Assembly: GCA_010672825.2 (NCBI GenBank)
Contig: JAAHFU020000002.1
Coordinates: 1,996,001-2,060,000, forward strand
Length of the DNA: 64,000 nucleotides
Direction: 5' to 3'
DNA from: Leptolyngbya sp. SIO1E4
GTDB taxonomy: Bacteria > Cyanobacteriota > Cyanobacteriia > Phormidesmidales > Phormidesmidaceae
Positions within the stretch are counted from its first letter, which is position 1, and each line of letters begins with the position of its first letter. The translations under genes were made by a program, and so were the position numbers. Below are positions 1 to 64,000 of the stretch, piece by piece. The notes below the pieces were generated by a model that saw only the letters and a program-made list of their open reading frames with translations, was not told the DNA's origin and did not search any database.

Positions 1-1811
1 CCAATAGATGTCAGCATTAACAAAGGTAAGTCTTGCCAGTCCGGCATTTTATGAATCTCGTGGGCTAGGGTTAACCCATCCATTTCAGGCATTTGCATGT
101 CTAAAATGGCAATATCAATATCTTGCCCTTTTCTGAGTAATGTCAAAGCTTCTGGGCCAGAGTCAGCAATCCAACTTTGCATGCCCCACGCTCTTACTTG
201 CGATGCCAATATCTCTTGATTAATAGAGTTGTCATCGACAATTAATACCTGTTTATGGAGGAGTTCATTTTGCAGGATAGCAGGCTTGCTTGAGGCTGTA
301 GCGTCTGCCTGTTCTACCTGAATGGTAAAAGAAAAGGTTGTCCCTTTACCGGTTTCACTCTCAACCCATATTCTCCCCCCCATGAGTTCAGCTAATTGCT
401 TACAAATAATTAGCCCTAGACCAGTGCCACCATATTTTCGCGTAACAGATGAATCAACCTGAGAAAATGGTAAAAACAGGCGGCTCATCTTATCTGCAGG
501 GATACCAATACCGGTATCACGCACTGAGAATTCAATTTCACACTGGGTTTTGTGTACGCCGTTTTGATACGTTGTCGTTTTTCCTTCGTTCAATACAACA
601 GATGCAAACACTTCACCCTGTTGGGTAAATTTAATGGCATTACTGAGTAGATTTACTAGAATTTGTCGTAATCGGGTGATATCCCCAACGACAATTTCTG
701 GGACATCACGATTAATTTGATAAGCAAGTTCTAAATTCTTTTCAGCCGCTTTAGACAGCAAGATATCAAAGGACTCTTCTACACATTGCCGAATAGAGAA
801 GGGCTGTTCTTCTAGTTCGAGCATACTAGATTCAATTTTAGAGAAATCTAGAATGTCGTTAATGATTGTGAGCAGCGCATCACCACTGCTGCGAATGGTA
901 TTGGCAAAGTCTCTTTGTTCAGATGTTAAATCAGTATCGAGCATTAGCCCGGTCATGCCAATCACCGCATTCATAGGCGTGCGGATTTCATGGCTCATTG
1001 TGGCCAAAAACTCGCTTTTGGCTCGGGTGGCATCTAAGGCTTTATCGCGCGCCTCTTGAAAACCATTCAAAGTTTGCTGTAGCTGCTCGGCCATGCTGTT
1101 GAAAGCTAGCTTCAGCTTGTCAAATTCATTCTTACCAGTTACAACCGCTCGCCGATCTAGCTCGCCTCTTGCTAAAGATTGGGCCAGTTCATCTAGTTCA
1201 TGTAAGGGTTTCGATATCTCGAAGCGGAACAGAAGTGCCACAGCCCCTGTCAGCAAACCGGTGATGAGGACTCCTGACAATAGATCAATGACTGTTGATT
1301 GGAAGATCTCTTGCTGGAGATATCGGCTGGTGTAGCCTAAACGAACTTCGCCCAGCTCAACACCGTTATTTTCAATGGGAAGGCGAACTTCATTGATGTT
1401 AGGATTTTGATTAATCGTTGCGACGAGATCTAAGAACTCAGACTCTGTCTCGGCTGTCTCTAGCGTGTTGGTGTAAGGGTTTTGGTAATCAATATGACGC
1501 GTTAGTGGAGATCCAGAATTGGAAATGATGACGCTGTAAATAACCGCTTCATTTTCATCAATTTCCTTAACCAAGCGCTCTAAAGAGAGGAAGTCCATTG
1601 ATAGGATAAATTCAGGCGCAACGCCTGCGAGCACTCTCGTTTCAGCCGAAATTTGCTCTTTCAAGCTGCCGATATCCTCGGCAATTTCCCTACGGATATT
1701 TAAAATCTGGAAAGCAGACTGGGCGACGATAAAGATAAGAGTTGTCAGCCCAAGATAGCGGAGCGTAATGCTGCTCCCTATTTTACCAAATTGGTGAAAT
1801 GGATTATGCAT
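1..1811 (-). CDS. Hybrid sensor histidine kinase (3' end cut by window edge)
   Basis: Reading the minus strand from an ATG at 1811 gives an open frame to the window edge, so the C-terminus is missing. An N-terminal membrane segment (about residues 13-30), a roughly 130-residue extracytoplasmic region, a second membrane segment (about 170-190) and a HAMP-like linker precede a HisKA box ([17 protein letters not shown], phospho-acceptor His274). The HATPase_c domain shows [15 protein letters not shown] and GGTGLGL. A receiver domain follows ([11 protein letters not shown], phospho-acceptor Asp571 in [11 protein letters not shown]). It lies 33 bases downstream of a periplasmic binding lipoprotein on the same strand, which suggests that protein feeds its signal to the kinase. 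A second receiver or an HPt domain could lie beyond the edge. The family is certain, the ligand unknown. Confidence 0.93.
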
Positions 1812-1844
1812 CGATAGTTCCTAGACTTTAAAGGGGGAATCGGG

Positions 1845-2840
1845 TTATTGAGCATCCCAACTCTTGAGCTGTAAAGCTTCGATCATGCTGTGAATGGATT
1901 CGTAGCTTTCAGAAGGCACAAAACTACTTAAATTAGCGGTTTCTAACGCAGGATGATCTGAAGGAATGTTCAACAGTGCCTCTTTAACAGCTTTAACAAG
2001 TTCTGTATCTGTGCTTATGAGAGAGGCCACTGGCCATTCAGGATATAGATCTGTGGTATGGGTAAAGAAAAAATCATCTTGTCTAGGATCTAAAATTCTG
2101 ATTTCATCTGTGTTTTCGATGAGATTATCTCGCATCATTTTTTCTAACTCGCCGGTGCGAATAAACCCGGCATCAATTGTTCGGTTTAGCACCGCTAGGA
2201 TAATGTTGTCTTGGGAAGGGTTTTCGACAAAGCTAGCAAAGTCTTTAAAGGAGTCAATATTATTCTGGAGTAAGTGATAAATCTGGAAAAGGCAGCCGCC
2301 TGCTGCTGTTTCAAAATTGACACAGGCAACACTCTTGCCTTTCAGATCTGAAAGAGTTTGAATTTCACTATCACTTCTAGTAATAATGAGTCCACTGAAC
2401 TGGGAGCCTGTATTGGGTCGTTCTAGTGTTACCAAGAACTCTGTTCTGTATAACCGCTGAATTTGAACAGAGGCTAACGGGTTACTCGCGATAAAATCTA
2501 GTTCACCGTCAGCAACGTGAGTGAATTGGTTATCCTGACTAAGTGCGATCAGTTCGAAGGGGCGACCCGTTACTTCAGATAAGTAGTCTAAAAGGGGAGC
2601 ATAGCGATCGTGTACCGCAAGAGCACCATTCTTGGCCAGAACACCAAAACGGACGACAGGCTCTGAAGGATTATCTAAACCATTACTATCAACTGTTTCT
2701 TCTGAAACGGGTGATTCAGAAATCGACTCTGGTGCTGAATCTGTATAACTACAAGACGTGAGTATTAAGGTGCAAGTCAGCGCTGCTATTAGGTCAATGT
2801 TGAACTTTCTAAGTTTGCTTAAATCAAAAGTTGAAATCAT
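1845..2840 (-). CDS. PhnD-like periplasmic substrate-binding lipoprotein
   Basis: The product resembles the phosphate/phosphite/phosphonate-type ABC binding proteins (PhnD family): VRFGVLAKNGALAVHDRYAPLLDYLSE is not quoted in full, but FGVLAKNGALAVHDRYAPLL and SDLKGKSVACVNFET are typical. I chose the ATG at 2840 because it gives a proper lipoprotein signal: basic KLRK, a hydrophobic stretch and the lipobox LTSC, so Cys would be lipidated. A longer in-frame ATG at 2918 would put 26 extra residues in front. No ABC permease or ATPase gene lies beside it; instead the hybrid kinase gene starts 33 bases downstream. Inference: it is a sensory binding protein for that kinase, as in other binding-protein/kinase pairs, and not a transport component. 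The ligand cannot be told from sequence. Confidence 0.85.
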   Translation of the reverse strand: MISTFDLSKLRKFNIDLIAALTCTLILTSCSYTDSAPESISESPVSEETVDSNGLDNPSEPVVRFGVLAKNGALAVHDRYAPLLDYLSEVTGRPFELIALSQDNQFTHVADGELDFIASNPLASVQIQRLYRTEFLVTLERPNTGSQFSGLIITRSDSEIQTLSDLKGKSVACVNFETAAGGCLFQIYHLLQNNIDSFKDFASFVENPSQDNIILAVLNRTIDAGFIRTGELEKMMRDNLIENTDEIRILDPRQDDFFFTHTTDLYPEWPVASLISTDTELVKAVKEALLNIPSDHPALETANLSSFVPSESYESIHSMIEALQLKSWDAQ

Positions 2841-3530
2841 GGCAAGTCCAATTATTAAAGATAGTTTTAATTTTATGAAGACTTCATCATGATACCCACC
2901 GGCACAGAAATCAAACATCTATGAGAATGCCTTGTTGTATAGGGGAAACCTCAGAGTTTCCACGCATGACCTGCTATCTTTTACTTAATTTAGAGGAGGA
3001 TGAATTGCGTAAATTTTCAGGAGTTTACGCAATCTTGCTGAAACAAAAGATGAAATTTCACCTCATGTAAGCAACCCTATTTCACACTTAGGTAAGCACT
3101 CGTTTTATGCTGGATCACGTTCTATAAGTACGCTTGGGATGTCAGAACACTACTTAATGAGTCGGCCGCCCAAAGTATTCCAAAGATGTCATTTTGAGGG
3201 AAGGGAAGAATCTTCATCATCTGGACTGCCTTAACACAGATGTGTACTGCTACGCTAGAGAAGCTTTTCTCATTAAGAGACTTAAATGCCTCAAAATCAG
3301 TCTTGACTTGGTGATTGTGGGTCTTGCTTTGAGAATATTCGCTGCACAATGAAGCTGTGATGGGCTACGTCATTGTCTGTCAACTTTTGTCGCAGATCTT
3401 GCGCTGAGAAAGCATAGAGGTGAATGGCATTCAAAACTACGTTGTCGGATTTCCGAACTTCCTCAAAAGTTCAATCGACTACGATAAAATTATCCACTCG
3501 GATTAAGGTCTAATTATTGAAGCTGAGATC
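2841..3530. other. Intergenic region with a possible gene remnant
   Basis: This stretch holds no convincing complete gene. On the minus strand, about 3297-3480, one frame reads plausibly as protein (including DNVVLNAIHLYAFSAQDLRQ) but has a stop just upstream and no start codon, so it may be a decayed gene end. A 75-codon frame at 3122-3349 looks random in composition and was not accepted. The last 50 bases should hold the promoter of the Hint-domain gene that starts at 3531. Confidence 0.4.
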
Positions 3531-4760
3531 ATGGACAGAGCAATTAAAGTGATACAAGTTGGGCTAATCTCTTTGTTGCTCGTAGTCTTTTGTTTCACCG
3601 ACACAGCTTACGCCCGTGGGGGATGTTTTGGAGCGGGTACCCCTATCTTGACTTCAGATGGATATAAGCCCATCGAGCAACTATCTATAAAAGATCATCT
3701 TGTTGGTCTAAATTTTGCTAGTGGTCGTACCGAAGTAGAGGATATCGGCGAGATTCAAGTTGCGCAGGCTTCTGATTATTACCTGATTAATGGCACGACT
3801 GAGGTGACAGGATCTCATCCCTTTTATGTACAAAAAACTAAAGGAGTAGAGCTTATAGAGGTTCATCATCTAGAGGTCGGTGATCACCTGATTGGGGAAA
3901 GTAACTCGCAGCTTGAGATTTCGAGTATTGAGCATATTCAGGCTCCCCTTACGATATATAACCTGGTCGAGGTTACGCCATCTCATAACTTCTATGCAAA
4001 TGGTATTTTAGTTCACAATAAGGGTGGCGGCGGTGGCGGCGGCGGTGGTAGCAGTGGCGGTGTTTATGGAAGAACTGGAGCAGTGGTTCTTAACGAAAAA
4101 ACATTGCCAGGACTCATGTGGGCTCTACTACTGTTAGTTTTAGGGCTAATGCCCTTGGCCTTTTTTCAGGAGATCTGTAATTTGATTCGCTTTAGGAATC
4201 AACCATTTACCCGTGATTCTGCTCTGATTGACTTTACGACAAACATTAACGAAAATTTTGCAAATGCTTACTCTGTCCGATACTCTAGAGACACCGAAAC
4301 TTGGATGCAAACACATCCTTCTCAAGAATTAGATGCTACAGATTATCAAGACTTTATGGGTAGGCATGAACTGATAAATGCAGTTTCTCAATTATTTATA
4401 AAATATCAGAGTGACTGGGCTAAGAAAAATTTCGATGAGATGATTGAATATGTTGATCAACCATTCTATAAAATTCAAAAGAAGACTTTTCTAAATGATT
4501 TTGGTGATAATTTCGACATTGCTTATCAACCCAAGCTACACGCGGTAATTCCTCTAAGTTGTAGTCAGCAAGAGGATAGTTATATTTTAAAATTTCAAAT
4601 TAATGCCGAATTGATCAACTTTGAACTCTCTCCTAAAGGTTATGTTCTTAGCGGAGAAGCTTATCCCAGAGCGTTTACTGAATATTGGACAATTAGGATA
4701 GACTCAGCTAAGGGATGCTGGTTGATTGGCATTAATCAACTTCATGCCAATCAGATGTGA
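3531..4760 (+). CDS. Signal peptide + Hint (intein-like, BIL-type) domain + Gly-rich Tim44-like membrane protein
   Basis: A signal peptide (residues 1-28, ending TDTAYA) is followed after RGG by a complete Hint domain, residues 32-163. It starts at Cys32 (CFGAGTPILTSDGYKPIEQL), has the block-B TGSH motif (His96), and ends SHNFYANGILVHN with His162-Asn163. The next residue is Lys164, not Cys, Ser or Thr, as in bacterial intein-like (BIL) type A domains. Then come a run of nine glycines, a membrane helix (about 194-212) and a C-terminal Tim44-like domain (about 225-405). Known for the family: Hint domains cut or splice their own backbone. Inference: signal peptidase would leave only about three residues before the Hint domain, so self-cleavage at Asn163 would free the Tim44-like protein with a Gly-rich N-terminus. 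The role of the Tim44-like part is unknown. Confidence 0.88.
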   Translation: MDRAIKVIQVGLISLLLVVFCFTDTAYARGGCFGAGTPILTSDGYKPIEQLSIKDHLVGLNFASGRTEVEDIGEIQVAQASDYYLINGTTEVTGSHPFYVQKTKGVELIEVHHLEVGDHLIGESNSQLEISSIEHIQAPLTIYNLVEVTPSHNFYANGILVHNKGGGGGGGGGSSGGVYGRTGAVVLNEKTLPGLMWALLLLVLGLMPLAFFQEICNLIRFRNQPFTRDSALIDFTTNINENFANAYSVRYSRDTETWMQTHPSQELDATDYQDFMGRHELINAVSQLFIKYQSDWAKKNFDEMIEYVDQPFYKIQKKTFLNDFGDNFDIAYQPKLHAVIPLSCSQQEDSYILKFQINAELINFELSPKGYVLSGEAYPRAFTEYWTIRIDSAKGCWLIGINQLHANQM

Positions 4761-5314
4761 TGGATTAAAACTGAACACGGTCTCCTTACAGCGTTTCCCA
4801 CTCTGATGAAGTATTAGCCTTAGACCCCAAACCCCATACCCTAGCCCTTATTGCGACCAGGATGTACCTCACTCTGCCAAAAAAGCTGTATACCAGCAGC
4901 CTACAAGCTTGACGGTATACAGCGGGCGCTCCAATGAGAGAAAACCTGTTTGTCATCTCATCAGCCCCAACGCTGTCTGCTGGTTCAAGGTGGTTTTTCT
5001 CCCCAACAACTATCATCTGACTGATAAGCCCGAGGTGTTTAGCTCCCTTGCTGAGCTGCCAACTGCTCCACAAAACTTTGATGGGGGGCAGATGCTAATT
5101 CTTTTTGGTGGGATTTGAAGGACTTGCAGCAAGCTTTATCGTACCAGCTCCAGCAACTGACCCAAGCCTCACTTCACTCTTTGATGCAACGGACTGAGCT
5201 TTTGGAAGCTTGGCCTGCGCCGGGATACCGTTCAAGGCTGCTGAATCTATGACGTTTCAAAACTGAAACCGTATCAGCTACCTTGAATATAAGAACAAAT
5301 TACAAGAACCCACC
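4761..5314. other. Intergenic region with repeat and decayed coding fragment
   Basis: Apart from repeat copy A, the plus strand at about 5084-5252 reads as a plausible protein tail (WDLKDLQQALSYQLQQLTQA, ending YRSRLLNL and a stop) but is closed by a stop upstream and has no start. It looks like the remnant of a lost gene. At 5252-5271 lies TTTCAAAACTGAAACCGTAT, which recurs with few changes at 5819-5838 on the far side of the small gene at 5315. Confidence 0.4.
4819..4868 (+). repeat. Dispersed intergenic repeat, copy A (partial)
   Basis: This is a partial member of the window's main dispersed intergenic family. It contains TTAGACCCCAAACCCCATAC, then CCTAGCCC and the conserved tail AGGATGTAC. 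Related copies lie at 6192-6268, 15121-15220, 27338-27375, 33121-33216 and 63655-63750. Confidence 0.7.
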
Positions 5315-5617
5315 ATGACTGCCCTTGAGGATGTCCAGCAGGCCATTGAACGATTCTCACCCCAGGAACTGACAGAATTCCGATGCTGGTTTGCCGAGTT
5401 TGAGGCTCAGGCTTCGGCAGGAGATAGGCTCGATCAGTTTGCCACTGAGGCTTTAAGAGTAAAGGGAAAGATAGCTCGGTTTTCGCCTGAAGCACTGGCG
5501 GATTTCGAAGACTGGTTTTCCGGATTTGAGGCTCAAGCCACAGGAGAGAACCTTGATCGATTTGCTATTGAAGCCTTCAGAATGAAGGGGAAGGAAGTGT
5601 TCTTCTCCCTATCCTAG
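5315..5617 (+). CDS. Small protein with two tandem antitoxin-like motifs
   Basis: The 100-residue product contains the same unit twice. Unit 1 (about 13-50) has RFSPQELTEFRCWFAEFEAQ then DRLDQFATEALR; unit 2 (about 55-92) has RFSPEALADFEDWFSGFEAQ then ENLDRFAIEAFR. The pattern recalls small cyanobacterial antitoxin-like proteins that read xxELxEFRxWFxEFxAxxxD then GKLDxLAEEAL, but these normally have one copy. No toxin gene follows; the downstream stretch contains only broken frames. Inference: a duplicated, perhaps orphaned antitoxin-like protein in a decaying locus. The coding status is supported by the internal repeat, the function is only a resemblance. Confidence 0.5.
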   Translation: MTALEDVQQAIERFSPQELTEFRCWFAEFEAQASAGDRLDQFATEALRVKGKIARFSPEALADFEDWFSGFEAQATGENLDRFAIEAFRMKGKEVFFSLS

Positions 5618-6090
5618 CTGACAGAATGCGCGCTACTCCGGTCGGGCTGGATGCGTTACCTGCTTTGATGATGCGTCTTAGCAGGCTAGTAACGGGAGAG
5701 AAATTTAAAGCGCCAACAATCAAGCAGCCTTGAACGACATCATTGAAGGCTTATCACAGCCTTTTGAAACAGCTAACGCACAAGATAAAACTGATAGACC
5801 ACTACGGTATGTGGGACATTTCAAACCTAAAACCGTATGAATAGTTGCGTGTATGGCAAATACTCAATGACCTGAAACTCCTTGCTGACGGTAGTTTTAG
5901 TGATGCTGTTTGTGAATTGGACTATTTTTGGACTAAATTTACTTCCCTTTTGCAAGGACTGAGGGTGCTAGTAGGGTCTACGTTGGGGTGGGTTTGTGGT
6001 GCGGGTGTGTGCGAAGTGTGTCGCCTTTTGATGCCGCAATTGTATTCACGCTAGGGGCAAAAAACACCTGTTCACGATCTCTCAATAAGG

Positions 6091-6147
6091 CTCAAAAATC
6101 TCATGTTGAGACCAAAAATAAGTCCTTATAGTCTAAATGTGAGACGA
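6091..6147 (+). repeat. 57-bp hairpin-forming repeat, copy 1
   Basis: The element begins CTCAAAAATCTCAT and ends GTGAGACGA. The second copy, at 6381-6437, has the same ends and exactly the same length. CTCATGTTGAGAC near the left and GTCTAAATGTGAG near the right are partly complementary, so the copy could fold into a hairpin. Confidence 0.7.
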
Positions 6148-6191
6148 GTTGTAAGCCGGTTACCTCGGCGATATTTCAATCGAGTAGATCT

Positions 6192-6268
6192 ATGGCTTTG
6201 TTCGGTTGAGTCCAGTACATCTTGGTGAAGACTGGGTCTAGGGTATGGGGTTTAGGGTCTAGGGTGTC
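6192..6268 (-). repeat. Dispersed intergenic repeat, copy B
   Basis: Read on the minus strand it runs CACCCTAGACCCTAAACCCC, ATACCCTAGACCCAG, then GATGTACTGGACTCAACCGA and ACAAAGCCATAG. The second half closely matches copies C, E and F. Confidence 0.75.
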
Positions 6269-6380
6269 CAGAGGCAAATGCTATAAATCCTACGGTTTCT
6301 GTCAATTCCTGCCGGACTAAAAGATCCTTGAGGTCTGTGGCCTTTAGGGGGCAAGAATGTAACGCCGTCTTGATTAAGAT

Positions 6381-6437
6381 CTCAAAAATCTCATAAATAG
6401 ACCTATAAAAAGGCTGAAGAGTCTACTTGTGAGACGA
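6381..6437 (+). repeat. 57-bp hairpin-forming repeat, copy 2
   Basis: It shares the 14 left-end bases CTCAAAAATCTCAT and the right end GTGAGACGA with copy 1, 290 bases away. Internally CTCATAAATAGAC pairs with GTCTACTTGTGAG in 11 of 13 positions, a better hairpin than in copy 1. Confidence 0.7.
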
Positions 6438-6511
6438 CTGAAATGCGCTCGGCTTCCTGGCTTTTATCGAACAAACCTGTGATGTCAGAAGCTTTGCTAA
6501 GGCGTTGGGAG

Positions 6512-8596
6512 CTAGCCGTCTGATTTCAATGCAAGCTTTAATTGCCAGCTAAGAAGTTGTCCTGTATGGCCGGGGGCACGATCGCTCACCTGAAGTCGCC
6601 ATGTCCCAGCCGCATCCTCTCCTATCGCCTCTATTAATAGAGGCGTATTGCTCAAGTCATATTGCTGGTCGAGTTTTTGTCGGTTGCCTAGCGTGCGTCC
6701 TTGCAGCAACAGCAACTTTCCTGATGGCAACTGTAAGTGCAGCATCACATCCCCTAAAAACGCGTGCTCTAGTTCCACCTTTACCAGCAAGTCCTGTACC
6801 GTGCCACGATTGCGAAACTGCAGCGATCGCGTCACCCCCTCAGGCGTGTTATCTGGAATTGGAGCTGGCGTATCTTCTGATAGCTCAGCGGTGTCAGTAT
6901 AGACCCGCCCCTGCCAAAGTCTTCGCTTGGCTTCCATCACCGCCTTATGTGCATTGACCCGCCCATAGCCAAACCACTGGGAATGGCCATTATTGTCATA
7001 GGTGCCGTGGCGTAACCCCAGTTGAGGATCGGGGGTGTCGTCAATAATTTTGTCGGCGGTTTGCTGCAAAATTTGCTTCACCTCGCGTGCCGTCAGGTTT
7101 GGGTTGGCTGACAACATCAGACCCGCTACCCCCGCAACTACTGGACAAGAACTCGACGTGCCGCCAAAGGTAGTGGTGTAGGCATCTTGGTCGTATCCAG
7201 CCGTCCCGGTGCGATCGCTCGTCACCATCCCTCGCCCTGGCAATGACGACTTAATCTCCGGCCCCGTATTGACCGTGCCAATTTTCGACAACCCCATATT
7301 GGGCGGGGCATTATTGCTGGGGGCTGCCACCGCCACATGCTTACCCCAATTGCTGTAGGCGGCCTTGCGATTCAAACTGGTGCAGGCCGATACGGTAATC
7401 ACGTCAGGATGTACCGCAAACCCACTGAGCCATTCCGTTCTGCCGTTGACTGCGTTGCGAGGCCAGCCTTTTTCATCAATCGTGCCGCTCACCGGGCGGT
7501 TAGCGTTGCCTGCTGAAAACACAATGACGCAGCCTTTACCGCCGCGCCCCTGTGTGGCCGCTTGGGTAAGAATATTCCGCTGAAACAAAGACAGTGGAAA
7601 GTTAATTGCAGCTGGGGACCAACTACAGGAAATGACTGCGGCGCCCTTCTCCATGGCTCCTAGAAAAATGGCTTCAATAGACTCGTTATCTAAGAACCCC
7701 GTGGTGCGAATCGGCATAAAACTGCATCCCGGCGCTACCCCAACAATGCCACTTTGATTCTCTTCCCCGATCGCCAACCCAGCACAAGCCGTGCCGTGGT
7801 TGTCCACCGCTGCCGTCGGTAACGGCACAGCATCCTTAGCTTTCAAATCTTGAGGGGCAACGACTTTCCCCATTCCCTGCAAATCAGGATGTGCCAAGTC
7901 AAACCCATCATCACTGACCGCAATCACCACGGATCGACTACCACGGGTCACATCCCAAGCCTGCTCTACACCAATATGGGCATTCGCGTTCACACTAGAG
8001 CCGCGAGTTGAGTTGAGATGCCACTGCTGGGTGTAAAGAGCGTCGCGAGGACGGTAGAGAGCAGTCGTTTCAACCACCACGTTGGGTTCTGCTGTCAGCA
8101 CCTCACGGTGGGTCATCAAACGGTTAGCAATTTTGATCGGGTTCTCAGTTGCCTGAGCCGTAACGGCACACACAAAAGTATTGGGAATTCCTGCCAGGGC
8201 GCGAGTTTCTTCTAGACCATATTGCTGGGCGATCGCCGTCCCCTGCGTGGGTGTCAAACGAGGCGTAAACTGCACCGTGATCTGATCAGTCAGATATATC
8301 CACGTGTGGGGGCTGGCCGTGAGTTGGTATACATGGCTGGCAAACTTGACCGTTGGTTGCGCGCGCGCCTGCTGAAGGCAAGCCTCAAGTCGTTGTGGTT
8401 CTACCGTCCACTCTACGAGTTGCCCCCTCGCCACTGGACGCACAGCCAACGGGTTGAACCTGGCTTGCAAAGGCGTCAGCGCGTCTGGTGTTGTTAGCTG
8501 AGTTGTGAAGCGATCGGCCACTTTAGACAGTAAAAGCTCTTCCCCCCCTCGCTGTAGCGTCAAAGCCGCCGCTGCACCAGAATCATCACCGCTCAT
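6512..8596 (-). CDS. S8 family serine protease with C-terminal P/Homo B domain (PrcA-like)
   Basis: The catalytic triad of a subtilisin-type protease is visible: Asp228 (VSDDGFDLAHPD), His266 (DNHGTACAG) and Ser480 (FGGTSSSCP), with the oxyanion Asn363 in FSAGNAN. Residues 1-210 form an N-terminal prodomain-like region without a signal peptide. A P/Homo B beta-sandwich typical of proprotein convertases fills about residues 590-690 (FLGDVMLHLQLPSGKLLLLQ, then GTWRLQVSDRAPGHTGQL). This architecture and length match the cyanobacterial calcium-dependent protease PrcA and its relatives, which need calcium and cut after basic or hydrophobic residues depending on the member. It stands alone, divergent from the TPR gene at 8802. 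The family call is secure; orthology to PrcA is inferred. Confidence 0.93.
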   Translation of the reverse strand: MSGDDSGAAAALTLQRGGEELLLSKVADRFTTQLTTPDALTPLQARFNPLAVRPVARGQLVEWTVEPQRLEACLQQARAQPTVKFASHVYQLTASPHTWIYLTDQITVQFTPRLTPTQGTAIAQQYGLEETRALAGIPNTFVCAVTAQATENPIKIANRLMTHREVLTAEPNVVVETTALYRPRDALYTQQWHLNSTRGSSVNANAHIGVEQAWDVTRGSRSVVIAVSDDGFDLAHPDLQGMGKVVAPQDLKAKDAVPLPTAAVDNHGTACAGLAIGEENQSGIVGVAPGCSFMPIRTTGFLDNESIEAIFLGAMEKGAAVISCSWSPAAINFPLSLFQRNILTQAATQGRGGKGCVIVFSAGNANRPVSGTIDEKGWPRNAVNGRTEWLSGFAVHPDVITVSACTSLNRKAAYSNWGKHVAVAAPSNNAPPNMGLSKIGTVNTGPEIKSSLPGRGMVTSDRTGTAGYDQDAYTTTFGGTSSSCPVVAGVAGLMLSANPNLTAREVKQILQQTADKIIDDTPDPQLGLRHGTYDNNGHSQWFGYGRVNAHKAVMEAKRRLWQGRVYTDTAELSEDTPAPIPDNTPEGVTRSLQFRNRGTVQDLLVKVELEHAFLGDVMLHLQLPSGKLLLLQGRTLGNRQKLDQQYDLSNTPLLIEAIGEDAAGTWRLQVSDRAPGHTGQLLSWQLKLALKSDG

Positions 8597-8801
8597 CGTA
8601 TTATTGGAACCTCCCTGATAACCCCCACGTCAAGCAGGGGACTGGCTTCACCATTCTGCTTGCGACAGAAACGCTGATCTGTGCAACAACTTTAGCGAGG
8701 TCAAGCGGGGGTTGTCCCAATCCATTCGTATTTAGTCACAGGCAAGTGGTAAGATACCCCAGTATTTTTCGTTCCTTTCATCCAAACGCTTGGGTTACCT
8801 C

Positions 8802-9377
8802 ATGTCTGCTTGTTTCTTTCTACGACCGTTTCAGGTACTAGGTTGGGCCGGCAAAGGATTGCTCGCCATAAGTCTGGTCAGCACCGTGTCGTTTGCAGCT
8901 GCTGCCCAAGAAGCACCGACTTCTGAGGAGACTGAGGCTGAGTCCTCTTCTGAAGTCCGGCGAGTTGAACAAGGCTCTAACAACGAATTTAGCCTTGCAG
9001 CGGCAGATCGACTCGCAGAGGAAGCGAGTGCTGCGATCGCTGCTCAGGATTATCCCACTGCAATCGAGAAGCTGACGAATGCACTGCAGCTCTACAACGA
9101 ACTCTCCACCTTCTATCAAGAACTGGCCAGCATGTTTGTAGGGGTTGATACTCGCCAAAACCAGAGCAACCGTGACAAAGCGATTGAAGCTGCTCAGAAC
9201 CGCGACCAAGTTACCTACCAGCTGGCACTGATTTACCGGACTCAAAATCGGCCGGAAGAGGCCATTCCGCTGTTGATGGATATCCTCCGCAGTCAGCAAC
9301 CTACTCGCGACCTGGGGCAGCAGGCTTATCAGCAGCTATTTGAACTCGGATTTGTGGACGCTCCCTACGAGGATTGA
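8802..9377 (+). CDS. Secreted TPR-containing protein
   Basis: The ATG at 8802 gives a protein of 191 residues; an in-frame TTG at 8790 is a less likely start. An N-terminal hydrophobic segment (GWAGKGLLAISLVSTVSFA, then AAAQEAP) looks like a cleavable signal peptide or an anchor. A Ser/Glu-rich linker leads to two or three tetratricopeptide-like helix pairs: AAIAAQDYPTAIEKLTNALQ, then TYQLALIYRTQNRPEEAIPL and AYQQLFELGFV. Such TPR scaffolds bind protein partners; nothing here names the partner. It sits upstream of the bolA-grxD pair on the same strand, 90 bases away, and may or may not be co-transcribed. Confidence 0.78.
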   Translation: MSACFFLRPFQVLGWAGKGLLAISLVSTVSFAAAAQEAPTSEETEAESSSEVRRVEQGSNNEFSLAAADRLAEEASAAIAAQDYPTAIEKLTNALQLYNELSTFYQELASMFVGVDTRQNQSNRDKAIEAAQNRDQVTYQLALIYRTQNRPEEAIPLLMDILRSQQPTRDLGQQAYQQLFELGFVDAPYED

Positions 9378-9467
9378 GGCGATCGCGACAACAACCGGCC
9401 AATGCGTTCGCTAAACTGAAAAAATTGTAGCTGTTCAGCTTAGGACACATAGTGCAAGGGGAAAAGC

Positions 9468-9728
9468 ATGGTCACCGCAGAGCAAGTTGTCACCATGATT
9501 CAGGCAGAGATGCCTGATGCTGAGGTTCAGGTTAATGACCTCACGGGCGGTGGCGACCATTTTGAGGTCACAGTAGTCTCTAGTCAGTTTGAAGGTCGTT
9601 CCCTGGTTCAGCAGCACCAGTTGGTTTATAAGTCTGTGCAACAGGCAATGTCCTCCGAGGCCATCCATGCCCTTGCTCTCAAGACCTATACCCCTGAAAC
9701 CTGGTCAACGGTTAGTCAAAGTGCTTAA
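9468..9728 (+). CDS. BolA family protein
   Basis: The 86-residue product has the BolA fold signature: an N-terminal helix ([16 protein letters not shown]), the region [20 protein letters not shown] and the helix [14 protein letters not shown], ending with [17 protein letters not shown] carries the conserved His of the BolA family, a ligand in BolA-glutaredoxin [2Fe-2S] complexes. A Shine-Dalgarno-like AAGGGG lies just before the ATG. The gene for a CGFS monothiol glutaredoxin, the usual BolA partner, follows after 51 bases. Together they would sense or traffic iron-sulfur clusters. The family call is secure. Confidence 0.92.
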
Positions 9729-9779
9729 AACCGCATAACAAGCAATCATCCTGCCCCACCGATAAAAAGAGGTAATTCA

Positions 9780-10103
9780 ATGACTCCAGAAGTAAAAGAG
9801 CGCATCGATTCCCTGGTTAGCGGCCATAAAATCATGGTTTTCATGAAAGGCAATAAGCTCATGCCTCAGTGCGGCTTTTCCAATAACGTGGTTCAAATCC
9901 TGAATGTCTTGGGTGTTCCCTTTGAAACCTTTGATGTCCTTGCTGATCCAGAAGTTCGCCAGGGCATTAAAGAATATTCCAACTGGCCCACTATTCCTCA
10001 GGTTTACCTGAATGGTGAGTTCCTTGGCGGCTCTGACATCATGATTGAGCTATACCAGAGCGGCAAACTGCAAGAAACTGTAGAGGTTGCCCTCGCATCG
10101 TAA
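9780..10103 (+). CDS. grxD: Monothiol glutaredoxin, Grx4/GrxD family
   Basis: The 107-residue product shows all marks of a CGFS glutaredoxin: KGNKLMPQCGFSNNVVQIL with the single active Cys, the glutathione-binding YSNWPTIPQVYLNGEFLGG with its TIP cis-proline, and the GGSDI motif. These proteins bind a bridging [2Fe-2S] cluster with glutathione, and pair with BolA. The start is supported by GAGGT 7-11 bases upstream. It is the second gene after bolA, so coordinate expression is likely. Length is normal for the family. Confidence 0.96.
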   Translation: MTPEVKERIDSLVSGHKIMVFMKGNKLMPQCGFSNNVVQILNVLGVPFETFDVLADPEVRQGIKEYSNWPTIPQVYLNGEFLGGSDIMIELYQSGKLQETVEVALAS

Positions 10104-10282
10104 AACCGAATACTCAAGGTCAGGTTTCTAGTAAGGATGATGTCGTCATTCAGGATATATTTTCCAGGAAACCTGACCCCCTCACCCACTAATATGCTGG
10201 TAACGCTTACCCTGACTGCACCCGCCACAAACAGTTGGATAAGCAAACCTTGCGAAATGCCTGATCGTCTCGCAAGCGGAAA

Positions 10283-11653
10283 TTAGCGATCGGCATGAAC
10301 GTAATCAACATAATAAAATTTGGGTTCAAGCCAATATTTCAGCAACAAATACACGCCTAAAGCGACAATAGTAATCCCTGCTAGAGGCAAGCCGAATTGC
10401 ACGCGCCCTGCATCGGGTAATAGGGCCGTAACCATCACGAGTACCCCGGCCAACGCCACCAGTCCAAATTGCCACCGGCGAATAGCGGTAAGAGCACCTC
10501 GGCAACTGCTGCAATGGGTCGTGTGCTGCTTATAGCGATCGAGAATGATTTGCGCGTCGGTTGTGGGGGAGGCAAGTTGAGGGTCGAGACCCACTTGCTT
10601 CCAGGGCAGCTGCCCCTGACAGTGCCGGTCAAACCAGCGACGGAACTCAATTACCAGCCGGTCGGCGCTGGCTGGCATTTTGTAAGCTTGTTTCCAGGAT
10701 GAGACCAGATCAGCTGTTTGCAGAAGTTCGCGCTCTTGGTAGTGCAGCAGCACCATATCACCGTCAAGTACTAAGTTGCGATTGTTGATGTGATCCCACC
10801 ACCGAGGAATCAAGGCTAGCAAGGTTCGGGCAAAGTTGCGAGGAAACTGAGCGACGATTCTTGATTTGCCGGGAGAAATAGGCACGCAATAAGTGACTAA
10901 CCCCACCTGTTTGTCACGCCCAAATTGAATCGCGTACTCTAACCGACAGGGAGGCTGAAAGGTAATCGTAGAGCGAAATTGGCCTCCAGTTTCCACCAAA
11001 ATCTCAGCCGGTGTAGATGAGGTGACAGTCATCGGTATGGGTTGAGCCATTTGGCGATTGCCTTGAACACCGTGGTGAGCAAAAGGGACGTGGCTGGGGT
11101 CACACACGTTTTCGACCAAGGTTTGCCAGTCGTATTCCAAGTCACGCACCACTGACGACCAGACAAACCCTTTCGATGCATCGACTTGTGGTGACAGCGG
11201 TAGCGGTGTAGATTCAGCCTGCTCAAGTGATTCAGCATCGGGCCAGAGCCACAGCAGATCGTTGGCTTCTCGCACTGGATAAGGAGTTGCACAATAGTGA
11301 TCTCGTTGCTGCTCCACAAGTGTGGCATTCTCAGCTTGAGGAATGCTGGCACAGTGACCGTCAATATCAAACTGCCAGCCGTGATAGCTACACATGAGAT
11401 GGCCCGATTCATCAATGCGGCCTTGACTGAGAGGGGCCAATCGATGAGGACAGCGATCGCGAAAGATTCGAAATGATGTCGATCCTTTGGGTTTCCAGAT
11501 AACGAATCGGAGGCCGAGTACCGTTATCGCTGTTGGTCGAGTCGGATCGAGATCTTCAATGGGTGACACAGGGTACCAATGCTGAAAGAAGTTGAAGGTT
11601 AGGGCGACGGTCGTTTCGGCAGCAGGGCGATCGCCCACAGGAAGCTGAGTCAT
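10283..11653 (-). CDS. Rieske oxygenase of the PaO/Tic55 family
   Basis: The N-terminal Rieske [2Fe-2S] site is complete: Cys68 and His70 (RDRCPHRLAPLSQG) with Cys88 and His91 (MCSYHGWQFD). The mononuclear iron site follows as EN..D..H....H (Glu181 to His193 in VENVCDPSHVPFAHHG). A PaO domain comes next, then a CxxC pair (HCSSCRGAL) and two C-terminal membrane helices, as in plant pheophorbide a oxygenase, Tic55 and PTC52. The enzyme would be membrane-bound and use electrons from ferredoxin to hydroxylate a tetrapyrrole or other substrate. Which substrate is not decided by sequence; cyanobacterial members are varied. Length (456) is normal. It is convergent with grxD. Confidence 0.93.
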   Translation of the reverse strand: MTQLPVGDRPAAETTVALTFNFFQHWYPVSPIEDLDPTRPTAITVLGLRFVIWKPKGSTSFRIFRDRCPHRLAPLSQGRIDESGHLMCSYHGWQFDIDGHCASIPQAENATLVEQQRDHYCATPYPVREANDLLWLWPDAESLEQAESTPLPLSPQVDASKGFVWSSVVRDLEYDWQTLVENVCDPSHVPFAHHGVQGNRQMAQPIPMTVTSSTPAEILVETGGQFRSTITFQPPCRLEYAIQFGRDKQVGLVTYCVPISPGKSRIVAQFPRNFARTLLALIPRWWDHINNRNLVLDGDMVLLHYQERELLQTADLVSSWKQAYKMPASADRLVIEFRRWFDRHCQGQLPWKQVGLDPQLASPTTDAQIILDRYKQHTTHCSSCRGALTAIRRWQFGLVALAGVLVMVTALLPDAGRVQFGLPLAGITIVALGVYLLLKYWLEPKFYYVDYVHADR

Positions 11654-12159
11654 GGGGAATGCAGAAATAAACGGCGTGTATGCTTCGTGGCTGTAACCTC
11701 ACCTTACTGAGATGGCGTTAGTTTTTACAATGTTTGGATTTATCTCCCGGTTAGGGTTTACAGCCCGACCAGCCCCTTAAACTACAGCTGTTGGCTGGAA
11801 TTACTAAAATACAGGTTATATCTATTTCCTTATCCGCATTTTTAATGAATCGTCAACCCTCAGTTCTTCATCAGTGAATTTAATAGAAAATTGAGGTTGG
11901 CAAACGTCAAAAAGCAAATGATAAATATAAGAAGCTAAGCATGACATTTGTCATAGCTCGAAATGACAATGATCGGATGTTGTAGAAATAGCTCTTTCCT
12001 ATATTCGAGATATTGAGCAACGAAATTCGAACTCGTCCAGAATTATGGAACTGGAGATTCTTCCATCAGTCTCGAACTAAAATTCGAAGCATTGGTGCCA
12101 GGACGGGTGATTTTCACCAAACTGTTCCTTGCTGGTAGATAAGGAAGTATGAGCAAGCT
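11654..12159. other. Intergenic region with palindromes
   Basis: No gene was found. A perfect palindrome ATGACATTTGTCAT lies at 11941-11954, followed by AAATGACAATG, and may be an operator. ATTCGAACTCG (about 12022) and inverted TCTCGAACT (about 12072) could form another fold; it does not make a tRNA cloverleaf. AAGGAAG at 12141-12147 serves the gene at 12160. Confidence 0.4.
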
Positions 12160-12417
12160 ATGAGCGATAGTATTTTTGAAAAATATGGGTTTCCAGATAA
12201 TCCGTACTTTCTTGAAAGTAGCAAAGCTTACACTGAAATACTATGGGCACAAAGTGAGTTTCTCCATGAGGGTGCATGTGAAAAAGCATGGAGACTTCTT
12301 GGAAAGGCTGAGAATAGGCTTAAAAATTTGCCTGAAGATGACTTTATCAACCCCTTAAGAGAACAGGTGAGATATAACCAAGAAATCATGGACATAAATT
12401 CTGACCAGTGCGGATGA
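12160..12417 (+). CDS. Hypothetical protein, 85 residues
   Basis: I do not recognise this protein. It is acidic and helical, with a tryptophan/aromatic-rich N-terminal half (YGFPDNPYFLESSKAYTEIL, then EKAWRLLGKAENRLKNLP). Composition and codon use look like a real gene. The start at 12160 follows AAGGAAG at 12141-12147; an earlier ATG at 12149 hits a stop after four codons, so a tiny overlapping frame precedes it. It lies 108 bases upstream of the large SGNH-RTX fusion gene on the same strand; no functional link can be shown. Confidence 0.6.
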   Translation: MSDSIFEKYGFPDNPYFLESSKAYTEILWAQSEFLHEGACEKAWRLLGKAENRLKNLPEDDFINPLREQVRYNQEIMDINSDQCG

Positions 12418-12525
12418 AATGACTTCAGAATTATGATCTCGTCGGATTAAGGTCAAAAGCAAAGAAGTGTACTGATCGCAGCTTTGATGATTACATTCTA
12501 TTCTTTTTGTGTGAGGTAAAACCCT

Positions 12526-15102
12526 GTGACTATAGATTTTAGAGATATCACAGATGTTTATGTTTTTGGCGATAGCTTATCTGATACTGGAAGTTTTTTC
12601 ACCCTGACGATGGAGCAAATTCCGCCGCCGCCTTACGATAGAGGCCGTCTCTCTAATGGGTTAGTCGCTGTAGAATACCTGGTTGATAGACTCCAATCAG
12701 AGTCTAATCAAGACTTAACGGTTGCCCCTTCATTGTTAGGCGGAACCAACTTTGCCATCGCGGGTGCAGCAACCGGTCGTACCAATTCTAATGATGATGA
12801 TTTAGGGGCCGATCTGCCCGGCATGCTCGATCAAGTGGAAGTGTTTGCGCAACAATTGGAGGCAATGGGTTTAGAACAGGCAGACCCCAATGGCCTCTAT
12901 ATTGCCTGGGCCGGTGCCAATAACTTTTTAGATAATCTTGCAGGCAGTAATTTGGAAGATCCTGCCCTGCTATTAGAACAGGGTATCAATGATTATATTG
13001 AAGCGATCGCCAGGTTAATTGCTCTAGGTGCCCGCGATATCGTTGTCCCTAATCTATCGAATCTAGACAGACTCCCCATTAATCCTGTCTTCCGCACAGA
13101 CGCGACTGCCATTACCCGTATCTTTAATGGGGAGTTAGCGCTAGCCCTTGGAAATTTAGAGTTTGAGTTAGACGGTTCAGACTTTACAGTTGTAGATGTA
13201 GATCTGTTTACTAGAAGTGAGCAGATAGCGACCGATCCTCAGCGTTTTGGGTTGACGAATGTAACCGATCCCTTACTGCCTTTGGTAGCTGATGGTCAGC
13301 TTCCCCCAGATGCCCCCGGCTTCTTCTTCTGGGATGAATTTCACCCCACCACCCAGGCCCATGCACTCCTCGCCGAGACTATCTTCGACACCCTGACCGG
13401 CGACATCCCACAGCTGTCCTTTAATGACATCTTAGGGACACCGGACAGTGAGCTTCTGTTGGGTACCCAACAGGCCGACAACGTCGATGGATTTGCAGGC
13501 CATGACACCATCTTTGGTCTTGCGGATGCCGATCGCATTGAAGGCTGGCAAGGCAACGATTGGCTGTTTGGCAATAGCGGCGACGACACCTTAAGCGGGG
13601 GAGAGGATGATGACGTTCTCTTCGGAGGCTCAGGCGACGATTTACTCCTGGGTAAATCGGGAAATGACTGGCAGTATGGCGACCGAGGCGATGACTTGAT
13701 TGTGGGCGGTGACGATCGCGATCAGGCCTGGGGCGGCTCTGGTGATGACTTTATGCTCGGCGGAGCCGGAGATGACAGCCTGTGGGGCAATCAAGGAGAC
13801 GATAGCTTAAGTGGTGGGGCTGGCCAAGATTCACTCAGGGGGGGGAGCGATAATGATCAGTTGATGGGGGGGGCTGACGATGATTTGCTCTGGGGCGATC
13901 GGGGTGACGATCAGCTTGACGGGGGTATCGGCAACGACATCTTAGATGGGGGTCAGGGGCAGGATGTTGCTCGATATCTCAGTTCATCTGGGGATTACAT
14001 TTTTAAGGGAAATCCGGATGACATCAGAGTCATCGGCCCAGAGGGCAGAGACATCCTCAATAATATTGAAGCGCTTGAATTTGCAGATGGTTTGATAGAG
14101 GTTGATGATCTGGCTTTTTTGCCCGCTCCCCTATTTGACCAGGTGCAGACCTTAGAAACCGAGATCCCCACCAGTGGCAATGCGGTGGATATTTATTACC
14201 CAGTTGCTGGCAACTCGGCAGATGAGGGGGGTTCTCTACCGGTTGCCCTATTTCTGCAGGGGGCTGATGTCGATAAGTCAAACTATGCTGAGTTCGCCAG
14301 TGTTGTCGCCAGCTATGGGTTTGCCGTCCTTGTTCCGAATAATCTCAGGACCCTTGCCGCCCCTCCACCAGCCCCGTCAGAGATGGGGCTTTTCTCTGAG
14401 CTGCCACAAGTGACTGAAGCCTTGGCGTATGTTCAGAATCCAGACCTGTCGCCGATCGCAGATTTGATTGATCCAGAGAAGTTGGTCTTGCTAGGGCACT
14501 CCTTTGGGGGAGCTGTGGGCTTATCTGCCCTGCAGGGGGGGTGTCCTGCCAATTTCCCCGTATGCCCCTTTGGTGAATTCGAACAGCCTGACGAATTGGT
14601 CGGAGCAGCCTTTTTCGGCACTAACCTCAGACCCCCTGCCGGTGTTGGGGGGGGAGATATCTTGCCGATTGAAAATATGGATATTCCAACGGCCTTGATT
14701 TCTGGCAACAATGATGGAATCACCCTCCCCGAAGACACCATCGAGACCTATGACGCGATCGTAAATCCACCCAAAATGTTGGTGGAGGTAGCGGGTACGA
14801 ATCACTATGGAATCACAGATAGCAATCCTCCGGTGAATCCGCCCGACACCCCGGATACCATCAGCCCAGTGCTTGAAAGTAATGCCCAGGAGCTGAATCA
14901 ACGGGTTGCGATTGATACGATCGCGACTTGGAGTGCTCAGTTCTTGAGAGCAACGGTGCTAGATGATCCCATCGCCTTCGAGTTTGTCTTTGGCGGTATT
15001 GGCGACCAGCTGGATAAAAATGTTGAGGTGGTTGCACAACTGCCCGCAGATCCATTAGCGCCTACGCCCAGCTTTTTACCATTACCCACTGAGATGGGGT
15101 AG
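12526..15102 (+). CDS. SGNH/GDSL hydrolase - RTX repeats - alpha/beta hydrolase fusion
   Basis: Three modules lie in one 858-residue protein. Residues 10-290 are a GDSL/SGNH esterase: FGDSLSDTGSFF with Ser17, GANNF, and the closing DEFHPTTQAH with Asp270 and His273. Residues 305-480 hold about twenty nonapeptide RTX units of GGxGDDxLxG type (for example GGSGDDLLLG), which bind calcium and mark type I secretion. Residues 540-850 form an alpha/beta hydrolase like chlorophyllase or platelet-activating-factor acetylhydrolase: nucleophile elbow LLGHSFGGAVG with Ser659 and a late His in GTNHYGI. There is no signal peptide, as expected for type I export. The start is a GTG preceded by GTGAGG. SGNH-RTX proteins are common in cyanobacteria; the added second hydrolase is unusual. 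Substrates are unknown; lipid or ester hydrolysis is likely. Confidence 0.9.
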   Translation: MTIDFRDITDVYVFGDSLSDTGSFFTLTMEQIPPPPYDRGRLSNGLVAVEYLVDRLQSESNQDLTVAPSLLGGTNFAIAGAATGRTNSNDDDLGADLPGMLDQVEVFAQQLEAMGLEQADPNGLYIAWAGANNFLDNLAGSNLEDPALLLEQGINDYIEAIARLIALGARDIVVPNLSNLDRLPINPVFRTDATAITRIFNGELALALGNLEFELDGSDFTVVDVDLFTRSEQIATDPQRFGLTNVTDPLLPLVADGQLPPDAPGFFFWDEFHPTTQAHALLAETIFDTLTGDIPQLSFNDILGTPDSELLLGTQQADNVDGFAGHDTIFGLADADRIEGWQGNDWLFGNSGDDTLSGGEDDDVLFGGSGDDLLLGKSGNDWQYGDRGDDLIVGGDDRDQAWGGSGDDFMLGGAGDDSLWGNQGDDSLSGGAGQDSLRGGSDNDQLMGGADDDLLWGDRGDDQLDGGIGNDILDGGQGQDVARYLSSSGDYIFKGNPDDIRVIGPEGRDILNNIEALEFADGLIEVDDLAFLPAPLFDQVQTLETEIPTSGNAVDIYYPVAGNSADEGGSLPVALFLQGADVDKSNYAEFASVVASYGFAVLVPNNLRTLAAPPPAPSEMGLFSELPQVTEALAYVQNPDLSPIADLIDPEKLVLLGHSFGGAVGLSALQGGCPANFPVCPFGEFEQPDELVGAAFFGTNLRPPAGVGGGDILPIENMDIPTALISGNNDGITLPEDTIETYDAIVNPPKMLVEVAGTNHYGITDSNPPVNPPDTPDTISPVLESNAQELNQRVAIDTIATWSAQFLRATVLDDPIAFEFVFGGIGDQLDKNVEVVAQLPADPLAPTPSFLPLPTEMG

Positions 15103-15120
15103 GGCATTCTGCGGTTTTAT

Positions 15121-15220
15121 AGCCTGGTTCGGTTGAGTCCAGGATATCTGGGGTGGGACAGGGTCTAGGGTTTGGGGTCTAGGGTGCGCTTTATCCGAAT
15201 GCAAGCCGCTAAGCCGCTAT
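15121..15220 (-). repeat. Dispersed intergenic repeat, copy C (long form)
   Basis: Read on the minus strand it runs TAGCGGCTT, GCATTCGGATAAAGCGCACC, CTAGACCCCAAACCCTAGAC, then CCAGATATCCTGGACTCAAC and CGAACCAGGCT. It resembles copies E and F over nearly the whole length. Confidence 0.75.
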
Positions 15221-15415
15221 ATGCAATAAGGCCAGACCTTTCCGCTAATGCAGATCGTACACCCCCTAACTCCTAGGGCTGATTCATTCAACAACGAAAA
15301 ATACTCTCAATATCTGCTGAGGCGACTAACCTTTGCCGAACTTCCCATGCCTCAACCAATCGTCAGCTGGAACCAACCTTTCCATCCACCTCACTGCCCC
15401 TCCTTTCCGCGAGGT

Positions 15416-15470
15416 CCAGGACGGCGGAACGTCCTGGTTGACGGGGTCTGGGGGTAGCGAAATACCCCCA
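15416..15470 (+). other. Two adjacent perfect hairpins
   Basis: Hairpin 1 is CCAGGACG-GCGGAA-CGTCCTGG (15416-15437); hairpin 2 is TGGGGGTA-GCGAAA-TACCCCCA (15449-15470). Both have 8-bp perfect stems and 6-base purine-rich loops. They lie in the 556-base gap between the SGNH-RTX gene and the convergent membrane-protein gene. Neither is followed by a T-run. They could be an RNA structure, a bidirectional terminator pair or part of a repeat. Confidence 0.55.
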
Positions 15471-15658
15471 GTCACCCTCACAACGCGTCACCGGAATCGC
15501 CGTCTTACCGCCCTACCGAAGCCGTTATCTATCTCTCTAAGCGGTGTCAACACAATTTCCTTTTGCTAGAGAATCATCCCTACCCCTAACTCCCCTTTGC
15601 TTTTGGCGCAGCCTGCCCGGAGCTTAAGGGAGAGCTGGATTTCCCGCCTCTTATCCCC

Positions 15659-16108
15659 TCATTTGCCCGCGCTCGATTTGTGGCTGCTAGCGCCTAGTGA
15701 AAGAACTAACCCTGCGATCGATAACAGCATGCCAACCACAACAGCCATCCCAGGTGGATTGCCGGGGGTGTGTTGCCGGACATAGGCAGTCGCATAAAAA
15801 GCAGGCCCAGATACCACCAGCCCTATGGCAGGAATCGTCCAGCGTGCCCACTTGTGCCCCTGTCGGAAAGGAACAAATAGGAGGATGACCATCGCCATCG
15901 CCGTCGCCAACCAGGCACCCCCCGTTGCCCGCATCAATGCCAAGACCAGAATCTGATAAGGACGCTCTACCGCGCTCCATTCCCTAGCCACGGCATCAGC
16001 GTGGTAGGGCATAAACTCTGGGCGAAAGAGATATACCAGTCCGAATGCAAGCAAGAGCAGCGCAGCGACCAGATGGCATCCGAACGCAATCTTCATTGCC
16101 TTACTCAT
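15659..16108 (-). CDS. Small integral membrane protein, about four helices
   Basis: The 149-residue product has four hydrophobic segments: LVAALLLLAFGLVYLF, ILVLALMRATGGAWLATAM with MVILLFVPF, TIPAIGLVVSGPAFYATAYV, and AVVVGMLLSIAGLVLSLGA. It is Ala/Leu/Val-rich with a basic C-terminus. I recognise no catalytic motif; it resembles DUF4345-type small membrane proteins only in general layout. It stands alone between repeat-rich gaps. Coding is supported by the clean pattern of helices and charged loops (RPEFMPYHADAVAREWSAVE). Confidence 0.75.
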   Translation of the reverse strand: MSKAMKIAFGCHLVAALLLLAFGLVYLFRPEFMPYHADAVAREWSAVERPYQILVLALMRATGGAWLATAMAMVILLFVPFRQGHKWARWTIPAIGLVVSGPAFYATAYVRQHTPGNPPGMAVVVGMLLSIAGLVLSLGASSHKSSAGK

Positions 16109-16377
16109 CGGCTGTTTTCTCCCTGCACCCTACTTTTTAAGTCTATTTATCTCACATAGTGATAGCTGAGCGTTAGCAGAGCCTCTCCACATGGAGAATT
16201 GCACTCCCCCCTGTGAAAGGGTGACCCTATTTGCCCCTTGAATGCCCCTCAACCGTGCTTAATTAACCAATCATATTCGCGATCGCTATTGCTCTACTGA
16301 ATACGAAAAGTGCGTCATTTTTCGACAGAATTGAGACTGGGTACCATTATCATTGCAGATTTATAAATAGGCCTTCC

Positions 16378-17511
16378 TTACGTGTCTGTTAGCCTGGACA
16401 ATACGGTTTTTCGATAGCTATCTGCTATTTCTTCTGCACTTTCATAAACATTTAACGGGCTACGCAACATATCACCCGGTTCTGATTCTAAATCCCTCGT
16501 TGAAAGTAATACAGTCCTCTTCTCAATATCGAGAGATATAATGATTGCTCTTACCCAATCACCCGTTTGAAAAATCTGAGCTGGATGCGTAATAGGAGCT
16601 TGAGAAATCTTGAAGATGCTCAACAATGCAAAACATCCTGCGATATCAACAAATACGCCATATGGCTTGATCCTGCTTACTCTACCATCCACAAGTTGAC
16701 CTAGCCGTAAAGTTAATAATCTGGTTCGAACTTCAAGACTGACATCCTTGAGATCTGATCGATCACTAAGTTCTCTAAGATTCCCCAACTCTGGCTCAAT
16801 TTCAGTTCTTCGTTTTTCATACCAATCAAAATCAACTTCACCCAAAATAAGATCGGCGAGCAAATTTTGATAGAGACTCACGAATGCATACGATGCATGG
16901 ATTTGCCCAGATCTCGCAGACAGAACCATTCTATCAATATCACTGTACAGAACCACTAGCCATTGCTGCTCTGTCGTTAGAGATTGCCCTAAACATTCAC
17001 GAACAGTATCGAGTCCCTTCTTCTGTCCACCCTTATAAATAGACCGTCGCTGTTGCCATTTTTGAGCAGGAATGCTGGCTGGCTGGAGCAATAATCTCCA
17101 ATTCAAATTGCTCAAATTATCAATGTAATTCCATGCTTTAGGATCATACTCATTTGTGATAAATTGCAGGATTCCTTTGCAAAAAGCACCAATTAGCTCA
17201 TCGCTTCTAAGTGTAACGTTCAAACGCGTTAGATCATCATTCTTGCAGTGCCATGGCTCTACATAGAAGCACAAACGCTCGTGATTTACTCTCTCTGCTA
17301 CAAGTTTTACGCCTTGACCCTCTTCATCAATAACCATCCTTGAAGGTAGTTGACCATCTCGAATTTGTCCAAGCCAGACATAAAGATTTTTGTATGGGGG
17401 AAGCGTAGCTGATGTCCAGATTTGAGTACAGACACAGCTAGTTTCTATACGGATTAAAATCCAGCGCTTTAGAATTTCCTGATGATCAGGTTGAGTCAGG
17501 GTAATTCTCAT
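16378..17511 (-). CDS. S1 RNA-binding domain protein with unknown N-terminal region
   Basis: The C-terminal part (about residues 265-345) is an S1/OB-fold RNA-binding domain: LGQLVDGRVSRIKPYGVFVD, then FQTGDWVRAIIISLDIEKRT and VLLSTRDLE. In place of the usual GLLHISE stretch it reads CFALLSIFKIS, a divergent but recognisable version. The first 260 residues are not recognised; they are rich in Trp and Arg and include a helical segment (LLADLILGEVDFDWYEKRRT). The S1 domain suggests RNA or ribosome binding. Base composition is lower in G+C than in neighbouring genes, which may mean transfer. There is no operon partner. Confidence 0.75.
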   Translation of the reverse strand: MRITLTQPDHQEILKRWILIRIETSCVCTQIWTSATLPPYKNLYVWLGQIRDGQLPSRMVIDEEGQGVKLVAERVNHERLCFYVEPWHCKNDDLTRLNVTLRSDELIGAFCKGILQFITNEYDPKAWNYIDNLSNLNWRLLLQPASIPAQKWQQRRSIYKGGQKKGLDTVRECLGQSLTTEQQWLVVLYSDIDRMVLSARSGQIHASYAFVSLYQNLLADLILGEVDFDWYEKRRTEIEPELGNLRELSDRSDLKDVSLEVRTRLLTLRLGQLVDGRVSRIKPYGVFVDIAGCFALLSIFKISQAPITHPAQIFQTGDWVRAIIISLDIEKRTVLLSTRDLESEPGDMLRSPLNVYESAEEIADSYRKTVLSRLTDT

Positions 17512-17721
17512 GACTTTAGATCAGACTTTATATAAACACCAGGCAAGGAAACGCTGTATCATTGAACTCAGACAGGTAAAATGCACGAGTTGTTCTAGTC
17601 AATATTTGGAAAGGCCATAACGTTCTAGATGAGCAATGATGAGCCATGCATCGCTTATTTATAGAGTAATTCTGCCAATTTGCTCGATCCAGATTATTGG
17701 ATGTTTACTGTAGTCAATCTA

Positions 17722-18204
17722 TCATGAGCTGCTGGCTTCATCGAGGTTCAGCACCATTTCATTACTGGTGATGTAACCTAGTCTTGAATACAGCAATTTC
17801 CCCGTCTCCGAAGCATGTAAAACCGCCTTAGTGCACCCAATTTCTTGTAAATAATACTTGGCTTTTGTCATCAACTTTGTAGCAATCCCTGTTCGGCGAT
17901 ATGCTGGTTCGACGTAGACTCCCCAAATATAGCCTTTTTGATAGTCGCGGCTAAGCATTGGGTAAAGTTCTAAGATCTGACAGCTTGCCGAGCCAACAAT
18001 CTGACCGTTGGCTTCTGCAACAAAGCCTTGATATTGCAACTCACGACGAGCGCGTTCAATAAACTGCAGGGTCTTGTCTAGCCAATCTTCTCGAATCGAT
18101 CCTTGTGAGACGCCTAGCTCGAACGCAATCTGGCACAAATGTTCAGCAATTATCGGTGCGTCATCTTCCGTTGCTTCACGAATGAGTAGATTACTCTCTG
18201 GCAT
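17722..18204 (-). CDS. GNAT family N-acetyltransferase
   Basis: The acetyl-CoA site reads GVYVEPAYRRTGIATKLMTK, the Q/RxxGxG/A loop of GNAT enzymes, preceded by IVGSASCQILELYPM and followed by KAVLHASETGKLLYSRLGYI, a good family pattern. I chose the ATG at 18204 (MPESNLLIREATEDDAPI), as GNAT proteins start their first strand right there; an in-frame ATG at 18243 would add 13 hydrophobic residues. Length (160) fits the family. The substrate is unknown. It is a lone gene, divergent from the stretch at 18244-18718. Confidence 0.9.
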   Translation of the reverse strand: MPESNLLIREATEDDAPIIAEHLCQIAFELGVSQGSIREDWLDKTLQFIERARRELQYQGFVAEANGQIVGSASCQILELYPMLSRDYQKGYIWGVYVEPAYRRTGIATKLMTKAKYYLQEIGCTKAVLHASETGKLLYSRLGYITSNEMVLNLDEASSS

Positions 18205-18506
18205 AACAAATAAGTAAAAATACAACTCTAAACAACAATTCAAGGCACCAAATATTAGTAGAGTTTATCCATTATCCAGTTACAGATACTCCCAAACCTC
18301 GTCCCAAAAAATTGCTGAATCAAGTATTAGGATGCATATGAATTAAGGCAGACATCTACCGCTCAGACGAGCCCCACCCATATGCACGAAATCCGTCACT
18401 ACTATCCTGGTGAATAGAGAGAGACTTTAAGTAAGCAGCATCACCTTCTACGCTTGACTCTGGGCAAAAATACCCCTATCTTCTACTCCAAGGTTGTGAT
18501 CCCATC

Positions 18507-18566
18507 ATGGCCGTAACTCAGAACTCAATTGACTTAGCGCCATCGGCAGGTGCTACCAACACCTAA
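18507..18566 (+). CDS. Possible 19-residue leader peptide
   Basis: A short frame ATG..TAA encodes MAVTQNSIDLAPSAGATNT. AAGG lies 13 bases upstream, a weak ribosome site. It precedes a strong hairpin at 18622-18664 and the conserved small gene at 18719, a layout that recalls leader-peptide attenuation. The peptide has no run of a single amino acid, so classical attenuation is not obvious. Low confidence that it is translated. Confidence 0.3.
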   Translation: MAVTQNSIDLAPSAGATNT

Positions 18567-18621
18567 CCGACGGCTAACCCCCAAACTGAGCAGCCAGTCT
18601 GGAGGCTAGGGTTGATTATGC

Positions 18622-18664
18622 CTTAGCCACCCCGATTCGCACTACGTTCTGCGGGGTGGCTAAG
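18622..18664 (+). terminator. Strong 13-bp hairpin, possible terminator/attenuator
   Basis: CTTAGCCACCCCG (18622-18634) pairs perfectly with CGGGGTGGCTAAG (18652-18664) across a 17-base loop, followed by TTTGTATTG. It lies 54 bases upstream of the ATG at 18719, so it may end a short upstream transcript or reduce read-through into that gene. Confidence 0.6.
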
Positions 18665-18718
18665 TTTGTATTGAGTTCTGGTTTCCTTCCGTACCGATCG
18701 TTTCTGGAGACCAGACTC

Positions 18719-18967
18719 ATGTTTCAAGCCCCCAATCAGGGCGCAACAGCGCTTCCCTTTTCACCTGCCCCTGAGGTGCCCACACCCGACTATGAATATG
18801 AAATTGTGCGCCATCTGCTCTTCGGCAGCCTCAGCGCAGTGCAAGCCACCATCAAACTTCTGCATAAACTCAACTATGCCGAGCCCAACGACTGGAGCCA
18901 GCCCATCTCAACCGGGCGCCCCAACGAAGTGATGGCAATTTTGACCAAGCGGGTGAGCGCCGCTTAA
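18719..18967 (+). CDS. Conserved cyanobacterial hypothetical protein
   Basis: The likely start is the ATG at 18719 (MFQAPNQGATALPF), giving 82 residues; a longer frame from 18656 overlaps the hairpin at 18622-18664 and is unlikely. The core YEYEIVRHLLFGSLSAVQAT, then IKLLHKLNYAEPNDWSQP and RPNEVMAILTKRV, has the look of a conserved small cyanobacterial protein with a helical centre. I know of no function. The gene follows a leader-like frame and hairpin on the same strand and is convergent with exonuclease III. Confidence 0.75.
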   Translation: MFQAPNQGATALPFSPAPEVPTPDYEYEIVRHLLFGSLSAVQATIKLLHKLNYAEPNDWSQPISTGRPNEVMAILTKRVSAA

Positions 18968-19060
18968 CTGAAGAGCCGGTGCAGACCCGAACGTGTTTGG
19001 CAAAGGGCTACAGCTTTGCTTACCCTGCCAACAACATCTTGGGCTCTGCACCAAGACTGA

Positions 19061-19846
19061 TTAAATCTCCACAATGACGGGGGTATGGTCACTGGGTTTT
19101 TCGAGCTTGCGAGGTTCGATATCGATGGTGCAGTTAATGGCGCGATTGTAGAGAGCAGGCGATAGATAGTGATGATCAATGCGCCAGCCACGATTGCGGC
19201 GAAAAGAGGCAGCACGGTAGTCCCACCAGCTGAAGTGCCCCCCTTCTTCAGTAAATTTGCGAAACGCATCTTTGAGCCCCAGAGACAGAATATCTTGCAG
19301 GGTTTCTCGTTCCTTGGGGGAAGACATAATGTGGGTTTCTTTGCCGTCTGGATCGTAGATATCCCGGTCTTCCAAGGCGATGTTGAAATCCCCACACACC
19401 AGCAACGCTGCATGATCGGCGAGTAGGGTTTCTAGATAAGTCCGCAACACGCCCAGCCAGCGTAGCTTATAGTCATATTTTTCGCTGCCAATTGAGGAGC
19501 CGTTGGGCACATACAGGTTAATAAGACGCACACCGTCCAAGACGCCAGTGATGACTCGCTTCTGCTCATCCAGATCGCCAACGGTTTCCGCACCGACGAT
19601 GGGCGTGAATCCCATGCTGACCTGCTCTAAAGGTTCACGGCTGAGCATCGCAACGCCGTTGTATGCCTTTTGACCGCTGATGTAGACCTGATAACCCAGG
19701 GATTGTAGCGGTTCGAGGGGAAAGTCTTTATCGACCACTTTGGTTTCTTGCAGGCAAAGCACATCTACAGGGTTGGCCGTTAGCCAATCCACTACGTGAG
19801 TCAGGCGGGTGCGAACAGAGTTGACGTTCCAAGTGGCAATTTGCAT
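19061..19846 (-). CDS. xth: Exodeoxyribonuclease III (AP endonuclease family)
   Basis: The 262-residue product starting MQIATWNVNSVRTRL shows the Exo III motifs in order: CLQETKV (metal-binding Glu), GVAMLSR, LINLYVPNGSS, VCGDFNIA (Asp and Asn), FSWWDYRAASFRRNRGWRID and the terminal KPSDHTPV with the catalytic His. It repairs abasic sites and trims 3' ends in base excision repair. The ATG at 19846 fits the family; 48 extra codons reach back to 19990 without family resemblance. It is divergent from the gene at 20000. Confidence 0.96.
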   Translation of the reverse strand: MQIATWNVNSVRTRLTHVVDWLTANPVDVLCLQETKVVDKDFPLEPLQSLGYQVYISGQKAYNGVAMLSREPLEQVSMGFTPIVGAETVGDLDEQKRVITGVLDGVRLINLYVPNGSSIGSEKYDYKLRWLGVLRTYLETLLADHAALLVCGDFNIALEDRDIYDPDGKETHIMSSPKERETLQDILSLGLKDAFRKFTEEGGHFSWWDYRAASFRRNRGWRIDHHYLSPALYNRAINCTIDIEPRKLEKPSDHTPVIVEI

Positions 19847-19999
19847 GGGGTTTGAGATGAAAAGAGACGTTAGGGAGCGATCGCGCAGGCATCGCCATAA
19901 GACTGAAAACATCAATCTCCCCATCATGTAGATGGTGTCACATAGCGGGTATGGGGAAAAGCCTGGCACAATGCCAGAAACACCCTGCACGGTTTATTG

Positions 20000-20314
20000 A
20001 TGTCTGCTTTTGAGAAACCCTTAGAAGGTGAGGCGCTGATTAAAGAAGTATGCCGCCGCATCCGTGTGGCTCGCAGCTATTGGGATGCCCACAACAATGC
20101 CGCCTGCCGTAAAGAACGAGAACGCGCCCTGGCCCTCTACAACACCCTCTCTAAGCCCGAAAAAGAGAAAATCCCCCAGGTATTGCGGGTGTGGTTGCGG
20201 TATCGCAGCGAAAAATACTTTGGGGATCACCGGACAGCGCCAGGTAGCGATCGCAAAACCCGTAAAACAGCAGCGAAGCGATCGCCGCGTTCAAAGCGTT
20301 CAAAGCGGCGCTAG
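20000..20314 (+). CDS. Conserved hypothetical protein with basic tail
   Basis: The 104-residue product starts at the ATG at 20000 (an in-frame TTG lies three bases earlier). The helical body (LIKEVCRRIRVARSYWDAHN, then ERALALYNTLSKPEKEKIPQ and VLRVWLRYRSEKYFG) is followed by a Lys/Arg-rich tail (KTRKTAAKRSPRSKRSKRR). The tail suggests binding to nucleic acid. It shares a short promoter region with the divergent xth gene. I do not recognise a named family; similar cyanobacterial proteins of this type are uncharacterised. Confidence 0.72.
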   Translation: MSAFEKPLEGEALIKEVCRRIRVARSYWDAHNNAACRKERERALALYNTLSKPEKEKIPQVLRVWLRYRSEKYFGDHRTAPGSDRKTRKTAAKRSPRSKRSKRR

Positions 20315-20538
20315 CCATTGCAATAGATGAACAACTGCAAAGAACCCAATCGCTCTGTAGTGATCCCGACTAACTCGTGAAAAAGACCTCGATAGACTCA
20401 TTAAAATTAAGGCTGATGAATGGCAGTGGCAATCACTCAAGCGCTTTTCAGACAGCCATTGCAAACCCTAGAGAACACAATGAGTCACCTCAGTTCATGT
20501 TTCTAAACCGCTTCAGTGTGATTCAGCATGATTTGAGC

Positions 20539-20630
20539 GTGTCTTAACGACACTTGATGCTGCGACAGCATTTAGCCTCCTTGGGCTAAGTGCCGTGTGT
20601 GCTTAAGCTTCCTGGGCTGTGAAACCCCAG
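20539..20630 (+). ncRNA. Cluster of four small hairpins (candidate structured RNA)
   Basis: Four stems follow each other: GTGTC-TTAAC-GACAC (20539-20553), ATGCTG-CGA-CAGCAT (20557-20571), TTAGCC-TCCTTG-GGCTAA (20572-20589) and CTGGG with CCCAG (20612-20630). The density is high for a 439-base gap (20315-20753) that holds no gene. This may be a small RNA or the long 5' leader of the gene at 20754. No known RNA family was recognised. Confidence 0.35.
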
Positions 20631-20753
20631 TAGGCACCAACTACCGATTCAGCGTTCCAACGAAAATAGTTTGCTGAAGAAAAAAGTTCACTATCGTGAC
20701 TATGAATGGCCATCGTGCCATCACTTTAACCAGCTACCGCTAAAGGATTCACC

Positions 20754-20990
20754 ATGAACATTGAGAGATCGACGAGTGCATCGACGGGCCTCCCCGTTCA
20801 AGCTATGTCTTACAGGCATGTCAAACGTTTGGTTGAGCAAGCCTCTTCTGACGGTCTCTTAACCCGCGAAGAAGACGACAGCATCTTAGCGGCGATCGTA
20901 TCGAGCCAAAGCCCCACGGCTGAGATGTGTGCTCTTTTCAGATCTCTGCAGGAGCAAGTTTGGGATGGTGAGTTGATCTTAGAGACATGA
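20754..20990 (+). CDS. Conserved hypothetical small protein
   Basis: The 78-residue product contains SYRHVKRLVEQASSDGLLTR, EEDDSILAAIVSSQSPTAEM and CALFRSLQEQVWDGELILE, a compact helical pattern seen in small uncharacterised cyanobacterial proteins. AAAGGA lies 8-13 bases upstream of the ATG. No motif for catalysis or metal binding is present. It follows the hairpin cluster at 20539-20630 on the same strand. A 1-kb gap follows. Confidence 0.7.
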   Translation: MNIERSTSASTGLPVQAMSYRHVKRLVEQASSDGLLTREEDDSILAAIVSSQSPTAEMCALFRSLQEQVWDGELILET

Positions 20991-22009
20991 GCCTTAAACG
21001 GGCCGTAATGATGCTCAGGTTACCCGTACAATAAGCTCCAATTGTGGGGTTTACACTGGCTGTCATGACAGCTTGTCAGCAGTGTGTTTAATCCCTTGCA
21101 AGAGGTGAAATGCTTGCCAGCTCTGTGGTTGGTGATATTTTAGGTGCTTTGTGATTGGCATCTTTGCACCTTAAATTTGAATGGATGCAATGAATGCGCA
21201 GAATTCAAGCTACCATTAAAAAATAATAGATTTCAATCTAATTTTTTTTGATATATTGATTAGGCACTTTACCTTAAGAACCGCTGCCCAAGAATTTATT
21301 AATGCGGTCGTCATGGTAACAGCAAATGTTCAAGTGCTCTACCAATTTATCAAAACTTTCTGAAAGGCTTGATAAGTTCAAGGGATCTGGCAAGATCTGG
21401 ATGCAAGTTAAACTGAATGCGGGTTGATTTGCAACTATTAAGCATAGTTAGCAAAAATGTGAGGCTAAGCGCTCAAGGGCTTAGGGGGAGGTAGGTGTCT
21501 CTCCATGGGGTGTTTGTCAGGGAGCTTTTACATTTCCCTGCTTCACTAATGGTTGATGCCCTTAAAACTTGCCTTTTTTAGATTACCGAGGGCCAGTAAT
21601 TGGGCGATCGCGATTGTGGGTTTCTCCATGCTTGCTATGGGGAATGCTTTCTTTTAAGACCAGGTGCCCTTCCCTGTCTCTTTAACGTGTTGATTGCTTC
21701 CATTTGTGGGTTGACGGCGACCGATGGTATCCGTTAGTAGTTTAATTTCTGAGCACTGTTATTTCCGGATCATGGGATACCCAGGCTGGAAAACATCATC
21801 GCTGCCTTGCTTTCATGCTTCATGGCCATCAACTGACTGGAGTTAATGGAATAATGCTGCGATGTTTCGCTGTGCGATCCCACGACCAACGAGAGTCCCT
21901 GAGCCAACATCTCAGGCAGAAAGCGTTGCTTCCCCAGGCCGTCAGCCTATGTTAACGGCGCTAATTCAAAGCATCGGCCTCATCAACAGGGGTTACTCTC
22001 TGTCCGTCT
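20991..22009. other. Long gene-free region (1 kb)
   Basis: No credible gene was found in either strand. A nested fold at 21053-21085 has outer stem ACACTG/CAGTGT and inner hairpin GCTGTC-AT-GACAGC. The part at 21220-21280 is A+T-rich with an 8-T run and could hold promoters. A HIP1 site lies near 21605. The far end must contain the promoter of the MHYT kinase gene. Confidence 0.5.
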
Positions 22010-25000
22010 GTGCGATTTAGCCAATCAATGGTCTGCAGTTTTATGCCGTATCCCTTAGACACGGGTTATAACGTCCAACTGGTTATTCTTTCCGTTGCAA
22101 TCTCAATGCTGGCCTCCGGCGCAGCCCTAGAACTGGCTGGGCGAGTGACTGAACCTCAGGGGCGGGCTCAGGTGAGGTGGCTGATCAGCGGAACGGTTGC
22201 CCTGGGGATCGGTATCTGGGCAATGCATTTTATTGGCATGCTGGCCTTTCAGCTACCATTGGCGGTTCATTACAACTTTTTTACCATCCTGCTTTCGATC
22301 GTGCCAGCCCTGGCAGGGGCAGGGCTGGCACTCTTGTGGGTCAGTCGTTCAGCCGTTAAATGGCTAAAGCTTCTGGGGGGAAGCCTCTTCATGGGTGGAG
22401 GCATTGCGACGATGCACTACTCCGGCATGGCCGCCATTCGTACGACCGCTAACCTGGAGTACGATCGCTGGCTTGTGGCTTGTTCCATCTTGGTGGCGAT
22501 CGCAGTTTCCTTGGCCGGGCTCTTTTTAGTGCTCCAGTCCGCTGAAGAAAGACCCTCCCTTCCCCTCTGGAGAAGGCTTCTGTCCGCGATCGTCATGGGG
22601 GCCGCGATCCCCCTGACGCACTACATTGGCATGGCGGCGGCGCGGTTTATGCCTACCCGCAATACGATACTGGCCGCTCATTTACAGCCGCCTGAAAACT
22701 CAGCGATGTTGGCGATCGCTGTGGTCGTCGGCACCCTGATTGTTTTAGGCTTAACCCTGCTGACAGCTTGTTTTGATCGACAGCTGTCTACCCAGATCAG
22801 CTATACCGAAACGCTCAAGGCAGATCAAGACTATCTGAAAACGATCCTGCAAGGCATTCAGGTCGGGGTCTTGGTCATCGAAGCCGATAATCAAATCGGG
22901 TTATCCAATCAAGCTGTCTTGGATCTGTTACATCTATCAACGGAAACAGAGCTGCAGCAGCTGTGGAATCGCCTCATCACCGCAGAGCCAGAGGCAGACT
23001 GGGCCGATCCCTTTGAGGGAGCGCTGTTTCAGTCACTTCAGCCCATCTTGGGAAAAATTATTGCCAGACAATCCATTCAAAATAGTGTTGTTCAGGTGAC
23101 CCTGGCAGTCAACCAGTTCCCCCTCTCCCTACTCGTGAATGCGGTTCCGTTAACGCCATCAGAAACTGTAGAGACTCAGATGGTGTGTACCTTCAGCGAG
23201 ATTAGTCGCTTAAAGCAAACTGAAGACCGTCTGAAACAATCAGAAGCTAGATTTAAACAACAGGCGCAAGCCTTGCAACAGGCAAATACCGCTGCAGATC
23301 GCGCCAACGCAGAGCTTAGTCGCACTAATTTTCAGTTATTTCAGGTGGCGCAGCGAGAGCGGGCCACAGCCCTTGTGATTCAACGCCTGCGCCAAAGCTT
23401 GCAGCTAGAAACAATTTTTCAAATCACCACCCAAGAGCTCCGGCGGGCGATCACCTGCGATCGCGTTCTGACCTATCGCTTTAACCCCGACTGGAGCGGT
23501 CAGATCATTGCCGAATCGGTCGGGGCGGGGTGGTGCCCGTTACTGGCCGAGCCGGATGAAGCGGCCCCCTGGCGAGCCAATGTACTGGAAGAAGATCGCT
23601 GTATTGTCAACACGTTGACTGACTCAGCCAGTCAGCTGGAAGACACCTATCTGCAAGACACCCAAGGAGGCCTCTATCGACAAGGCATTGACTACATAGC
23701 AGTAGACGACATTTATACCCGTGACTTTAGTGCCTGCTACATAGAGTTTCTAAGAAGTTTTCAAGCCGCTGCCTATGTAATTGTCCCGATTTATTCTGGA
23801 CGCGACTTGTGGGGGCTACTGGCCTGCTACCAAAATTCCGGCTCGCGTGCTTGGCAGATTGATGAGATTCACATGGTGACCCGCGTTGGCGACCAGCTCG
23901 GTGTTGCCATTCAGCAGGCTGAACTCCTGCAGCGCACACAGCAACAGGCCCGCGAGCTGCAACTTGCCAAAGAAGCGGCAGACCGGGCTAGCCAAGCCAA
24001 AAGCGAGTTTCTGGCCAATATGAGCCATGAACTGCGAACGCCCCTCAATGCTATTCTCGGCTTTGCCCAACTCCTGGATCGAGATCCCAGCCTATCTAGC
24101 CACCATCAGCACTCTGTCGAAATCATCAACACCAACGGCGAGCACCTGCTCCGGCTGATTAATAACGTCCTCGAAATGTCAAAAATTGAGGCGGGTCAGT
24201 TACAGCTACAGCCCGAAGCATTTGAACTGCCCCGTCTGTTGCAAGAACTCCAAGATCTGTTGGGGCTTAAAGCTCAAAGTAAAGAGCTGACGCTCCAGAT
24301 TCTCCAAGCCCCCGAAGTTCCAATCTATGTCTGCACCGATCAGGGCAAACTGCGACAGATTCTATTAAACCTGTTGGGCAATGGCATCAAATTCACCGCC
24401 TCTGGCAGCGTTCGCCTAGAGGTTGCTTTGCTCAAAACAATGGATGCCCTGCAGCCTGATGATCACAACTCGATCACCTTACAATTCACCGTAGAAGACA
24501 CCGGTGTTGGAATCGCGCCTGAAGAGTTAGAGGCCCTCTTTCAACCATTCCAACAAACCCAATCAGGTATCAGGTTAGGCAAAGGCACGGGGTTAGGGGT
24601 TTCTCTGAGCCAACAGTATGTGCAGTTAATGGGGGGAGAATTAAAGGTAGAGAGCACCCTGAACCAAGGGACGCGGTTTACCTTCACCGTGCAGGCTGAT
24701 CGAGCGATGCCCCCAGCCCAGCGATCGCTGCCGACCCAACCCGGTAAAATCATTGGACTCGTGAATGACCAGCCCTGCTATCGCATCTTGATGGCAGAAG
24801 ACAACTCGGTCAATCAACTGTTGCTCAGAAAGATTCTGGCCCCCTTGGGGATGGAGCTGCGGGAAGCAGCCAATGGCGCAGAGGCTCTGGAAATCTGGGA
24901 AACATGGCAGCCCCATCTGATTTGGATGGATATGCGCATGCCGAAAATGGATGGCTACGAAGCCACCCGACGGATCCGAGAGGCAGAGCGCGATCGGGCT

Positions 25001-25432
25001 CTGTCGCCAACAATCATCGTTGCCCTTACTGCCACTGCCTTTGCCGAGAGCAAGTCAGCCATTCTGGCAGCAGGCTGCAACGATGTGCTGTACAAGCCCT
25101 TTAAGCGAGGAGAGTTATTTGCCACGATGAAGCGATACTTGAAGTTGCAATATCGCTACGAACCTCAAGTTTTGCTGCCAGATGAGACAGGATCCTCTCA
25201 AAAGATTGACCCCACCTGCTTGACAACGATGCCCACCCCCTGGCAACAAGCACTGCGACAGGCTGCCGCTCGATGCAGCGATGCCGAAATTTTGACCCTT
25301 TTAGAGCAAATTCCCCCAACACAATCTGCTTTAGCAGACGGGCTCAAGGAATTGGTCAGCGCCTTTCAGTTTGACAAGATTTTAGCGTTGATCGAACTCT
25401 CCTCCTACAGCGCCCCACCCCAAGGAAAATGA
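22010..25432 (+). CDS. MHYT-GAF hybrid sensor histidine kinase with receiver
   Basis: The N-terminal 250 residues are an MHYT membrane sensor with seven helices and the motifs MHFIGM, MHYSGM and THYIGM, thought to bind copper and sense a small molecule such as oxygen, CO or NO. A PAS-like region and a coiled coil (about 395-445) lead to a GAF domain (about 470-630) of cyanobacterial type, with [11 protein letters not shown]: a Cys at the place of the bilin-binding Cys, but followed by Tyr instead of His. Then come HisKA (His673 in [11 protein letters not shown]), HATPase_c ([22 protein letters not shown]), a receiver (Asp974 in [11 protein letters not shown]) and a short tail. The listed start is GTG; the ATG at 22028 or 22043 is equally possible. 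The kinase stands alone, so its output partner is unknown. Confidence 0.93.
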
Positions 25433-25450
25433 CACGTGTTTTAAGGGGGA

Positions 25451-25530
25451 GGGGGTGTGGAGTATGGGATGCGAGTTGCAAGGCTGAAGCTCCTTGTAAG
25501 AGAACACAAGAAACTCAACCCCACACCCCC
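25451..25530. terminator. Large hairpin between convergent genes
   Basis: GGGGGTGTGG (25451-25460) pairs perfectly with CCACACCCCC (25521-25530). An inner stem TTGCAAGG/CCTTGTAA lies in between. The structure sits between the convergent ends of the kinase gene and thiC and may end both transcripts. It is followed by three CCTAAACCC-like units. Confidence 0.55.
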
Positions 25531-25593
25531 AAATCCCTTCCCCCCTACATTACCTAAACCCCCTAAACCCCCTAAATCATCCCTGAGAATTCC

Positions 25594-27380
<1,787 letters not shown>

Positions 27381-28883
27381 CTAATTAGAAACCTTGACAG
27401 CAGGAAACGACTCCGCCTCTCCATAGGCATGAATCTCACGACCTAGCTGACCAAAGTCAAATGCCTGGGTTTTACCCTGTTGAGCTTTGAGCTGAATCCA
27501 GATCAGGCAGATTAGCAACGATACGACGATAGGTACCGCGAAGCTTACGAGCAAATCCCCCGCAAAGGGTAGGGGATTCCAAGGGCTGAAGTCGGGCTTT
27601 GGGAAAAATAGGGCCCCTGTGCCGATGCCGACTAGGGTGCTCCAAACCGCCATGGGGCCAGTCAAACGACGGGCGTATAGGCCAAACAGCACTGGAAATA
27701 GTGCCCCGGCACAGACCAGGTCCGCCAGCAGAAACAGGTACAACACGTTATGGCCGCGTGCCGCGATCAAAATGGAGGGCACCCCCACGGCAACCGTCAA
27801 GATGCGAGATGCTCGCAAAATACCGTTGGACTGCATTGAGGGAAACAACCGCACCAGGTCAGTGGTGAAAACACTTGCGATGCCATTTAGCAGGGTATCT
27901 AGACTGCTCATCACCAGGGCCAGCACCAGCACGAGTACCGCAATGCTGACCCACCCCGGCAGCCCTAGCGCCTGAATCAATGAGAAAAAGGCGCGATCGT
28001 CGTTGAAGCCAAAATGCATGGCCATGATGCCGAGTAGCCCTGCAATAAACAAAATTGGCAGAATAATCACAAACGAGCTGAGGAAGGAGCGGCGTACTAC
28101 CTGATCAGTTTTGCAGGCATAGATCCGTTGCCAGTTGGCCTGGTTAAACATTTCGGCGGCGATGACGGCAATCACCAGCGTGGCCCCAAATTTAATACCG
28201 GGGCCGTGGGCCAAGGTCAATAGTTCAGGGGCCGTCTGGGTGACTGGAGCGATCGCCTCTCCCCAACCGCCCAGGGCCACGATCGCGACTGCAAAGCTGA
28301 GTAGCAGCAGGGGCACCATCACCGCAAACTGAATGGCATCTGTGAAGATGGTCGTTTCCAAACCGCCGACAGCGGTATAGATGAAAACCGCACTAATCAC
28401 CAGCAGGGCTGTGAGCCAGAGGGGCACCCCTGCCATCAATTCAACCGCTTTGGCGATCGCCGTCAGCTCCGCCGTCAGATACACAAACATGTAGAACACC
28501 ACAATGCCCAGGGTTACCAGGTACATGGTGTTGCCAAAGCGATGTAGCACATACTCATTCAATGAATGCCCCTGGGGCATTAAAAAGCGAATGCGGGTGC
28601 CCATAAACGCAAACAACGCTGCTGGCGTTGCCTGCCCAATGCAGTACCCCACAATTCCTGCAATACCGCTAGTCGCCCCGACTTCGGGCGGGCTAAATAG
28701 AATCCAGGCTCCCATCGCTGAGGCCACAATGGTCGCCAGGGCCATGCCCGTGCCGATGCGGTTGCGGCTGACCATATAGTCTTCCAGGGTAATGGCATGG
28801 CGGCTGGCCTGCAGCAGCCCTAGAAGTGTGAAAGTGGCAACCGTAATCAAGATGACGGCCAATGCCGTTGCACCAAGCGTCAT
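27381..28883 (-). CDS. Sodium:solute symporter (SSS family), probably a thiamine-pathway transporter
   Basis: The roughly 500-residue product has about thirteen membrane helices and the SSS family pattern (SRNRIGTGMALATIVASAMG, then YTAVGGLETTIFTDAIQF and SSLDTLLNGIASVFTTDL), similar to pantothenate/proline symporters. I chose the ATG at 28883 because AGGTG lies eight bases before it; the frame is open to an ATG at 28907. A complete TPP riboswitch sits about 225 bases upstream on the same strand, and thiC follows downstream. Riboswitch-controlled SSS proteins have been predicted as thiamine or precursor transporters (called ThiV in some lineages). Substrate is inferred from this control, not from the protein itself. 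Confidence 0.9.
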   Translation of the reverse strand: MTLGATALAVILITVATFTLLGLLQASRHAITLEDYMVSRNRIGTGMALATIVASAMGAWILFSPPEVGATSGIAGIVGYCIGQATPAALFAFMGTRIRFLMPQGHSLNEYVLHRFGNTMYLVTLGIVVFYMFVYLTAELTAIAKAVELMAGVPLWLTALLVISAVFIYTAVGGLETTIFTDAIQFAVMVPLLLLSFAVAIVALGGWGEAIAPVTQTAPELLTLAHGPGIKFGATLVIAVIAAEMFNQANWQRIYACKTDQVVRRSFLSSFVIILPILFIAGLLGIMAMHFGFNDDRAFFSLIQALGLPGWVSIAVLVLVLALVMSSLDTLLNGIASVFTTDLVRLFPSMQSNGILRASRILTVAVGVPSILIAARGHNVLYLFLLADLVCAGALFPVLFGLYARRLTGPMAVWSTLVGIGTGALFFPKPDFSPWNPLPFAGDLLVSFAVPIVVSLLICLIWIQLKAQQGKTQAFDFGQLGREIHAYGEAESFPAVKVSN

Positions 28884-29107
28884 AAACAACGCACCTCGTG
28901 ATTGCATGACAGGACGCTAGAGGTGGTTGGTTCAGTCGAATGGAGCAACCGAATGAGATGTCACGATGACGACAGCGGATGCTGCCAGCAAGTACAACCT
29001 AACTACCAGCCCTATGACTGACAGCTACAGGTTCATCTCTAACCGCTGACAACACCTATGAAGATGGTTCGCCGCTCGTCGTTTCGGTTTCGTAACCTCA
29101 ATCAACG

Positions 29108-29180
29108 CTTCCCTCCGCTGGTATTAACCAGGTCAGGTTCTGAGGGTATAATCTCAGCCCGATCACTCGGACACCCCTAG
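29108..29180 (-). promoter_or_regulatory. TPP riboswitch (THI element)
   Basis: On the minus strand the conserved parts occur in order: CTAGGGGTGTCCG (P1/P2 start), GGGCTGAGATTATACCCT with the CTGAGA core, AGAACCTGACCTGG with ACCTGA, then TTAATACCAGCGGAGGGAAG. This is a textbook thiamine pyrophosphate aptamer. It lies downstream of hemH and upstream of the symporter gene, which it should switch off when TPP is plentiful. The expression platform must lie within the roughly 220 bases before 28883. Confidence 0.96.
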
Positions 29181-29269
29181 CTTGCTAGCGATTGTAGCAC
29201 TCACCAGGTTCAGAGAAAGCCAGTGCCGCTAAGACTGCAACAAGACTGCAACAATAGCCGCTCAAAACT

Positions 29270-30433
29270 TTACAACAAACCCACCAGGTGCAGTGGCCCG
29301 TGGCCGCTCATCAGTTCTAACAGCAGAGCCAGAAAGCCCACCATTGCCAGACGCCCGTTCCATACTTCAGCAATGGGCGTCAAGCCCCATGCAGAGCGTT
29401 CCTGAGGATAAATTTTGACGGGTTTTTCGGTCTCAACAACATCGGCAAATAACAGGCGAGGCGCCCTCAGCGCTTCTGTTACCATCGCCGCCATGTCGTC
29501 AATAAACCCTGAATGGGTATTAAGAGCCGGGACTCGGCGAAAGGTTTCGATGCCGGACTCATCGGCAATTTCGCGATACTCAATGTCAATTTCTTGAAGT
29601 GTCTCAATGTGCTCAGACACAAAGCTAATGGGCACTACGACTAAATCCTTCACGCCGCTTTGGGCCAGGCCCTCAATCGCATCTTCAGTGTAGGGTTGCA
29701 GCCACTCCACCGGACCAACTCGACTCTGATAGGCCAGGGTGTGGGCATTGGGGCGTCCTAACGCCTGCATAATCAGGTCTACGCAGTGCTCAATTTCTCG
29801 CTGATAGGGGTCACCTGCTTCTTCGACATAGCTCACAGGCACGCCGTGGGCACTGAAAAACACATGACCCGTATTCGGATCTGGCAGCTGATCCAGTTCT
29901 TGAGCAATCAGCTCGGCCATTGCTCTGACATAGCCAGGGCGCGCATACCAGGACGGAATCACGGTATAGCGAATGTTGTCTAAGGAGGGGTCTTCCTTCC
30001 ACAGCCGCTGCAAGAGGCGGAAGCTAGATCCGCTGGTGCTGATAGAAAACTGAGGGTAGAGTGGCAAAATCACCAACTCTTCAATGCGATCGCGCTTGAT
30101 ACGGGCGATCGCCTCTTCAGTGAACGGGTACCAGTAGCGCATCCCGATATACACCTCGGCAGGCTGCTCAGCCTTCTCTAGACTCTGCTTGAGTGCATCC
30201 GCCTGCTGTTCTGTAATGCGTCGTAAGGGAGAGCCACCGCCAATTTGACCATAGTTTTGCTGAGATTGCTTGGCTCGACTGCTAGAAATAAACCAGGCGA
30301 GCGGCTTCTGGAGCCACGCCACTGGCAAACGAATAATCTCTGGATCAGAAAACAGATTGAACAAAAATGGACGAACGTCCTCTAGCTGCTCTGGCCCACC
30401 CAAATTCAGCAACAATACCCCTACACGGCCCAT
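29270..30433 (-). CDS. hemH: Ferrochelatase with C-terminal CAB helix
   Basis: Ferrochelatase inserts ferrous iron into protoporphyrin IX, the last step of haem synthesis. Typical stretches are [20 protein letters not shown] at the N-terminus, [50 protein letters not shown] (catalytic His) and [17 protein letters not shown]. The last 45 residues add a linker and a chlorophyll a/b-binding-like helix ([18 protein letters not shown]), found in cyanobacterial and plant type 2 enzymes and tied to thylakoid location and pigment balance. The length of 387 fits that form. It is divergent from pdxA and its 3' end lies 90 bases before the TPP riboswitch. Confidence 0.98.
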
Positions 30434-30602
30434 GACAGTTGAGATCCTAAACTTCTAAGATTCTTAATAATTATCGTAACAATTGATTTCGCTGGCGGAT
30501 ACATCTGACACAAAACAAATTTCTAAAGAAGCGCAATTTTGTTGGCCAAATTAGTTAGAACATCGAGAATTTATTTATTTTAGACCACTGCTGTCATTTC
30601 TT

Positions 30603-31694
30603 ATGGAACGCACTCATTCCTTTGCCGCTAGCCAACTCCAGTTGCCCAACTGCATGCCCAGGTTAGCCATTCCCTTAGGAGACCCCGCTGGCATCGGCCC
30701 AGAGGTGGTGCTCAAAGCTCTCTCCAACGCCCCCCTCTGCCAGGCTGCCCACATCACCCTCGTGGGAGATGCTCAGGTGCTGGATCGGCTGCTGACCCAG
30801 CTGAATTCTGCCGGACATGCTTTACCCACCCTGAACCAGATTCCGCTGTTGGCACCGCGGATACCCCTAACCGGATTACAAGACGTGACGCCAGGGCAGC
30901 CCAGTTCCCAAACCGGGCAAGCCAGCTTTACCTGGTTAGAAACTGCGATCGCAGGGGCATTAGCGGGGGACTTTGATGCCGTCGTCACTGCGCCCATTGC
31001 GAAATCGGTTTGGCACGCTGCCGGACATCATTACCCAGGGCAAACCGAAGTGCTGGCAGAGCGGGCAGGGGTAGATCGATTTGGCATGTTGTTTGCGGCG
31101 CGATCGCCCCACACCGGCTGGTTAATGCGGACGTTATTAGCGACCACCCACATTCCCTTACATCAGGTTCCTGCCACGCTATGCCCAGAACTTATGACGC
31201 GTAAATTGTCTCTCTTGGTGGACTGTTTAGAACAAGACTTTGGGGTGCAGAGCCCCCACATTGCTATTGCGGGCCTCAACCCCCACAGTGGTGAGGCAGG
31301 CCAGCTCGGTAGCGAAGAGCAAGACTGGCTCATTGCCTGGATGGAGTCGGCCAGAGCCCACTATCCCCAGGTCAAACTCACGGGGCCAGTGCCACCCGAT
31401 ACCCTCTGGGTCAGCGCCGGGCCAGCCTGGTATCAGAACGCTGCTGCTAGCCCCTATGACGCTTACCTGGCCCTCTATCACGATCAGGGGCTCATTCCAG
31501 TCAAGCTGCTGGCGTTTGACCGGGCCGTGAACACCACCATTGGGCTCCCCTTCGTGCGCACCTCCCCCGATCACGGCACGGCCTTCGACATTGCCGGCCA
31601 AGGTATCGCACGGCCAGACAGTATGGAGGCTGCCATTGAACTGGCGATCGCTCTGGTCACTCAACGCCAGCACACAAAAAACTCAGCCCTTTAG
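30603..31694 (+). CDS. pdxA: 4-hydroxythreonine-4-phosphate dehydrogenase PdxA
   Basis: PdxA is an NAD-dependent enzyme of the DXP-dependent route to pyridoxal phosphate. Visible signatures are [63 protein letters not shown] with a metal-binding His, [20 protein letters not shown] and the C-terminal [15 protein letters not shown]. Family members usually begin near [11 protein letters not shown], which would be the ATG at 30654; the upstream ATG at 30603 adds 17 residues and is also plausible in cyanobacteria. The stop codon lies inside a hairpin that serves as terminator for the convergent small gene. Confidence 0.96.
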
Positions 31695-31702
31695 GGGCTG
31701 AG
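31676..31702 (-). terminator. Intrinsic terminator for the gene at 31749-31949
   Basis: On the minus strand CTCAGCCC, loop CTAAA, GGGCTGAG is followed by TTTTTTGTGTG, a textbook rho-independent terminator. It overlaps the last codons and the stop of convergent pdxA: the pdxA TAG forms part of the loop. Confidence 0.85.
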
Positions 31703-31748
31703 CTGAGGGTTGTCTATGGTGTGTGCCGTCAATAGAAAAACCAATCCT

Positions 31749-31949
31749 TTAGCTGAGTGCCGACTGGCTGCGATCGTAGCTGCGTTGTGCCCTAGCGCTG
31801 GGCTTGCCTTGAATGTGGCTCCAATGGGAAGCGGCTTCTGCAGGCATCCCGACTTCAGAGTTCACACGCCCTAACATAGACTGCTGACGCTGCTTAATCC
31901 GGTGATGATGACGATTTAAGAGTGCTCGAGCTTGTTCAGATGCAGACAT
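31749..31949 (-). CDS. Small basic hypothetical protein
   Basis: The 66-residue product is rich in His, Arg, Gln and Ser (SEQARALLNRHHHRIKQRQQ, then SMLGRVNSEVGMP). A proper intrinsic terminator 47 bases downstream supports that it is transcribed as its own unit. Just upstream, GAGGAT lies close to the ATG (minus strand AGGTTAGAGGATGTCTGC), with the GGAG of CTTGGAGG a little further back. I recognise no family; the composition is consistent with small regulatory or nucleic-acid-binding proteins, but that is a guess. Confidence 0.65.
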   Translation of the reverse strand: MSASEQARALLNRHHHRIKQRQQSMLGRVNSEVGMPAEAASHWSHIQGKPSARAQRSYDRSQSALS

Positions 31950-32244
31950 CCTCTAACCTCCAAGAACATGCAGTGTATGGGCGCAAAAAACTTCAGCAAC
32001 GTTGATAGCCTAACAAATCTTTCTGTATTGCTTGATACAAAATGAGGTGAACGCAACATAAGCACATATTTTGTTGTTTTTCGCAAATTCAAAGTAACGT
32101 CAGGCAAACAAAAATGAGAGGCTTGGCACCCTACGGTGCCCTAGGGCGGCTACATCAATTGAACAGAGCTATGGGAACATCTGGCAGAGGACGATCTGCC
32201 GGAGCAACCCATTAGATGGCCCCTAAGCCCGAACGAGAAACGAT

Positions 32245-33123
32245 ATGACACAACAGTGCAGTGGTTGGCGCACCTGGGCAGAATTCAAGTCTGCACAACA
32301 AGAAATCATTCTGCCTGCTGGAATGGTTGCCCACATCTCCATCACGATTCGATACATCGATGTGGGTCAGCCTCAGATTGGGACGCTCTTGCTGATGCAT
32401 GGGATACCGACCTGGGGATATCTCTATCACGCAGTTATCCCGCCTTTGGTGGAGGCCGGGTATCGGGTGATTGCACCAGATTTTTTGGGGCACGGATGGT
32501 CAGATCGTCGAGATCGATTCGATCGCTCCTTCCAAGATCAGGCGCGCATGATTATTGCTCTGCTATCAGCCCTTGAAATTCAGTGTGTTGATGTTGTGGG
32601 GCACGATACGGGGGGTGCGGTGGCGCTGATTCTCGCGATCGAGCACGCAGAGATTGTCAATCGCCTTGTCATCTCCAATTCGGTCTGCTATGACCGGTTT
32701 GACGATGACATGCTCAACTTTGGCCACCCTCTGAGGTGGAAACCCCGCCCAGTGGCAGAGTTGGTTGCAGTGTTGGAAGAGAGTATTGCGGCGGGTTTAT
32801 CAAACCCAAGCCGACTCACACCTGAATTTCGGGCAGGTATCATTGCGCCCTGGGCCAGTGAAGCGGGGAAGTTGAGTTTGCTTCGCAATGCCTCTGCGCT
32901 CAATGCTAACCAGACCATGGCGCTGGTTGACCGTCATGGCGACATCTCTGCCCAAACTCTGGTTCTGTGGGGAATGGATGATCCTTGGCAAAAAGCAGAA
33001 GATGGCCAACGGCTGGCCCAAGAGATTCCGGGTGCCGTCTTTCACGCAATCGAGGGGGCATCTCACTGGGTACAGCAAGATGCCCCCGAGCAGTTTGCTG
33101 AGGCACTTTTAGAATTCTTATAG
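32245..33123 (+). CDS. Alpha/beta hydrolase, haloalkane dehalogenase/epoxide hydrolase type
   Basis: The 292-residue product has the alpha/beta hydrolase order: oxyanion-hole HGIPTWGYLYH, nucleophile elbow GHDTGGAVAL with Asp as nucleophile instead of Ser, acid in LWGMDDPW and the final His in ASHWVQQDAPEQF. An Asp nucleophile points to haloalkane dehalogenases or epoxide hydrolases and argues against simple esterases. The region RVIAPDFLGHGWSDRRDRFD is typical for these. The true substrate cannot be told. It is monocistronic, with dispersed repeat copy E beginning at its stop codon. Confidence 0.88.
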   Translation: MTQQCSGWRTWAEFKSAQQEIILPAGMVAHISITIRYIDVGQPQIGTLLLMHGIPTWGYLYHAVIPPLVEAGYRVIAPDFLGHGWSDRRDRFDRSFQDQARMIIALLSALEIQCVDVVGHDTGGAVALILAIEHAEIVNRLVISNSVCYDRFDDDMLNFGHPLRWKPRPVAELVAVLEESIAAGLSNPSRLTPEFRAGIIAPWASEAGKLSLLRNASALNANQTMALVDRHGDISAQTLVLWGMDDPWQKAEDGQRLAQEIPGAVFHAIEGASHWVQQDAPEQFAEALLEFL

Positions 33124-33216
33124 CGATATGCAGGCTAATCAAGCACACCCTAGACCCTAAACCCTAGCCCCTATCCTGACCCAGATGTACTGGACTCAAC
33201 TGAACAAGGCCATAGG
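33121..33216 (+). repeat. Dispersed intergenic repeat, copy E (long form)
   Basis: It runs TAGCGATATGCAGGCTAATC, AAGCACACCCTAGACCCTAA, ACCCTAGCCCCTATCCTGAC, then CCAGATGTACTGGACTCAAC and TGAACAAGGCCATAGG. The first three bases are the stop codon of the hydrolase gene. It is a good reference copy of the family, close to copy F. Confidence 0.8.
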
Positions 33217-33322
33217 GACTTCCCCCCGTGAATAGCGGTGTGCATTCGGATCAAGCACGATTGCACCTGAAATGCGAGTTAGGACAATCAGATTCCCTAG
33301 AATTCTTATGTAGCAAGGGTTT

Positions 33323-33360
33323 GCTTTCTGCCTGCTGCCTTCTGCTTTCTGCCTTTTGCC
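33323..33360 (+). repeat. Degenerate TTCTGCC-type short tandem repeat
   Basis: Imperfect units of TTCTGCC, CTGCTGCC and TTTTGCC follow each other (for example TGCTTTCTGCCTGCTGCCTT). A similar run lies at 52957-52993. Such heptamer-like runs (STRR) are common between cyanobacterial genes. Confidence 0.6.
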
Positions 33361-33475
33361 ATAGCACCAGGAATGTAGCACTTCCCGTTTGCATGAAGGG
33401 CACTCTTATATTTTGAAGCTGAGCCTTAGCCTGTGCCCTGACCAAGGGATATCGCCCTCCACCGACAAGTGCTGT

Positions 33476-33847
33476 ATGCAAACCAAACTTCTGAACGCCG
33501 CGATTTTGATCGGCATGGGCATTAACGGTGCCTTATATCTGGCTTGGTTTCGCTCCTCCGACCCAGACAGAATTGGATATTGGTACCTGATTTACTTTCT
33601 TATTTTTCCGTTTCTGGCACTTTTGGGGATTCTTGCCCTCGCCCTTAAGAAACCCTTTAATCTCTCCAGATGGTTGGGCCTGACCTTGCTGCTCTATGTG
33701 GGCACGCTGACGCTGTTGCTCACCAGCGTTAGCCTCGGATTTGGGAAAATCCTTGATATGTTGCCCCCGCATAGCTTTGAAGGGCTACATGTTATTGCCT
33801 GGGGGGTTGCCGTCATCGGGCTAATTCTGACCATGCTGAAGCGGTAA
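33476..33847 (+). CDS. Small four-helix membrane protein
   Basis: I place the start at the ATG at 33476 (MQTKLLNAAILIGMGINGAL); the frame is open 29 codons further upstream but that part is not protein-like. Four hydrophobic segments can be seen: LLNAAILIGMGINGALYLAW, YWYLIYFLIFPFLALLGILA, LGLTLLLYVGTLTLLLTSVS and GLHVIAWGVAVIGLILTML. There are no recognisable catalytic motifs. The gene lies between repeat copy E and the S9 peptidase gene, both on the same strand, 112 bases upstream of the latter. Confidence 0.7.
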   Translation: MQTKLLNAAILIGMGINGALYLAWFRSSDPDRIGYWYLIYFLIFPFLALLGILALALKKPFNLSRWLGLTLLLYVGTLTLLLTSVSLGFGKILDMLPPHSFEGLHVIAWGVAVIGLILTMLKR

Positions 33848-33959
33848 GCCTGCGAAAAATACTGATCTGAGGCTACCGATGGTGCTACGAGATATTACCC
33901 AACCGTACCCATCCGGTTGGCTGAAATGGCAGGGGGCGTAAAAAACGTGCTACCAATAG

Positions 33960-35981
33960 ATGCGTAAAAATTTATCGCTTGTCCCTTTAACGGAGGGTCA
34001 AGATGATGGGGGTATGTTTAAACCGAGATTTTTTGCCCTGGCTCTGGCTTGCATCGTGTTTGCGGCTCTACCCAGGTTTCAACCAACGGTCTCTGCCGCT
34101 CTACCGACCCTGCAACCGGGTGATAATCTAACCCTCCAGAACATTCCCCCCGTACCGACTGCCCTGGTTGAGCAGGTCGATCGCTACACCCAATACCGTA
34201 CGGCCTCCATTGCCAGCTGGCACCCCACTCGTCGTGAAATGCTGATTTCCACGCGCTTTGGTGATACCTCACAAGTGCATCGCGTCAGCCAGCCGTTGGG
34301 GGCGCGCTACCAGCTCACCTTCTTTCCAGAACGGGTGGCTGGCGCTAGCTATCAGCCCACTGAGGGTGACTACTTTATTTTCAGTAAAGACAACGACGGC
34401 AACGAGTTTAGCCAAACCTTTCGCTATGACCTGGATACGGGCGAGGTAAGTCTACTGACGGATGGTACCTCCCGCAATAGCCAGGGTGTTTGGTCAACGG
34501 CGGGCAATCGCCTCGTTTACACCTCCACTCGCCGTAATGGCCAAGATGCTGATTTATACCTGATTGACCCCCAAGATCCCGCCACCGATCGGCGCTTAGC
34601 AGACGTTGAAGGGGGCGGCTGGTTCCCGACCAACTGGTCTCCCGACGATCTCCAGATCGCCGTGATTGAATATCTCTCGATCAACGAGACTTATCTCTGG
34701 CTGTTTGATGCCGAAACAGGTGAGCGCACCCAGATTACCGCTCAGTCTGGCGATGAACCCGTGTCTTACCTGGCGGCGATCTTTAGTCGTGATGGCAATG
34801 GGCTGTATGTTGTCAGCGATCGCGACGCTGAATTTATGCAGCTGTCCTATTTAGATCTGGCAACCCAGCAATATACGGTGCTCACCGACGATATCCCCTG
34901 GAATATTGAGGCCATTGAGCTATCTCTAGATGGGACGTTGCTGGCCTTCAGCGCCAACGAAAACGGGGCCAGTGTCCTATATTTGCTAGACACGATAACT
35001 GGGCAAAAGCGACCCCTGCCGGAAATACCCATAGGGCTAATACGAGGGCTCCAGTGGCATCGCAATGGTCGCGACCTGGGCTTTACGTTGATGTCGGCGC
35101 GCTCTAATGCTGATGTGTACTCTCTAGATGTCAGTACGGGGGAAATTCAGCGCTGGACGGAGAGCGAAACAGGTGGTCTCAACACCGAGACCTTTGCAGA
35201 ACCTGAACTGGTTTCCTGGCCTAGCTTTGACGATCTCACGATCACGGGTTTTCTGTATCGTCCCCCGGCTAAATTTACGGGCAAGCGCCCGGTGGCCATT
35301 TACATTCATGGTGGCCCTGAAGGGCAATTTCGTCCTGCCTTTCTAGGACGGCTGAACTACTATCTAAACGAGCTAGGAATTGCCCTGCTGTTTCCTAACG
35401 TACGGGGCTCGTCTGGCTATGGCAAAACCTTTCTCAAGCTCGACAACGGTTACCTGCGGGAAGATTCTGTCAAAGACATTGGTGCCCTGCTTGACTGGAT
35501 TGCTACCCAGCCAGATTTAGACAGCGATCGCATCTTAGTGACCGGGGCAAGCTATGGCGGCTATATGTCTCTTGCGGTAGCCACCCATTATGGCGATCGC
35601 ATCAGCGCCTCTATCAATGTGGTCGGTATTTCTAACTTTGTCACCTTTTTAGAGAATACAGAAGACTACCGGCGAGACCTCCGGCGGGCAGAGTATGGTG
35701 ACGAACGCGACCCTGCGATGCGCGAGTTTTTGCTCGATATCTCCCCTCTCAACAACGCGGACAAAATTCAAACGCCCATGCTAGTGGTACATGGGGCCAA
35801 CGACCCTCGGGTCCCACTGAGTGAAGCTGAACAGCTAGTCGAGATACTCAAACAGCAGGATATTCCTGTGTGGTATCTGGTCGCCAATGACGAGGGGCAC
35901 GGCTTCTCGAAGAAGCAGAATATCGATTATCAGTTCTATACCAATATTTTGTTCATGAAGGAATTTTTGCTGGGCGACTAG
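33960..35981 (+). CDS. S9 family peptidase (prolyl oligopeptidase type), exported
   Basis: The 673-residue product begins with a probable signal peptide (FFALALACIVFAALPRF, cleavage near VSA-A). Residues 60-400 form a TolB-like beta-propeller (STRRNGQDADLYLIDPQDPA, then FSANENGASVLYLLD). The C-terminal 260 residues are the peptidase S9 domain: GPEGQFRP, catalytic Ser in TGASYGGYMSL, Asp in VHGANDPRVP and His in DEGHGFSK. These enzymes cleave peptides or acyl-peptides; the propeller restricts access to short substrates. A periplasmic peptide-degrading role is inferred. It is convergent with the GTPase gene. Confidence 0.93.
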   Translation: MRKNLSLVPLTEGQDDGGMFKPRFFALALACIVFAALPRFQPTVSAALPTLQPGDNLTLQNIPPVPTALVEQVDRYTQYRTASIASWHPTRREMLISTRFGDTSQVHRVSQPLGARYQLTFFPERVAGASYQPTEGDYFIFSKDNDGNEFSQTFRYDLDTGEVSLLTDGTSRNSQGVWSTAGNRLVYTSTRRNGQDADLYLIDPQDPATDRRLADVEGGGWFPTNWSPDDLQIAVIEYLSINETYLWLFDAETGERTQITAQSGDEPVSYLAAIFSRDGNGLYVVSDRDAEFMQLSYLDLATQQYTVLTDDIPWNIEAIELSLDGTLLAFSANENGASVLYLLDTITGQKRPLPEIPIGLIRGLQWHRNGRDLGFTLMSARSNADVYSLDVSTGEIQRWTESETGGLNTETFAEPELVSWPSFDDLTITGFLYRPPAKFTGKRPVAIYIHGGPEGQFRPAFLGRLNYYLNELGIALLFPNVRGSSGYGKTFLKLDNGYLREDSVKDIGALLDWIATQPDLDSDRILVTGASYGGYMSLAVATHYGDRISASINVVGISNFVTFLENTEDYRRDLRRAEYGDERDPAMREFLLDISPLNNADKIQTPMLVVHGANDPRVPLSEAEQLVEILKQQDIPVWYLVANDEGHGFSKKQNIDYQFYTNILFMKEFLLGD

Positions 35982-36027
35982 CCTGTTTCTCTGTTGATAA
36001 GGAATCCTCAACCTCAATCCATCTGCA

Positions 36028-36047
36028 GGGCAGCCAATTGGCTGTCC
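36028..36047. terminator. Palindromic hairpin between convergent genes
   Basis: GGGCAGCCAATTGGCTGTCC forms a 10-bp stem with one G-T pair. It lies between the convergent ends of the S9 peptidase and GTPase genes. The sequence resembles the palindrome at 38329-38348, so both may belong to one palindromic repeat family used as a terminator. Confidence 0.55.
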
Positions 36048-36101
36048 CTACCCGCCAAAATCGTAAATCGATAACCAGCCTTACTCCCTACACTTTCACC
36101 C

Positions 36102-37667
36102 TCACTCAGGCTTTGGGATGGTGTCTCCCCTTGGAAAATCAAGATCGAGGGGAATAGTCGTTTCCTGGCGGAGGTGGGCGATCGCGTCGGCAATGAATTC
36201 TCGAATAAATTGCTCTCGACGGTTGAGCTGAAATTGCTGCTGCACCACTTCACCAATGCCCCCGTCTCCCCAGTCTTGGCTTTGCTGAAAATACTCCACA
36301 AAGCTCTTGCCTGCGATGCGCGTTAGATAGGCGGCACTAACCCCTTGAACCCCTCGACTGGCGATCGCCGTTGCAATGGTTGTTTGCATGCCTAGGGCCA
36401 GGAGATTGATCACGCCCTTGACAATGCCCAACCCAGTGAGAGTTCTGGCCAAGGCAAACGCTAATTCTTTGCCTTCTTCCAGGGTCAGCTCAAATTGGTA
36501 AACCCGCCCCAGTTCCACCACCATCTGGGCGTTGATGGCAGCGGTTGCGAGCAGATCAATGACGGGGAGAGGGGTAGCAGCCACCACCGCAGCATTGATC
36601 CACTGGTAGCGTTCGATGATGGGATCAGCGGCTTCCCGACGCTGATCTTGAATGAGCTGGCGGGCAGTGTCACTCAGCCGCTGCGATCGCAACAAAATGG
36701 AATCTGCCAGTAAATCAGCCCCTTCGGCCCGCAGGATTTCTGTGAGGCGTTTTTCGAGCGGCCACAGATCACGTTCCATCTGGGCCATCTCCCCGGTCGT
36801 CAATCGTATCGGGTGAGGGTTGGCTGCGACATCGACCACATCTTCAGGGGCTAAGTCTGGCTGAAAGTGCGATCGCACCTTGTCTAGAATGGCTGCGAGA
36901 TCGCTCTCTGGGTACAGATCAGCTTTATTCAGCACGATAATCAAGCGCTTGCCAATATCCAAAAGCGATCGCGCCAGGGCATATTCTGACTGCCGCAGGT
37001 CGTTGTCAATCACAAACAGCAGCAGGTCAGCTTCGGTTGCCAAATAGCGCACTTGGGTTTCGCGGTCTTTGCCTTCCTGACTGGCCTCCAAAAGCCCCGG
37101 TGTATCTGTTAGCCAAAGGGCTTGATCAATGCCCGTTAAGGTCAGGGGATAGGTCGCGGTAACGGTCGTGGTGCCGATGGGGGCATCGACTTTCCCCACC
37201 AGTTCCCCCAATAGGGCGTTGACAATCGAGGTTTTACCCACCGACCCGACGCCGAACAGCACGATGCGAACATCCCGTTGATGCCAGTTTGCAGCCAGGG
37301 TCTGGAGCTTTTTACGCAAGGCAGTCTGGGCCACCTGATCTTGAATTTGCGCTACCTGTCGCTCTAAGCCCGAGAGCGCCTCAGATGCCGCATCGGGTTT
37401 CCCTTGAGGCAGGGCAGGCCGAGATCGCCGGCGGCGGGGGCGCATAAATTGACGGATATAGTAAACACCGACACCCACCCCCCCTAGCGCTAAAGCCATC
37501 ACGCCCCATAAAAAGACCTGGGCTAATAGGGGAGAGACTAAGGCAATCGCTGCCTGCACTCGCAGCACAAAATCCACCAGCCACAGCATCATCCCTAGGA
37601 CAAATACTGTCCCGATGCCGATTACGAGTAGCCGAACCCGGTTCATGGCACTCAAGCCTTTTGCCAA
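36102..37667 (-). CDS. Membrane-associated GTPase with DUF697 domain
   Basis: Two N-terminal membrane helices (VRLLVIGIGTVFVLGMMLWL and FLWGVMALALGGVGVGVYYI) and a basic patch precede an Era-like GTPase domain: G1 FGVGSVGKTS, G3 DTPG, G4 LNKADLYP. The last 170 residues form a DUF697 region with hydrophobic helices (AVVAATPLPVIDLLATAAIN, then TGLGIVKGVINLLALGMQTT). Proteins of this layout are common in cyanobacteria and often described as small GTP-binding proteins of unknown role; membrane remodelling or stress functions have been proposed for relatives. The gene stands alone, divergent from the DUF937 gene. Confidence 0.88.
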   Translation of the reverse strand: MAKGLSAMNRVRLLVIGIGTVFVLGMMLWLVDFVLRVQAAIALVSPLLAQVFLWGVMALALGGVGVGVYYIRQFMRPRRRRSRPALPQGKPDAASEALSGLERQVAQIQDQVAQTALRKKLQTLAANWHQRDVRIVLFGVGSVGKTSIVNALLGELVGKVDAPIGTTTVTATYPLTLTGIDQALWLTDTPGLLEASQEGKDRETQVRYLATEADLLLFVIDNDLRQSEYALARSLLDIGKRLIIVLNKADLYPESDLAAILDKVRSHFQPDLAPEDVVDVAANPHPIRLTTGEMAQMERDLWPLEKRLTEILRAEGADLLADSILLRSQRLSDTARQLIQDQRREAADPIIERYQWINAAVVAATPLPVIDLLATAAINAQMVVELGRVYQFELTLEEGKELAFALARTLTGLGIVKGVINLLALGMQTTIATAIASRGVQGVSAAYLTRIAGKSFVEYFQQSQDWGDGGIGEVVQQQFQLNRREQFIREFIADAIAHLRQETTIPLDLDFPRGDTIPKPE

Positions 37668-37782
37668 ATCTAGTAATAGTCAAAAGATAAACCGCCGATG
37701 ACCTGCCCTGCGATACCCTTTTGGACGGGTTACCCTACTCGGGCTAACTGCGAAGATGTTTTTGCAAGAGAAGGAAACAGTC

Positions 37783-38304
37783 ATGGGACTCTTCGACCAG
37801 GTGATGGCGGCGGTTAATGACCCGGATAAGCAAGCCAGCAATGACCAACTCGGGCAAGTGTTTTCTGCCGTTCAACAATTGGGGCAGCAAAGCAACGCCA
37901 ATCAGGATGTCATGCAGGCAGCGGTATCGATACTGGGCAGCCAAATGCGCTCGTCTTTGAAAGAGACGCGCAACAGCCAAGGCGAGTCAGCCGTTCAATC
38001 TTTAGTGCAAAAGGGTGCTCAATCAGGGTTAGCCGGAGAAGTGCTGGGTCAATTGCTCAGCGCGGGGCAACAAGACCAGGTCGTCAGCGCGATCTCCCAA
38101 AAAACTGGCATGAATAGCCAGCAAATTCAGGCGATGCTGCCGGCACTCGTCCCAGTGGTGATGCAAATGTTGAATAGTGGGGCCAGCCGTGATGGGGCCA
38201 CCTCAGGGGCCAACCCAGTGTTAAATGCATTCCTCGATGCCGATGGGGATGGGGATGTGGATATGGGCGACATGCTAAAAATGGCGGGCCGATTTGGGGG
38301 TTAA
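37783..38304 (+). CDS. DUF937 family protein with C-terminal EF-hand-like loop
   Basis: The ATG at 37783 (MGLFDQVMAAVNDPDKQ) is preceded by GAAGGA at a good distance; nine further codons upstream are unlikely. The body is Gln/Ser/Ala-rich with helices (LGQVFSAVQQLGQQSNANQD, then LAGEVLGQLLSAGQQDQVVS and LPALVPVVMQMLNSG), as in DUF937/YidB-like proteins. Near the C-terminus DADGDGDVDMGD is a perfect 12-residue EF-hand-type calcium loop, as in dockerin or related cyanobacterial DUF937 proteins. Two hairpins follow. The function is unknown; calcium binding is a fair prediction. Confidence 0.82.
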   Translation: MGLFDQVMAAVNDPDKQASNDQLGQVFSAVQQLGQQSNANQDVMQAAVSILGSQMRSSLKETRNSQGESAVQSLVQKGAQSGLAGEVLGQLLSAGQQDQVVSAISQKTGMNSQQIQAMLPALVPVVMQMLNSGASRDGATSGANPVLNAFLDADGDGDVDMGDMLKMAGRFGG

Positions 38305-38328
38305 TATTCAGAGCATTCAAATCCTTAG

Positions 38329-38384
38329 GGACAGCAAATTTGCTGTCCTTTAAGCATCCATGGGGGCAGCAAACTTTCTGCCCC
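38329..38384. terminator. Two consecutive palindromic hairpins between convergent genes
   Basis: GGACAGCAAA-TTTGCTGTCC (38329-38348) is followed by TTTAAG; GGGGCAG-CAAACTTT-CTGCCCC (38363-38384) is followed by TTATTT. They lie between the convergent DUF937 and pentapeptide genes; the second directly abuts the pentapeptide stop codon. Both resemble the palindrome at 36028. Confidence 0.7.
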
Positions 38385-39017
38385 TTATTTGGCTAATCGG
38401 GTACCCACCAGGCAAGCCCCTGCCAAAGACACGCCATCAAAATTAGCGCCCTCAACCTCCGCGCATAGCAGATTGGCACTACTCAGTGAAGCCCCTGCCA
38501 AATTAGCTTCACGAAGATCGGCTTCTTCTAAATTGGCATCGGTTAAGACTGCCCCCTGCAGGTCGGCTCGGGATAAATCAACGCCCTTCAAATTAGCGCC
38601 ACTTAAATTAGCCCCGCGCAGGTCGGCCCCCCGTAAATCGACTCCTTGCAGGTTAATCCCCATAAGATTGGCACCATTTAAAAAGGCCCCAGCTAGACTG
38701 ACGCCATTCAAAATGGCCCCCATTAAGTTGGCCCCCCGCAGGTTAGCCCCCCGCAAGTCAGCCCCGGTGAGATCAGCCTGCATCAAATTTGCCCCCCAAA
38801 GGTTCGCCCGGACATCAGCCCCAATAAGCTGAGCTCCCAGTAGGGTAGCCCCTTCCAGCTTGGCCCGTGCCAGGTTAGAGCGCGCTAAACTTGCCCCTGT
38901 GAGGTTAGCGCCACTTAAAACAATGCCCGCCAGATCTAGCCCTGACAACTCCTCATCTTCAAGATCGGCTCCAGAAAGATGCCGTTGAGTGCCGTTGCGA
39001 ATTGCCTCTACATCCAT
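38385..39017 (-). CDS. Pentapeptide repeat protein
   Basis: Nearly the whole 210-residue chain is built of A(D/N)LxG units (LSGANLTGASLARSNLARAK, then LRGANLRGANLMGAILNGVS), predicted to fold as a right-handed square beta-helix. The N-terminal 15 residues (VEAIRNGTQRHLSGADL) cap the helix. Such proteins are very numerous in cyanobacteria and mostly uncharacterised; some mimic DNA and inhibit gyrase, but nothing here shows that. There is a three-base gap to the upstream DICT/HD gene at 39021, so the two are almost surely co-transcribed. Confidence 0.92.
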   Translation of the reverse strand: MDVEAIRNGTQRHLSGADLEDEELSGLDLAGIVLSGANLTGASLARSNLARAKLEGATLLGAQLIGADVRANLWGANLMQADLTGADLRGANLRGANLMGAILNGVSLAGAFLNGANLMGINLQGVDLRGADLRGANLSGANLKGVDLSRADLQGAVLTDANLEEADLREANLAGASLSSANLLCAEVEGANFDGVSLAGACLVGTRLAK

Positions 39018-39020
39018 AAC

Positions 39021-40403
39021 CTATTTCACTGAAGATGATTGGCTAAATACTGGATAATCCCAGGCGTCTACTTCCGGGCTGAGTAACCCCACCCCCATGC
39101 TGATTTTGACTGGAATCGCAGGTAAGCTTAAGCCTTGCTGTAGACCTTTGACCATCAGGGCCAAAATTTCAATCAGTTTCGGATCCCAGCGTTCCCCTTG
39201 CTCACTCTGGCAGGTTTCCAGGGCTGAGACTAGGGGGTTTTCTGCCTCGGCTTGACCATGGGCAACCACCTGCCCCTGAAAATAGCTTGCTAAGCCCAAC
39301 ATGCGAGACTCCAGGGGAATTTGATCGCCTGCTAAGCCAGCGGGTTGACCACTGCCGTCCCAATATTCGGTCTGATGGGTGATGATGGTGGCGATCGCCC
39401 GCAATCGTGGCATTCGCCTCAGCACCTGCGTACCTGGTACTAGAGGGCAGCTGGGTGCCGTTGTTTCAGAGAACATCTCAGGATGAAAGGGAGCGGTGCG
39501 ATGGAGCCACCCGGCCAACCGCAATCGCTGTAGCCTCCACGCCGGTAAGTCGATCAACTGACCCATCATTTCCAGCAGGGAAACCACTTCCTTGGCCGCC
39601 TCCGGATTGACCGGATCCATGATATCGACTAACTGCGCCATTCTCAGAAAGGCTTGCAGTTCGTTGGAGGTTAGATTTTGACGCAGGGCATCAGTATTCT
39701 CTGACGTCGAGCTATCGAGAACGTGTGCACGGCTGTCTTCTAGGTATTCCAGCACCCTGGCCACGGCAGCCCCAACAGCTTCGCCAGAAGCGGCCTCAGT
39801 CAAATTCGGATTGGCGGACAAAATGTCCTTGACCTGGTTTTCAAGGGTCTGCTGCAGCGCTAGATTGTAACGTCCAACATGCTGGATGGCATAATCTATC
39901 GTCTCACGCACCCGATGGGGATCAAACGTCCAAAATCCGTAAAATTTGCGCTCTAAATCCTGGGTCGGCACGCCATGAATGCCGTAGTCTTCTGGCGACA
40001 GTTCCTGACACAGCACCATTGCCGTGTAATTAGGCGACAGAATCATCAGATGCCACTCTTGGGCAACGGGATCGTCGTCTGTCAAATCAATTAGGGCTAC
40101 ATGATCTCGCTGGCTGGTAGGGTGGCTATGAAACCCCGTGTCGGGAGTCGCCATGATGACAATCTGTCGCGCGGTATCTGCGATCGCCCCATATCGCTCC
40201 GCTTCTTGCAGATACCACTTTCCCTGCTGAAACGCCGTAATCACCAGAGGCTGAGAGTCAGTTGCGAGAATGCAGTCCTCTAACGCATGGCAAAGCGCCA
40301 CCAGGGTATTTTTGTAATACACCCCAAAGTTAAGGAGAGAGAGGGCTCCTTGCTGGTGCTGGTGGCTTGTTACCAATCGCTTAAGAATTGACCCTTCAAG
40401 CAT
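39021..40403 (-). CDS. DICT sensory domain + HD-GYP-like protein
   Basis: The N-terminal part (to about residue 160) matches the DICT domain of cyanobacterial signalling proteins (GALSLLNFGVYYKNTLVALC, then QPLVITAFQQGKWYLQEAER and QEWHLMILSPNYTAMVLCQE). A helical linker leads to a C-terminal HD/HD-GYP-like domain: WLHRTAPFHPEMFS and HQTEYWDGSGQPAGLAGDQI, where the usual GYP is GQP. The first His-Asp pair of the HD is not clear, so catalysis on cyclic di-GMP is doubtful. DICT domains are thought to sense light or redox-related cues alongside GAF and phytochrome modules. The pentapeptide gene follows three bases downstream. Confidence 0.85.
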   Translation of the reverse strand: MLEGSILKRLVTSHQHQQGALSLLNFGVYYKNTLVALCHALEDCILATDSQPLVITAFQQGKWYLQEAERYGAIADTARQIVIMATPDTGFHSHPTSQRDHVALIDLTDDDPVAQEWHLMILSPNYTAMVLCQELSPEDYGIHGVPTQDLERKFYGFWTFDPHRVRETIDYAIQHVGRYNLALQQTLENQVKDILSANPNLTEAASGEAVGAAVARVLEYLEDSRAHVLDSSTSENTDALRQNLTSNELQAFLRMAQLVDIMDPVNPEAAKEVVSLLEMMGQLIDLPAWRLQRLRLAGWLHRTAPFHPEMFSETTAPSCPLVPGTQVLRRMPRLRAIATIITHQTEYWDGSGQPAGLAGDQIPLESRMLGLASYFQGQVVAHGQAEAENPLVSALETCQSEQGERWDPKLIEILALMVKGLQQGLSLPAIPVKISMGVGLLSPEVDAWDYPVFSQSSSVK

Positions 40404-40543
40404 CCCGATCTGTCTGTATCCTCAGTAATCTATTCGCCTTTGTGAACCTGACGGTGAGATGATACCCCGTCCATAACCTTTGAAGAGTCATCCTAACGGA
40501 ATTAGCTTCCCTTAGAGGCAATTCGTAAAAAAATATTGAAGTA

Positions 40544-42124
40544 TCAAGCAGAAAGTGCGGGTACCAAGGCGGGCTGCTTAGCGGGCTCGATAGGCGCTGA
40601 TAACGCCTCCTCCAGCGGGGCACGACCAAAGCGAGCTTCTAAAATATCCATCACTTCTCGACCAAAATCTTTTGGATTTTGGCGCCATGCCTGGAGACAG
40701 ACTTCCCCAAACATCGATCCCAACGGTTCTGGATTCCATAAGAGTTTGCGCGCTGTCCAAGGCATCATGCTCATGGGGTCATAATCGGGCTGCAAAATAT
40801 TGTTGTCAAAGGCATATTCCTCTAGGTGAGTGTGGGGCTGCAAGCCAATAAAGAAGATGGCAGGCTCTACCTTATCGCGCCCGAAGACGGCTTCTAACGC
40901 CCGATGGTACGCAATGGTTTGCCGAATAGTCTCGGGACGCTCATCAATAACGTTAAAGGAGTAGTTCACAGAAACCAGGTCATTAAAGCCCGCAGCCTTA
41001 AGATCCCGACAGTTTTCCAAAACGGTTCGGAGGTTATACCCCATGCGCATTTTCCGTACCAGCTCCTGAGAGCCGCTGGTAATGCCAATCTCGAAGTAGT
41101 TCATCCCCGTTTCAACCATCAGCCGACAGAGCTCTGGCGTCAGGTTGTCTGCTCGAATATAGGCGGCCCAGTGAATATCCTTCATCCCCGAGTCGACGAT
41201 CTTTTGCAGGAGTTCAACGGCATCGGCAATGTACTTACGGGCTGGAATGAATTGAGCATCGGTAAACCAGAAATTGCGGATCCCGCGATCATAGAGCTGG
41301 CGCATTTCAGCAACCACTTCGTCAGCCGGATTGATGCGAACCTTCTTGCCTTCAATAACGGTGTAAACACAGTAGCAGCAGTTGTGCGGACAGCCGCGTT
41401 TGGTTTGTACACCGACATAAAAGTCGTTTTCCTGCAAGTAGTACTGAAACTCAGGCCAGACGGTTGCGATGTAAGGGTAGTTGCAGGCCGTCTTCTCAAT
41501 GGGCGTCGGAAATTCATGAATCATGCGATCGCGGGGCGTCGTTTCGCCCACGATGTAGCAGCGCTCCCCTGAGAAGTCTTGCCGCTTTAACATTTTTTCC
41601 AGCAGGGCTTCTCCCTCACCCACCGAAATAATGACGCCCTTGGGCAGCATTTTGCCCAACTGCTCGTAAAAGACGCTGACCGCGCCCCCACCCACCACAG
41701 TCTGTACCGTTGGCTGGTGCTTCAATGCCCGCTTCAGCCCGCGCTTGATGAGCCCAGTATTGCGCCAAAGCTCAGTGTAGTAGGCCAGCGTCACCCTCAG
41801 CCCTCCCAAGGCACCGCGCAGCTTAATGAAGGGGTTGCGGGCGTAAAAAACCTCGAAAGCATGCTGTAAAGGGTTGCCCCCTCGCCCGCCTACGGGTGCA
41901 TAGATCTGAATGTCGCGCCACGAAAAGACCAACACAGTCGGCTTAAACTCATCGATACAGGCATCCATAGCCCCGCCATAGTCTAAGGGAGGCACCGCGC
42001 CCAGGTCGAAAATGCGTTGCTCGGCCGCCGGAAAGCACTTGTGTACGTGATCTGCGAGGTAAACAACCCCAATCGGGAAAATCGGGTTGCAGGGTAAGCG
42101 GACGTACAGGATGCGATCGCTCAT
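40544..42124 (-). CDS. B12-binding-type radical SAM protein (photosystem II high-light acclimation type)
   Basis: The radical SAM cluster motif is KRGCPHNCCYCVY (CxxxCxxC, about residue 245), followed by RNFWFTDAQFIPARKYIADA and IHWAAYIRADNLTPELCRLM. The N-terminal 200 residues have a Rossmann-like layout of cobalamin-binding-type (LYVRLPCNPIFPIGVVYLAD, then FKPTVLVFSWRDIQIYAPVG and TVVGGGAVSVFYEQ) but lack a clear DxHxxG, so B12 binding is uncertain. Length and sequence recall the cyanobacterial proteins annotated as photosystem II high-light acclimation radical SAM protein. The chemistry is unknown. A short gap of 140 bases separates it from the downstream DICT gene. Confidence 0.88.
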   Translation of the reverse strand: MSDRILYVRLPCNPIFPIGVVYLADHVHKCFPAAEQRIFDLGAVPPLDYGGAMDACIDEFKPTVLVFSWRDIQIYAPVGGRGGNPLQHAFEVFYARNPFIKLRGALGGLRVTLAYYTELWRNTGLIKRGLKRALKHQPTVQTVVGGGAVSVFYEQLGKMLPKGVIISVGEGEALLEKMLKRQDFSGERCYIVGETTPRDRMIHEFPTPIEKTACNYPYIATVWPEFQYYLQENDFYVGVQTKRGCPHNCCYCVYTVIEGKKVRINPADEVVAEMRQLYDRGIRNFWFTDAQFIPARKYIADAVELLQKIVDSGMKDIHWAAYIRADNLTPELCRLMVETGMNYFEIGITSGSQELVRKMRMGYNLRTVLENCRDLKAAGFNDLVSVNYSFNVIDERPETIRQTIAYHRALEAVFGRDKVEPAIFFIGLQPHTHLEEYAFDNNILQPDYDPMSMMPWTARKLLWNPEPLGSMFGEVCLQAWRQNPKDFGREVMDILEARFGRAPLEEALSAPIEPAKQPALVPALSA

Positions 42125-42734
42125 GGCAATTAAGGAGAACTCTCTCTAGTGACAGAACTATCCACCCGTTGAGCAACCTGGACGAGCCATCAACCCGTCA
42201 GCAAGCGCACTCAATGCCAACTCTGACGCTGGGGATCAGTTCATGTATCTTTACGTTTATCGTAACATCTCTCATTTTGGAGATCAGTGAGAATTTCAAA
42301 ACGGTGCATAAGACCTTTGCCAACCGCAAGATTATCTATTCTCTATGGATGGAGAGAATTATTTTGACATTGCTTTTTACCCACCGTTTTTGCCTGTAGA
42401 TAGCTAGCAAAAAAAATCAGGTTTGGGATCGTGGAGATCACACGTCATGAGATAAAGAAGATATGAAGGAATTGTGAAGAAAACATTTAGGCTTGTGGAA
42501 ACAGTTTGTTTCGTATTGTGAGACTAAATTTGAAGTTGTCTGCAGACGGCGACTTGATTGATTCATCAAGGACTACAGCCACTTTCCAAATTGATTTAAT
42601 TCGTTTAGAACCGTTGCATTTTGTGGCAACTTGTGGAGGCTTTCGAAAGGTTGGTAGTCGCGTTTACAACCGATCGGGATCAGTCGGTGTTAGCTTTCAG
42701 AGAGTTGTATATCGCAGTTCGCTCTTCGAAACTC
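42125..42734. other. Intergenic region between divergent genes
   Basis: It must hold the promoters of the radical SAM gene (minus) and the DUF1830 gene (plus). The frame of the DUF1830 gene stays open back to 42621 and reads plausibly (WQLVEAFERLVVAFTTDRDQ), so a longer protein with a TTG start cannot be excluded. Frames at 42169-42399 and 42506-42751 were not accepted. Confidence 0.45.
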
Positions 42735-43070
42735 ATGGCTCAGATCCTTGACCATCTTCCTTCTAATCAGTCGGAGCCCATTCTTTGCTGCTATGTCAAT
42801 GCTACCAGCAAGATGCAAGTGGCTCGTATCACGAACATTCAAAATTGGTATTTTGAGAGAGTCGTATTTCCAGGGCAGCGATTGATGTTTGAGGCGGTTC
42901 CTCAAGCACAGTTAGAAATTCATACGGGAATGATGGCTAGCGCCATCTTGTCTGACACAATTCCCTGTGAGCGTTTAGCGGTAGATCCTGACGAAACCAA
43001 ACCCTGGCAACAAGAAATGGCTGCTACAAGAGTGGATGATCCGAAACCCGTTGCTGCGGTTCAGTCGTGA
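42735..43070 (+). CDS. DUF1830 domain protein
   Basis: The product of about 111 residues starts MAQILDHLPSNQSEPILCCY and continues VNATSKMQVARITNIQNWYF, ERVVFPGQRLMFEAVPQAQL and LEIHTG, the signature of DUF1830, a family confined to cyanobacteria. The last 30 residues (DPDETKPWQQEM and after) are a loose tail. The function is unknown. I chose the ATG at 42735, the family's usual start, over the possible upstream TTG. A DUF4079 membrane protein gene follows 62 bases downstream, on the same strand. Confidence 0.85.
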   Translation: MAQILDHLPSNQSEPILCCYVNATSKMQVARITNIQNWYFERVVFPGQRLMFEAVPQAQLEIHTGMMASAILSDTIPCERLAVDPDETKPWQQEMAATRVDDPKPVAAVQS

Positions 43071-43132
43071 TGTCTCGGTAAGGTCATTTGAGGGCTCTGC
43101 GGTAAGCTGATTTGGAAGTTTGCCCCGCCCTT

Positions 43133-43570
43133 ATGGACTTACCTTCCTTTATCTGGCTTTGGCGTATTGCTGCATGGTCGATGGGGTTATCCTTATCGGC
43201 CTACTTTTGTCTTTTGGTCAGTGGTACCTGGTGGTTATCGGGCCGCATCATGAAAGCCCCCCGCCCCGCCTGGGTGCGATCGCTTCACATCACGTTGGGG
43301 ATCTGCCTTGTTTCTCTCGTGATCCTGCTATTGAGTATTGGCATCGTGGGCACCCTGGGCGAATATGGCTCCTTAGGTCATTCCGCTCATTTACCGACAG
43401 GGCTATTGGTCGTTACGTTAGTGGGGCTTTCCGCTTGGAGTGGTAGCCGTATTCACCCCAATCGACCCTGGGCTAGGCCTCTACACTGGGGCACCAATGC
43501 GGTGTTAGGGCTCGCGTTTACCGCTGTCACCTGGACTGGATGGCAAGTGGTGCAGAAATATTTGCCCTAG
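43133..43570 (+). CDS. DUF4079 family membrane protein
   Basis: Starting at the ATG at 43133 (MDLPSFIWLWRIAAWSMGLS) the 145-residue product has four helices: WSMGLSLSAYFCLLVSGTWW, ITLGICLVSLVILLLSIGIV, GLLVVTLVGLSAWSG and AVLGLAFTAVTWTGWQVVQ. DUF4079 proteins are found in cyanobacteria and chloroplast-bearing eukaryotes, with conserved histidines (LHITLG, HSAHLPTG, LHWGTN) that could bind haem; the role is unknown. The last seven codons plus stop are repeated twice more in frame right after the gene (see the 21-bp repeat). Confidence 0.85.
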   Translation: MDLPSFIWLWRIAAWSMGLSLSAYFCLLVSGTWWLSGRIMKAPRPAWVRSLHITLGICLVSLVILLLSIGIVGTLGEYGSLGHSAHLPTGLLVVTLVGLSAWSGSRIHPNRPWARPLHWGTNAVLGLAFTAVTWTGWQVVQKYLP

Positions 43571-43612
43571 GTGCAGAAATATTTGCCCTAGGTACAGAAA
43601 TATTTGCCCTAG
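43550..43612 (+). repeat. 21-bp tandem repeat, three copies, covering a stop codon
   Basis: The unit GTGCAGAAATATTTGCCCTA plus G occurs at 43550-43570, 43571-43591 and (with one change, GTACAG) at 43592-43612. The first copy encodes the final VQKYLP and stop of the DUF4079 protein; the others repeat the same codons and stop in frame. Confidence 0.95.
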
Positions 43613-43742
43613 CTAACCTTAGCTGAAGCGATCTGGAGCAATTAGACAGCCAGTGGCTTATCATCAAAAGATAATCACGAATAACTCAGCTGGCAGCTAT
43701 TTAATGAAAGTCATCCATTGTTTCAAAATGGCTGCTGAAAAT

Positions 43743-43885
43743 AAAAAACTGGGCTGAAGTGCTCCCTTAAGGAACCTCCAACCCAGCTAGTGCTCAAGGA
43801 GCACACGCGAGTCTACAGGATGTTTTGATGATCGCTTACGCCCCTAATAGCAACAAGGTGGAAAAGTTCAGGTAAATTCAGGTCT
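43743..43885 (-). ncRNA. Structured element, copy 1 (candidate small RNA)
   Basis: Nearly identical to 44243-44384. On the minus strand it contains the hairpin GTGCTCCTTGAGCAC, then a larger stem CTGGG..CCCAG enclosing GGTTCCTTAAGGGAGCACTT, followed by TTTTTTATTTT, a terminator-like end. GTGCTCC of the first hairpin could instead pair with GGAGCAC inside the second, so two folds compete. Strand assignment rests on the T-run. Confidence 0.55.
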
Positions 43886-44242
43886 TACTCACCTGAACTT
43901 CAGGTGAGGTTCCTGGAGTTAACGGCAAGATTTCCCCGATAATCCCAGGAGAGTACTGAAATCTAGCTCAGTTGCGACCTTCGCAAGAGACACTAAAATT
44001 AGCGTCCCTACCTATCTTCAATAGAGGAAACTGTCGGGTTGTATAGGAGATGTGGTCGGGGCGCTGCCGACCCAGGGGTTCTGAGTAAAGTTAGGGGCCT
44101 GATGTGAAGTTAGCGTCCCTGTACTCACAGAGGGCCTCAAAGATTCTATTAAGTTCTGCACATGACCTAGGGGCGAGGCAGAAACCATAATTTACCCTAG
44201 GTAAAAGTAATGACGCCGTAACGACGCCAGGCTACTTTAAAA

Positions 44243-44384
44243 CAAAAAGCTGGGCTGAAGTGCTCCCTTAAGGAACCTCCAACCCAGCTAGTGCTCAAGG
44301 AGCACACGCGAGTCTACAGGATGTTTTGATGATCGCTTACACCTCTAACAGCAACAAGGTGGAAAAGTTCAGTTAAATTCAGGG
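44243..44384 (-). ncRNA. Structured element, copy 2 (candidate small RNA)
   Basis: It repeats copy 1 with about a dozen changes, mostly outside the stems. On the minus strand the stem GCTGGG..CCCAGC is followed by TTTTTGTTTTA. The preserved GTGCTCCTTGAGCAC and GGGAGCAC again allow alternative pairing. No reading frame is conserved between the copies, so RNA is more likely than protein. Confidence 0.55.
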
Positions 44385-44575
44385 GATCCAATCCTAAAGT
44401 TCAGGTTTCCCTTGTTTAGAACGGCTTTGAGGGCTGGCTAGAGGCCTTGCTTTCCCTGGTTTATGGTCGTTTGAAGCCTTTCCCGAGGGGATGTCTCTAC
44501 TACACACGTCCAATGGCAGGAAGAGTAAGCTCATAGTGAGTCAATATAGACACTATCTTTTGAGAGCGATCGCCT

Positions 44576-44740
44576 ATGTTTTTCTCTTGTTTCTTTCCTG
44601 ACCAGACGGCCCGCGCCAACTATCGTGTCAAAAAGTTGGAAATGCTGAAGGCCATGCGAGACTCTTTAGAAGCCAGGTTGGCAGCGCTTAATGCTGCCAT
44701 TGAAACCCTAGAGCGGCAGCAAGGCACCCCTCAAGACTAA
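44576..44740 (+). CDS. Small coiled-coil protein, 54 residues
   Basis: A clean short frame encodes MFFSCFFPDQTARANYRVKK, then LEMLKAMRDSLEARLAALNA and AIETLERQQGTPQD. From residue 15 on it is a heptad-like amphipathic helix, probably a coiled coil that dimerises; the N-terminus is aromatic-rich with one Cys. The codon pattern and the helix make it a credible gene in spite of its size. The role is unknown. Confidence 0.6.
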   Translation: MFFSCFFPDQTARANYRVKKLEMLKAMRDSLEARLAALNAAIETLERQQGTPQD

Positions 44741-44952
44741 AGCGGTACTGGCGCTAGAACAGGCAGAACAGCGCTAATGTCGCATTTTTACGGATTGCTG
44801 GGGCGTACCCCCTCATGGCAAGACCGACTGGTTTATCAACTGATTGTGAGCTGGGGGGTGGATGCTAGTAGTAGGTCGCAGTCTGCTTGATCCGGGTCAT
44901 CGCCCGCCATAATAGACACGGTATCTATGGTTGAGTAAGTCTACTGTTGCCT

Positions 44953-45450
44953 ATGAAATCCCTCAGCAAACTTTTTTCTCTCGCACTTGCGATCGTTGGG
45001 TTATGTCTCTTTGTTGCCTGGGCGAGCCCTCCAGGTATGGCAGAGATAGAAGACGCTCCCAACGGCCTGGTGCAGATGCCGAGCCAGTTTACCGTGGCAG
45101 AAACCGGAGATCGGTTTGAGGCACTGCTGCAAGACCGGATGTTGACGTTGTTCTCTCGCATTGATCACGCGCAGAATGCCGCGTCTGTCGATAAAGAGCT
45201 GCGCGATACCCAACTCCTGATCTTTGGGAATCCCAATGCTGGAACTCCCCTCATGCAGTGCAGTCAAACAGTGGCGATCGACTTGCCCCAAAAAGCGCTC
45301 ATCTGGCAAGACGATTCTGAGCAGGTTTGGTTAGCGTATAACGATCCGGCATACCTTATGAGCCGTCATCGATTGACAGAGTGTGAACCTGTCGTTGAGC
45401 GTGTCAGCCAGATATTGAATGAGCTGGCAGTTGCTGCAACCCAAGATTAA
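44953..45450 (+). CDS. Exported DUF302 domain protein
   Basis: The start is the ATG at 44953 (MKSLSKLFSLALAIVGLCLF), giving a signal peptide that would be cleaved near GMA-E. The mature protein is one DUF302 domain: DRMLTLFSRIDHAQNAASVD, KELRDTQLLIFGNPNAGTPL, MQCSQTVAIDLPQKALIWQD and VWLAYNDPAYLMSRH. DUF302 proteins are widespread, bind an unknown ligand, and often occur exported or fused to other envelope proteins. It stands alone, 174 bases upstream of an ABC exporter pair on the same strand. Confidence 0.88.
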   Translation: MKSLSKLFSLALAIVGLCLFVAWASPPGMAEIEDAPNGLVQMPSQFTVAETGDRFEALLQDRMLTLFSRIDHAQNAASVDKELRDTQLLIFGNPNAGTPLMQCSQTVAIDLPQKALIWQDDSEQVWLAYNDPAYLMSRHRLTECEPVVERVSQILNELAVAATQD

Positions 45451-45624
45451 TTGCAAGCCACAAACGGCAAAATGAGCGTGTGATCGGGAAAGGTATGGAG
45501 CTGGTGGCGATAGGGCATCAGAAAATGTAGGAAGCGGGTGATCGCTGATTTCTCAGCGGTAACGGAGCACTTCGGTAGAATAATTTATGTAACGTGTGAG
45601 TCGAGCGGATTCAGGTTAGCCATC

Positions 45625-46650
45625 ATGCCCACAGCCGTCTTAGTCGAAGGTTTACAGAAGCGTTACGGCAGCGTCGAAGCTGTTAAGGACGTCTCTTTCA
45701 CAATTGCACCCGGCGAAATCTTCGGCCTTCTTGGCCCGAATGGCGCTGGGAAAACGACGACGATTCGCTGTCTGTGTACCTTAAGTACCCCGGATGCAGG
45801 CAAGGTGGAGGTCAACGGCATTTCAGTGCTTGAAAATCCCCGTCTGGCCCGCCAGTGCCTTGGCTACATTGCTCAGGAGGTGGCCCTCGATAAAGTTTTA
45901 ACAGGGCGGGAGTTGCTGCAGTTACAGGCAGACCTGTACCACATTCCCCGAAAGGTGGCCCGCGATCGCATTGAGCAAATGATTACCCTACTAGAGTTGT
46001 CTGACTGGGCCGATAAAAAGTCAGGCACCTATTCTGGAGGCTTGAAAAAGCGGCTGGATCTGGCTCTGGGGCTTCTACATCAGCCGGATGTGCTCGTCCT
46101 TGATGAACCCACCGTCGGCTTGGACATCGAAACGCGCTCAGCGGTGTGGCAGTTTCTGCGGCAGATTAAAGAGGCTGGCACCACTATCCTCCTGACGAGT
46201 CACTATTTAGAAGAAGTGGATGCCCTGGCAGATCGGGTGGCCATTATCGACCAAGGTAAGGTGATTGCGTCTGCAACTCCCAGTGCCTTGAAAGATCGGG
46301 TTGGGGGCGATCGCATTACCCTTCGCATTCGCGAATTCACCCCTGACGATGAAGCCGATACCGCTAGAGGGTTGCTGCAGCAACTCCCCTGTGTCGAAGA
46401 AGTCATCATCAACCAGGCTCAGGGCAACTCTTTGAATTTGGTCGTGACAGCCCAGTCCGATGCTCTCATGACGGTACAACAAGCTCTGAAGGATGCGGAT
46501 CTACCCACCTTTGGGATTTCTCAATCCCGTCCCAGCTTGGATGACGTGTATCTAGCCGCCACGGGACGTACCCTGATGGATGCTGAAATTGCGGCTGCAG
46601 GCAGCCGTGACCTGAAGGCAGAACGCAAGCAGGCTATGAAGGGGGCTTAA
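45625..46650 (+). CDS. ABC exporter ATP-binding protein (DrrA type)
   Basis: All nucleotide-binding motifs are visible: Walker A GLLGPNGAGKTTT, Q-loop YIAQEVALDKV, signature TYSGGLKKRLDLALG, Walker B VLVLDEPTVGLD and the switch His in LLTSHYLEEVD. The C-terminal 120 residues form the extension typical of daunorubicin-resistance-type ATPases. The ATG at 45625 (MPTAVLVEGLQKRYG) is the natural start; the frame is open 29 codons further upstream. The matching ABC-2 permease gene follows 122 bases downstream, so the two make a drug, lipid or polysaccharide exporter. The substrate is unknown. Confidence 0.95.
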   Translation: MPTAVLVEGLQKRYGSVEAVKDVSFTIAPGEIFGLLGPNGAGKTTTIRCLCTLSTPDAGKVEVNGISVLENPRLARQCLGYIAQEVALDKVLTGRELLQLQADLYHIPRKVARDRIEQMITLLELSDWADKKSGTYSGGLKKRLDLALGLLHQPDVLVLDEPTVGLDIETRSAVWQFLRQIKEAGTTILLTSHYLEEVDALADRVAIIDQGKVIASATPSALKDRVGGDRITLRIREFTPDDEADTARGLLQQLPCVEEVIINQAQGNSLNLVVTAQSDALMTVQQALKDADLPTFGISQSRPSLDDVYLAATGRTLMDAEIAAAGSRDLKAERKQAMKGA

Positions 46651-46772
46651 CGCTATCTCATTTCAGGGACTCAGTCGCTGGTCGCAACGCCCTTCTATCT
46701 ATGTAATGCACTCACGGTTAGTTTTTTCAGATTCGTTAACCCCCTCTTTACATCGCCCTATAGCAATCACCC

Positions 46773-47687
46773 ATGAGTACTACTCTGACTCCCAAATCAA
46801 AGCTTTCTATCGATAATCCCGACCTCCGTCAGTGGAAGTCCCAGGCTGGTAACGGTCATCAGGCAGCAGCGGGGCTGTTCTCTGGTGCCTTCCTACAAGA
46901 AACGGGGGCCATGACCCGACGGTTGTTTATTCAGCTCCAGCGCCGTCCATCTACGTTAGTGGCTGGGGTAATTCAGCCGATCATGTGGCTGATTCTGTTT
47001 GGTGCTCTATTTCAAAACGTGCCTCAAGGGCTCTTCGGGGAAAGCCAAAACTACGGCCAGTTTCTAGGGGCTGGCATCATTGTGTTTACGGCCTTTGGCG
47101 GAGCCCTAAATGCAGGTTTGCCGGTCATGTTTGACCGCGAGTTTGGTTTTCTGAATCGCTTCTTGGTTGCGCCCTTAGCGTCTCGCTATTCCATTGTTGT
47201 GGCTTCTGCCATTTTTATTGCCGCCATGAGCATGGTGCAAACAGCCGCCATTATTGGCCTGAGCGCTTTTCTGGGGGCTGGTTTGCCTGACCCTGTGGGG
47301 CTGGGATTGGTGGTCTTGATCGTGCTGACCCTTGTCTTGGGGGTGACTGCCCTCAGTTTAGGGCTATCTTTTGCGCTACCGGGTCACATTGAGCTGATCG
47401 CCGTCATCTTTGTCACCAACCTACCCCTATTGTTTTCGAGCACGGCTCTGGTGCCGCTGTCTTTTATGCCCCAGTGGCTGCAGGTAGTGGCGAGTGTCAA
47501 CCCTTTGACCTACGCGATCGAGCCGATTCGGTACATTTACCTCCACGCCGACTGGCACTTAGGCAGTACCGTTATGCAGGCTCCGTTTGCTACGGTTACG
47601 TTAGGGGCGGCTTTAGCAGTTTTGGTAGGTTTCTGTGCCGTATCGCTGGCACTGATTCAGCCTTTATTACGTCGTCGTATTGTGTAG
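46773..47687 (+). CDS. ABC-2 type permease
   Basis: Six membrane helices and the ABC-2 family pattern are present: TRRLFIQLQRRPSTLVAGVI, QPIMWLILFGALFQNV, FLGAGIIVFTAFGGALNAGL, REFGFLNRFLVAPLASRYSI, then LFSSTALVPLSFMPQWLQVV with NPLTYAIEPIRYIY near the C-terminus. It is the membrane partner of the upstream DrrA-type ATPase. A GGCGTA-GAT-TACGCC hairpin lies at 47725-47739 just after the gene and before the next, with no T-run. The cargo cannot be read from sequence. Confidence 0.94.
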   Translation: MSTTLTPKSKLSIDNPDLRQWKSQAGNGHQAAAGLFSGAFLQETGAMTRRLFIQLQRRPSTLVAGVIQPIMWLILFGALFQNVPQGLFGESQNYGQFLGAGIIVFTAFGGALNAGLPVMFDREFGFLNRFLVAPLASRYSIVVASAIFIAAMSMVQTAAIIGLSAFLGAGLPDPVGLGLVVLIVLTLVLGVTALSLGLSFALPGHIELIAVIFVTNLPLLFSSTALVPLSFMPQWLQVVASVNPLTYAIEPIRYIYLHADWHLGSTVMQAPFATVTLGAALAVLVGFCAVSLALIQPLLRRRIV

Positions 47688-47773
47688 GGTCAGCGATCGC
47701 AGCTAAAAATTTTTGTTAGAGTATGGCGTAGATTACGCCGATCGCAACCGTGGTGTAACCCGAGGTAATTGTT

Positions 47774-48121
47774 ATGTCCCTACTAAAGCACGCTTTTTCC
47801 TGCCTGTTGGTCGGTTCTCTAGCAACCGTTGGCGCTGCTTTCACTGCTGCAGAGGCGATCGCCCAAAGCTCAGACATTGATCCACTAGAAGGGCTGGGCA
47901 CCGATGATGATGGCGCCGACCTCTTTGGAGACGGCTCCAATCCTTTCGATCTCATCCATCGAGCTATCCTCGCGCCCTCAATCAGCTCCGAGGAATTTCA
48001 GCAGCAGCAACAGCGCGCCATTAGTGACGAAGCTGAGGCATTCCGCTTACGCCAGCAAGAAGCCCTCCGCCAGCAGCAGTCTGTAGACGCTGAGGGAGTC
48101 AACGAAGGCGATGCCCTCTAG
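47774..48121 (+). CDS. Exported hypothetical protein
   Basis: A signal peptide (KHAFSCLLVGSLATVGAAFT, cleavage near AIA-Q) is followed by an acidic, Asp/Gly-rich stretch (LEGLGTDDDGADLFGDGSNP) and a Gln/Glu-rich helix (EFQQQQQRAISDEAEAFRLR). I know of no family; short exported proteins of this type occur in many cyanobacteria. The ATG follows a GAGG at a fair distance. It lies 86 bases after the ABC permease gene on the same strand. Confidence 0.7.
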   Translation: MSLLKHAFSCLLVGSLATVGAAFTAAEAIAQSSDIDPLEGLGTDDDGADLFGDGSNPFDLIHRAILAPSISSEEFQQQQQRAISDEAEAFRLRQQEALRQQQSVDAEGVNEGDAL

Positions 48122-48454
48122 CCTGAGTTTTAGAGAGTCTTCTCAACCGTAGAACTGGATTTTCCGAGAAAGGGTGTCTCAAATGAAGGCATCCTTTTTA
48201 GTCGCTTAGTAAAGCACGAGCATGAGGTTTCAAGAATGGCCTCAGCCGACGAGAGAAAACTCAATTTCTTGTCATGTTGGCCTTAGCATCTGGATAACCC
48301 TCATGGCAAAATCAGTAGATATAGTAGTTGCCCGTCCGATCAGGACAAGACTGCAAGCCATTTTGATTCTGTGCTAAACCTCAGAGCGACACTTGGTGTC
48401 TTCATCAAAATGGTCAGCGCTATATATTGACCGCCAAAACGAGACATCTGTGCA
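48122..48454. other. valS upstream region
   Basis: No gene was seen in these 333 bases. They precede valS and could hold its promoter and leader. No T-box (which would be unusual in cyanobacteria) or other known leader was recognised. Confidence 0.5.
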
Positions 48455-51400
48455 ATGACGGCCGCGATTTCAACCCTCTCCAGCCAGTACGATCCTTCGA
48501 GTACTGAAGAAAAGTGGCAGCAAGTCTGGGAAGCCCGCCACATTTTTAAGGCTGACCCTAGCCACGCTGGAGAAGCATTTTGCGTCGTCATTCCGCCGCC
48601 CAACGTCACCGGCAGCCTGCACATGGGCCACGCCTTCGAAAATACTCTGATTGATACGCTCGTACGCTACCAGCGGATGCAGGGGCGTAACGCGCTGTGG
48701 TTGCCGGGCACAGATCATGCCAGCATTGCCGTGCAGACCATTCTGGAAAGGCAGATCAAGACGGAGGGGAAGACCCTTGAGGCGCTAGGACGGGAGCAAT
48801 TTTTAGACCGGGCCTGGCAGTGGAAAGAGGAATCAGGCGGCACCATTGTGGGCCAGTTGCGGAAGCTTGGGGTCTCTGTGGACTGGAGCCGTGAGCGCTT
48901 CACAATGGATGAGGGACTGTCCCACGCAGTGCTTACGGCCTTTAACCGCTTGTATGACGAGGGACTGATTTACCGGGGCAACTACATGGTGAACTGGTGC
49001 CCTGCCAGCCAGTCTGCGGTCTCTGATTTAGAGGTAGAACCCACGGAGGTTAATGGCCACCTCTGGCATTTTCGGTATCCCCTCACGGATGGGTCTGGCT
49101 ATTTAGAAGTCGCCACAACCCGACCTGAAACCATGCTGGGTGACACGGCAGTGGCGGTGAATCCTACGGACGATCGCTACCGCGACCTGGTGGGTAAAAC
49201 CCTGACTCTGCCTATTTTGGGGCGTGAAATTCCGATCATTGCCGATGAGTACGTCGATCAGGCATTTGGCACTGGCTGCGTCAAGGTTACCCCCGCCCAC
49301 GACCCCAATGACTTTGCGATGGGTCAGCGCCACACTTTGCCCATGATTACCGTCATGAACAAAGACGGCACAATGAACCCTCAAGCTGGGCCGTTTGAGG
49401 GGCTAGATCGCTTCGCAGCCCGCAAGGCCGTTGTGCAGCGGCTAGAAGCAGACGGCTTTTTAGTGAAGGTAGAAGACTATCAGCATACGGTCCCTTATAG
49501 CGATCGCGGCAAGGTGCCGGTTGAACCTTTGCTATCAACCCAGTGGTTTGTTCGAATTAAGCCCCTGGCCGATCAGGCGCTGGACGCGCTGGATAATCAC
49601 CAGTCTCCCCGCTTTGTGCCTCAGCGATGGACTAAGGTGTATCGAGACTGGCTCGTGAGCCTGCGAGATTGGTGTATCTCACGCCAGCTCTGGTGGGGGC
49701 ACCAGATTCCAGCCTGGTATGCGGTGAGTGAAACCGGGGGTGACATTACAGACAATACCCCCTTTGTGGTGGCCCTGAATGAGGCAGAGGCGCGGCAAAA
49801 GGCGATCGCTCAATTTGGCCCAGGCGTCGTTCTGAAGCAAGACCCTGATGTCCTCGACACCTGGTTTTCTTCAGGGCTGTGGCCATTTTCGACCATGGGC
49901 TGGCCCGATGAAACCACCCCAGACTTTCAGACCTACTACCCCACCACTACCCTGGTGACTGGGTTCGACATCATCTTTTTCTGGGTGGCCCGTATGACCA
50001 TGATGGCAGGGCACTTTACCAACACCATGCCCTTCGAGACGGTCTACATTCATGGCCTCGTGCGAGACGAAAACAACCAGAAAATGTCTAAGTCTAAGGG
50101 CAATGGCATCGACCCCCTGATTTTGATCAACAAATACGGCACCGATGCCCTCCGCTATACCCTGATTCGGGAAGTGGCGGGCGCGGGGCAAGACATTCGC
50201 CTGGAATACAATCGCAAAACCGATGAGTCTGTTTCGGTAGAAGCGTCTCGCAACTTTACGAATAAACTCTGGAATGCGGCGCGGTTCGTGATGCTCAACC
50301 TGGATGGGCAAACCCCGAGGCAACTAGGTCAGCCTGATACCGGAGCCCTGGAACTCGCCGATCGCTGGATTCTGTCTCGTTACAGCGGGGTGGTGCAGCG
50401 AGTCCATAGTTATATGGATAAATACGGGTTTGGAGAAGCCGCTAAGGAACTCTACGACTTTATTTGGGGTGACTTTTGTGACTGGTATATCGAGCTGGTC
50501 AAGGCACGCTTGCAAGGTAGCGGACAAGCCAAACAAGTAGCCCAGCAGACCCTCGCCCATGTGCTGGAGGGTATTCTGCGGCTGCTGCATCCCTTTATGC
50601 CCCACATTACCGAAGAGATTTGGCACACCTTAACCCAGGTGGGGGATGATCAGTCCCTGGCGCTGCAAACCTACCCTACAGCAGACCAAAACCTCATCAA
50701 CGCATCGTTAGAACAGGATTTTGACCTGCTGATTGGGACTATTCGCACCATTCGCAACCTGCGTGCTGAGGCTGGCATTAAGCCCAACGCGCGGATTGAA
50801 ACGATTCTGCAGTCCGAGAACTCCGCAGAGCGGCGCATCTTAACTGCGACCCAGACGTACATTCAAGCCTTGGCTAAAGTTGAAACCTTGACCATTGCTG
50901 GGGGCAGTACGGTTTCATCAGCCCCGCCTGCGGCTGCAGGAACAGCATCAGACTCAGTCAACTTTGAGGCTATCAAATCTGAAGTCACCGACTTCTGGGT
51001 TACGATGCGTCCCCTCTTAGAAGAACCCCTCATTTATTTGCAGCGTTTCTTTAGTGATGTTCGACGACCGGCGATTTCTCTGGCCATCTTAGCGACGTTG
51101 TTGGTGACTTTACGGGTTTTATCCGCTGTCACAGGGGCCCTTGAGAGTATTCCTTTCGTGGCTCCAATTTTCAAGCTGATTGGGGTGGGGTATACCATTT
51201 GGTTTGTTAGCCAGCACCTGCTCTATGTCGAAAAACGCCGCCAAACCTGGCAGCAGGTAGAGCGGTGGCGTCGTGAAATTCTAGGTAACCCGTGGCTACA
51301 GAGTTCGCCTCCAACTCCCCCGCGTGAGGTAGCTACCCCCGCGTTACGGAGTCAGGGAGCCTCTCCGCAGCCTGAGTCGCTGCAGCCCACTCAGTCACCC

Positions 51401-51670
51401 GCGGCTTCATCCAAGCTGTTTGCTGGGGTTGTGGGCACTGTGCAAGTGTTGATTCCGCTAACGGGTTTAGTGGATATCGAGGCGCTCAAGGCCAAACTGG
51501 TTAAGGATCTGAACAAAGTAGAGGGAGAAATCAAATCCCTCTCTGGGCGGTTGAATAATCCAGGGTTTGTGGAAAAGGCGCCAATGGAGGTTGTGGAGGG
51601 GGCTCGCGCCGCCCTGACAGAGGCCCAAACGCAGGCAGAAATTCTGAACTCTCGGTTGACCATGCTATAG
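48455..51670 (+). CDS. valS: Valyl-tRNA synthetase with CAAD membrane domain
   Basis: Class I signatures are HMGH (residues 56-59, in [12 protein letters not shown]) and KMSKSKG (from residue 543); editing and anticodon-binding domains are in the usual places. The protein is 1071 residues instead of about 900. The extra part, about 843-945, is a CAAD domain: a helix ([20 protein letters not shown]), two membrane helices ([20 protein letters not shown] and [20 protein letters not shown]) and a Trp-rich end, placed before a Pro-rich linker and the C-terminal coiled coil (about 1005-1070). CAAD occurs in some cyanobacterial aminoacyl-tRNA synthetases and anchors them to thylakoid membranes. The gene is monocistronic. 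Confidence 0.98.
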
Positions 51671-51789
51671 CAACCAGTGAATCCGTAATGATACGTGCTT
51701 GCCAGCTTGGGAAAACTGAGGTCAGTCATGGCTTTGTTCGGGAGTCAGCACAGGTTATCCCCCGCCGTTCATCGTAATGAGAGGAAATC

Positions 51790-51915
51790 ATGCCGGAATC
51801 TCTGCGATTAGGTTTTAACCGCATTCTTGTTTGTGCGAGAGGGGACAACCCTGTGAAGGGTGGCCAAACAGCCTACAGAGGTCGATCGCACCCGACAGAA
51901 CCAAACTCAGAATGA
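51790..51915 (+). CDS. Possible 41-residue protein
   Basis: A short frame starting MPESLRLGFNRILVCARGDN has a good ribosome site (GAGAGGAAATC before the ATG) in the otherwise empty 343-base gap between valS and the glycosyltransferase gene. The product is basic, with one Cys, and has no recognised family. It could equally be chance. Confidence 0.3.
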   Translation: MPESLRLGFNRILVCARGDNPVKGGQTAYRGRSHPTEPNSE

Positions 51916-52013
51916 CAGAGACAGTTGGGGCATTCTGGCTTAAGCCTAAAACTGCCCTGGGGTTTGCGCAGGTACGTGCTCTACACAGCAATGCTTAAAC
52001 AGGCACCAAAGCA

Positions 52014-52949
52014 ATGAAATTCAGTCTTGTTATTACCACGTATAACCGGCTTGACTTACTGAAGCGGGCGATCGCTTCTGCTCTTCAGCAAACCCTCCCC
52101 TGCGAGATCATCGTGGTCGATAATGCCTCTACCGATGGCACGCAGGACTATGTCAAAAGCCTAGGCGATCGCGTCCTTTACCATCGCAACCCCACCAATA
52201 CGAAACATGCTGGGGCTGTGAACGCTGGGGTCCAAATCGCCAGCGGTGACTGGGTCAAATTCATTGATGACGATGATTATCTGGCCGATAACTGTCTAGA
52301 AGTCATGGCGGCGGCGATCGAGCGTCATCCCCAAGCGGTGATCTGTTCTTGTCAGGCCATTCAAGTCGACACCGACGGTCAGGAGATCAGCCGTACACCT
52401 AAAACAGGTCCTGGTGACGTTTTTTTCATTCCTCAAGCAGCCATTCACTACGGCATGCTTTTAGAACAAGTGCCCTTTGGTACCCCCATCCAGGTAGCGG
52501 TTCAGCGAGAGCCTTTTCTAAAAGCTGGAGGGTGGGATCTCTCGATGACCAGCTGTGTTGAAATCGACGCCTGGATTCGCATCGCCGAGTACGGTGATGC
52601 GTTGTTTATTAATCAGTGCCTTGCCTATCGCACCGTTTGGACGGGGGGATACGACCAGCACATTGACCTGACCCGGCGCAAAGCAGTCAACTTTTCCATT
52701 AAGGAACGGATTTATCAACGCATTGACTCCCAGTATCGCGATCAGGTGCCGCCCCTCACGACCATCAACAGCTATCTCAATCTGCATTGGGGGCTTGTTG
52801 CTCTCAAACAGCGCCAATGGAGTGCAGGCGCGTCGTTTTGCTTCCCTGCCGCCTTCTCGCCCCAGGCCTGGAGACTGCTCAGGCAGGCACGTGCCCTGCG
52901 CGGCCAGCTTTCCGAACCTGCCTTGATTCCTAAGGTCCCGGTCACCTAA
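52014..52949 (+). CDS. Family 2 glycosyltransferase
   Basis: The GT-A fold start SLVITTYNRLDLLKRAIASA and IIVVDNASTDGTQDYVKSL, with the DxD-like metal site in VKFIDDDDYLADNCLE, identify a GT2 enzyme. The C-terminal 100 residues (RRKAVNFSIKERIYQRIDSQ and after) are less conserved. Such enzymes transfer an activated sugar onto polysaccharide, lipid or protein acceptors; the sugar is not predictable. There is no polysaccharide gene cluster around it. The start at 52014 gives a normal N-terminus. Confidence 0.92.
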   Translation: MKFSLVITTYNRLDLLKRAIASALQQTLPCEIIVVDNASTDGTQDYVKSLGDRVLYHRNPTNTKHAGAVNAGVQIASGDWVKFIDDDDYLADNCLEVMAAAIERHPQAVICSCQAIQVDTDGQEISRTPKTGPGDVFFIPQAAIHYGMLLEQVPFGTPIQVAVQREPFLKAGGWDLSMTSCVEIDAWIRIAEYGDALFINQCLAYRTVWTGGYDQHIDLTRRKAVNFSIKERIYQRIDSQYRDQVPPLTTINSYLNLHWGLVALKQRQWSAGASFCFPAAFSPQAWRLLRQARALRGQLSEPALIPKVPVT

Positions 52950-52956
52950 GCAAACT

Positions 52957-52993
52957 TTGCCTTCGTCCTTCTGCCTTCATCCTTTTGCCTTTT
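52957..52993 (+). repeat. Degenerate CTTCTGCC/CCTTTTGCC short repeat
   Basis: The run TTGCCTTCGTCCTTCTGCCT continues with TCATCCTTTTGCCTTTTG. It resembles 33323-33360 and covers the 3' end of the TAXI gene, whose last codons are built from it on the minus strand. Confidence 0.55.
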
Positions 52994-54293
52994 GATTGAC
53001 CTTTTCATGGGGCGTGCTGTCCTTGCGCAACATCGCTTCCTGATAGTGCAGGCTATTCATGGCAATTTTCCACGGGAAACTGAAAGACTCAAAGGAATCC
53101 GATGAAATGCGATCGTTATCTAGATCAGACACCACATCTTTGAGAATGGTAAATAGCTTTTGCCGTAATACCTTGAGCGCTTTCAGGTCGGCAGTTTGAT
53201 TAATCTGCTCAATTAGATCCAACAGTTCCAGGTTATAGAGGTCTGCTCGGTTCTTTTGACGCCCGATGAGCCACAGACGAAATTGCCACAGACCAGAGGC
53301 CATTAAGACACTAATAGACAGTAAAAGGCCGATGGGTTCGGCATACTCGACAATAAATTCAGGCTCATCGCGGTCATAAAATGCCTGCGCTCCTGGATGC
53401 AGGGGTAATCCCAAGTCACTTCCAGATTCTGGTAAGCGAATTAATGCCGCTCGGGGGTACCGGCTGACTAGCTCATTGCGATTGGTGTACAAAGTACTGG
53501 CTAAGGTCTTGATGACTTCATCGGGCAGACCTTCGTGGGCAACTAACAAGGCATTAACGCCAACAACGGGCAAATCCTGGCGAGGGAGCGGTTGTCCGCC
53601 ATCGTAGGTGCCCTTTGGGATCGCTTGAGCTTCTAAATAGGGTAACGACAGGCGTAGAGCATCGACTTGGTCAATAGGCAGGAGTTCAATTGCTTCGTTT
53701 TGAAGTACTGCTTTAATCGAGGGGTTGCCTAGGGTAATTACCCGAAACAGCGCATCGACCTCCCCTGCCAACAGGGCTTGATGGGCTGCTTCAGGGGGTA
53801 AAGGGAGGGGTGAAAAGTCCTCGGGTTGTAGGCCGTAATGGTTACTTAAAGGCCAGAAAAGTGCGTAAGATCCGCTACCCTCTGGCATGAGTGCCACCCG
53901 CTTATTTCTGAGATCGGCCACTGTCTGAATGGTGGCGTCTTTTCTGACCAAAAGGTGAAACATTTCGGGGAAGAGGCGTGCCACGGCACGAACCGGATGC
54001 TCAACGGGGGTATCGCTTTGAACCAGAGCCAGTTGAGCCTCATCCTCACCCAAAAGCGTCATGTTTTCCGCTGACCCATTGGTTTCCATCACCTCAATCT
54101 GAATATTGGGATGATTTTGAGTAACCACCTCGGCAAAAGCCTGACTGAATGCATAATATTCCCCTGTTCTTCCACCTGAGGCTAAGACCAGTTTGTAGAC
54201 TTGATGGCGTTCTTGCCAGGCTTTGAGCCCAAAGCCTAAAGCCCCCAACACACTCAGCACCACAATTACAACGGTGAAGCGACCGCTTATCAT
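52977..54293 (-). CDS. TAXI family substrate-binding protein, membrane-anchored at both ends
   Basis: The central part matches TAXI-type TRAP transporter binding proteins: YKLVLASGGRTGEYYAFSQA, IEVMETNGSAENMTLLGEDE, LALVQSDTP and RVALMPEGSGSYALF. An uncleaved-looking N-terminal helix (VVIVVLSVLGALGFGL) and a second helix near residue 330 (EPIGLLLSISVLMASGLWQF) leave a C-terminal cytoplasmic tail of about 100 residues with helical heptads. No TRAP permease gene (fused DctQM type) lies nearby. Inference: a sensory or orphan binding protein and not a classical transporter subunit. Its last codons come from a short intergenic repeat. Confidence 0.87.
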   Translation of the reverse strand: MISGRFTVVIVVLSVLGALGFGLKAWQERHQVYKLVLASGGRTGEYYAFSQAFAEVVTQNHPNIQIEVMETNGSAENMTLLGEDEAQLALVQSDTPVEHPVRAVARLFPEMFHLLVRKDATIQTVADLRNKRVALMPEGSGSYALFWPLSNHYGLQPEDFSPLPLPPEAAHQALLAGEVDALFRVITLGNPSIKAVLQNEAIELLPIDQVDALRLSLPYLEAQAIPKGTYDGGQPLPRQDLPVVGVNALLVAHEGLPDEVIKTLASTLYTNRNELVSRYPRAALIRLPESGSDLGLPLHPGAQAFYDRDEPEFIVEYAEPIGLLLSISVLMASGLWQFRLWLIGRQKNRADLYNLELLDLIEQINQTADLKALKVLRQKLFTILKDVVSDLDNDRISSDSFESFSFPWKIAMNSLHYQEAMLRKDSTPHEKVNQKAKG

Positions 54294-54470
54294 GGCTATG
54301 GCGCTTCCCAGTTTGGTGAGGTGTGCATTGATGGGGCCCTCATTTGTCTGATGGTGCGCTGGTAGGGAGGTTGCGGATAAAAGTTACCGAATGCAGGCGG
54401 AGGAGCCCGCCCCACGATCGCAGCGATCGCCCGATGGGTTTACCCTGCGACTCGGGTCTACTTGAGTACT

Positions 54471-54782
54471 TTAAGCCTCTGTTAATAGGGCTTGTAGGCG
54501 ACTGCGGAATTCCCCTTTAGGGTGACCTCCTTTCACTTCGCCTAAAATCTGGAACTCTCCTTCGGGCTCTTCACAGATGAGATAAGTCGGCCATCCCATT
54601 TCTGATTTATCGGGATATTGGGCCAGCAAAATCTTGCGATACTTGCGATAGGTGGCGGTATCCTGCATTTTGATATCGACAAAGTCGAGCCCCAGCTCTT
54701 GGGCGACTTTCTGGTCATAAAAAGACATTTTGTGGCAAATACCGCAGTCTTCGGAAGAAAATTTCAGAACCGTTCGAACCAT
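54471..54782 (-). CDS. Thioredoxin-like protein with CGIC active site
   Basis: The 103-residue product has the thioredoxin fold start KFSSEDCGICHKMSFYDQKV with a CxxC pair, and a cis-proline region MGWPTYLICEEPEGEFQILG. The sequence deviates from classical WCGPC thioredoxins, and the spacing YRKYRKILLAQYPDKSEM is a helical insertion seen in small cyanobacterial thioredoxin family proteins. Its role is probably disulfide or redox exchange in the cytosol. The gene is monocistronic. Confidence 0.87.
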   Translation of the reverse strand: MVRTVLKFSSEDCGICHKMSFYDQKVAQELGLDFVDIKMQDTATYRKYRKILLAQYPDKSEMGWPTYLICEEPEGEFQILGEVKGGHPKGEFRSRLQALLTEA

Positions 54783-54989
54783 TTCGATTAAGGGGGAGTA
54801 ACGAGACGATGACTGTTGCCTCCATCCTATGATGAATAGGGCCTGTTAGTGTAACGTCACGCCAAGGCAAGAGGGAGTGCTCCGACTCCCTTTAGGGACA
54901 GAGCGGTATAGGGTGCAAGCGCTGTTCTGTGAAGCAGAGAATCGGCAAAAGCGATCGCCCCGTCAACCCAAAATTACTCAGTACTGAGC

Positions 54990-55883
54990 ATGGTCACTTC
55001 ACCTCCAAAGCCGCTTCTAAAACAACTGTGGGAATTTATCCGGCGGCCCACCTTTCCGGCCCTCAGTGTTCAACCGCTGCGTCAAACTTGCAGCGAACTC
55101 AACCAGCTTTTCTGGCTGAGTCTGGCGGTTCGATTTCTGCTATCGATTCCTTTAATATGGGCTACCACTCAAGCAGGCCTAGATAATCAACTGCCCACCT
55201 TGTTTGAAGGGGTCTCGGTTCTATGGGTTTTGACCCTGGGGGCTGTGCTCATTCCTTTTTTTGAGGAAGTCTTGTTTCGATTGTTCCTCAGACCGTCTCC
55301 CCTCAATCTGGTCGGCACCTTGCTGCCGGTGCTCTATCTTTTGGGGATACCGCTTGTGACTGTGATGCCAGGGTCGATACTGGCGAGGGCATGGTTACTC
55401 CTAACGCTGATAGTCGGTGCTGTTCTCTATCTAATCGTCAAAAAATACTACAGCGTGTGGCGTGTAGAGCAATTTTATTCCAGGCGAATGGCGCCTCTAT
55501 ACTACGGGTCGTCTATCCTTTTTGGGTTTGTCCATGTCTTTAACTTTGCGGGTATCGAGCGCTACTTTTACTTAAGCCCACTCATCATGTTGCCCTATGC
55601 AATTTTTGGTTTGCTGTTAGGCTACGTCAGAATCAAACATGGGTTTCAGTGGGCAGTCGTCCTCCATGCCGTTAACAATGCCTATGCGTTTCTCCCGTTA
55701 GTCATGATGTATGGGCTGACAGGCACGGTAGAAGCCGAAACTCTAACGAGGCAAGACCCGCAGCCTGCAGCCGTGGTTGCGGGTCTAATGATTGTCGTTT
55801 GGGCAATCGGGTCTCTCTGGATGATGTTTTCAACCTGTCGGCACTTGTTTCGAGAGGTGAGGCGTTATCGCCCAGACGTCTAG
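54990..55883 (+). CDS. CPBP family intramembrane metalloprotease
   Basis: The product has about eight membrane helices and the CPBP (Abi/CAAX protease) motifs: FFEEVLFRLFLRP (EExxxR), FGFVHVFNF (FxxxH) and VLHAVNNAYAF (HxxxN). The family includes eukaryotic Rce1 and bacterial proteins for bacteriocin immunity or membrane protein processing; in cyanobacteria most are uncharacterised. The frame has a plausible start at the ATG at 54990. It is convergent with hcp, 44 bases away. Confidence 0.92.
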   Translation: MVTSPPKPLLKQLWEFIRRPTFPALSVQPLRQTCSELNQLFWLSLAVRFLLSIPLIWATTQAGLDNQLPTLFEGVSVLWVLTLGAVLIPFFEEVLFRLFLRPSPLNLVGTLLPVLYLLGIPLVTVMPGSILARAWLLLTLIVGAVLYLIVKKYYSVWRVEQFYSRRMAPLYYGSSILFGFVHVFNFAGIERYFYLSPLIMLPYAIFGLLLGYVRIKHGFQWAVVLHAVNNAYAFLPLVMMYGLTGTVEAETLTRQDPQPAAVVAGLMIVVWAIGSLWMMFSTCRHLFREVRRYRPDV

Positions 55884-55927
55884 CAACACCGCCGATAGAA
55901 CAACCAACTGCCTTTTGACCTAACACC

Positions 55928-57577
55928 TTAGGCCAGGCAAGCGGCTAGATCCTGCTCAGGGGTAGTAATCGGCTGTAGATGGTAGGTTTCAGACAAAAGC
56001 TTAAACACATTTTGGGAAATAAATGCCGGTAGTGTTGGCCCCAGCCGAATATCTTTAATGCCCAGGTGCAGCAAGGTTAGTAATATGGCCACGGCCTTTT
56101 GCTCATACCACGACAAAATCATCGATAGAGGGAGTTCATTAACATCCATCTCAAAGGCATTGGCCAGGGCGATCGCAATTTGAATAGCAGAGTATGCGTC
56201 ATTGCATTGCCCCACATCCATCAGGCGCGGTAAGCCTGCAATTTCGCCAAGGTTGCGATCAAAGAAACGGAATTTGCCGCAAGCTAAGGTCAATACCACA
56301 CAGTCATCAGGAACCTTTTCCACAAACTCGGTGTAGTAAGTGCGTCCGGGCTTGGCACCATCACAGCCACCGACCAGGAAGAAGTGCCGAATTTTACCTT
56401 GTTTGACAGCCTCGATAATCGTGTCGGCGACACTTAATACGGCGTTATGGGCAAAGCCTACTGTCACAGATTTAGGCGTGGCGTCCTCGATAAAACCCGG
56501 GAGTGACAAGGCTTTTTCAATGACCGGAGTAAAGTTAGAAATCCCATTTTCCCCCGCTGGTAAATGAGCGAGATGGGGATAATCGACTGGCCCAAGACTG
56601 AACAGCTTGTCGCTGTAGTGGTCATGGGGGGGCATTAAACAATTGGTTGTCACCACGATCGCGCCGGGAAACTTAGCAAATTCCTTAGTTTGGTTTTGCC
56701 AAGCAGTGCCGTAATGGCCGTAAAGATGGGAGTAGGTCTGCTTAAGCTGAGGGTAACCGTGGGCAGGAAGCAGTTCCCCATGGGTGTAGACTGTGATGCC
56801 CGTTCCTGCTGTCTGCTGCAGGAGGGCCTCTAACTGTTGGATATCGTGGCCAGACACCAAGATTGCCTTGCCCAGTTTAGGATTGAGCGGCACCGCCGTC
56901 GGAATGGGATGACCATAGACTTGGGTATGACCCGTATCTAAAAGCTCCATCGCACGCAGATTAATCTTGCCGACCTCTAAGGCCAAGTTGACCCAGTCAT
57001 TAAGGCTTAAGTCGTGATCATTCAAGGCCGCCAGAGCACGATAAATAAAGTGATAGACCTGCGCATCTTCTTGCCCAACTTCATAGGCATGAAAGGTGTA
57101 AGAGGCGACCCCTTTAAGACCGTAAAGCACCGTGAGCTTGAGGGAAAAAATATCAACGGCGTCTTTACCCACTTGGCTAATAAATTTTAGGGCGACCTCT
57201 TCTCCTTGCGCTACCAAGCTCTCCTCAAAATCAGGCACAAATTCTGAGATGGCAGGCCAGGGATGTGAGGATTCGTTGGTTGGAAGCTGAGCTTTTAGGG
57301 TTTCACGATGGGCGATCGCGCGCCGGATATAGTCAGTAAACCGACTCGGATTGAAATTTACATTCGTCATCGTGGCAAATAAAGCTTCACAGGTAAAGAT
57401 GTCTGCTGCATGGGTATCAATGCCCTGTTCTTTAGCTTGAAAGGCAACAGGAGCTAACCCTCGTAAACAATGAACCAGCAAATCTTGCACTGCATTAACT
57501 TGGGGGCTTTTACCGCAAGCACCAAATTGATGGCATCCGTCGCCGCTGGCAGTTTGTTCGCACTGTTCGCAAAACAT
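55928..57577 (-). CDS. hcp: Hydroxylamine reductase / hybrid cluster protein
   Basis: The N-terminal cluster site MFCEQCEQTASGDGCHQFGA (Cys3, Cys6, Cys15 and a Cys at 21) and the hybrid-cluster ligands in VTTNCLMPPHDHY, VGGCDGAKPGRTYY and DVGQCNDAYSAI are all present. Hcp reduces hydroxylamine and nitric oxide and is made under anaerobic or nitrosative stress. At 549 residues it is of the usual length. The gene is divergent from a Crp/Fnr-type regulator with a perfect FNR/DNR-type palindrome in between (57636-57649). Confidence 0.98.
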   Translation of the reverse strand: MFCEQCEQTASGDGCHQFGACGKSPQVNAVQDLLVHCLRGLAPVAFQAKEQGIDTHAADIFTCEALFATMTNVNFNPSRFTDYIRRAIAHRETLKAQLPTNESSHPWPAISEFVPDFEESLVAQGEEVALKFISQVGKDAVDIFSLKLTVLYGLKGVASYTFHAYEVGQEDAQVYHFIYRALAALNDHDLSLNDWVNLALEVGKINLRAMELLDTGHTQVYGHPIPTAVPLNPKLGKAILVSGHDIQQLEALLQQTAGTGITVYTHGELLPAHGYPQLKQTYSHLYGHYGTAWQNQTKEFAKFPGAIVVTTNCLMPPHDHYSDKLFSLGPVDYPHLAHLPAGENGISNFTPVIEKALSLPGFIEDATPKSVTVGFAHNAVLSVADTIIEAVKQGKIRHFFLVGGCDGAKPGRTYYTEFVEKVPDDCVVLTLACGKFRFFDRNLGEIAGLPRLMDVGQCNDAYSAIQIAIALANAFEMDVNELPLSMILSWYEQKAVAILLTLLHLGIKDIRLGPTLPAFISQNVFKLLSETYHLQPITTPEQDLAACLA

Positions 57578-57635
57578 AGATGAGTTTTCCCTTCGCTATC
57601 TGGAATTACCTTACGCAAAGGGTCAGGATAAAACC

Positions 57636-57649
57636 TTGACTTAAGTCAA
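57636..57649. promoter_or_regulatory. FNR/DNR-type palindrome between hcp and its regulator
   Basis: TTGACTTAAGTCAA is a perfect inverted repeat of the TTGAC-N4-GTCAA type bound by Crp/Fnr-family proteins, such as FNR and DNR (consensus TTGAT-N4-ATCAA). It lies 59 bases before the hcp ATG and 78 bases before that of the regulator gene, in the shared promoter region. Confidence 0.85.
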
Positions 57650-57726
57650 ACATCCGAAAGTCAAATATTCAGTCAGGGAATCGACGGTCTATTTCCAGGT
57701 TTTAATAGGATGCATTAGCTTTATCA

Positions 57727-58440
57727 ATGCTGTGTCAAATGTCGTTGATGTCAGAGACTGCGGATTCTTTTTCAAACCTACTTGATTTCCTCGGGGAGAC
57801 TCCAATGTTCCAAGGGCTCCCCCACGACCAACTGGCAGCCATTGCCCAACTCGCGCGCCGGCAATCCTATAGCAAGGGGGAGATGATTTTTCACCAAGGG
57901 GAGGAGAGCGGTGGCTTTTTTGTGGTGCAGTCGGGTCGTATCAAAGTTTTTCAGCTCTCTGCTAATGGTCGTGAGCAGATCCTTCATATTTTTGGACCTG
58001 GAGATCACTTTGCAGAAGTCCCAGCCTTTGATGGTAAGTGCTTTCCCGCCTCTGCCGCTGCCTTAACCGGCACCAACGTTCTGTTTTTTCCGCGTCAGTT
58101 CTTTTTAGATTTACTAGAACACAACCCTACCCTGGCGGTGAATATGCTGAAAAGTTTTGCTCGCCACCTAAGACGCTTTTCTAGCCTGGTAGATACGCTC
58201 TCTTTGCGTGAGGTTCCCGGGCGTTTAGCCGCTTATCTGCTGAAGTTAAGTGACCAGACGGATCATCCCAACCAGGTTGAATTAGACCTTAATAAAGGGC
58301 AACTGGCAGCCATGCTGGGGACGGTTCCCGAGACCCTTTCTCGGGTTTTCCATAAGCTGAGCCAAGACGGCATGATCAAGATGGAAGGGTCTATAATTAC
58401 CCTTCTAAATCCCAATGGTTTGCGCCACATTGCCAAATAG
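57727..58440 (+). CDS. Crp/Fnr family transcription regulator, probable NO/anoxia regulator of hcp
   Basis: A cyclic-nucleotide-binding-like beta-barrel (FQGLPHDQLAAIAQLARRQS, then GFFVVQSGRIKVFQLSANGR and HIFGPGDHFAEVPAFDGKCF) is followed by the long dimer helix (MLKSFARHLRRFSSLVDTLS) and a winged helix-turn-helix (LNKGQLAAMLGTVPETLSRV) of FNR/DNR type. The FNR cluster cysteines at the N-terminus are missing, so it is closer to DNR/NNR, which sense NO through haem. The conserved E-SR in PETLSR fits recognition of TTGA/TCAA half-sites, matching the palindrome upstream. Inference: it controls hcp, and maybe itself. Confidence 0.92.
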   Translation: MLCQMSLMSETADSFSNLLDFLGETPMFQGLPHDQLAAIAQLARRQSYSKGEMIFHQGEESGGFFVVQSGRIKVFQLSANGREQILHIFGPGDHFAEVPAFDGKCFPASAAALTGTNVLFFPRQFFLDLLEHNPTLAVNMLKSFARHLRRFSSLVDTLSLREVPGRLAAYLLKLSDQTDHPNQVELDLNKGQLAAMLGTVPETLSRVFHKLSQDGMIKMEGSIITLLNPNGLRHIAK

Positions 58441-58461
58441 AGATCCCAATAGGAATGAGCC

Positions 58462-61400
58462 TTAACCAAAAACGCTGCGATCGAACAGCCACTGGTCACC
58501 CACCATGGCCTCTAGCTGCTGATTGAGGCGAGGTGACACGATGCTGGCAGTGTTAAGTTGCTGAGCCGTGACCCATGCTGCAAACGATTCTGGGGTTTCA
58601 ACATTTATACCTTGAGCCGTCGCTGCGGTTAACAGCATTTGCATACCCGCTTGCTGAAACGCCTCAACTTGGGGATGATCTTGCCCACGGGTATGACAAA
58701 CCAGCATCCAGGTTGCTGCCAGTGATACCTCCATAACATCACCTTGGGGTACCTGGTTAAAGAAGTTGCCAATGAGATTCAGCATACTAATCAGCGAGGT
58801 TTGAATCCTGAGCCCAAGCCAGAGCGCCTGGGCAAAGTAAACGTCAGGATTTGCCTCCGCTGAAAGTCCTAAATTTGTCAGCACTGTGAACAAATCTTGG
58901 AACGCTCTCACCTGCCCTAGAGCTTGAGCTGCCTGCAGGTTGAGTTCAAGCTGATGAGCCTTATTGCCTGTCTCCCCAGACACATATGCCATATTGGCCA
59001 GTGTAACGGCTTTGCCCTGCACATCGTTGATGCGCTCTAAGAGTTCGAGGGATTGCTGCCACAGGCCCATCGCCTCTTCAATGTTGCCTTGGGCGGCGAT
59101 CACACGTGCCATGTTGCCGAGGGTGGCGGCTTTGCCCTGCACATCGTTGATGCGCTCTTTGAGTTCGAGGGATTGCTGCCACAGGCCCATCGCCTCTTCA
59201 ATGTTGCCTTGGGCGGCGATCACACCTGCCATGTTATTGAGGGTGGCGGCTTTGCCCTGCACATCGTTGATGCGCTCTAAGAGTTCGAGGGATTGCTGCC
59301 ACAGGCCCATCGCCTCTTCAATGTTGCCTTGGGCGGCGATCACACCTGCCATGTTATTGAGGGTGGCGGCTTTGCCCTGCACATCGTTGATGCGCTCTTT
59401 GAGTTCGAGGGATTGCTGCCACAGGCCCATCGCCTCTTCAATGTTGCCTTGGGCGGCGATCACACGTGCCATGTTGCCGAGGGTGGCGGCTTTGCCCTGC
59501 ACATCGTTGATGCGCTCTTTGAGTTCGAGGGATTGCTGCCACAGGCCCATCGCCTCTTCAATGTTGCCTTGGGCGGCGATCACACCTGCCATGTTGCCGA
59601 GGGTGGCGGCTTTGCCCTGCACATCGTTGATGCGCTCTAAGAGTTCGAGGGATTGCTGCCACAGGCCCATCGCCTCTTCAATGTTGCCTTGGGCGGCGAT
59701 CACACCTGCCATGTTGCCGAGGGTGGCGGCTTTGCCCTGCACATCGTTGATGCGCTCTTTGAGTTCGAGGGATTGCTGCCACAGGCCCATCGCCTCTTCA
59801 ATGTTGCCTTGGGCGGCGATCACACCTGCCATGTTATTGAGGGTGGCGGCTTTGCTATAGTGGTCTTCTGCGGGGCAGCGGTCGAGGGCTAGTTGATAGT
59901 GGTTAATTGCCTCTGTTGTAAGCCCCACAACCTGCTCAGCCCGAGCCACCGTACCTAAAATCCGGTAATCCTCAAACCTTGCCAAGATTGATCGACATAG
60001 AGCTAGCGCTTCTACATAACGAGACCGATTTACCCAGCGAGTGGCTACGCGATCCCCAATTTCAGCGGTCATTTCTGAGTCTTGGGCCAGTAGTCCTAGC
60101 CGCACCAGTTCTAGCTGCTGCTCCTCGTTCACCTCGGTGGCGGCTGTCCACCAGAGCTGATAGAGGCTCTGGGCAGCTATTGTGTACAATCCATCCGCCT
60201 CGTTGGGCACTACCAGAGGCAAAATTCGCGGCACTCGCAGGGCTCCGAGTGGGTTCACTTCCAGCAGCCCCAAAGCTACGGCTCGCGTCAGCTGGGCTTC
60301 CCAGTCTGCAATCCCCTCCCAAAGCGGCTGCAAGGCGGCTGGCGGCACCGGTAGCTCATACAGTAGCCCCCGCCGTAACATCTCCTGTAGTGCCTCGTTC
60401 ATCTGTGCCAGCAGCGTCGCCGCCAGCACCTGTTCCCGCAGCTCTACGGGGTTAGCCTCTAGCCGCGCTAAAGTTGTGTCTACATCAACGTTCTGTTTAG
60501 CACCTGGTCTGTTGTCTGCTGCCTGCTGCCTACGGCTTTCTCCCAGCATTTTATCTAACCATTCCAGCAGCCTCGGGTTACCGTCTGCCAGGTGCTTTGC
60601 CTGCTGCTGCTGGGCCAGCATTTTTTGGGCGATAGTTTGCTCCGCTGTGGTGGCGTCTCGGCTCAGCTGGGGCGGCTCAAACCCGTCGAGGCGATCGCAC
60701 TTTTTTTGCAGATCTGCCCCTCGCAGTGCATTCAGCGGCTGTCGATAAAGGCGATCACCTTGAGAGAAGGCAAAGTCATAGCGGCTGGTAATCATTACCC
60801 GATGCACGCCACAGGTTTCTCGTATGGCCCAAAACAGTGCGTTTAGCAGGGCAGCGGCTGTCTCGGTTGGCCCATAGCCCCCGGCTCGGGCCTCCAGGTT
60901 TGCTTCAAAGTCATCCAGCACTAGCAGCAGCGGTAGCAGCCCTTGGTCTGTCAGGGTCTGAAGCACGCTCCGCAGCCGAAATTTGAGGGCTTCATTTGGG
61001 TTTTGCAGGGCTTCCCGCAGGGCCTGATCGGTCAGTTTTTCCGACAGTTTGCGCACGAGCTTGGGCTCATCCAGGTGGCCCACCCAAACAACCCGCTGAA
61101 AATTCGTGAGGCGATCGCACAGTCGGGCTGCTAGCGCACTCTTCCCCAACCCCCCCATGCCATGAATCAGCACTCCGACTGACTCAAAATCTTGCATGAG
61201 CGATCGTAAACAGGCTTGTATTTGGCGACGCCGACCCACAAAGCCCTCACGCCCCACCACCTTGACAAGTTGAGTATCTGGATCCAGAAATTCTGAGCTT
61301 GCTGACAAACGAGGGGCCTGGCGACGACCCCGCGTACGCGGGGCTGTAACCAGGGTACTGGGCAAAGTGTGGGCCACATATAGCCGCAGCAGGTGCCAGT

Positions 61401-62382
61401 CGCGCGCATTTTCTTTGAGTAAGGTCTGATAGGTTTTGGCCAGCGCCTCAATCAAAGACTGCCCCAACCCTAAAGCCCCATACAGGGTTGCTGCTGCCTC
61501 GGTGGCATCGGTGTCTAACACCTTTTGCCCCCACCCTAAGACAGCGGTTGCACCCTTCTGTAATAACGCCTCTGCCATAGAGGGCACAGCCCCCGTCTGG
61601 GCTGCTTGCCCCGTGCGACAACCAGAGAGAAACACCAGTGGTGGTAAACAGGCTTGCAGGGTTTGGGCAATGTCATCGGCACTGGCATAGTAGGGGTCAC
61701 CGGTTTCGGTTTCGGTGATAAATCTTGGTTGTCCGTCGTGAAAGGTCGCGTGGCCGGTGAGGTGCAATCCATCGAACTGATTTTGGCCATAGCTGGCCAT
61801 CACAAATCCCAGTTCCTCAAGAGAGCCACTTTCTTCCACAACTAGCGATAGTTGCTGTCGAGCGGTGGCCGTTAAAATGCGCGCTTCTTCCTGTTCGTAA
61901 TTCAGCACAGGGTCTATAGCTCGAGGGGATGTCGCCATAAACATCACCTGCAGTGCTCGATTTCGAGCAGCATTGGCAACCTGCAGTGGTTGGGAGCGTA
62001 CCGATACCCATCGCACCGGCACCGTTGCTGGGAGTCGCTGAACTAAAAAGCTGGTGCCGTCATGAAGTACTTCCCAAGGCAAGTGGGCCATGGCTGCAGT
62101 GGTCGAAATCGCGAGCACGATTGCTTGCCCGTTGGTCTGGCCAATGGCCTGTTCTAGCCAGTGATCTGTCCCATCTAACCAGGTGTAGAGCCTACGACCT
62201 GTCCCGACCAGGTCTTGCAGGCTAGCGGGCACATAGTAGTCTCCTTCAGCTTTTTGAATTAAGTCTGCAATTTCCTGTCGGGGCAGAATACGCTCCGTGT
62301 AATTGTTAGGATTATCAAAGAAGTAACGCAGTTCAAAGCTGGTTTCACCCTGAGCTTGTAAGTCTAGGTGAAGAATTTGCAC
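58462..62382 (-). CDS. CHAT-STAND-TPR protein (NLR-like conflict protein)
   Basis: The 1306-residue protein has three parts. Residues 1-350 are a CHAT caspase-like protease with the catalytic pair His211 (LHLTGHATFH) and Cys255 (LSGCRTG). After a linker with FVGR (381-384) comes a STAND NTPase: P-loop HGMGGLGKSALA (408-415), Walker B LLLVLDDFE. From about residue 820 TPR units follow: seven 40-residue repeats starting GNIEEAMGLWQQSLEL are almost identical, down to DNA level. The end (about 1150-1306) is unrelated. Known for the class: STAND proteins sense an intruder with the repeat part, oligomerise and activate the effector, here a protease. An EACC1-like small protein is encoded ten bases upstream. 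Confidence 0.94.
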   Translation of the reverse strand: MQILHLDLQAQGETSFELRYFFDNPNNYTERILPRQEIADLIQKAEGDYYVPASLQDLVGTGRRLYTWLDGTDHWLEQAIGQTNGQAIVLAISTTAAMAHLPWEVLHDGTSFLVQRLPATVPVRWVSVRSQPLQVANAARNRALQVMFMATSPRAIDPVLNYEQEEARILTATARQQLSLVVEESGSLEELGFVMASYGQNQFDGLHLTGHATFHDGQPRFITETETGDPYYASADDIAQTLQACLPPLVFLSGCRTGQAAQTGAVPSMAEALLQKGATAVLGWGQKVLDTDATEAAATLYGALGLGQSLIEALAKTYQTLLKENARDWHLLRLYVAHTLPSTLVTAPRTRGRRQAPRLSASSEFLDPDTQLVKVVGREGFVGRRRQIQACLRSLMQDFESVGVLIHGMGGLGKSALAARLCDRLTNFQRVVWVGHLDEPKLVRKLSEKLTDQALREALQNPNEALKFRLRSVLQTLTDQGLLPLLLVLDDFEANLEARAGGYGPTETAAALLNALFWAIRETCGVHRVMITSRYDFAFSQGDRLYRQPLNALRGADLQKKCDRLDGFEPPQLSRDATTAEQTIAQKMLAQQQQAKHLADGNPRLLEWLDKMLGESRRQQAADNRPGAKQNVDVDTTLARLEANPVELREQVLAATLLAQMNEALQEMLRRGLLYELPVPPAALQPLWEGIADWEAQLTRAVALGLLEVNPLGALRVPRILPLVVPNEADGLYTIAAQSLYQLWWTAATEVNEEQQLELVRLGLLAQDSEMTAEIGDRVATRWVNRSRYVEALALCRSILARFEDYRILGTVARAEQVVGLTTEAINHYQLALDRCPAEDHYSKAATLNNMAGVIAAQGNIEEAMGLWQQSLELKERINDVQGKAATLGNMAGVIAAQGNIEEAMGLWQQSLELLERINDVQGKAATLGNMAGVIAAQGNIEEAMGLWQQSLELKERINDVQGKAATLGNMARVIAAQGNIEEAMGLWQQSLELKERINDVQGKAATLNNMAGVIAAQGNIEEAMGLWQQSLELLERINDVQGKAATLNNMAGVIAAQGNIEEAMGLWQQSLELKERINDVQGKAATLGNMARVIAAQGNIEEAMGLWQQSLELLERINDVQGKAVTLANMAYVSGETGNKAHQLELNLQAAQALGQVRAFQDLFTVLTNLGLSAEANPDVYFAQALWLGLRIQTSLISMLNLIGNFFNQVPQGDVMEVSLAATWMLVCHTRGQDHPQVEAFQQAGMQMLLTAATAQGINVETPESFAAWVTAQQLNTASIVSPRLNQQLEAMVGDQWLFDRSVFG
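59021..59853 (-). repeat. Seven near-identical 120-bp tandem units inside the TPR region
   Basis: GAGTTCGAGGGATTGCTGCC recurs every 120 bases at 59041, 59161, 59281, 59401, 59521, 59641 and 59761. Units differ in only a few places, such as CTCTAA/CTCTTT (Leu or Lys in ELLER/ELKER) and the ACACGTG/ACACCTG pair (Arg or Gly in NMARV/NMAGV). The same few variants recur in mixed order. Confidence 0.97.
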
Positions 62383-62392
62383 GGTAGCCTGC

Positions 62393-62716
62393 CTAGCTCT
62401 CTAAGATTTTTTGAATCTGCTCAACCGAAGCATTCTCCAGAATCAATCGGTCGCCGTTACGCCCTACAATTACAACCTTCTTCAGTGATTTTCCGGATTT
62501 TCCCTGGCGATACTCCTGGTACCAACTCCGTATTTGCTCAGCAATTGCCAGAGTGCCACCCACGATTCCTATAAGGGTTGCAATGACCGCCAGCGTTCCT
62601 TCCCGTTCTGTCTCAGCTTCTACGACATAGTCACCAGAAACGCCCTCAATGGCTAGCAGTGCCTGCACTGCTGTCGTAGCACTTTGACCTTCTACAGCCA
62701 CCCGAATTTCGGCCAT
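62393..62716 (-). CDS. EACC1-like small protein (effector-associated constant component type)
   Basis: The 107-residue product has an N-terminal ferredoxin-like stretch (EIRVAVEGQSATTAVQALLA), a central hydrophobic helix (LAVIATLIGIVGGTLAIAEQ), RSWYQEYRQG and a C-terminal strand pair with a helix (KVVIVGRNGDRLILENASVE, then QIQKIL). This order is that of EACC1, the constant small component described next to variable effector genes in bacterial NTP-dependent conflict systems. It is the first gene of an operon with the CHAT-STAND-TPR gene, ten bases apart. The similarity is judged from pattern and not from a search. Role is not known; it may recruit or restrain the effector. Confidence 0.78.
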   Translation of the reverse strand: MAEIRVAVEGQSATTAVQALLAIEGVSGDYVVEAETEREGTLAVIATLIGIVGGTLAIAEQIRSWYQEYRQGKSGKSLKKVVIVGRNGDRLILENASVEQIQKILES

Positions 62717-62928
62717 GATTTCCCTCTCCCACTCGTCGTAATTATTAAATCTTACGGATCTCTCTTTTATCGGTGTAGCTGCCAGGAGATATGGCTGTGA
62801 GGTCAGCCTGTTATGGTCGATGCAATGACAGGGCGATCTCGATTTCCCATCAAAACAATGAACCCCTTTTGAAAGAAAGCGCTATCATAGGCACAACAAA
62901 GTAAAGTTTTGTAAATAATCTGAACCTT

Positions 62929-63603
62929 ATGACCTCACTAGACCTTGATCACATCGCCAATCAGCTAGAAAGTGAAGATTCTAAAGACCGCATGCTGGCA
63001 CTCGCCATGCTCCGTGACGTGGCGCCAGCAGAAGCTGCGCCCCTGGTTCGAAAGGTGATTGACGATCCCAATCTTCAGGTGAGGTCCATGGCGGTATTTG
63101 CTATGGGGTTAAAAGCCGACGATGAAACCCTGGAAATTCTTATCAGATTGCTGGAGACAGACCCAGACTATGGGATTCGTGCAGATGCTGCCGGGGCTTT
63201 GGGCTATTTAGAAGATCCTCGGGCCTTTGACTCGTTAGTGCGAGCCTTTTATGAAGATACTGATTGGCTAGTGCGCTTCAGCACCGCAGTCTCTCTGGGA
63301 AACCTCAAAGATCCCCGCGCCCATGATGTGCTGATAGAAGCTCTCAAGAGTGACGAGGTGGTGATTCAACAGGCCGCGATCGCGGCGATCGGTGAAGTTG
63401 GCGATATTGATGCGGTGCCAGACATCCTGAACTTTGCCCAGGCCGAAGATTGGTTAGTCCGGCAACGGCTGGCTGAAGCCCTGGGTCATTTGCCTACTCC
63501 CAAAAGTGAGTCAGCACTGCGATTTTTAGCCAAAGACGCCCACTATCAAGTCGCAGAAGCCGCACGAATTTCTCTACAGCGTCTTGAGGCGCGTCAGTCA
63601 TAA
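62929..63603 (+). CDS. HEAT-repeat protein, NblB-like
   Basis: The 224-residue chain is made of five to six HEAT/PBS-lyase-like helix pairs: DRMLALAMLRDVAPAEAAPL, LQVRSMAVFAMGLKADDETL, YGIRADAAGALGYLEDPRAF, WLVRFSTAVSLGNLKDPRAH and WLVRQRLAEALGHLPTPKSE. Length and order fit cyanobacterial NblB, a chromophore-binding-lyase relative needed for phycobilisome breakdown in starvation, though HEAT proteins are easily confused. It is divergent from the EACC1-CHAT pair with a 212-base gap. The name is an inference, the fold is secure. Confidence 0.85.
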   Translation: MTSLDLDHIANQLESEDSKDRMLALAMLRDVAPAEAAPLVRKVIDDPNLQVRSMAVFAMGLKADDETLEILIRLLETDPDYGIRADAAGALGYLEDPRAFDSLVRAFYEDTDWLVRFSTAVSLGNLKDPRAHDVLIEALKSDEVVIQQAAIAAIGEVGDIDAVPDILNFAQAEDWLVRQRLAEALGHLPTPKSESALRFLAKDAHYQVAEAARISLQRLEARQS

Positions 63604-63654
63604 CCGCCGCTAGCACGATTGCGCTAGAAACCCTGTGTTCCTTAATTCTGACTA

Positions 63655-63750
63655 TAGCGGTGCGCATTGAGATTCAGCGCACCCTAACCCCCAAACCTTA
63701 GACCCTGTCTTAGCCCAGATGTGCTGAAGTCAACTGAATAAGGCTATCAA
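63655..63750 (+). repeat. Dispersed intergenic repeat, copy F (long form)
   Basis: It runs TAGCGGTGCGCATTGAGATT, CAGCGCACCCTAACCCCCAA, ACCTTAGACCCTGTCTTAGC, then CCAGATGTGCTGAAGTCAAC and TGAATAAGGCTATC. It lies in the 304-base gap between the NblB-like gene and the last partial gene; the remainder of this gap shows nothing else. Confidence 0.78.
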
Positions 63751-63907
63751 CATCCTGCAGCTTTTTGAATTAACCCCAGGTGAGACTGATAAGGTGGCAC
63801 ATTTAGTAGGCTTTAGAGAAGTCTGAACGCTAGATGCAGGTTAACTTTAGTAAATAAGTTTGATCTCCCCTTGCAGATATGCGTTAAGACTTTGAGCGAA
63901 TTCCCTT

Positions 63908-64000
63908 ATGGTTGCAGGTAGGGCTATGGCTAGTCGCATTTCCCTTTCAGTCGCAATGATATTAAGTGGGAGCCTAGGCTGGGTTAGCCAGTTAGCCCCC
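63908..64000 (+). CDS. Start of an exported protein (3' end outside window)
   Basis: The frame beginning at the ATG at 63908 or 63926 (MASRISLSVAMILSGSLGWV) is a typical signal peptide and is open to the window end. Only about 31 codons are seen, so no family can be named. Confidence 0.55.
   Translation, partial: MVAGRAMASRISLSVAMILSGSLGWVSQLAP

What the first reader, a model, noticed from the sequence alone, without database searches (positions are those of the whole stretch)
3531..4760. Intein-like Hint (BIL type A) domain right after a signal peptide in a Tim44-like membrane protein
The Hint domain (Cys32 to His162-Asn163) has intact N-terminal Cys, TGSH and HN motifs but is followed by Lys, so standard splicing is unlikely. 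With the signal peptide removed only Arg-Gly-Gly would precede it. Autocleavage at Asn163 outside the membrane would release or mature the Gly-rich Tim44-like part. A self-maturing envelope protein of this layout is, as far as I can judge, not described functionally.
Basis: partly seen in the sequence, partly recalled or inferred. Interest (0 to 1): 0.7.

Follow-up and report, generated by a model that had tools for sequence, protein, structure and literature searches.

The report
Self-cleaving Hint domain on cyanobacterial membrane protein
A small family of cyanobacterial membrane proteins carries, just behind its signal peptide, an intein-like domain with its core cutting residues intact, which probably clips itself off outside the membrane; similar domains with the same unusual lysine-glycine exit junction turned out to be common in phage proteins.

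Summary
Window 3531-4760 encodes a 409-aa protein: signal peptide (AYA|RGG), a 132-aa Hint domain (Cys32 to His162-Asn163), Lys164, a Gly run, one transmembrane helix and a C-terminal Tim44/NTF2-like domain. The Hint matches PT-HINT (1.3e-10); its best structural matches are bacterial intein-like (BIL) domains. Four orthologues in other cyanobacteria keep Cys1, TG[ST]H, HN and Lys-Gly-Gly; the Hint part evolves more slowly than the Tim44 part. One syntenic orthologue lacks the Hint. The gene is rare (orthologues in 4 other of 390 class genomes; one more holds only a fragment). But Lys at +1 does not exclude ligation, and the second membrane helix keeps the Tim44-like part anchored, probably facing the cytoplasm. 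What autocleavage would free is the Hint itself. Beyond the window, lysine is the commonest +1 residue of intein-like Hints in viral contigs, often with Gly runs on one or both sides and little or nothing upstream, as here. Processing is inferred, not shown.

The parts
3531..3614 (+). signal peptide, residues 1-28, ending AYA
   Evidence: hydrophobic segment 4-22 (KD mean 2.46) and Ala-X-Ala/Ser site conserved in 6 homologues; cleavage itself inferred
3615..3623 (+). N-flank left after signal peptidase: Arg-Gly-Gly (3-11 residues in homologues)
3624..4019 (+). Hint (type-A BIL-like) domain, Cys32-Asn163, 132 aa, single Cys
   Evidence: PT-HINT 1.3e-10; 2lwy 5e-8; fold Z 20-21 to BIL structures; one Cys in every orthologous Hint
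3807..3818 (+). block B motif TGSH (93-96)
   Evidence: TG[ST]H in all five Hint-bearing members
4014..4019 (+). block G His162-Asn163, predicted scissile Asn
   Evidence: intein_Cterm TIGR01443 above cut-off; invariant in five
4020..4061 (+). Lys164 and Gly-rich linker KGGGGGGGGGSSGG
   Evidence: Lys-Gly-Gly invariant in five Hint-bearing members
4110..4166 (+). transmembrane helix, about residues 194-212, followed by RFR
   Evidence: KD mean 2.33; flanking Arg as expected for a cytoplasmic C-terminal side
4308..4736 (+). Tim44/NTF2-like domain, about residues 260-402
   Evidence: PF04280 in orthologues; fold matches to Tim44 and mL45

Best explanation
The protein is exported with its N-terminus outside (periplasm or thylakoid lumen) and its Tim44-like domain in the cytoplasm. 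Signal peptidase leaves Arg-Gly-Gly in front of a type-A BIL-like Hint domain that forms the whole outer part. The Hint then acts on itself: Asn163 cyclises with help from His162 and breaks the Asn163-Lys164 bond, freeing the Hint and leaving Lys-Gly(n)-helix-Tim44 in the membrane. A Cys32 thioester can form at the Gly31-Cys32 bond, so a fraction may end as the ligated form RGG-KGGG; since the N-flank is only a few residues, cleavage and ligation give nearly the same mature protein. Shown here: domain layout, conservation of core catalytic residues, purifying selection on the Hint, predicted topology. Inferred: that cleavage happens, where, and that its purpose is to shed the Hint.
For: Cys1, TG[ST]H, HN and Lys-Gly-Gly invariant across five members at about 45-67% identity. 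The Hint has lower dN than the helix plus Tim44 part in two separate pairs (0.132 vs 0.232, bootstrap P 0.002; 0.034 vs 0.180, P 0 of 5000). Its single Cys is the nucleophile position, so it has no disulphide partner within the Hint. The closest folds are BIL domains with demonstrated chemistry (PMC4031507; PMC8616854). HNK Hints in viral contigs often have almost nothing in front (8 of 30 with 35 aa or less, two with 2 aa; none of 45 with +1 Cys; P 3e-4), which fits a leader that cuts at its C-end better than a splicing element.
Against: No processing was observed. The block F His that is thought to assist Asn cyclisation is Tyr in L004 and Pro in L022, although non-His at this place also occurs in other Hints with intact ends. 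A syntenic orthologue lives without the Hint (L005), so Hint shedding is not essential. Topology rests on hydropathy and charge only.
Confidence: 0.55

Rival explanations
1. True protein splicing: the Hint excises itself and joins Arg-Gly-Gly (or signal peptide plus RGG, if before export) to Lys164 by attack of the free alpha-amine on the Cys32 thioester, so the Hint is a passenger tolerated in a Gly linker.
For: Type-A BILs can ligate without a +1 nucleophile (PMC4031507). Gly on both sides makes the site permissive. A Hint-less syntenic orthologue exists (L005).
Against: Reported type-A BILs mostly cleave. No endonuclease. The Hint-less copy is not a precise excision: it lacks the Gly run too and may keep a Hint start remnant. 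The Hint is more constrained than its host.
Confidence: 0.2
2. Inactive Hint kept as a folded ectodomain, for example for binding.
For: Block F His lost in two members; activity unknown.
Against: Cys1, TG[ST]H, HN, Lys-Gly-Gly all invariant while more than half of the other Hint positions vary.
Confidence: 0.13
3. Lysine-directed transfer: the Cys32 thioester of the Gly-ended N-flank is passed to a Lys side-chain amine (Lys164 or another protein), as reported for Tetrahymena BIL2.
For: BIL2 is the top fold match (Z 20.9), has RGG before its first residue in the aligned PDB chain and is reported to form Lys isopeptides (PMC8616854). Lys at +1 is invariant here and modal in viral intein-like Hints.
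Against: After signal peptidase only 3-11 residues would be transferred. The reactive Lys in BIL2 is described as lying in ubl5, not shown to be +1. RGG similarity may be chance, and L002 has RRG.
Confidence: 0.07
4. Pretoxin-type Hint that frees a C-terminal toxin.
For: Pfam family is PT-HINT; other cyanobacterial Hints sit in large polymorphic-toxin-like ORFs.
Against: C-terminal part is a conserved membrane-anchored Tim44/NTF2-like domain under purifying selection, with no conserved partner gene beside it.
Confidence: 0.03

Closest known systems
Type-A bacterial intein-like (BIL) domains, e.g. C. thermocellum BIL (2lwy)
   Same: 130-155 aa, N-terminal Cys, TxxH, C-terminal His-Asn, non-nucleophilic +1 residue, no endonuclease
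   Different: Reported BILs sit in variable regions of non-conserved proteins (PMC5874633); here the Hint is a conserved, slowly evolving outer domain of an orthologous membrane protein family with a fixed Lys-Gly-Gly exit
BIL2 of Tetrahymena BUBL1 (6y75, 6tmm)
   Same: Best fold match; Gly-Gly before the first Hint residue; Hint with HN end
   Different: Embedded between ubiquitin-like domains in a eukaryote; isopeptide formation reported there, untested here
PT-HINT of polymorphic toxins
   Same: Same Pfam family
   Different: Those lie deep in large toxin-like ORFs with +1 mostly Glu/Ala/Asn/Ser; here N-terminal, +1 Lys, no toxin
Tim44-like proteins (PF04280)
   Same: NTF2-like fold, weak Pfam hits in orthologues, membrane link
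   Different: Hint fused in front; Pfam finds no Tim44 in the window protein itself
HNK Hints of viral contigs (L142, L135, tail-tip proteins)
   Same: Lys at +1, Gly-rich flanks, short N-flank; L142 and L135 Hints group with the window family (95/95) and lie in membrane proteins
   Different: No signal peptide seen; other C-terminal parts; some in tandem

Membership tests
Type-A BIL | N-terminal Cys/Ser nucleophile and TxxH | tested here: met
   Cys32, TGSH 93-96; invariant in five members
Type-A BIL | C-terminal His-Asn | tested here: met
   His162-Asn163; TIGR01443 above cut-off
Type-A BIL | no obligatory Cys/Ser/Thr at +1 | tested here: met
   Lys164, invariant in five
Type-A BIL | 130-155 aa, no endonuclease | tested here: met
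   131-132 aa
Type-A BIL | Hint fold | tested here: met
   Z 20.0-20.9 to 2lwy and 6y75
Type-A BIL | host is a non-conserved, variable protein (descriptive rather than chemical criterion) | tested here: inconclusive
   the host is an orthologous family conserved over several genera, but rare and patchy
Type-A BIL | autocleavage or splicing activity | not testable with these tools
   needs protein expression
Intein | Cys/Ser/Thr at +1 | tested here: not met
   Lys164
Intein | inserted at a conserved site of a conserved protein | tested here: not met
   sits in a Gly linker of a rare, dispensable gene
Tim44-like (PF04280) | Pfam match above cut-off | tested here: inconclusive
   none in window protein; 28.2 bits vs cut-off 29.6 in L004
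Tim44-like (PF04280) | Tim44 C-terminal fold | tested here: met
   human Tim44 Z 11.4, 150 aligned; other NTF2-like folds tied
Polymorphic toxin with pretoxin Hint | variable C-terminal toxin and immunity gene | tested here: not met
   conserved Tim44-like C-terminus, no conserved neighbour

The most novel reading that the evidence does not exclude
Gly-flanked, Lys+1 Hints placed at or near protein N-termini form a functional class of their own: self-shedding caps in which Lys at +1 is selected for the chemistry (fast release or Lys-directed acyl transfer) rather than being a lost nucleophile. The class spans phage tail proteins, phage membrane proteins and this cyanobacterial membrane family.
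Probability: 0.22. Interest if true: 0.75.

Novelty: new variant of a known kind. Interest (0 to 1): 0.5.

Why it matters
The natural role of BIL domains is largely unknown. A conserved family with five natural Hint versions and one natural Hint-less version, in which the N-flank is trivially short, gives a clean test of whether BILs serve to shed themselves. The lysine-glycine exit shared with many viral Hints suggests that the +1 residue of BILs is not random, which bears on reaction mechanism and on protein-engineering use. No paper in the searched library joins Hint and Tim44-like domains; none of those read describes Lys at +1 as a class.

Tried and rejected
Plasmid collection: only Hint-domain hits, no full-length relative. 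Tim44 profile over 291 class genomes: no hit at 1e-3, and it also fails on this gene, so it says nothing about Hint-less relatives. DNA pattern for VHNKGGG in 390 class genomes: only members of this family. Viral scan with the full alignment: no Tim44 relative. Hint remnant in L005: DNA alignment to L002 is suggestive (P 0.008) but protein P 0.09 and DNA against the window 0.76, so loss by deletion is likely but not proved. Lipoprotein reading: no lipobox before Cys32 (read by eye). First automatic Hint census by iterated HMM failed on domain ends (38 of 545 usable) and was dropped. The dN/dS ratio difference was clear in one pair (P 0.0004), not in the other (P 0.26), so I rest on dN. The ARC6 intermembrane domain is an equally good fold match for the C-terminal part by Foldseek; sequence favours Tim44.

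Full report
WHAT IS THERE. The ORF at 3531-4760 (+) encodes 409 aa. From N to C: a signal peptide ending AYA|RGG; a Hint domain from Cys32 to Asn163; Lys164 and a Gly/Ser-rich stretch; one hydrophobic helix at about 194-212; a C-terminal domain at about 260-402. The genome is 8.2 Mb and the gene is single-copy; named relatives (Adonisia turfae, a Halomicronema MAG, a Leptolyngbya MAG, a Xenococcaceae MAG) place it in the cyanobacteria. The Hint is supported by Pfam PT-HINT (1.3e-10), the intein C-terminal model, PDB sequence matches and a predicted fold whose best matches are BIL2 of Tetrahymena (Z 20.9), the C. thermocellum BIL (Z 20.0) and inteins.

THE C-TERMINAL PART. Pfam does not see Tim44 in the window protein, but gives 2.4e-6 for the orthologue L004, 0.0011 for L003 and 0.034 for L022. 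Folded alone with six sequences (mean pLDDT 70; the domain core about 80-94) it resembles mitochondrial mL45 (Z 11.5), human Tim44 (Z 11.4) and the ARC6/PARC6 intermembrane domain (Z 10-11), all NTF2-like. I accept 'Tim44-like' with that caution.

TOPOLOGY. The signal peptide puts the N-terminus outside. The second helix is followed by an IRFR-type stretch in most members, as expected for a cytoplasmic side. So the Hint is outside and the Tim44-like domain inside. Cleavage after Asn163 frees the Hint, not the Tim44-like part.

FAMILY AND CONSERVATION. Four full-length orthologues were found: L002 (66-67%), L003 and L004 (43-46%), L022 (45%). All keep Cys1, TG[ST]H, HN and Lys-Gly-Gly, have exactly one Cys in the Hint and 3-11 residues (R followed by Gly, or RRG) between the signal peptide site and Cys1. 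Block F His is Tyr in L004 and Pro in L022. The family is rare: 6 of 390 class genomes, the window's own included, have the C-terminal part, one of them only a broken 37-position remnant (L035). Neighbouring genes are shared only within a genus.

A NATURAL HINT-LESS VERSION. L005, syntenic with L002 (the same YegS-like gene and small membrane protein on one side, the same gene on the other), encodes 280 aa with signal peptide, helix and Tim44-like domain but no Hint. Its segment GGGFSTLIVTP may be what is left of the Hint start (DNA P 0.008 against L002, weaker by other measures). The Hint is therefore dispensable to the host protein.

SELECTION. In two separate pairs the Hint has lower dN than the helix plus Tim44 part: 0.132 vs 0.232 (P 0.002) and 0.034 vs 0.180 (none of 5000 bootstraps); the dN/dS difference is clear in the second pair only. 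The Hint is not decaying.

MECHANISM. Literature read here states that type-A BILs have HN ends, lack a +1 nucleophile, can splice by attack of the freed amine on the N-terminal thioester, and mostly cleave (PMC4031507; PMC5874633). With only Arg-Gly-Gly in front, cleavage and splicing give nearly the same product. I take Asn-dependent cleavage as most likely. That it happens is inferred.

THE LYSINE JUNCTION. In scans fixing only residues up to VHN, 146 distinct Hint ends had +1 Cys in 79, Lys in 44, all others 23. In a scan anchored at the other end (GCFVAGT), Lys was again commonest: 9 of 34, then Ala 6 and Gly 6 (P 0.0004 against a 7% background). These are capped samples of related sequences, the C-anchored motif was chosen after seeing HNK Hints, and the P values ignore relatedness. 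Cyanobacterial PT-HINTs had Lys in 1 of 24. N-flanks of 35 aa or less occur in 8 of 30 Lys Hints and 0 of 45 Cys Hints (P 3e-4). The Hints closest to the window family lie in two viral-contig membrane proteins, L142 with three Hints in tandem and L135 with one; together they form a supported group (95/95) in which all have Lys at +1.

VERDICT. A conserved type-A BIL-like Hint forming the outer domain of a membrane protein, very probably self-processing, best read as a self-shedding cap; a new variant of a known kind. The link to BIL2-type lysine chemistry is a lead only.

Noticed in passing
L009:1459-3450 (+), L010: In the same cyanobacterial family a Hint (GGGGC...VHNGGGG) sits about 19 residues into a roughly 900-aa ORF; in L009 the rest matches phage central tail fibre J (phrog_31, 1e-143).
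   Followed up: partly
L142:8760-10577; L135:7632-8636: Viral-contig membrane proteins with three tandem Hints or one Hint, all HNK, directly upstream of a LemA-like gene and a TVGYGD channel-like gene in both contigs.
   Followed up: partly
L242 (minus strand, 915-aa ORF), L070:1645-3537: Viral-contig ORFs with one or more Hints that end the protein exactly at VHNK-stop.
   Followed up: no
L071-L150 (many): Hints with an HNKGGG exit near the N-terminus of tail-tip-like viral-contig ORFs, some starting at residue 3 (MC|CF).
   Followed up: partly
L035:1501-1611: Broken remnant of the Tim44-like gene beside the same YegS-like gene in a relative of Adonisia.
   Followed up: partly
G000:C4:915064-915384 (L039): The window's genome has a second PT-HINT inside a 3213-aa open frame.
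   Followed up: no
window 1845-2918 (-): Upstream neighbour is a phosphonate-type ABC substrate-binding protein (PF12974, 2.3e-42).
   Followed up: no
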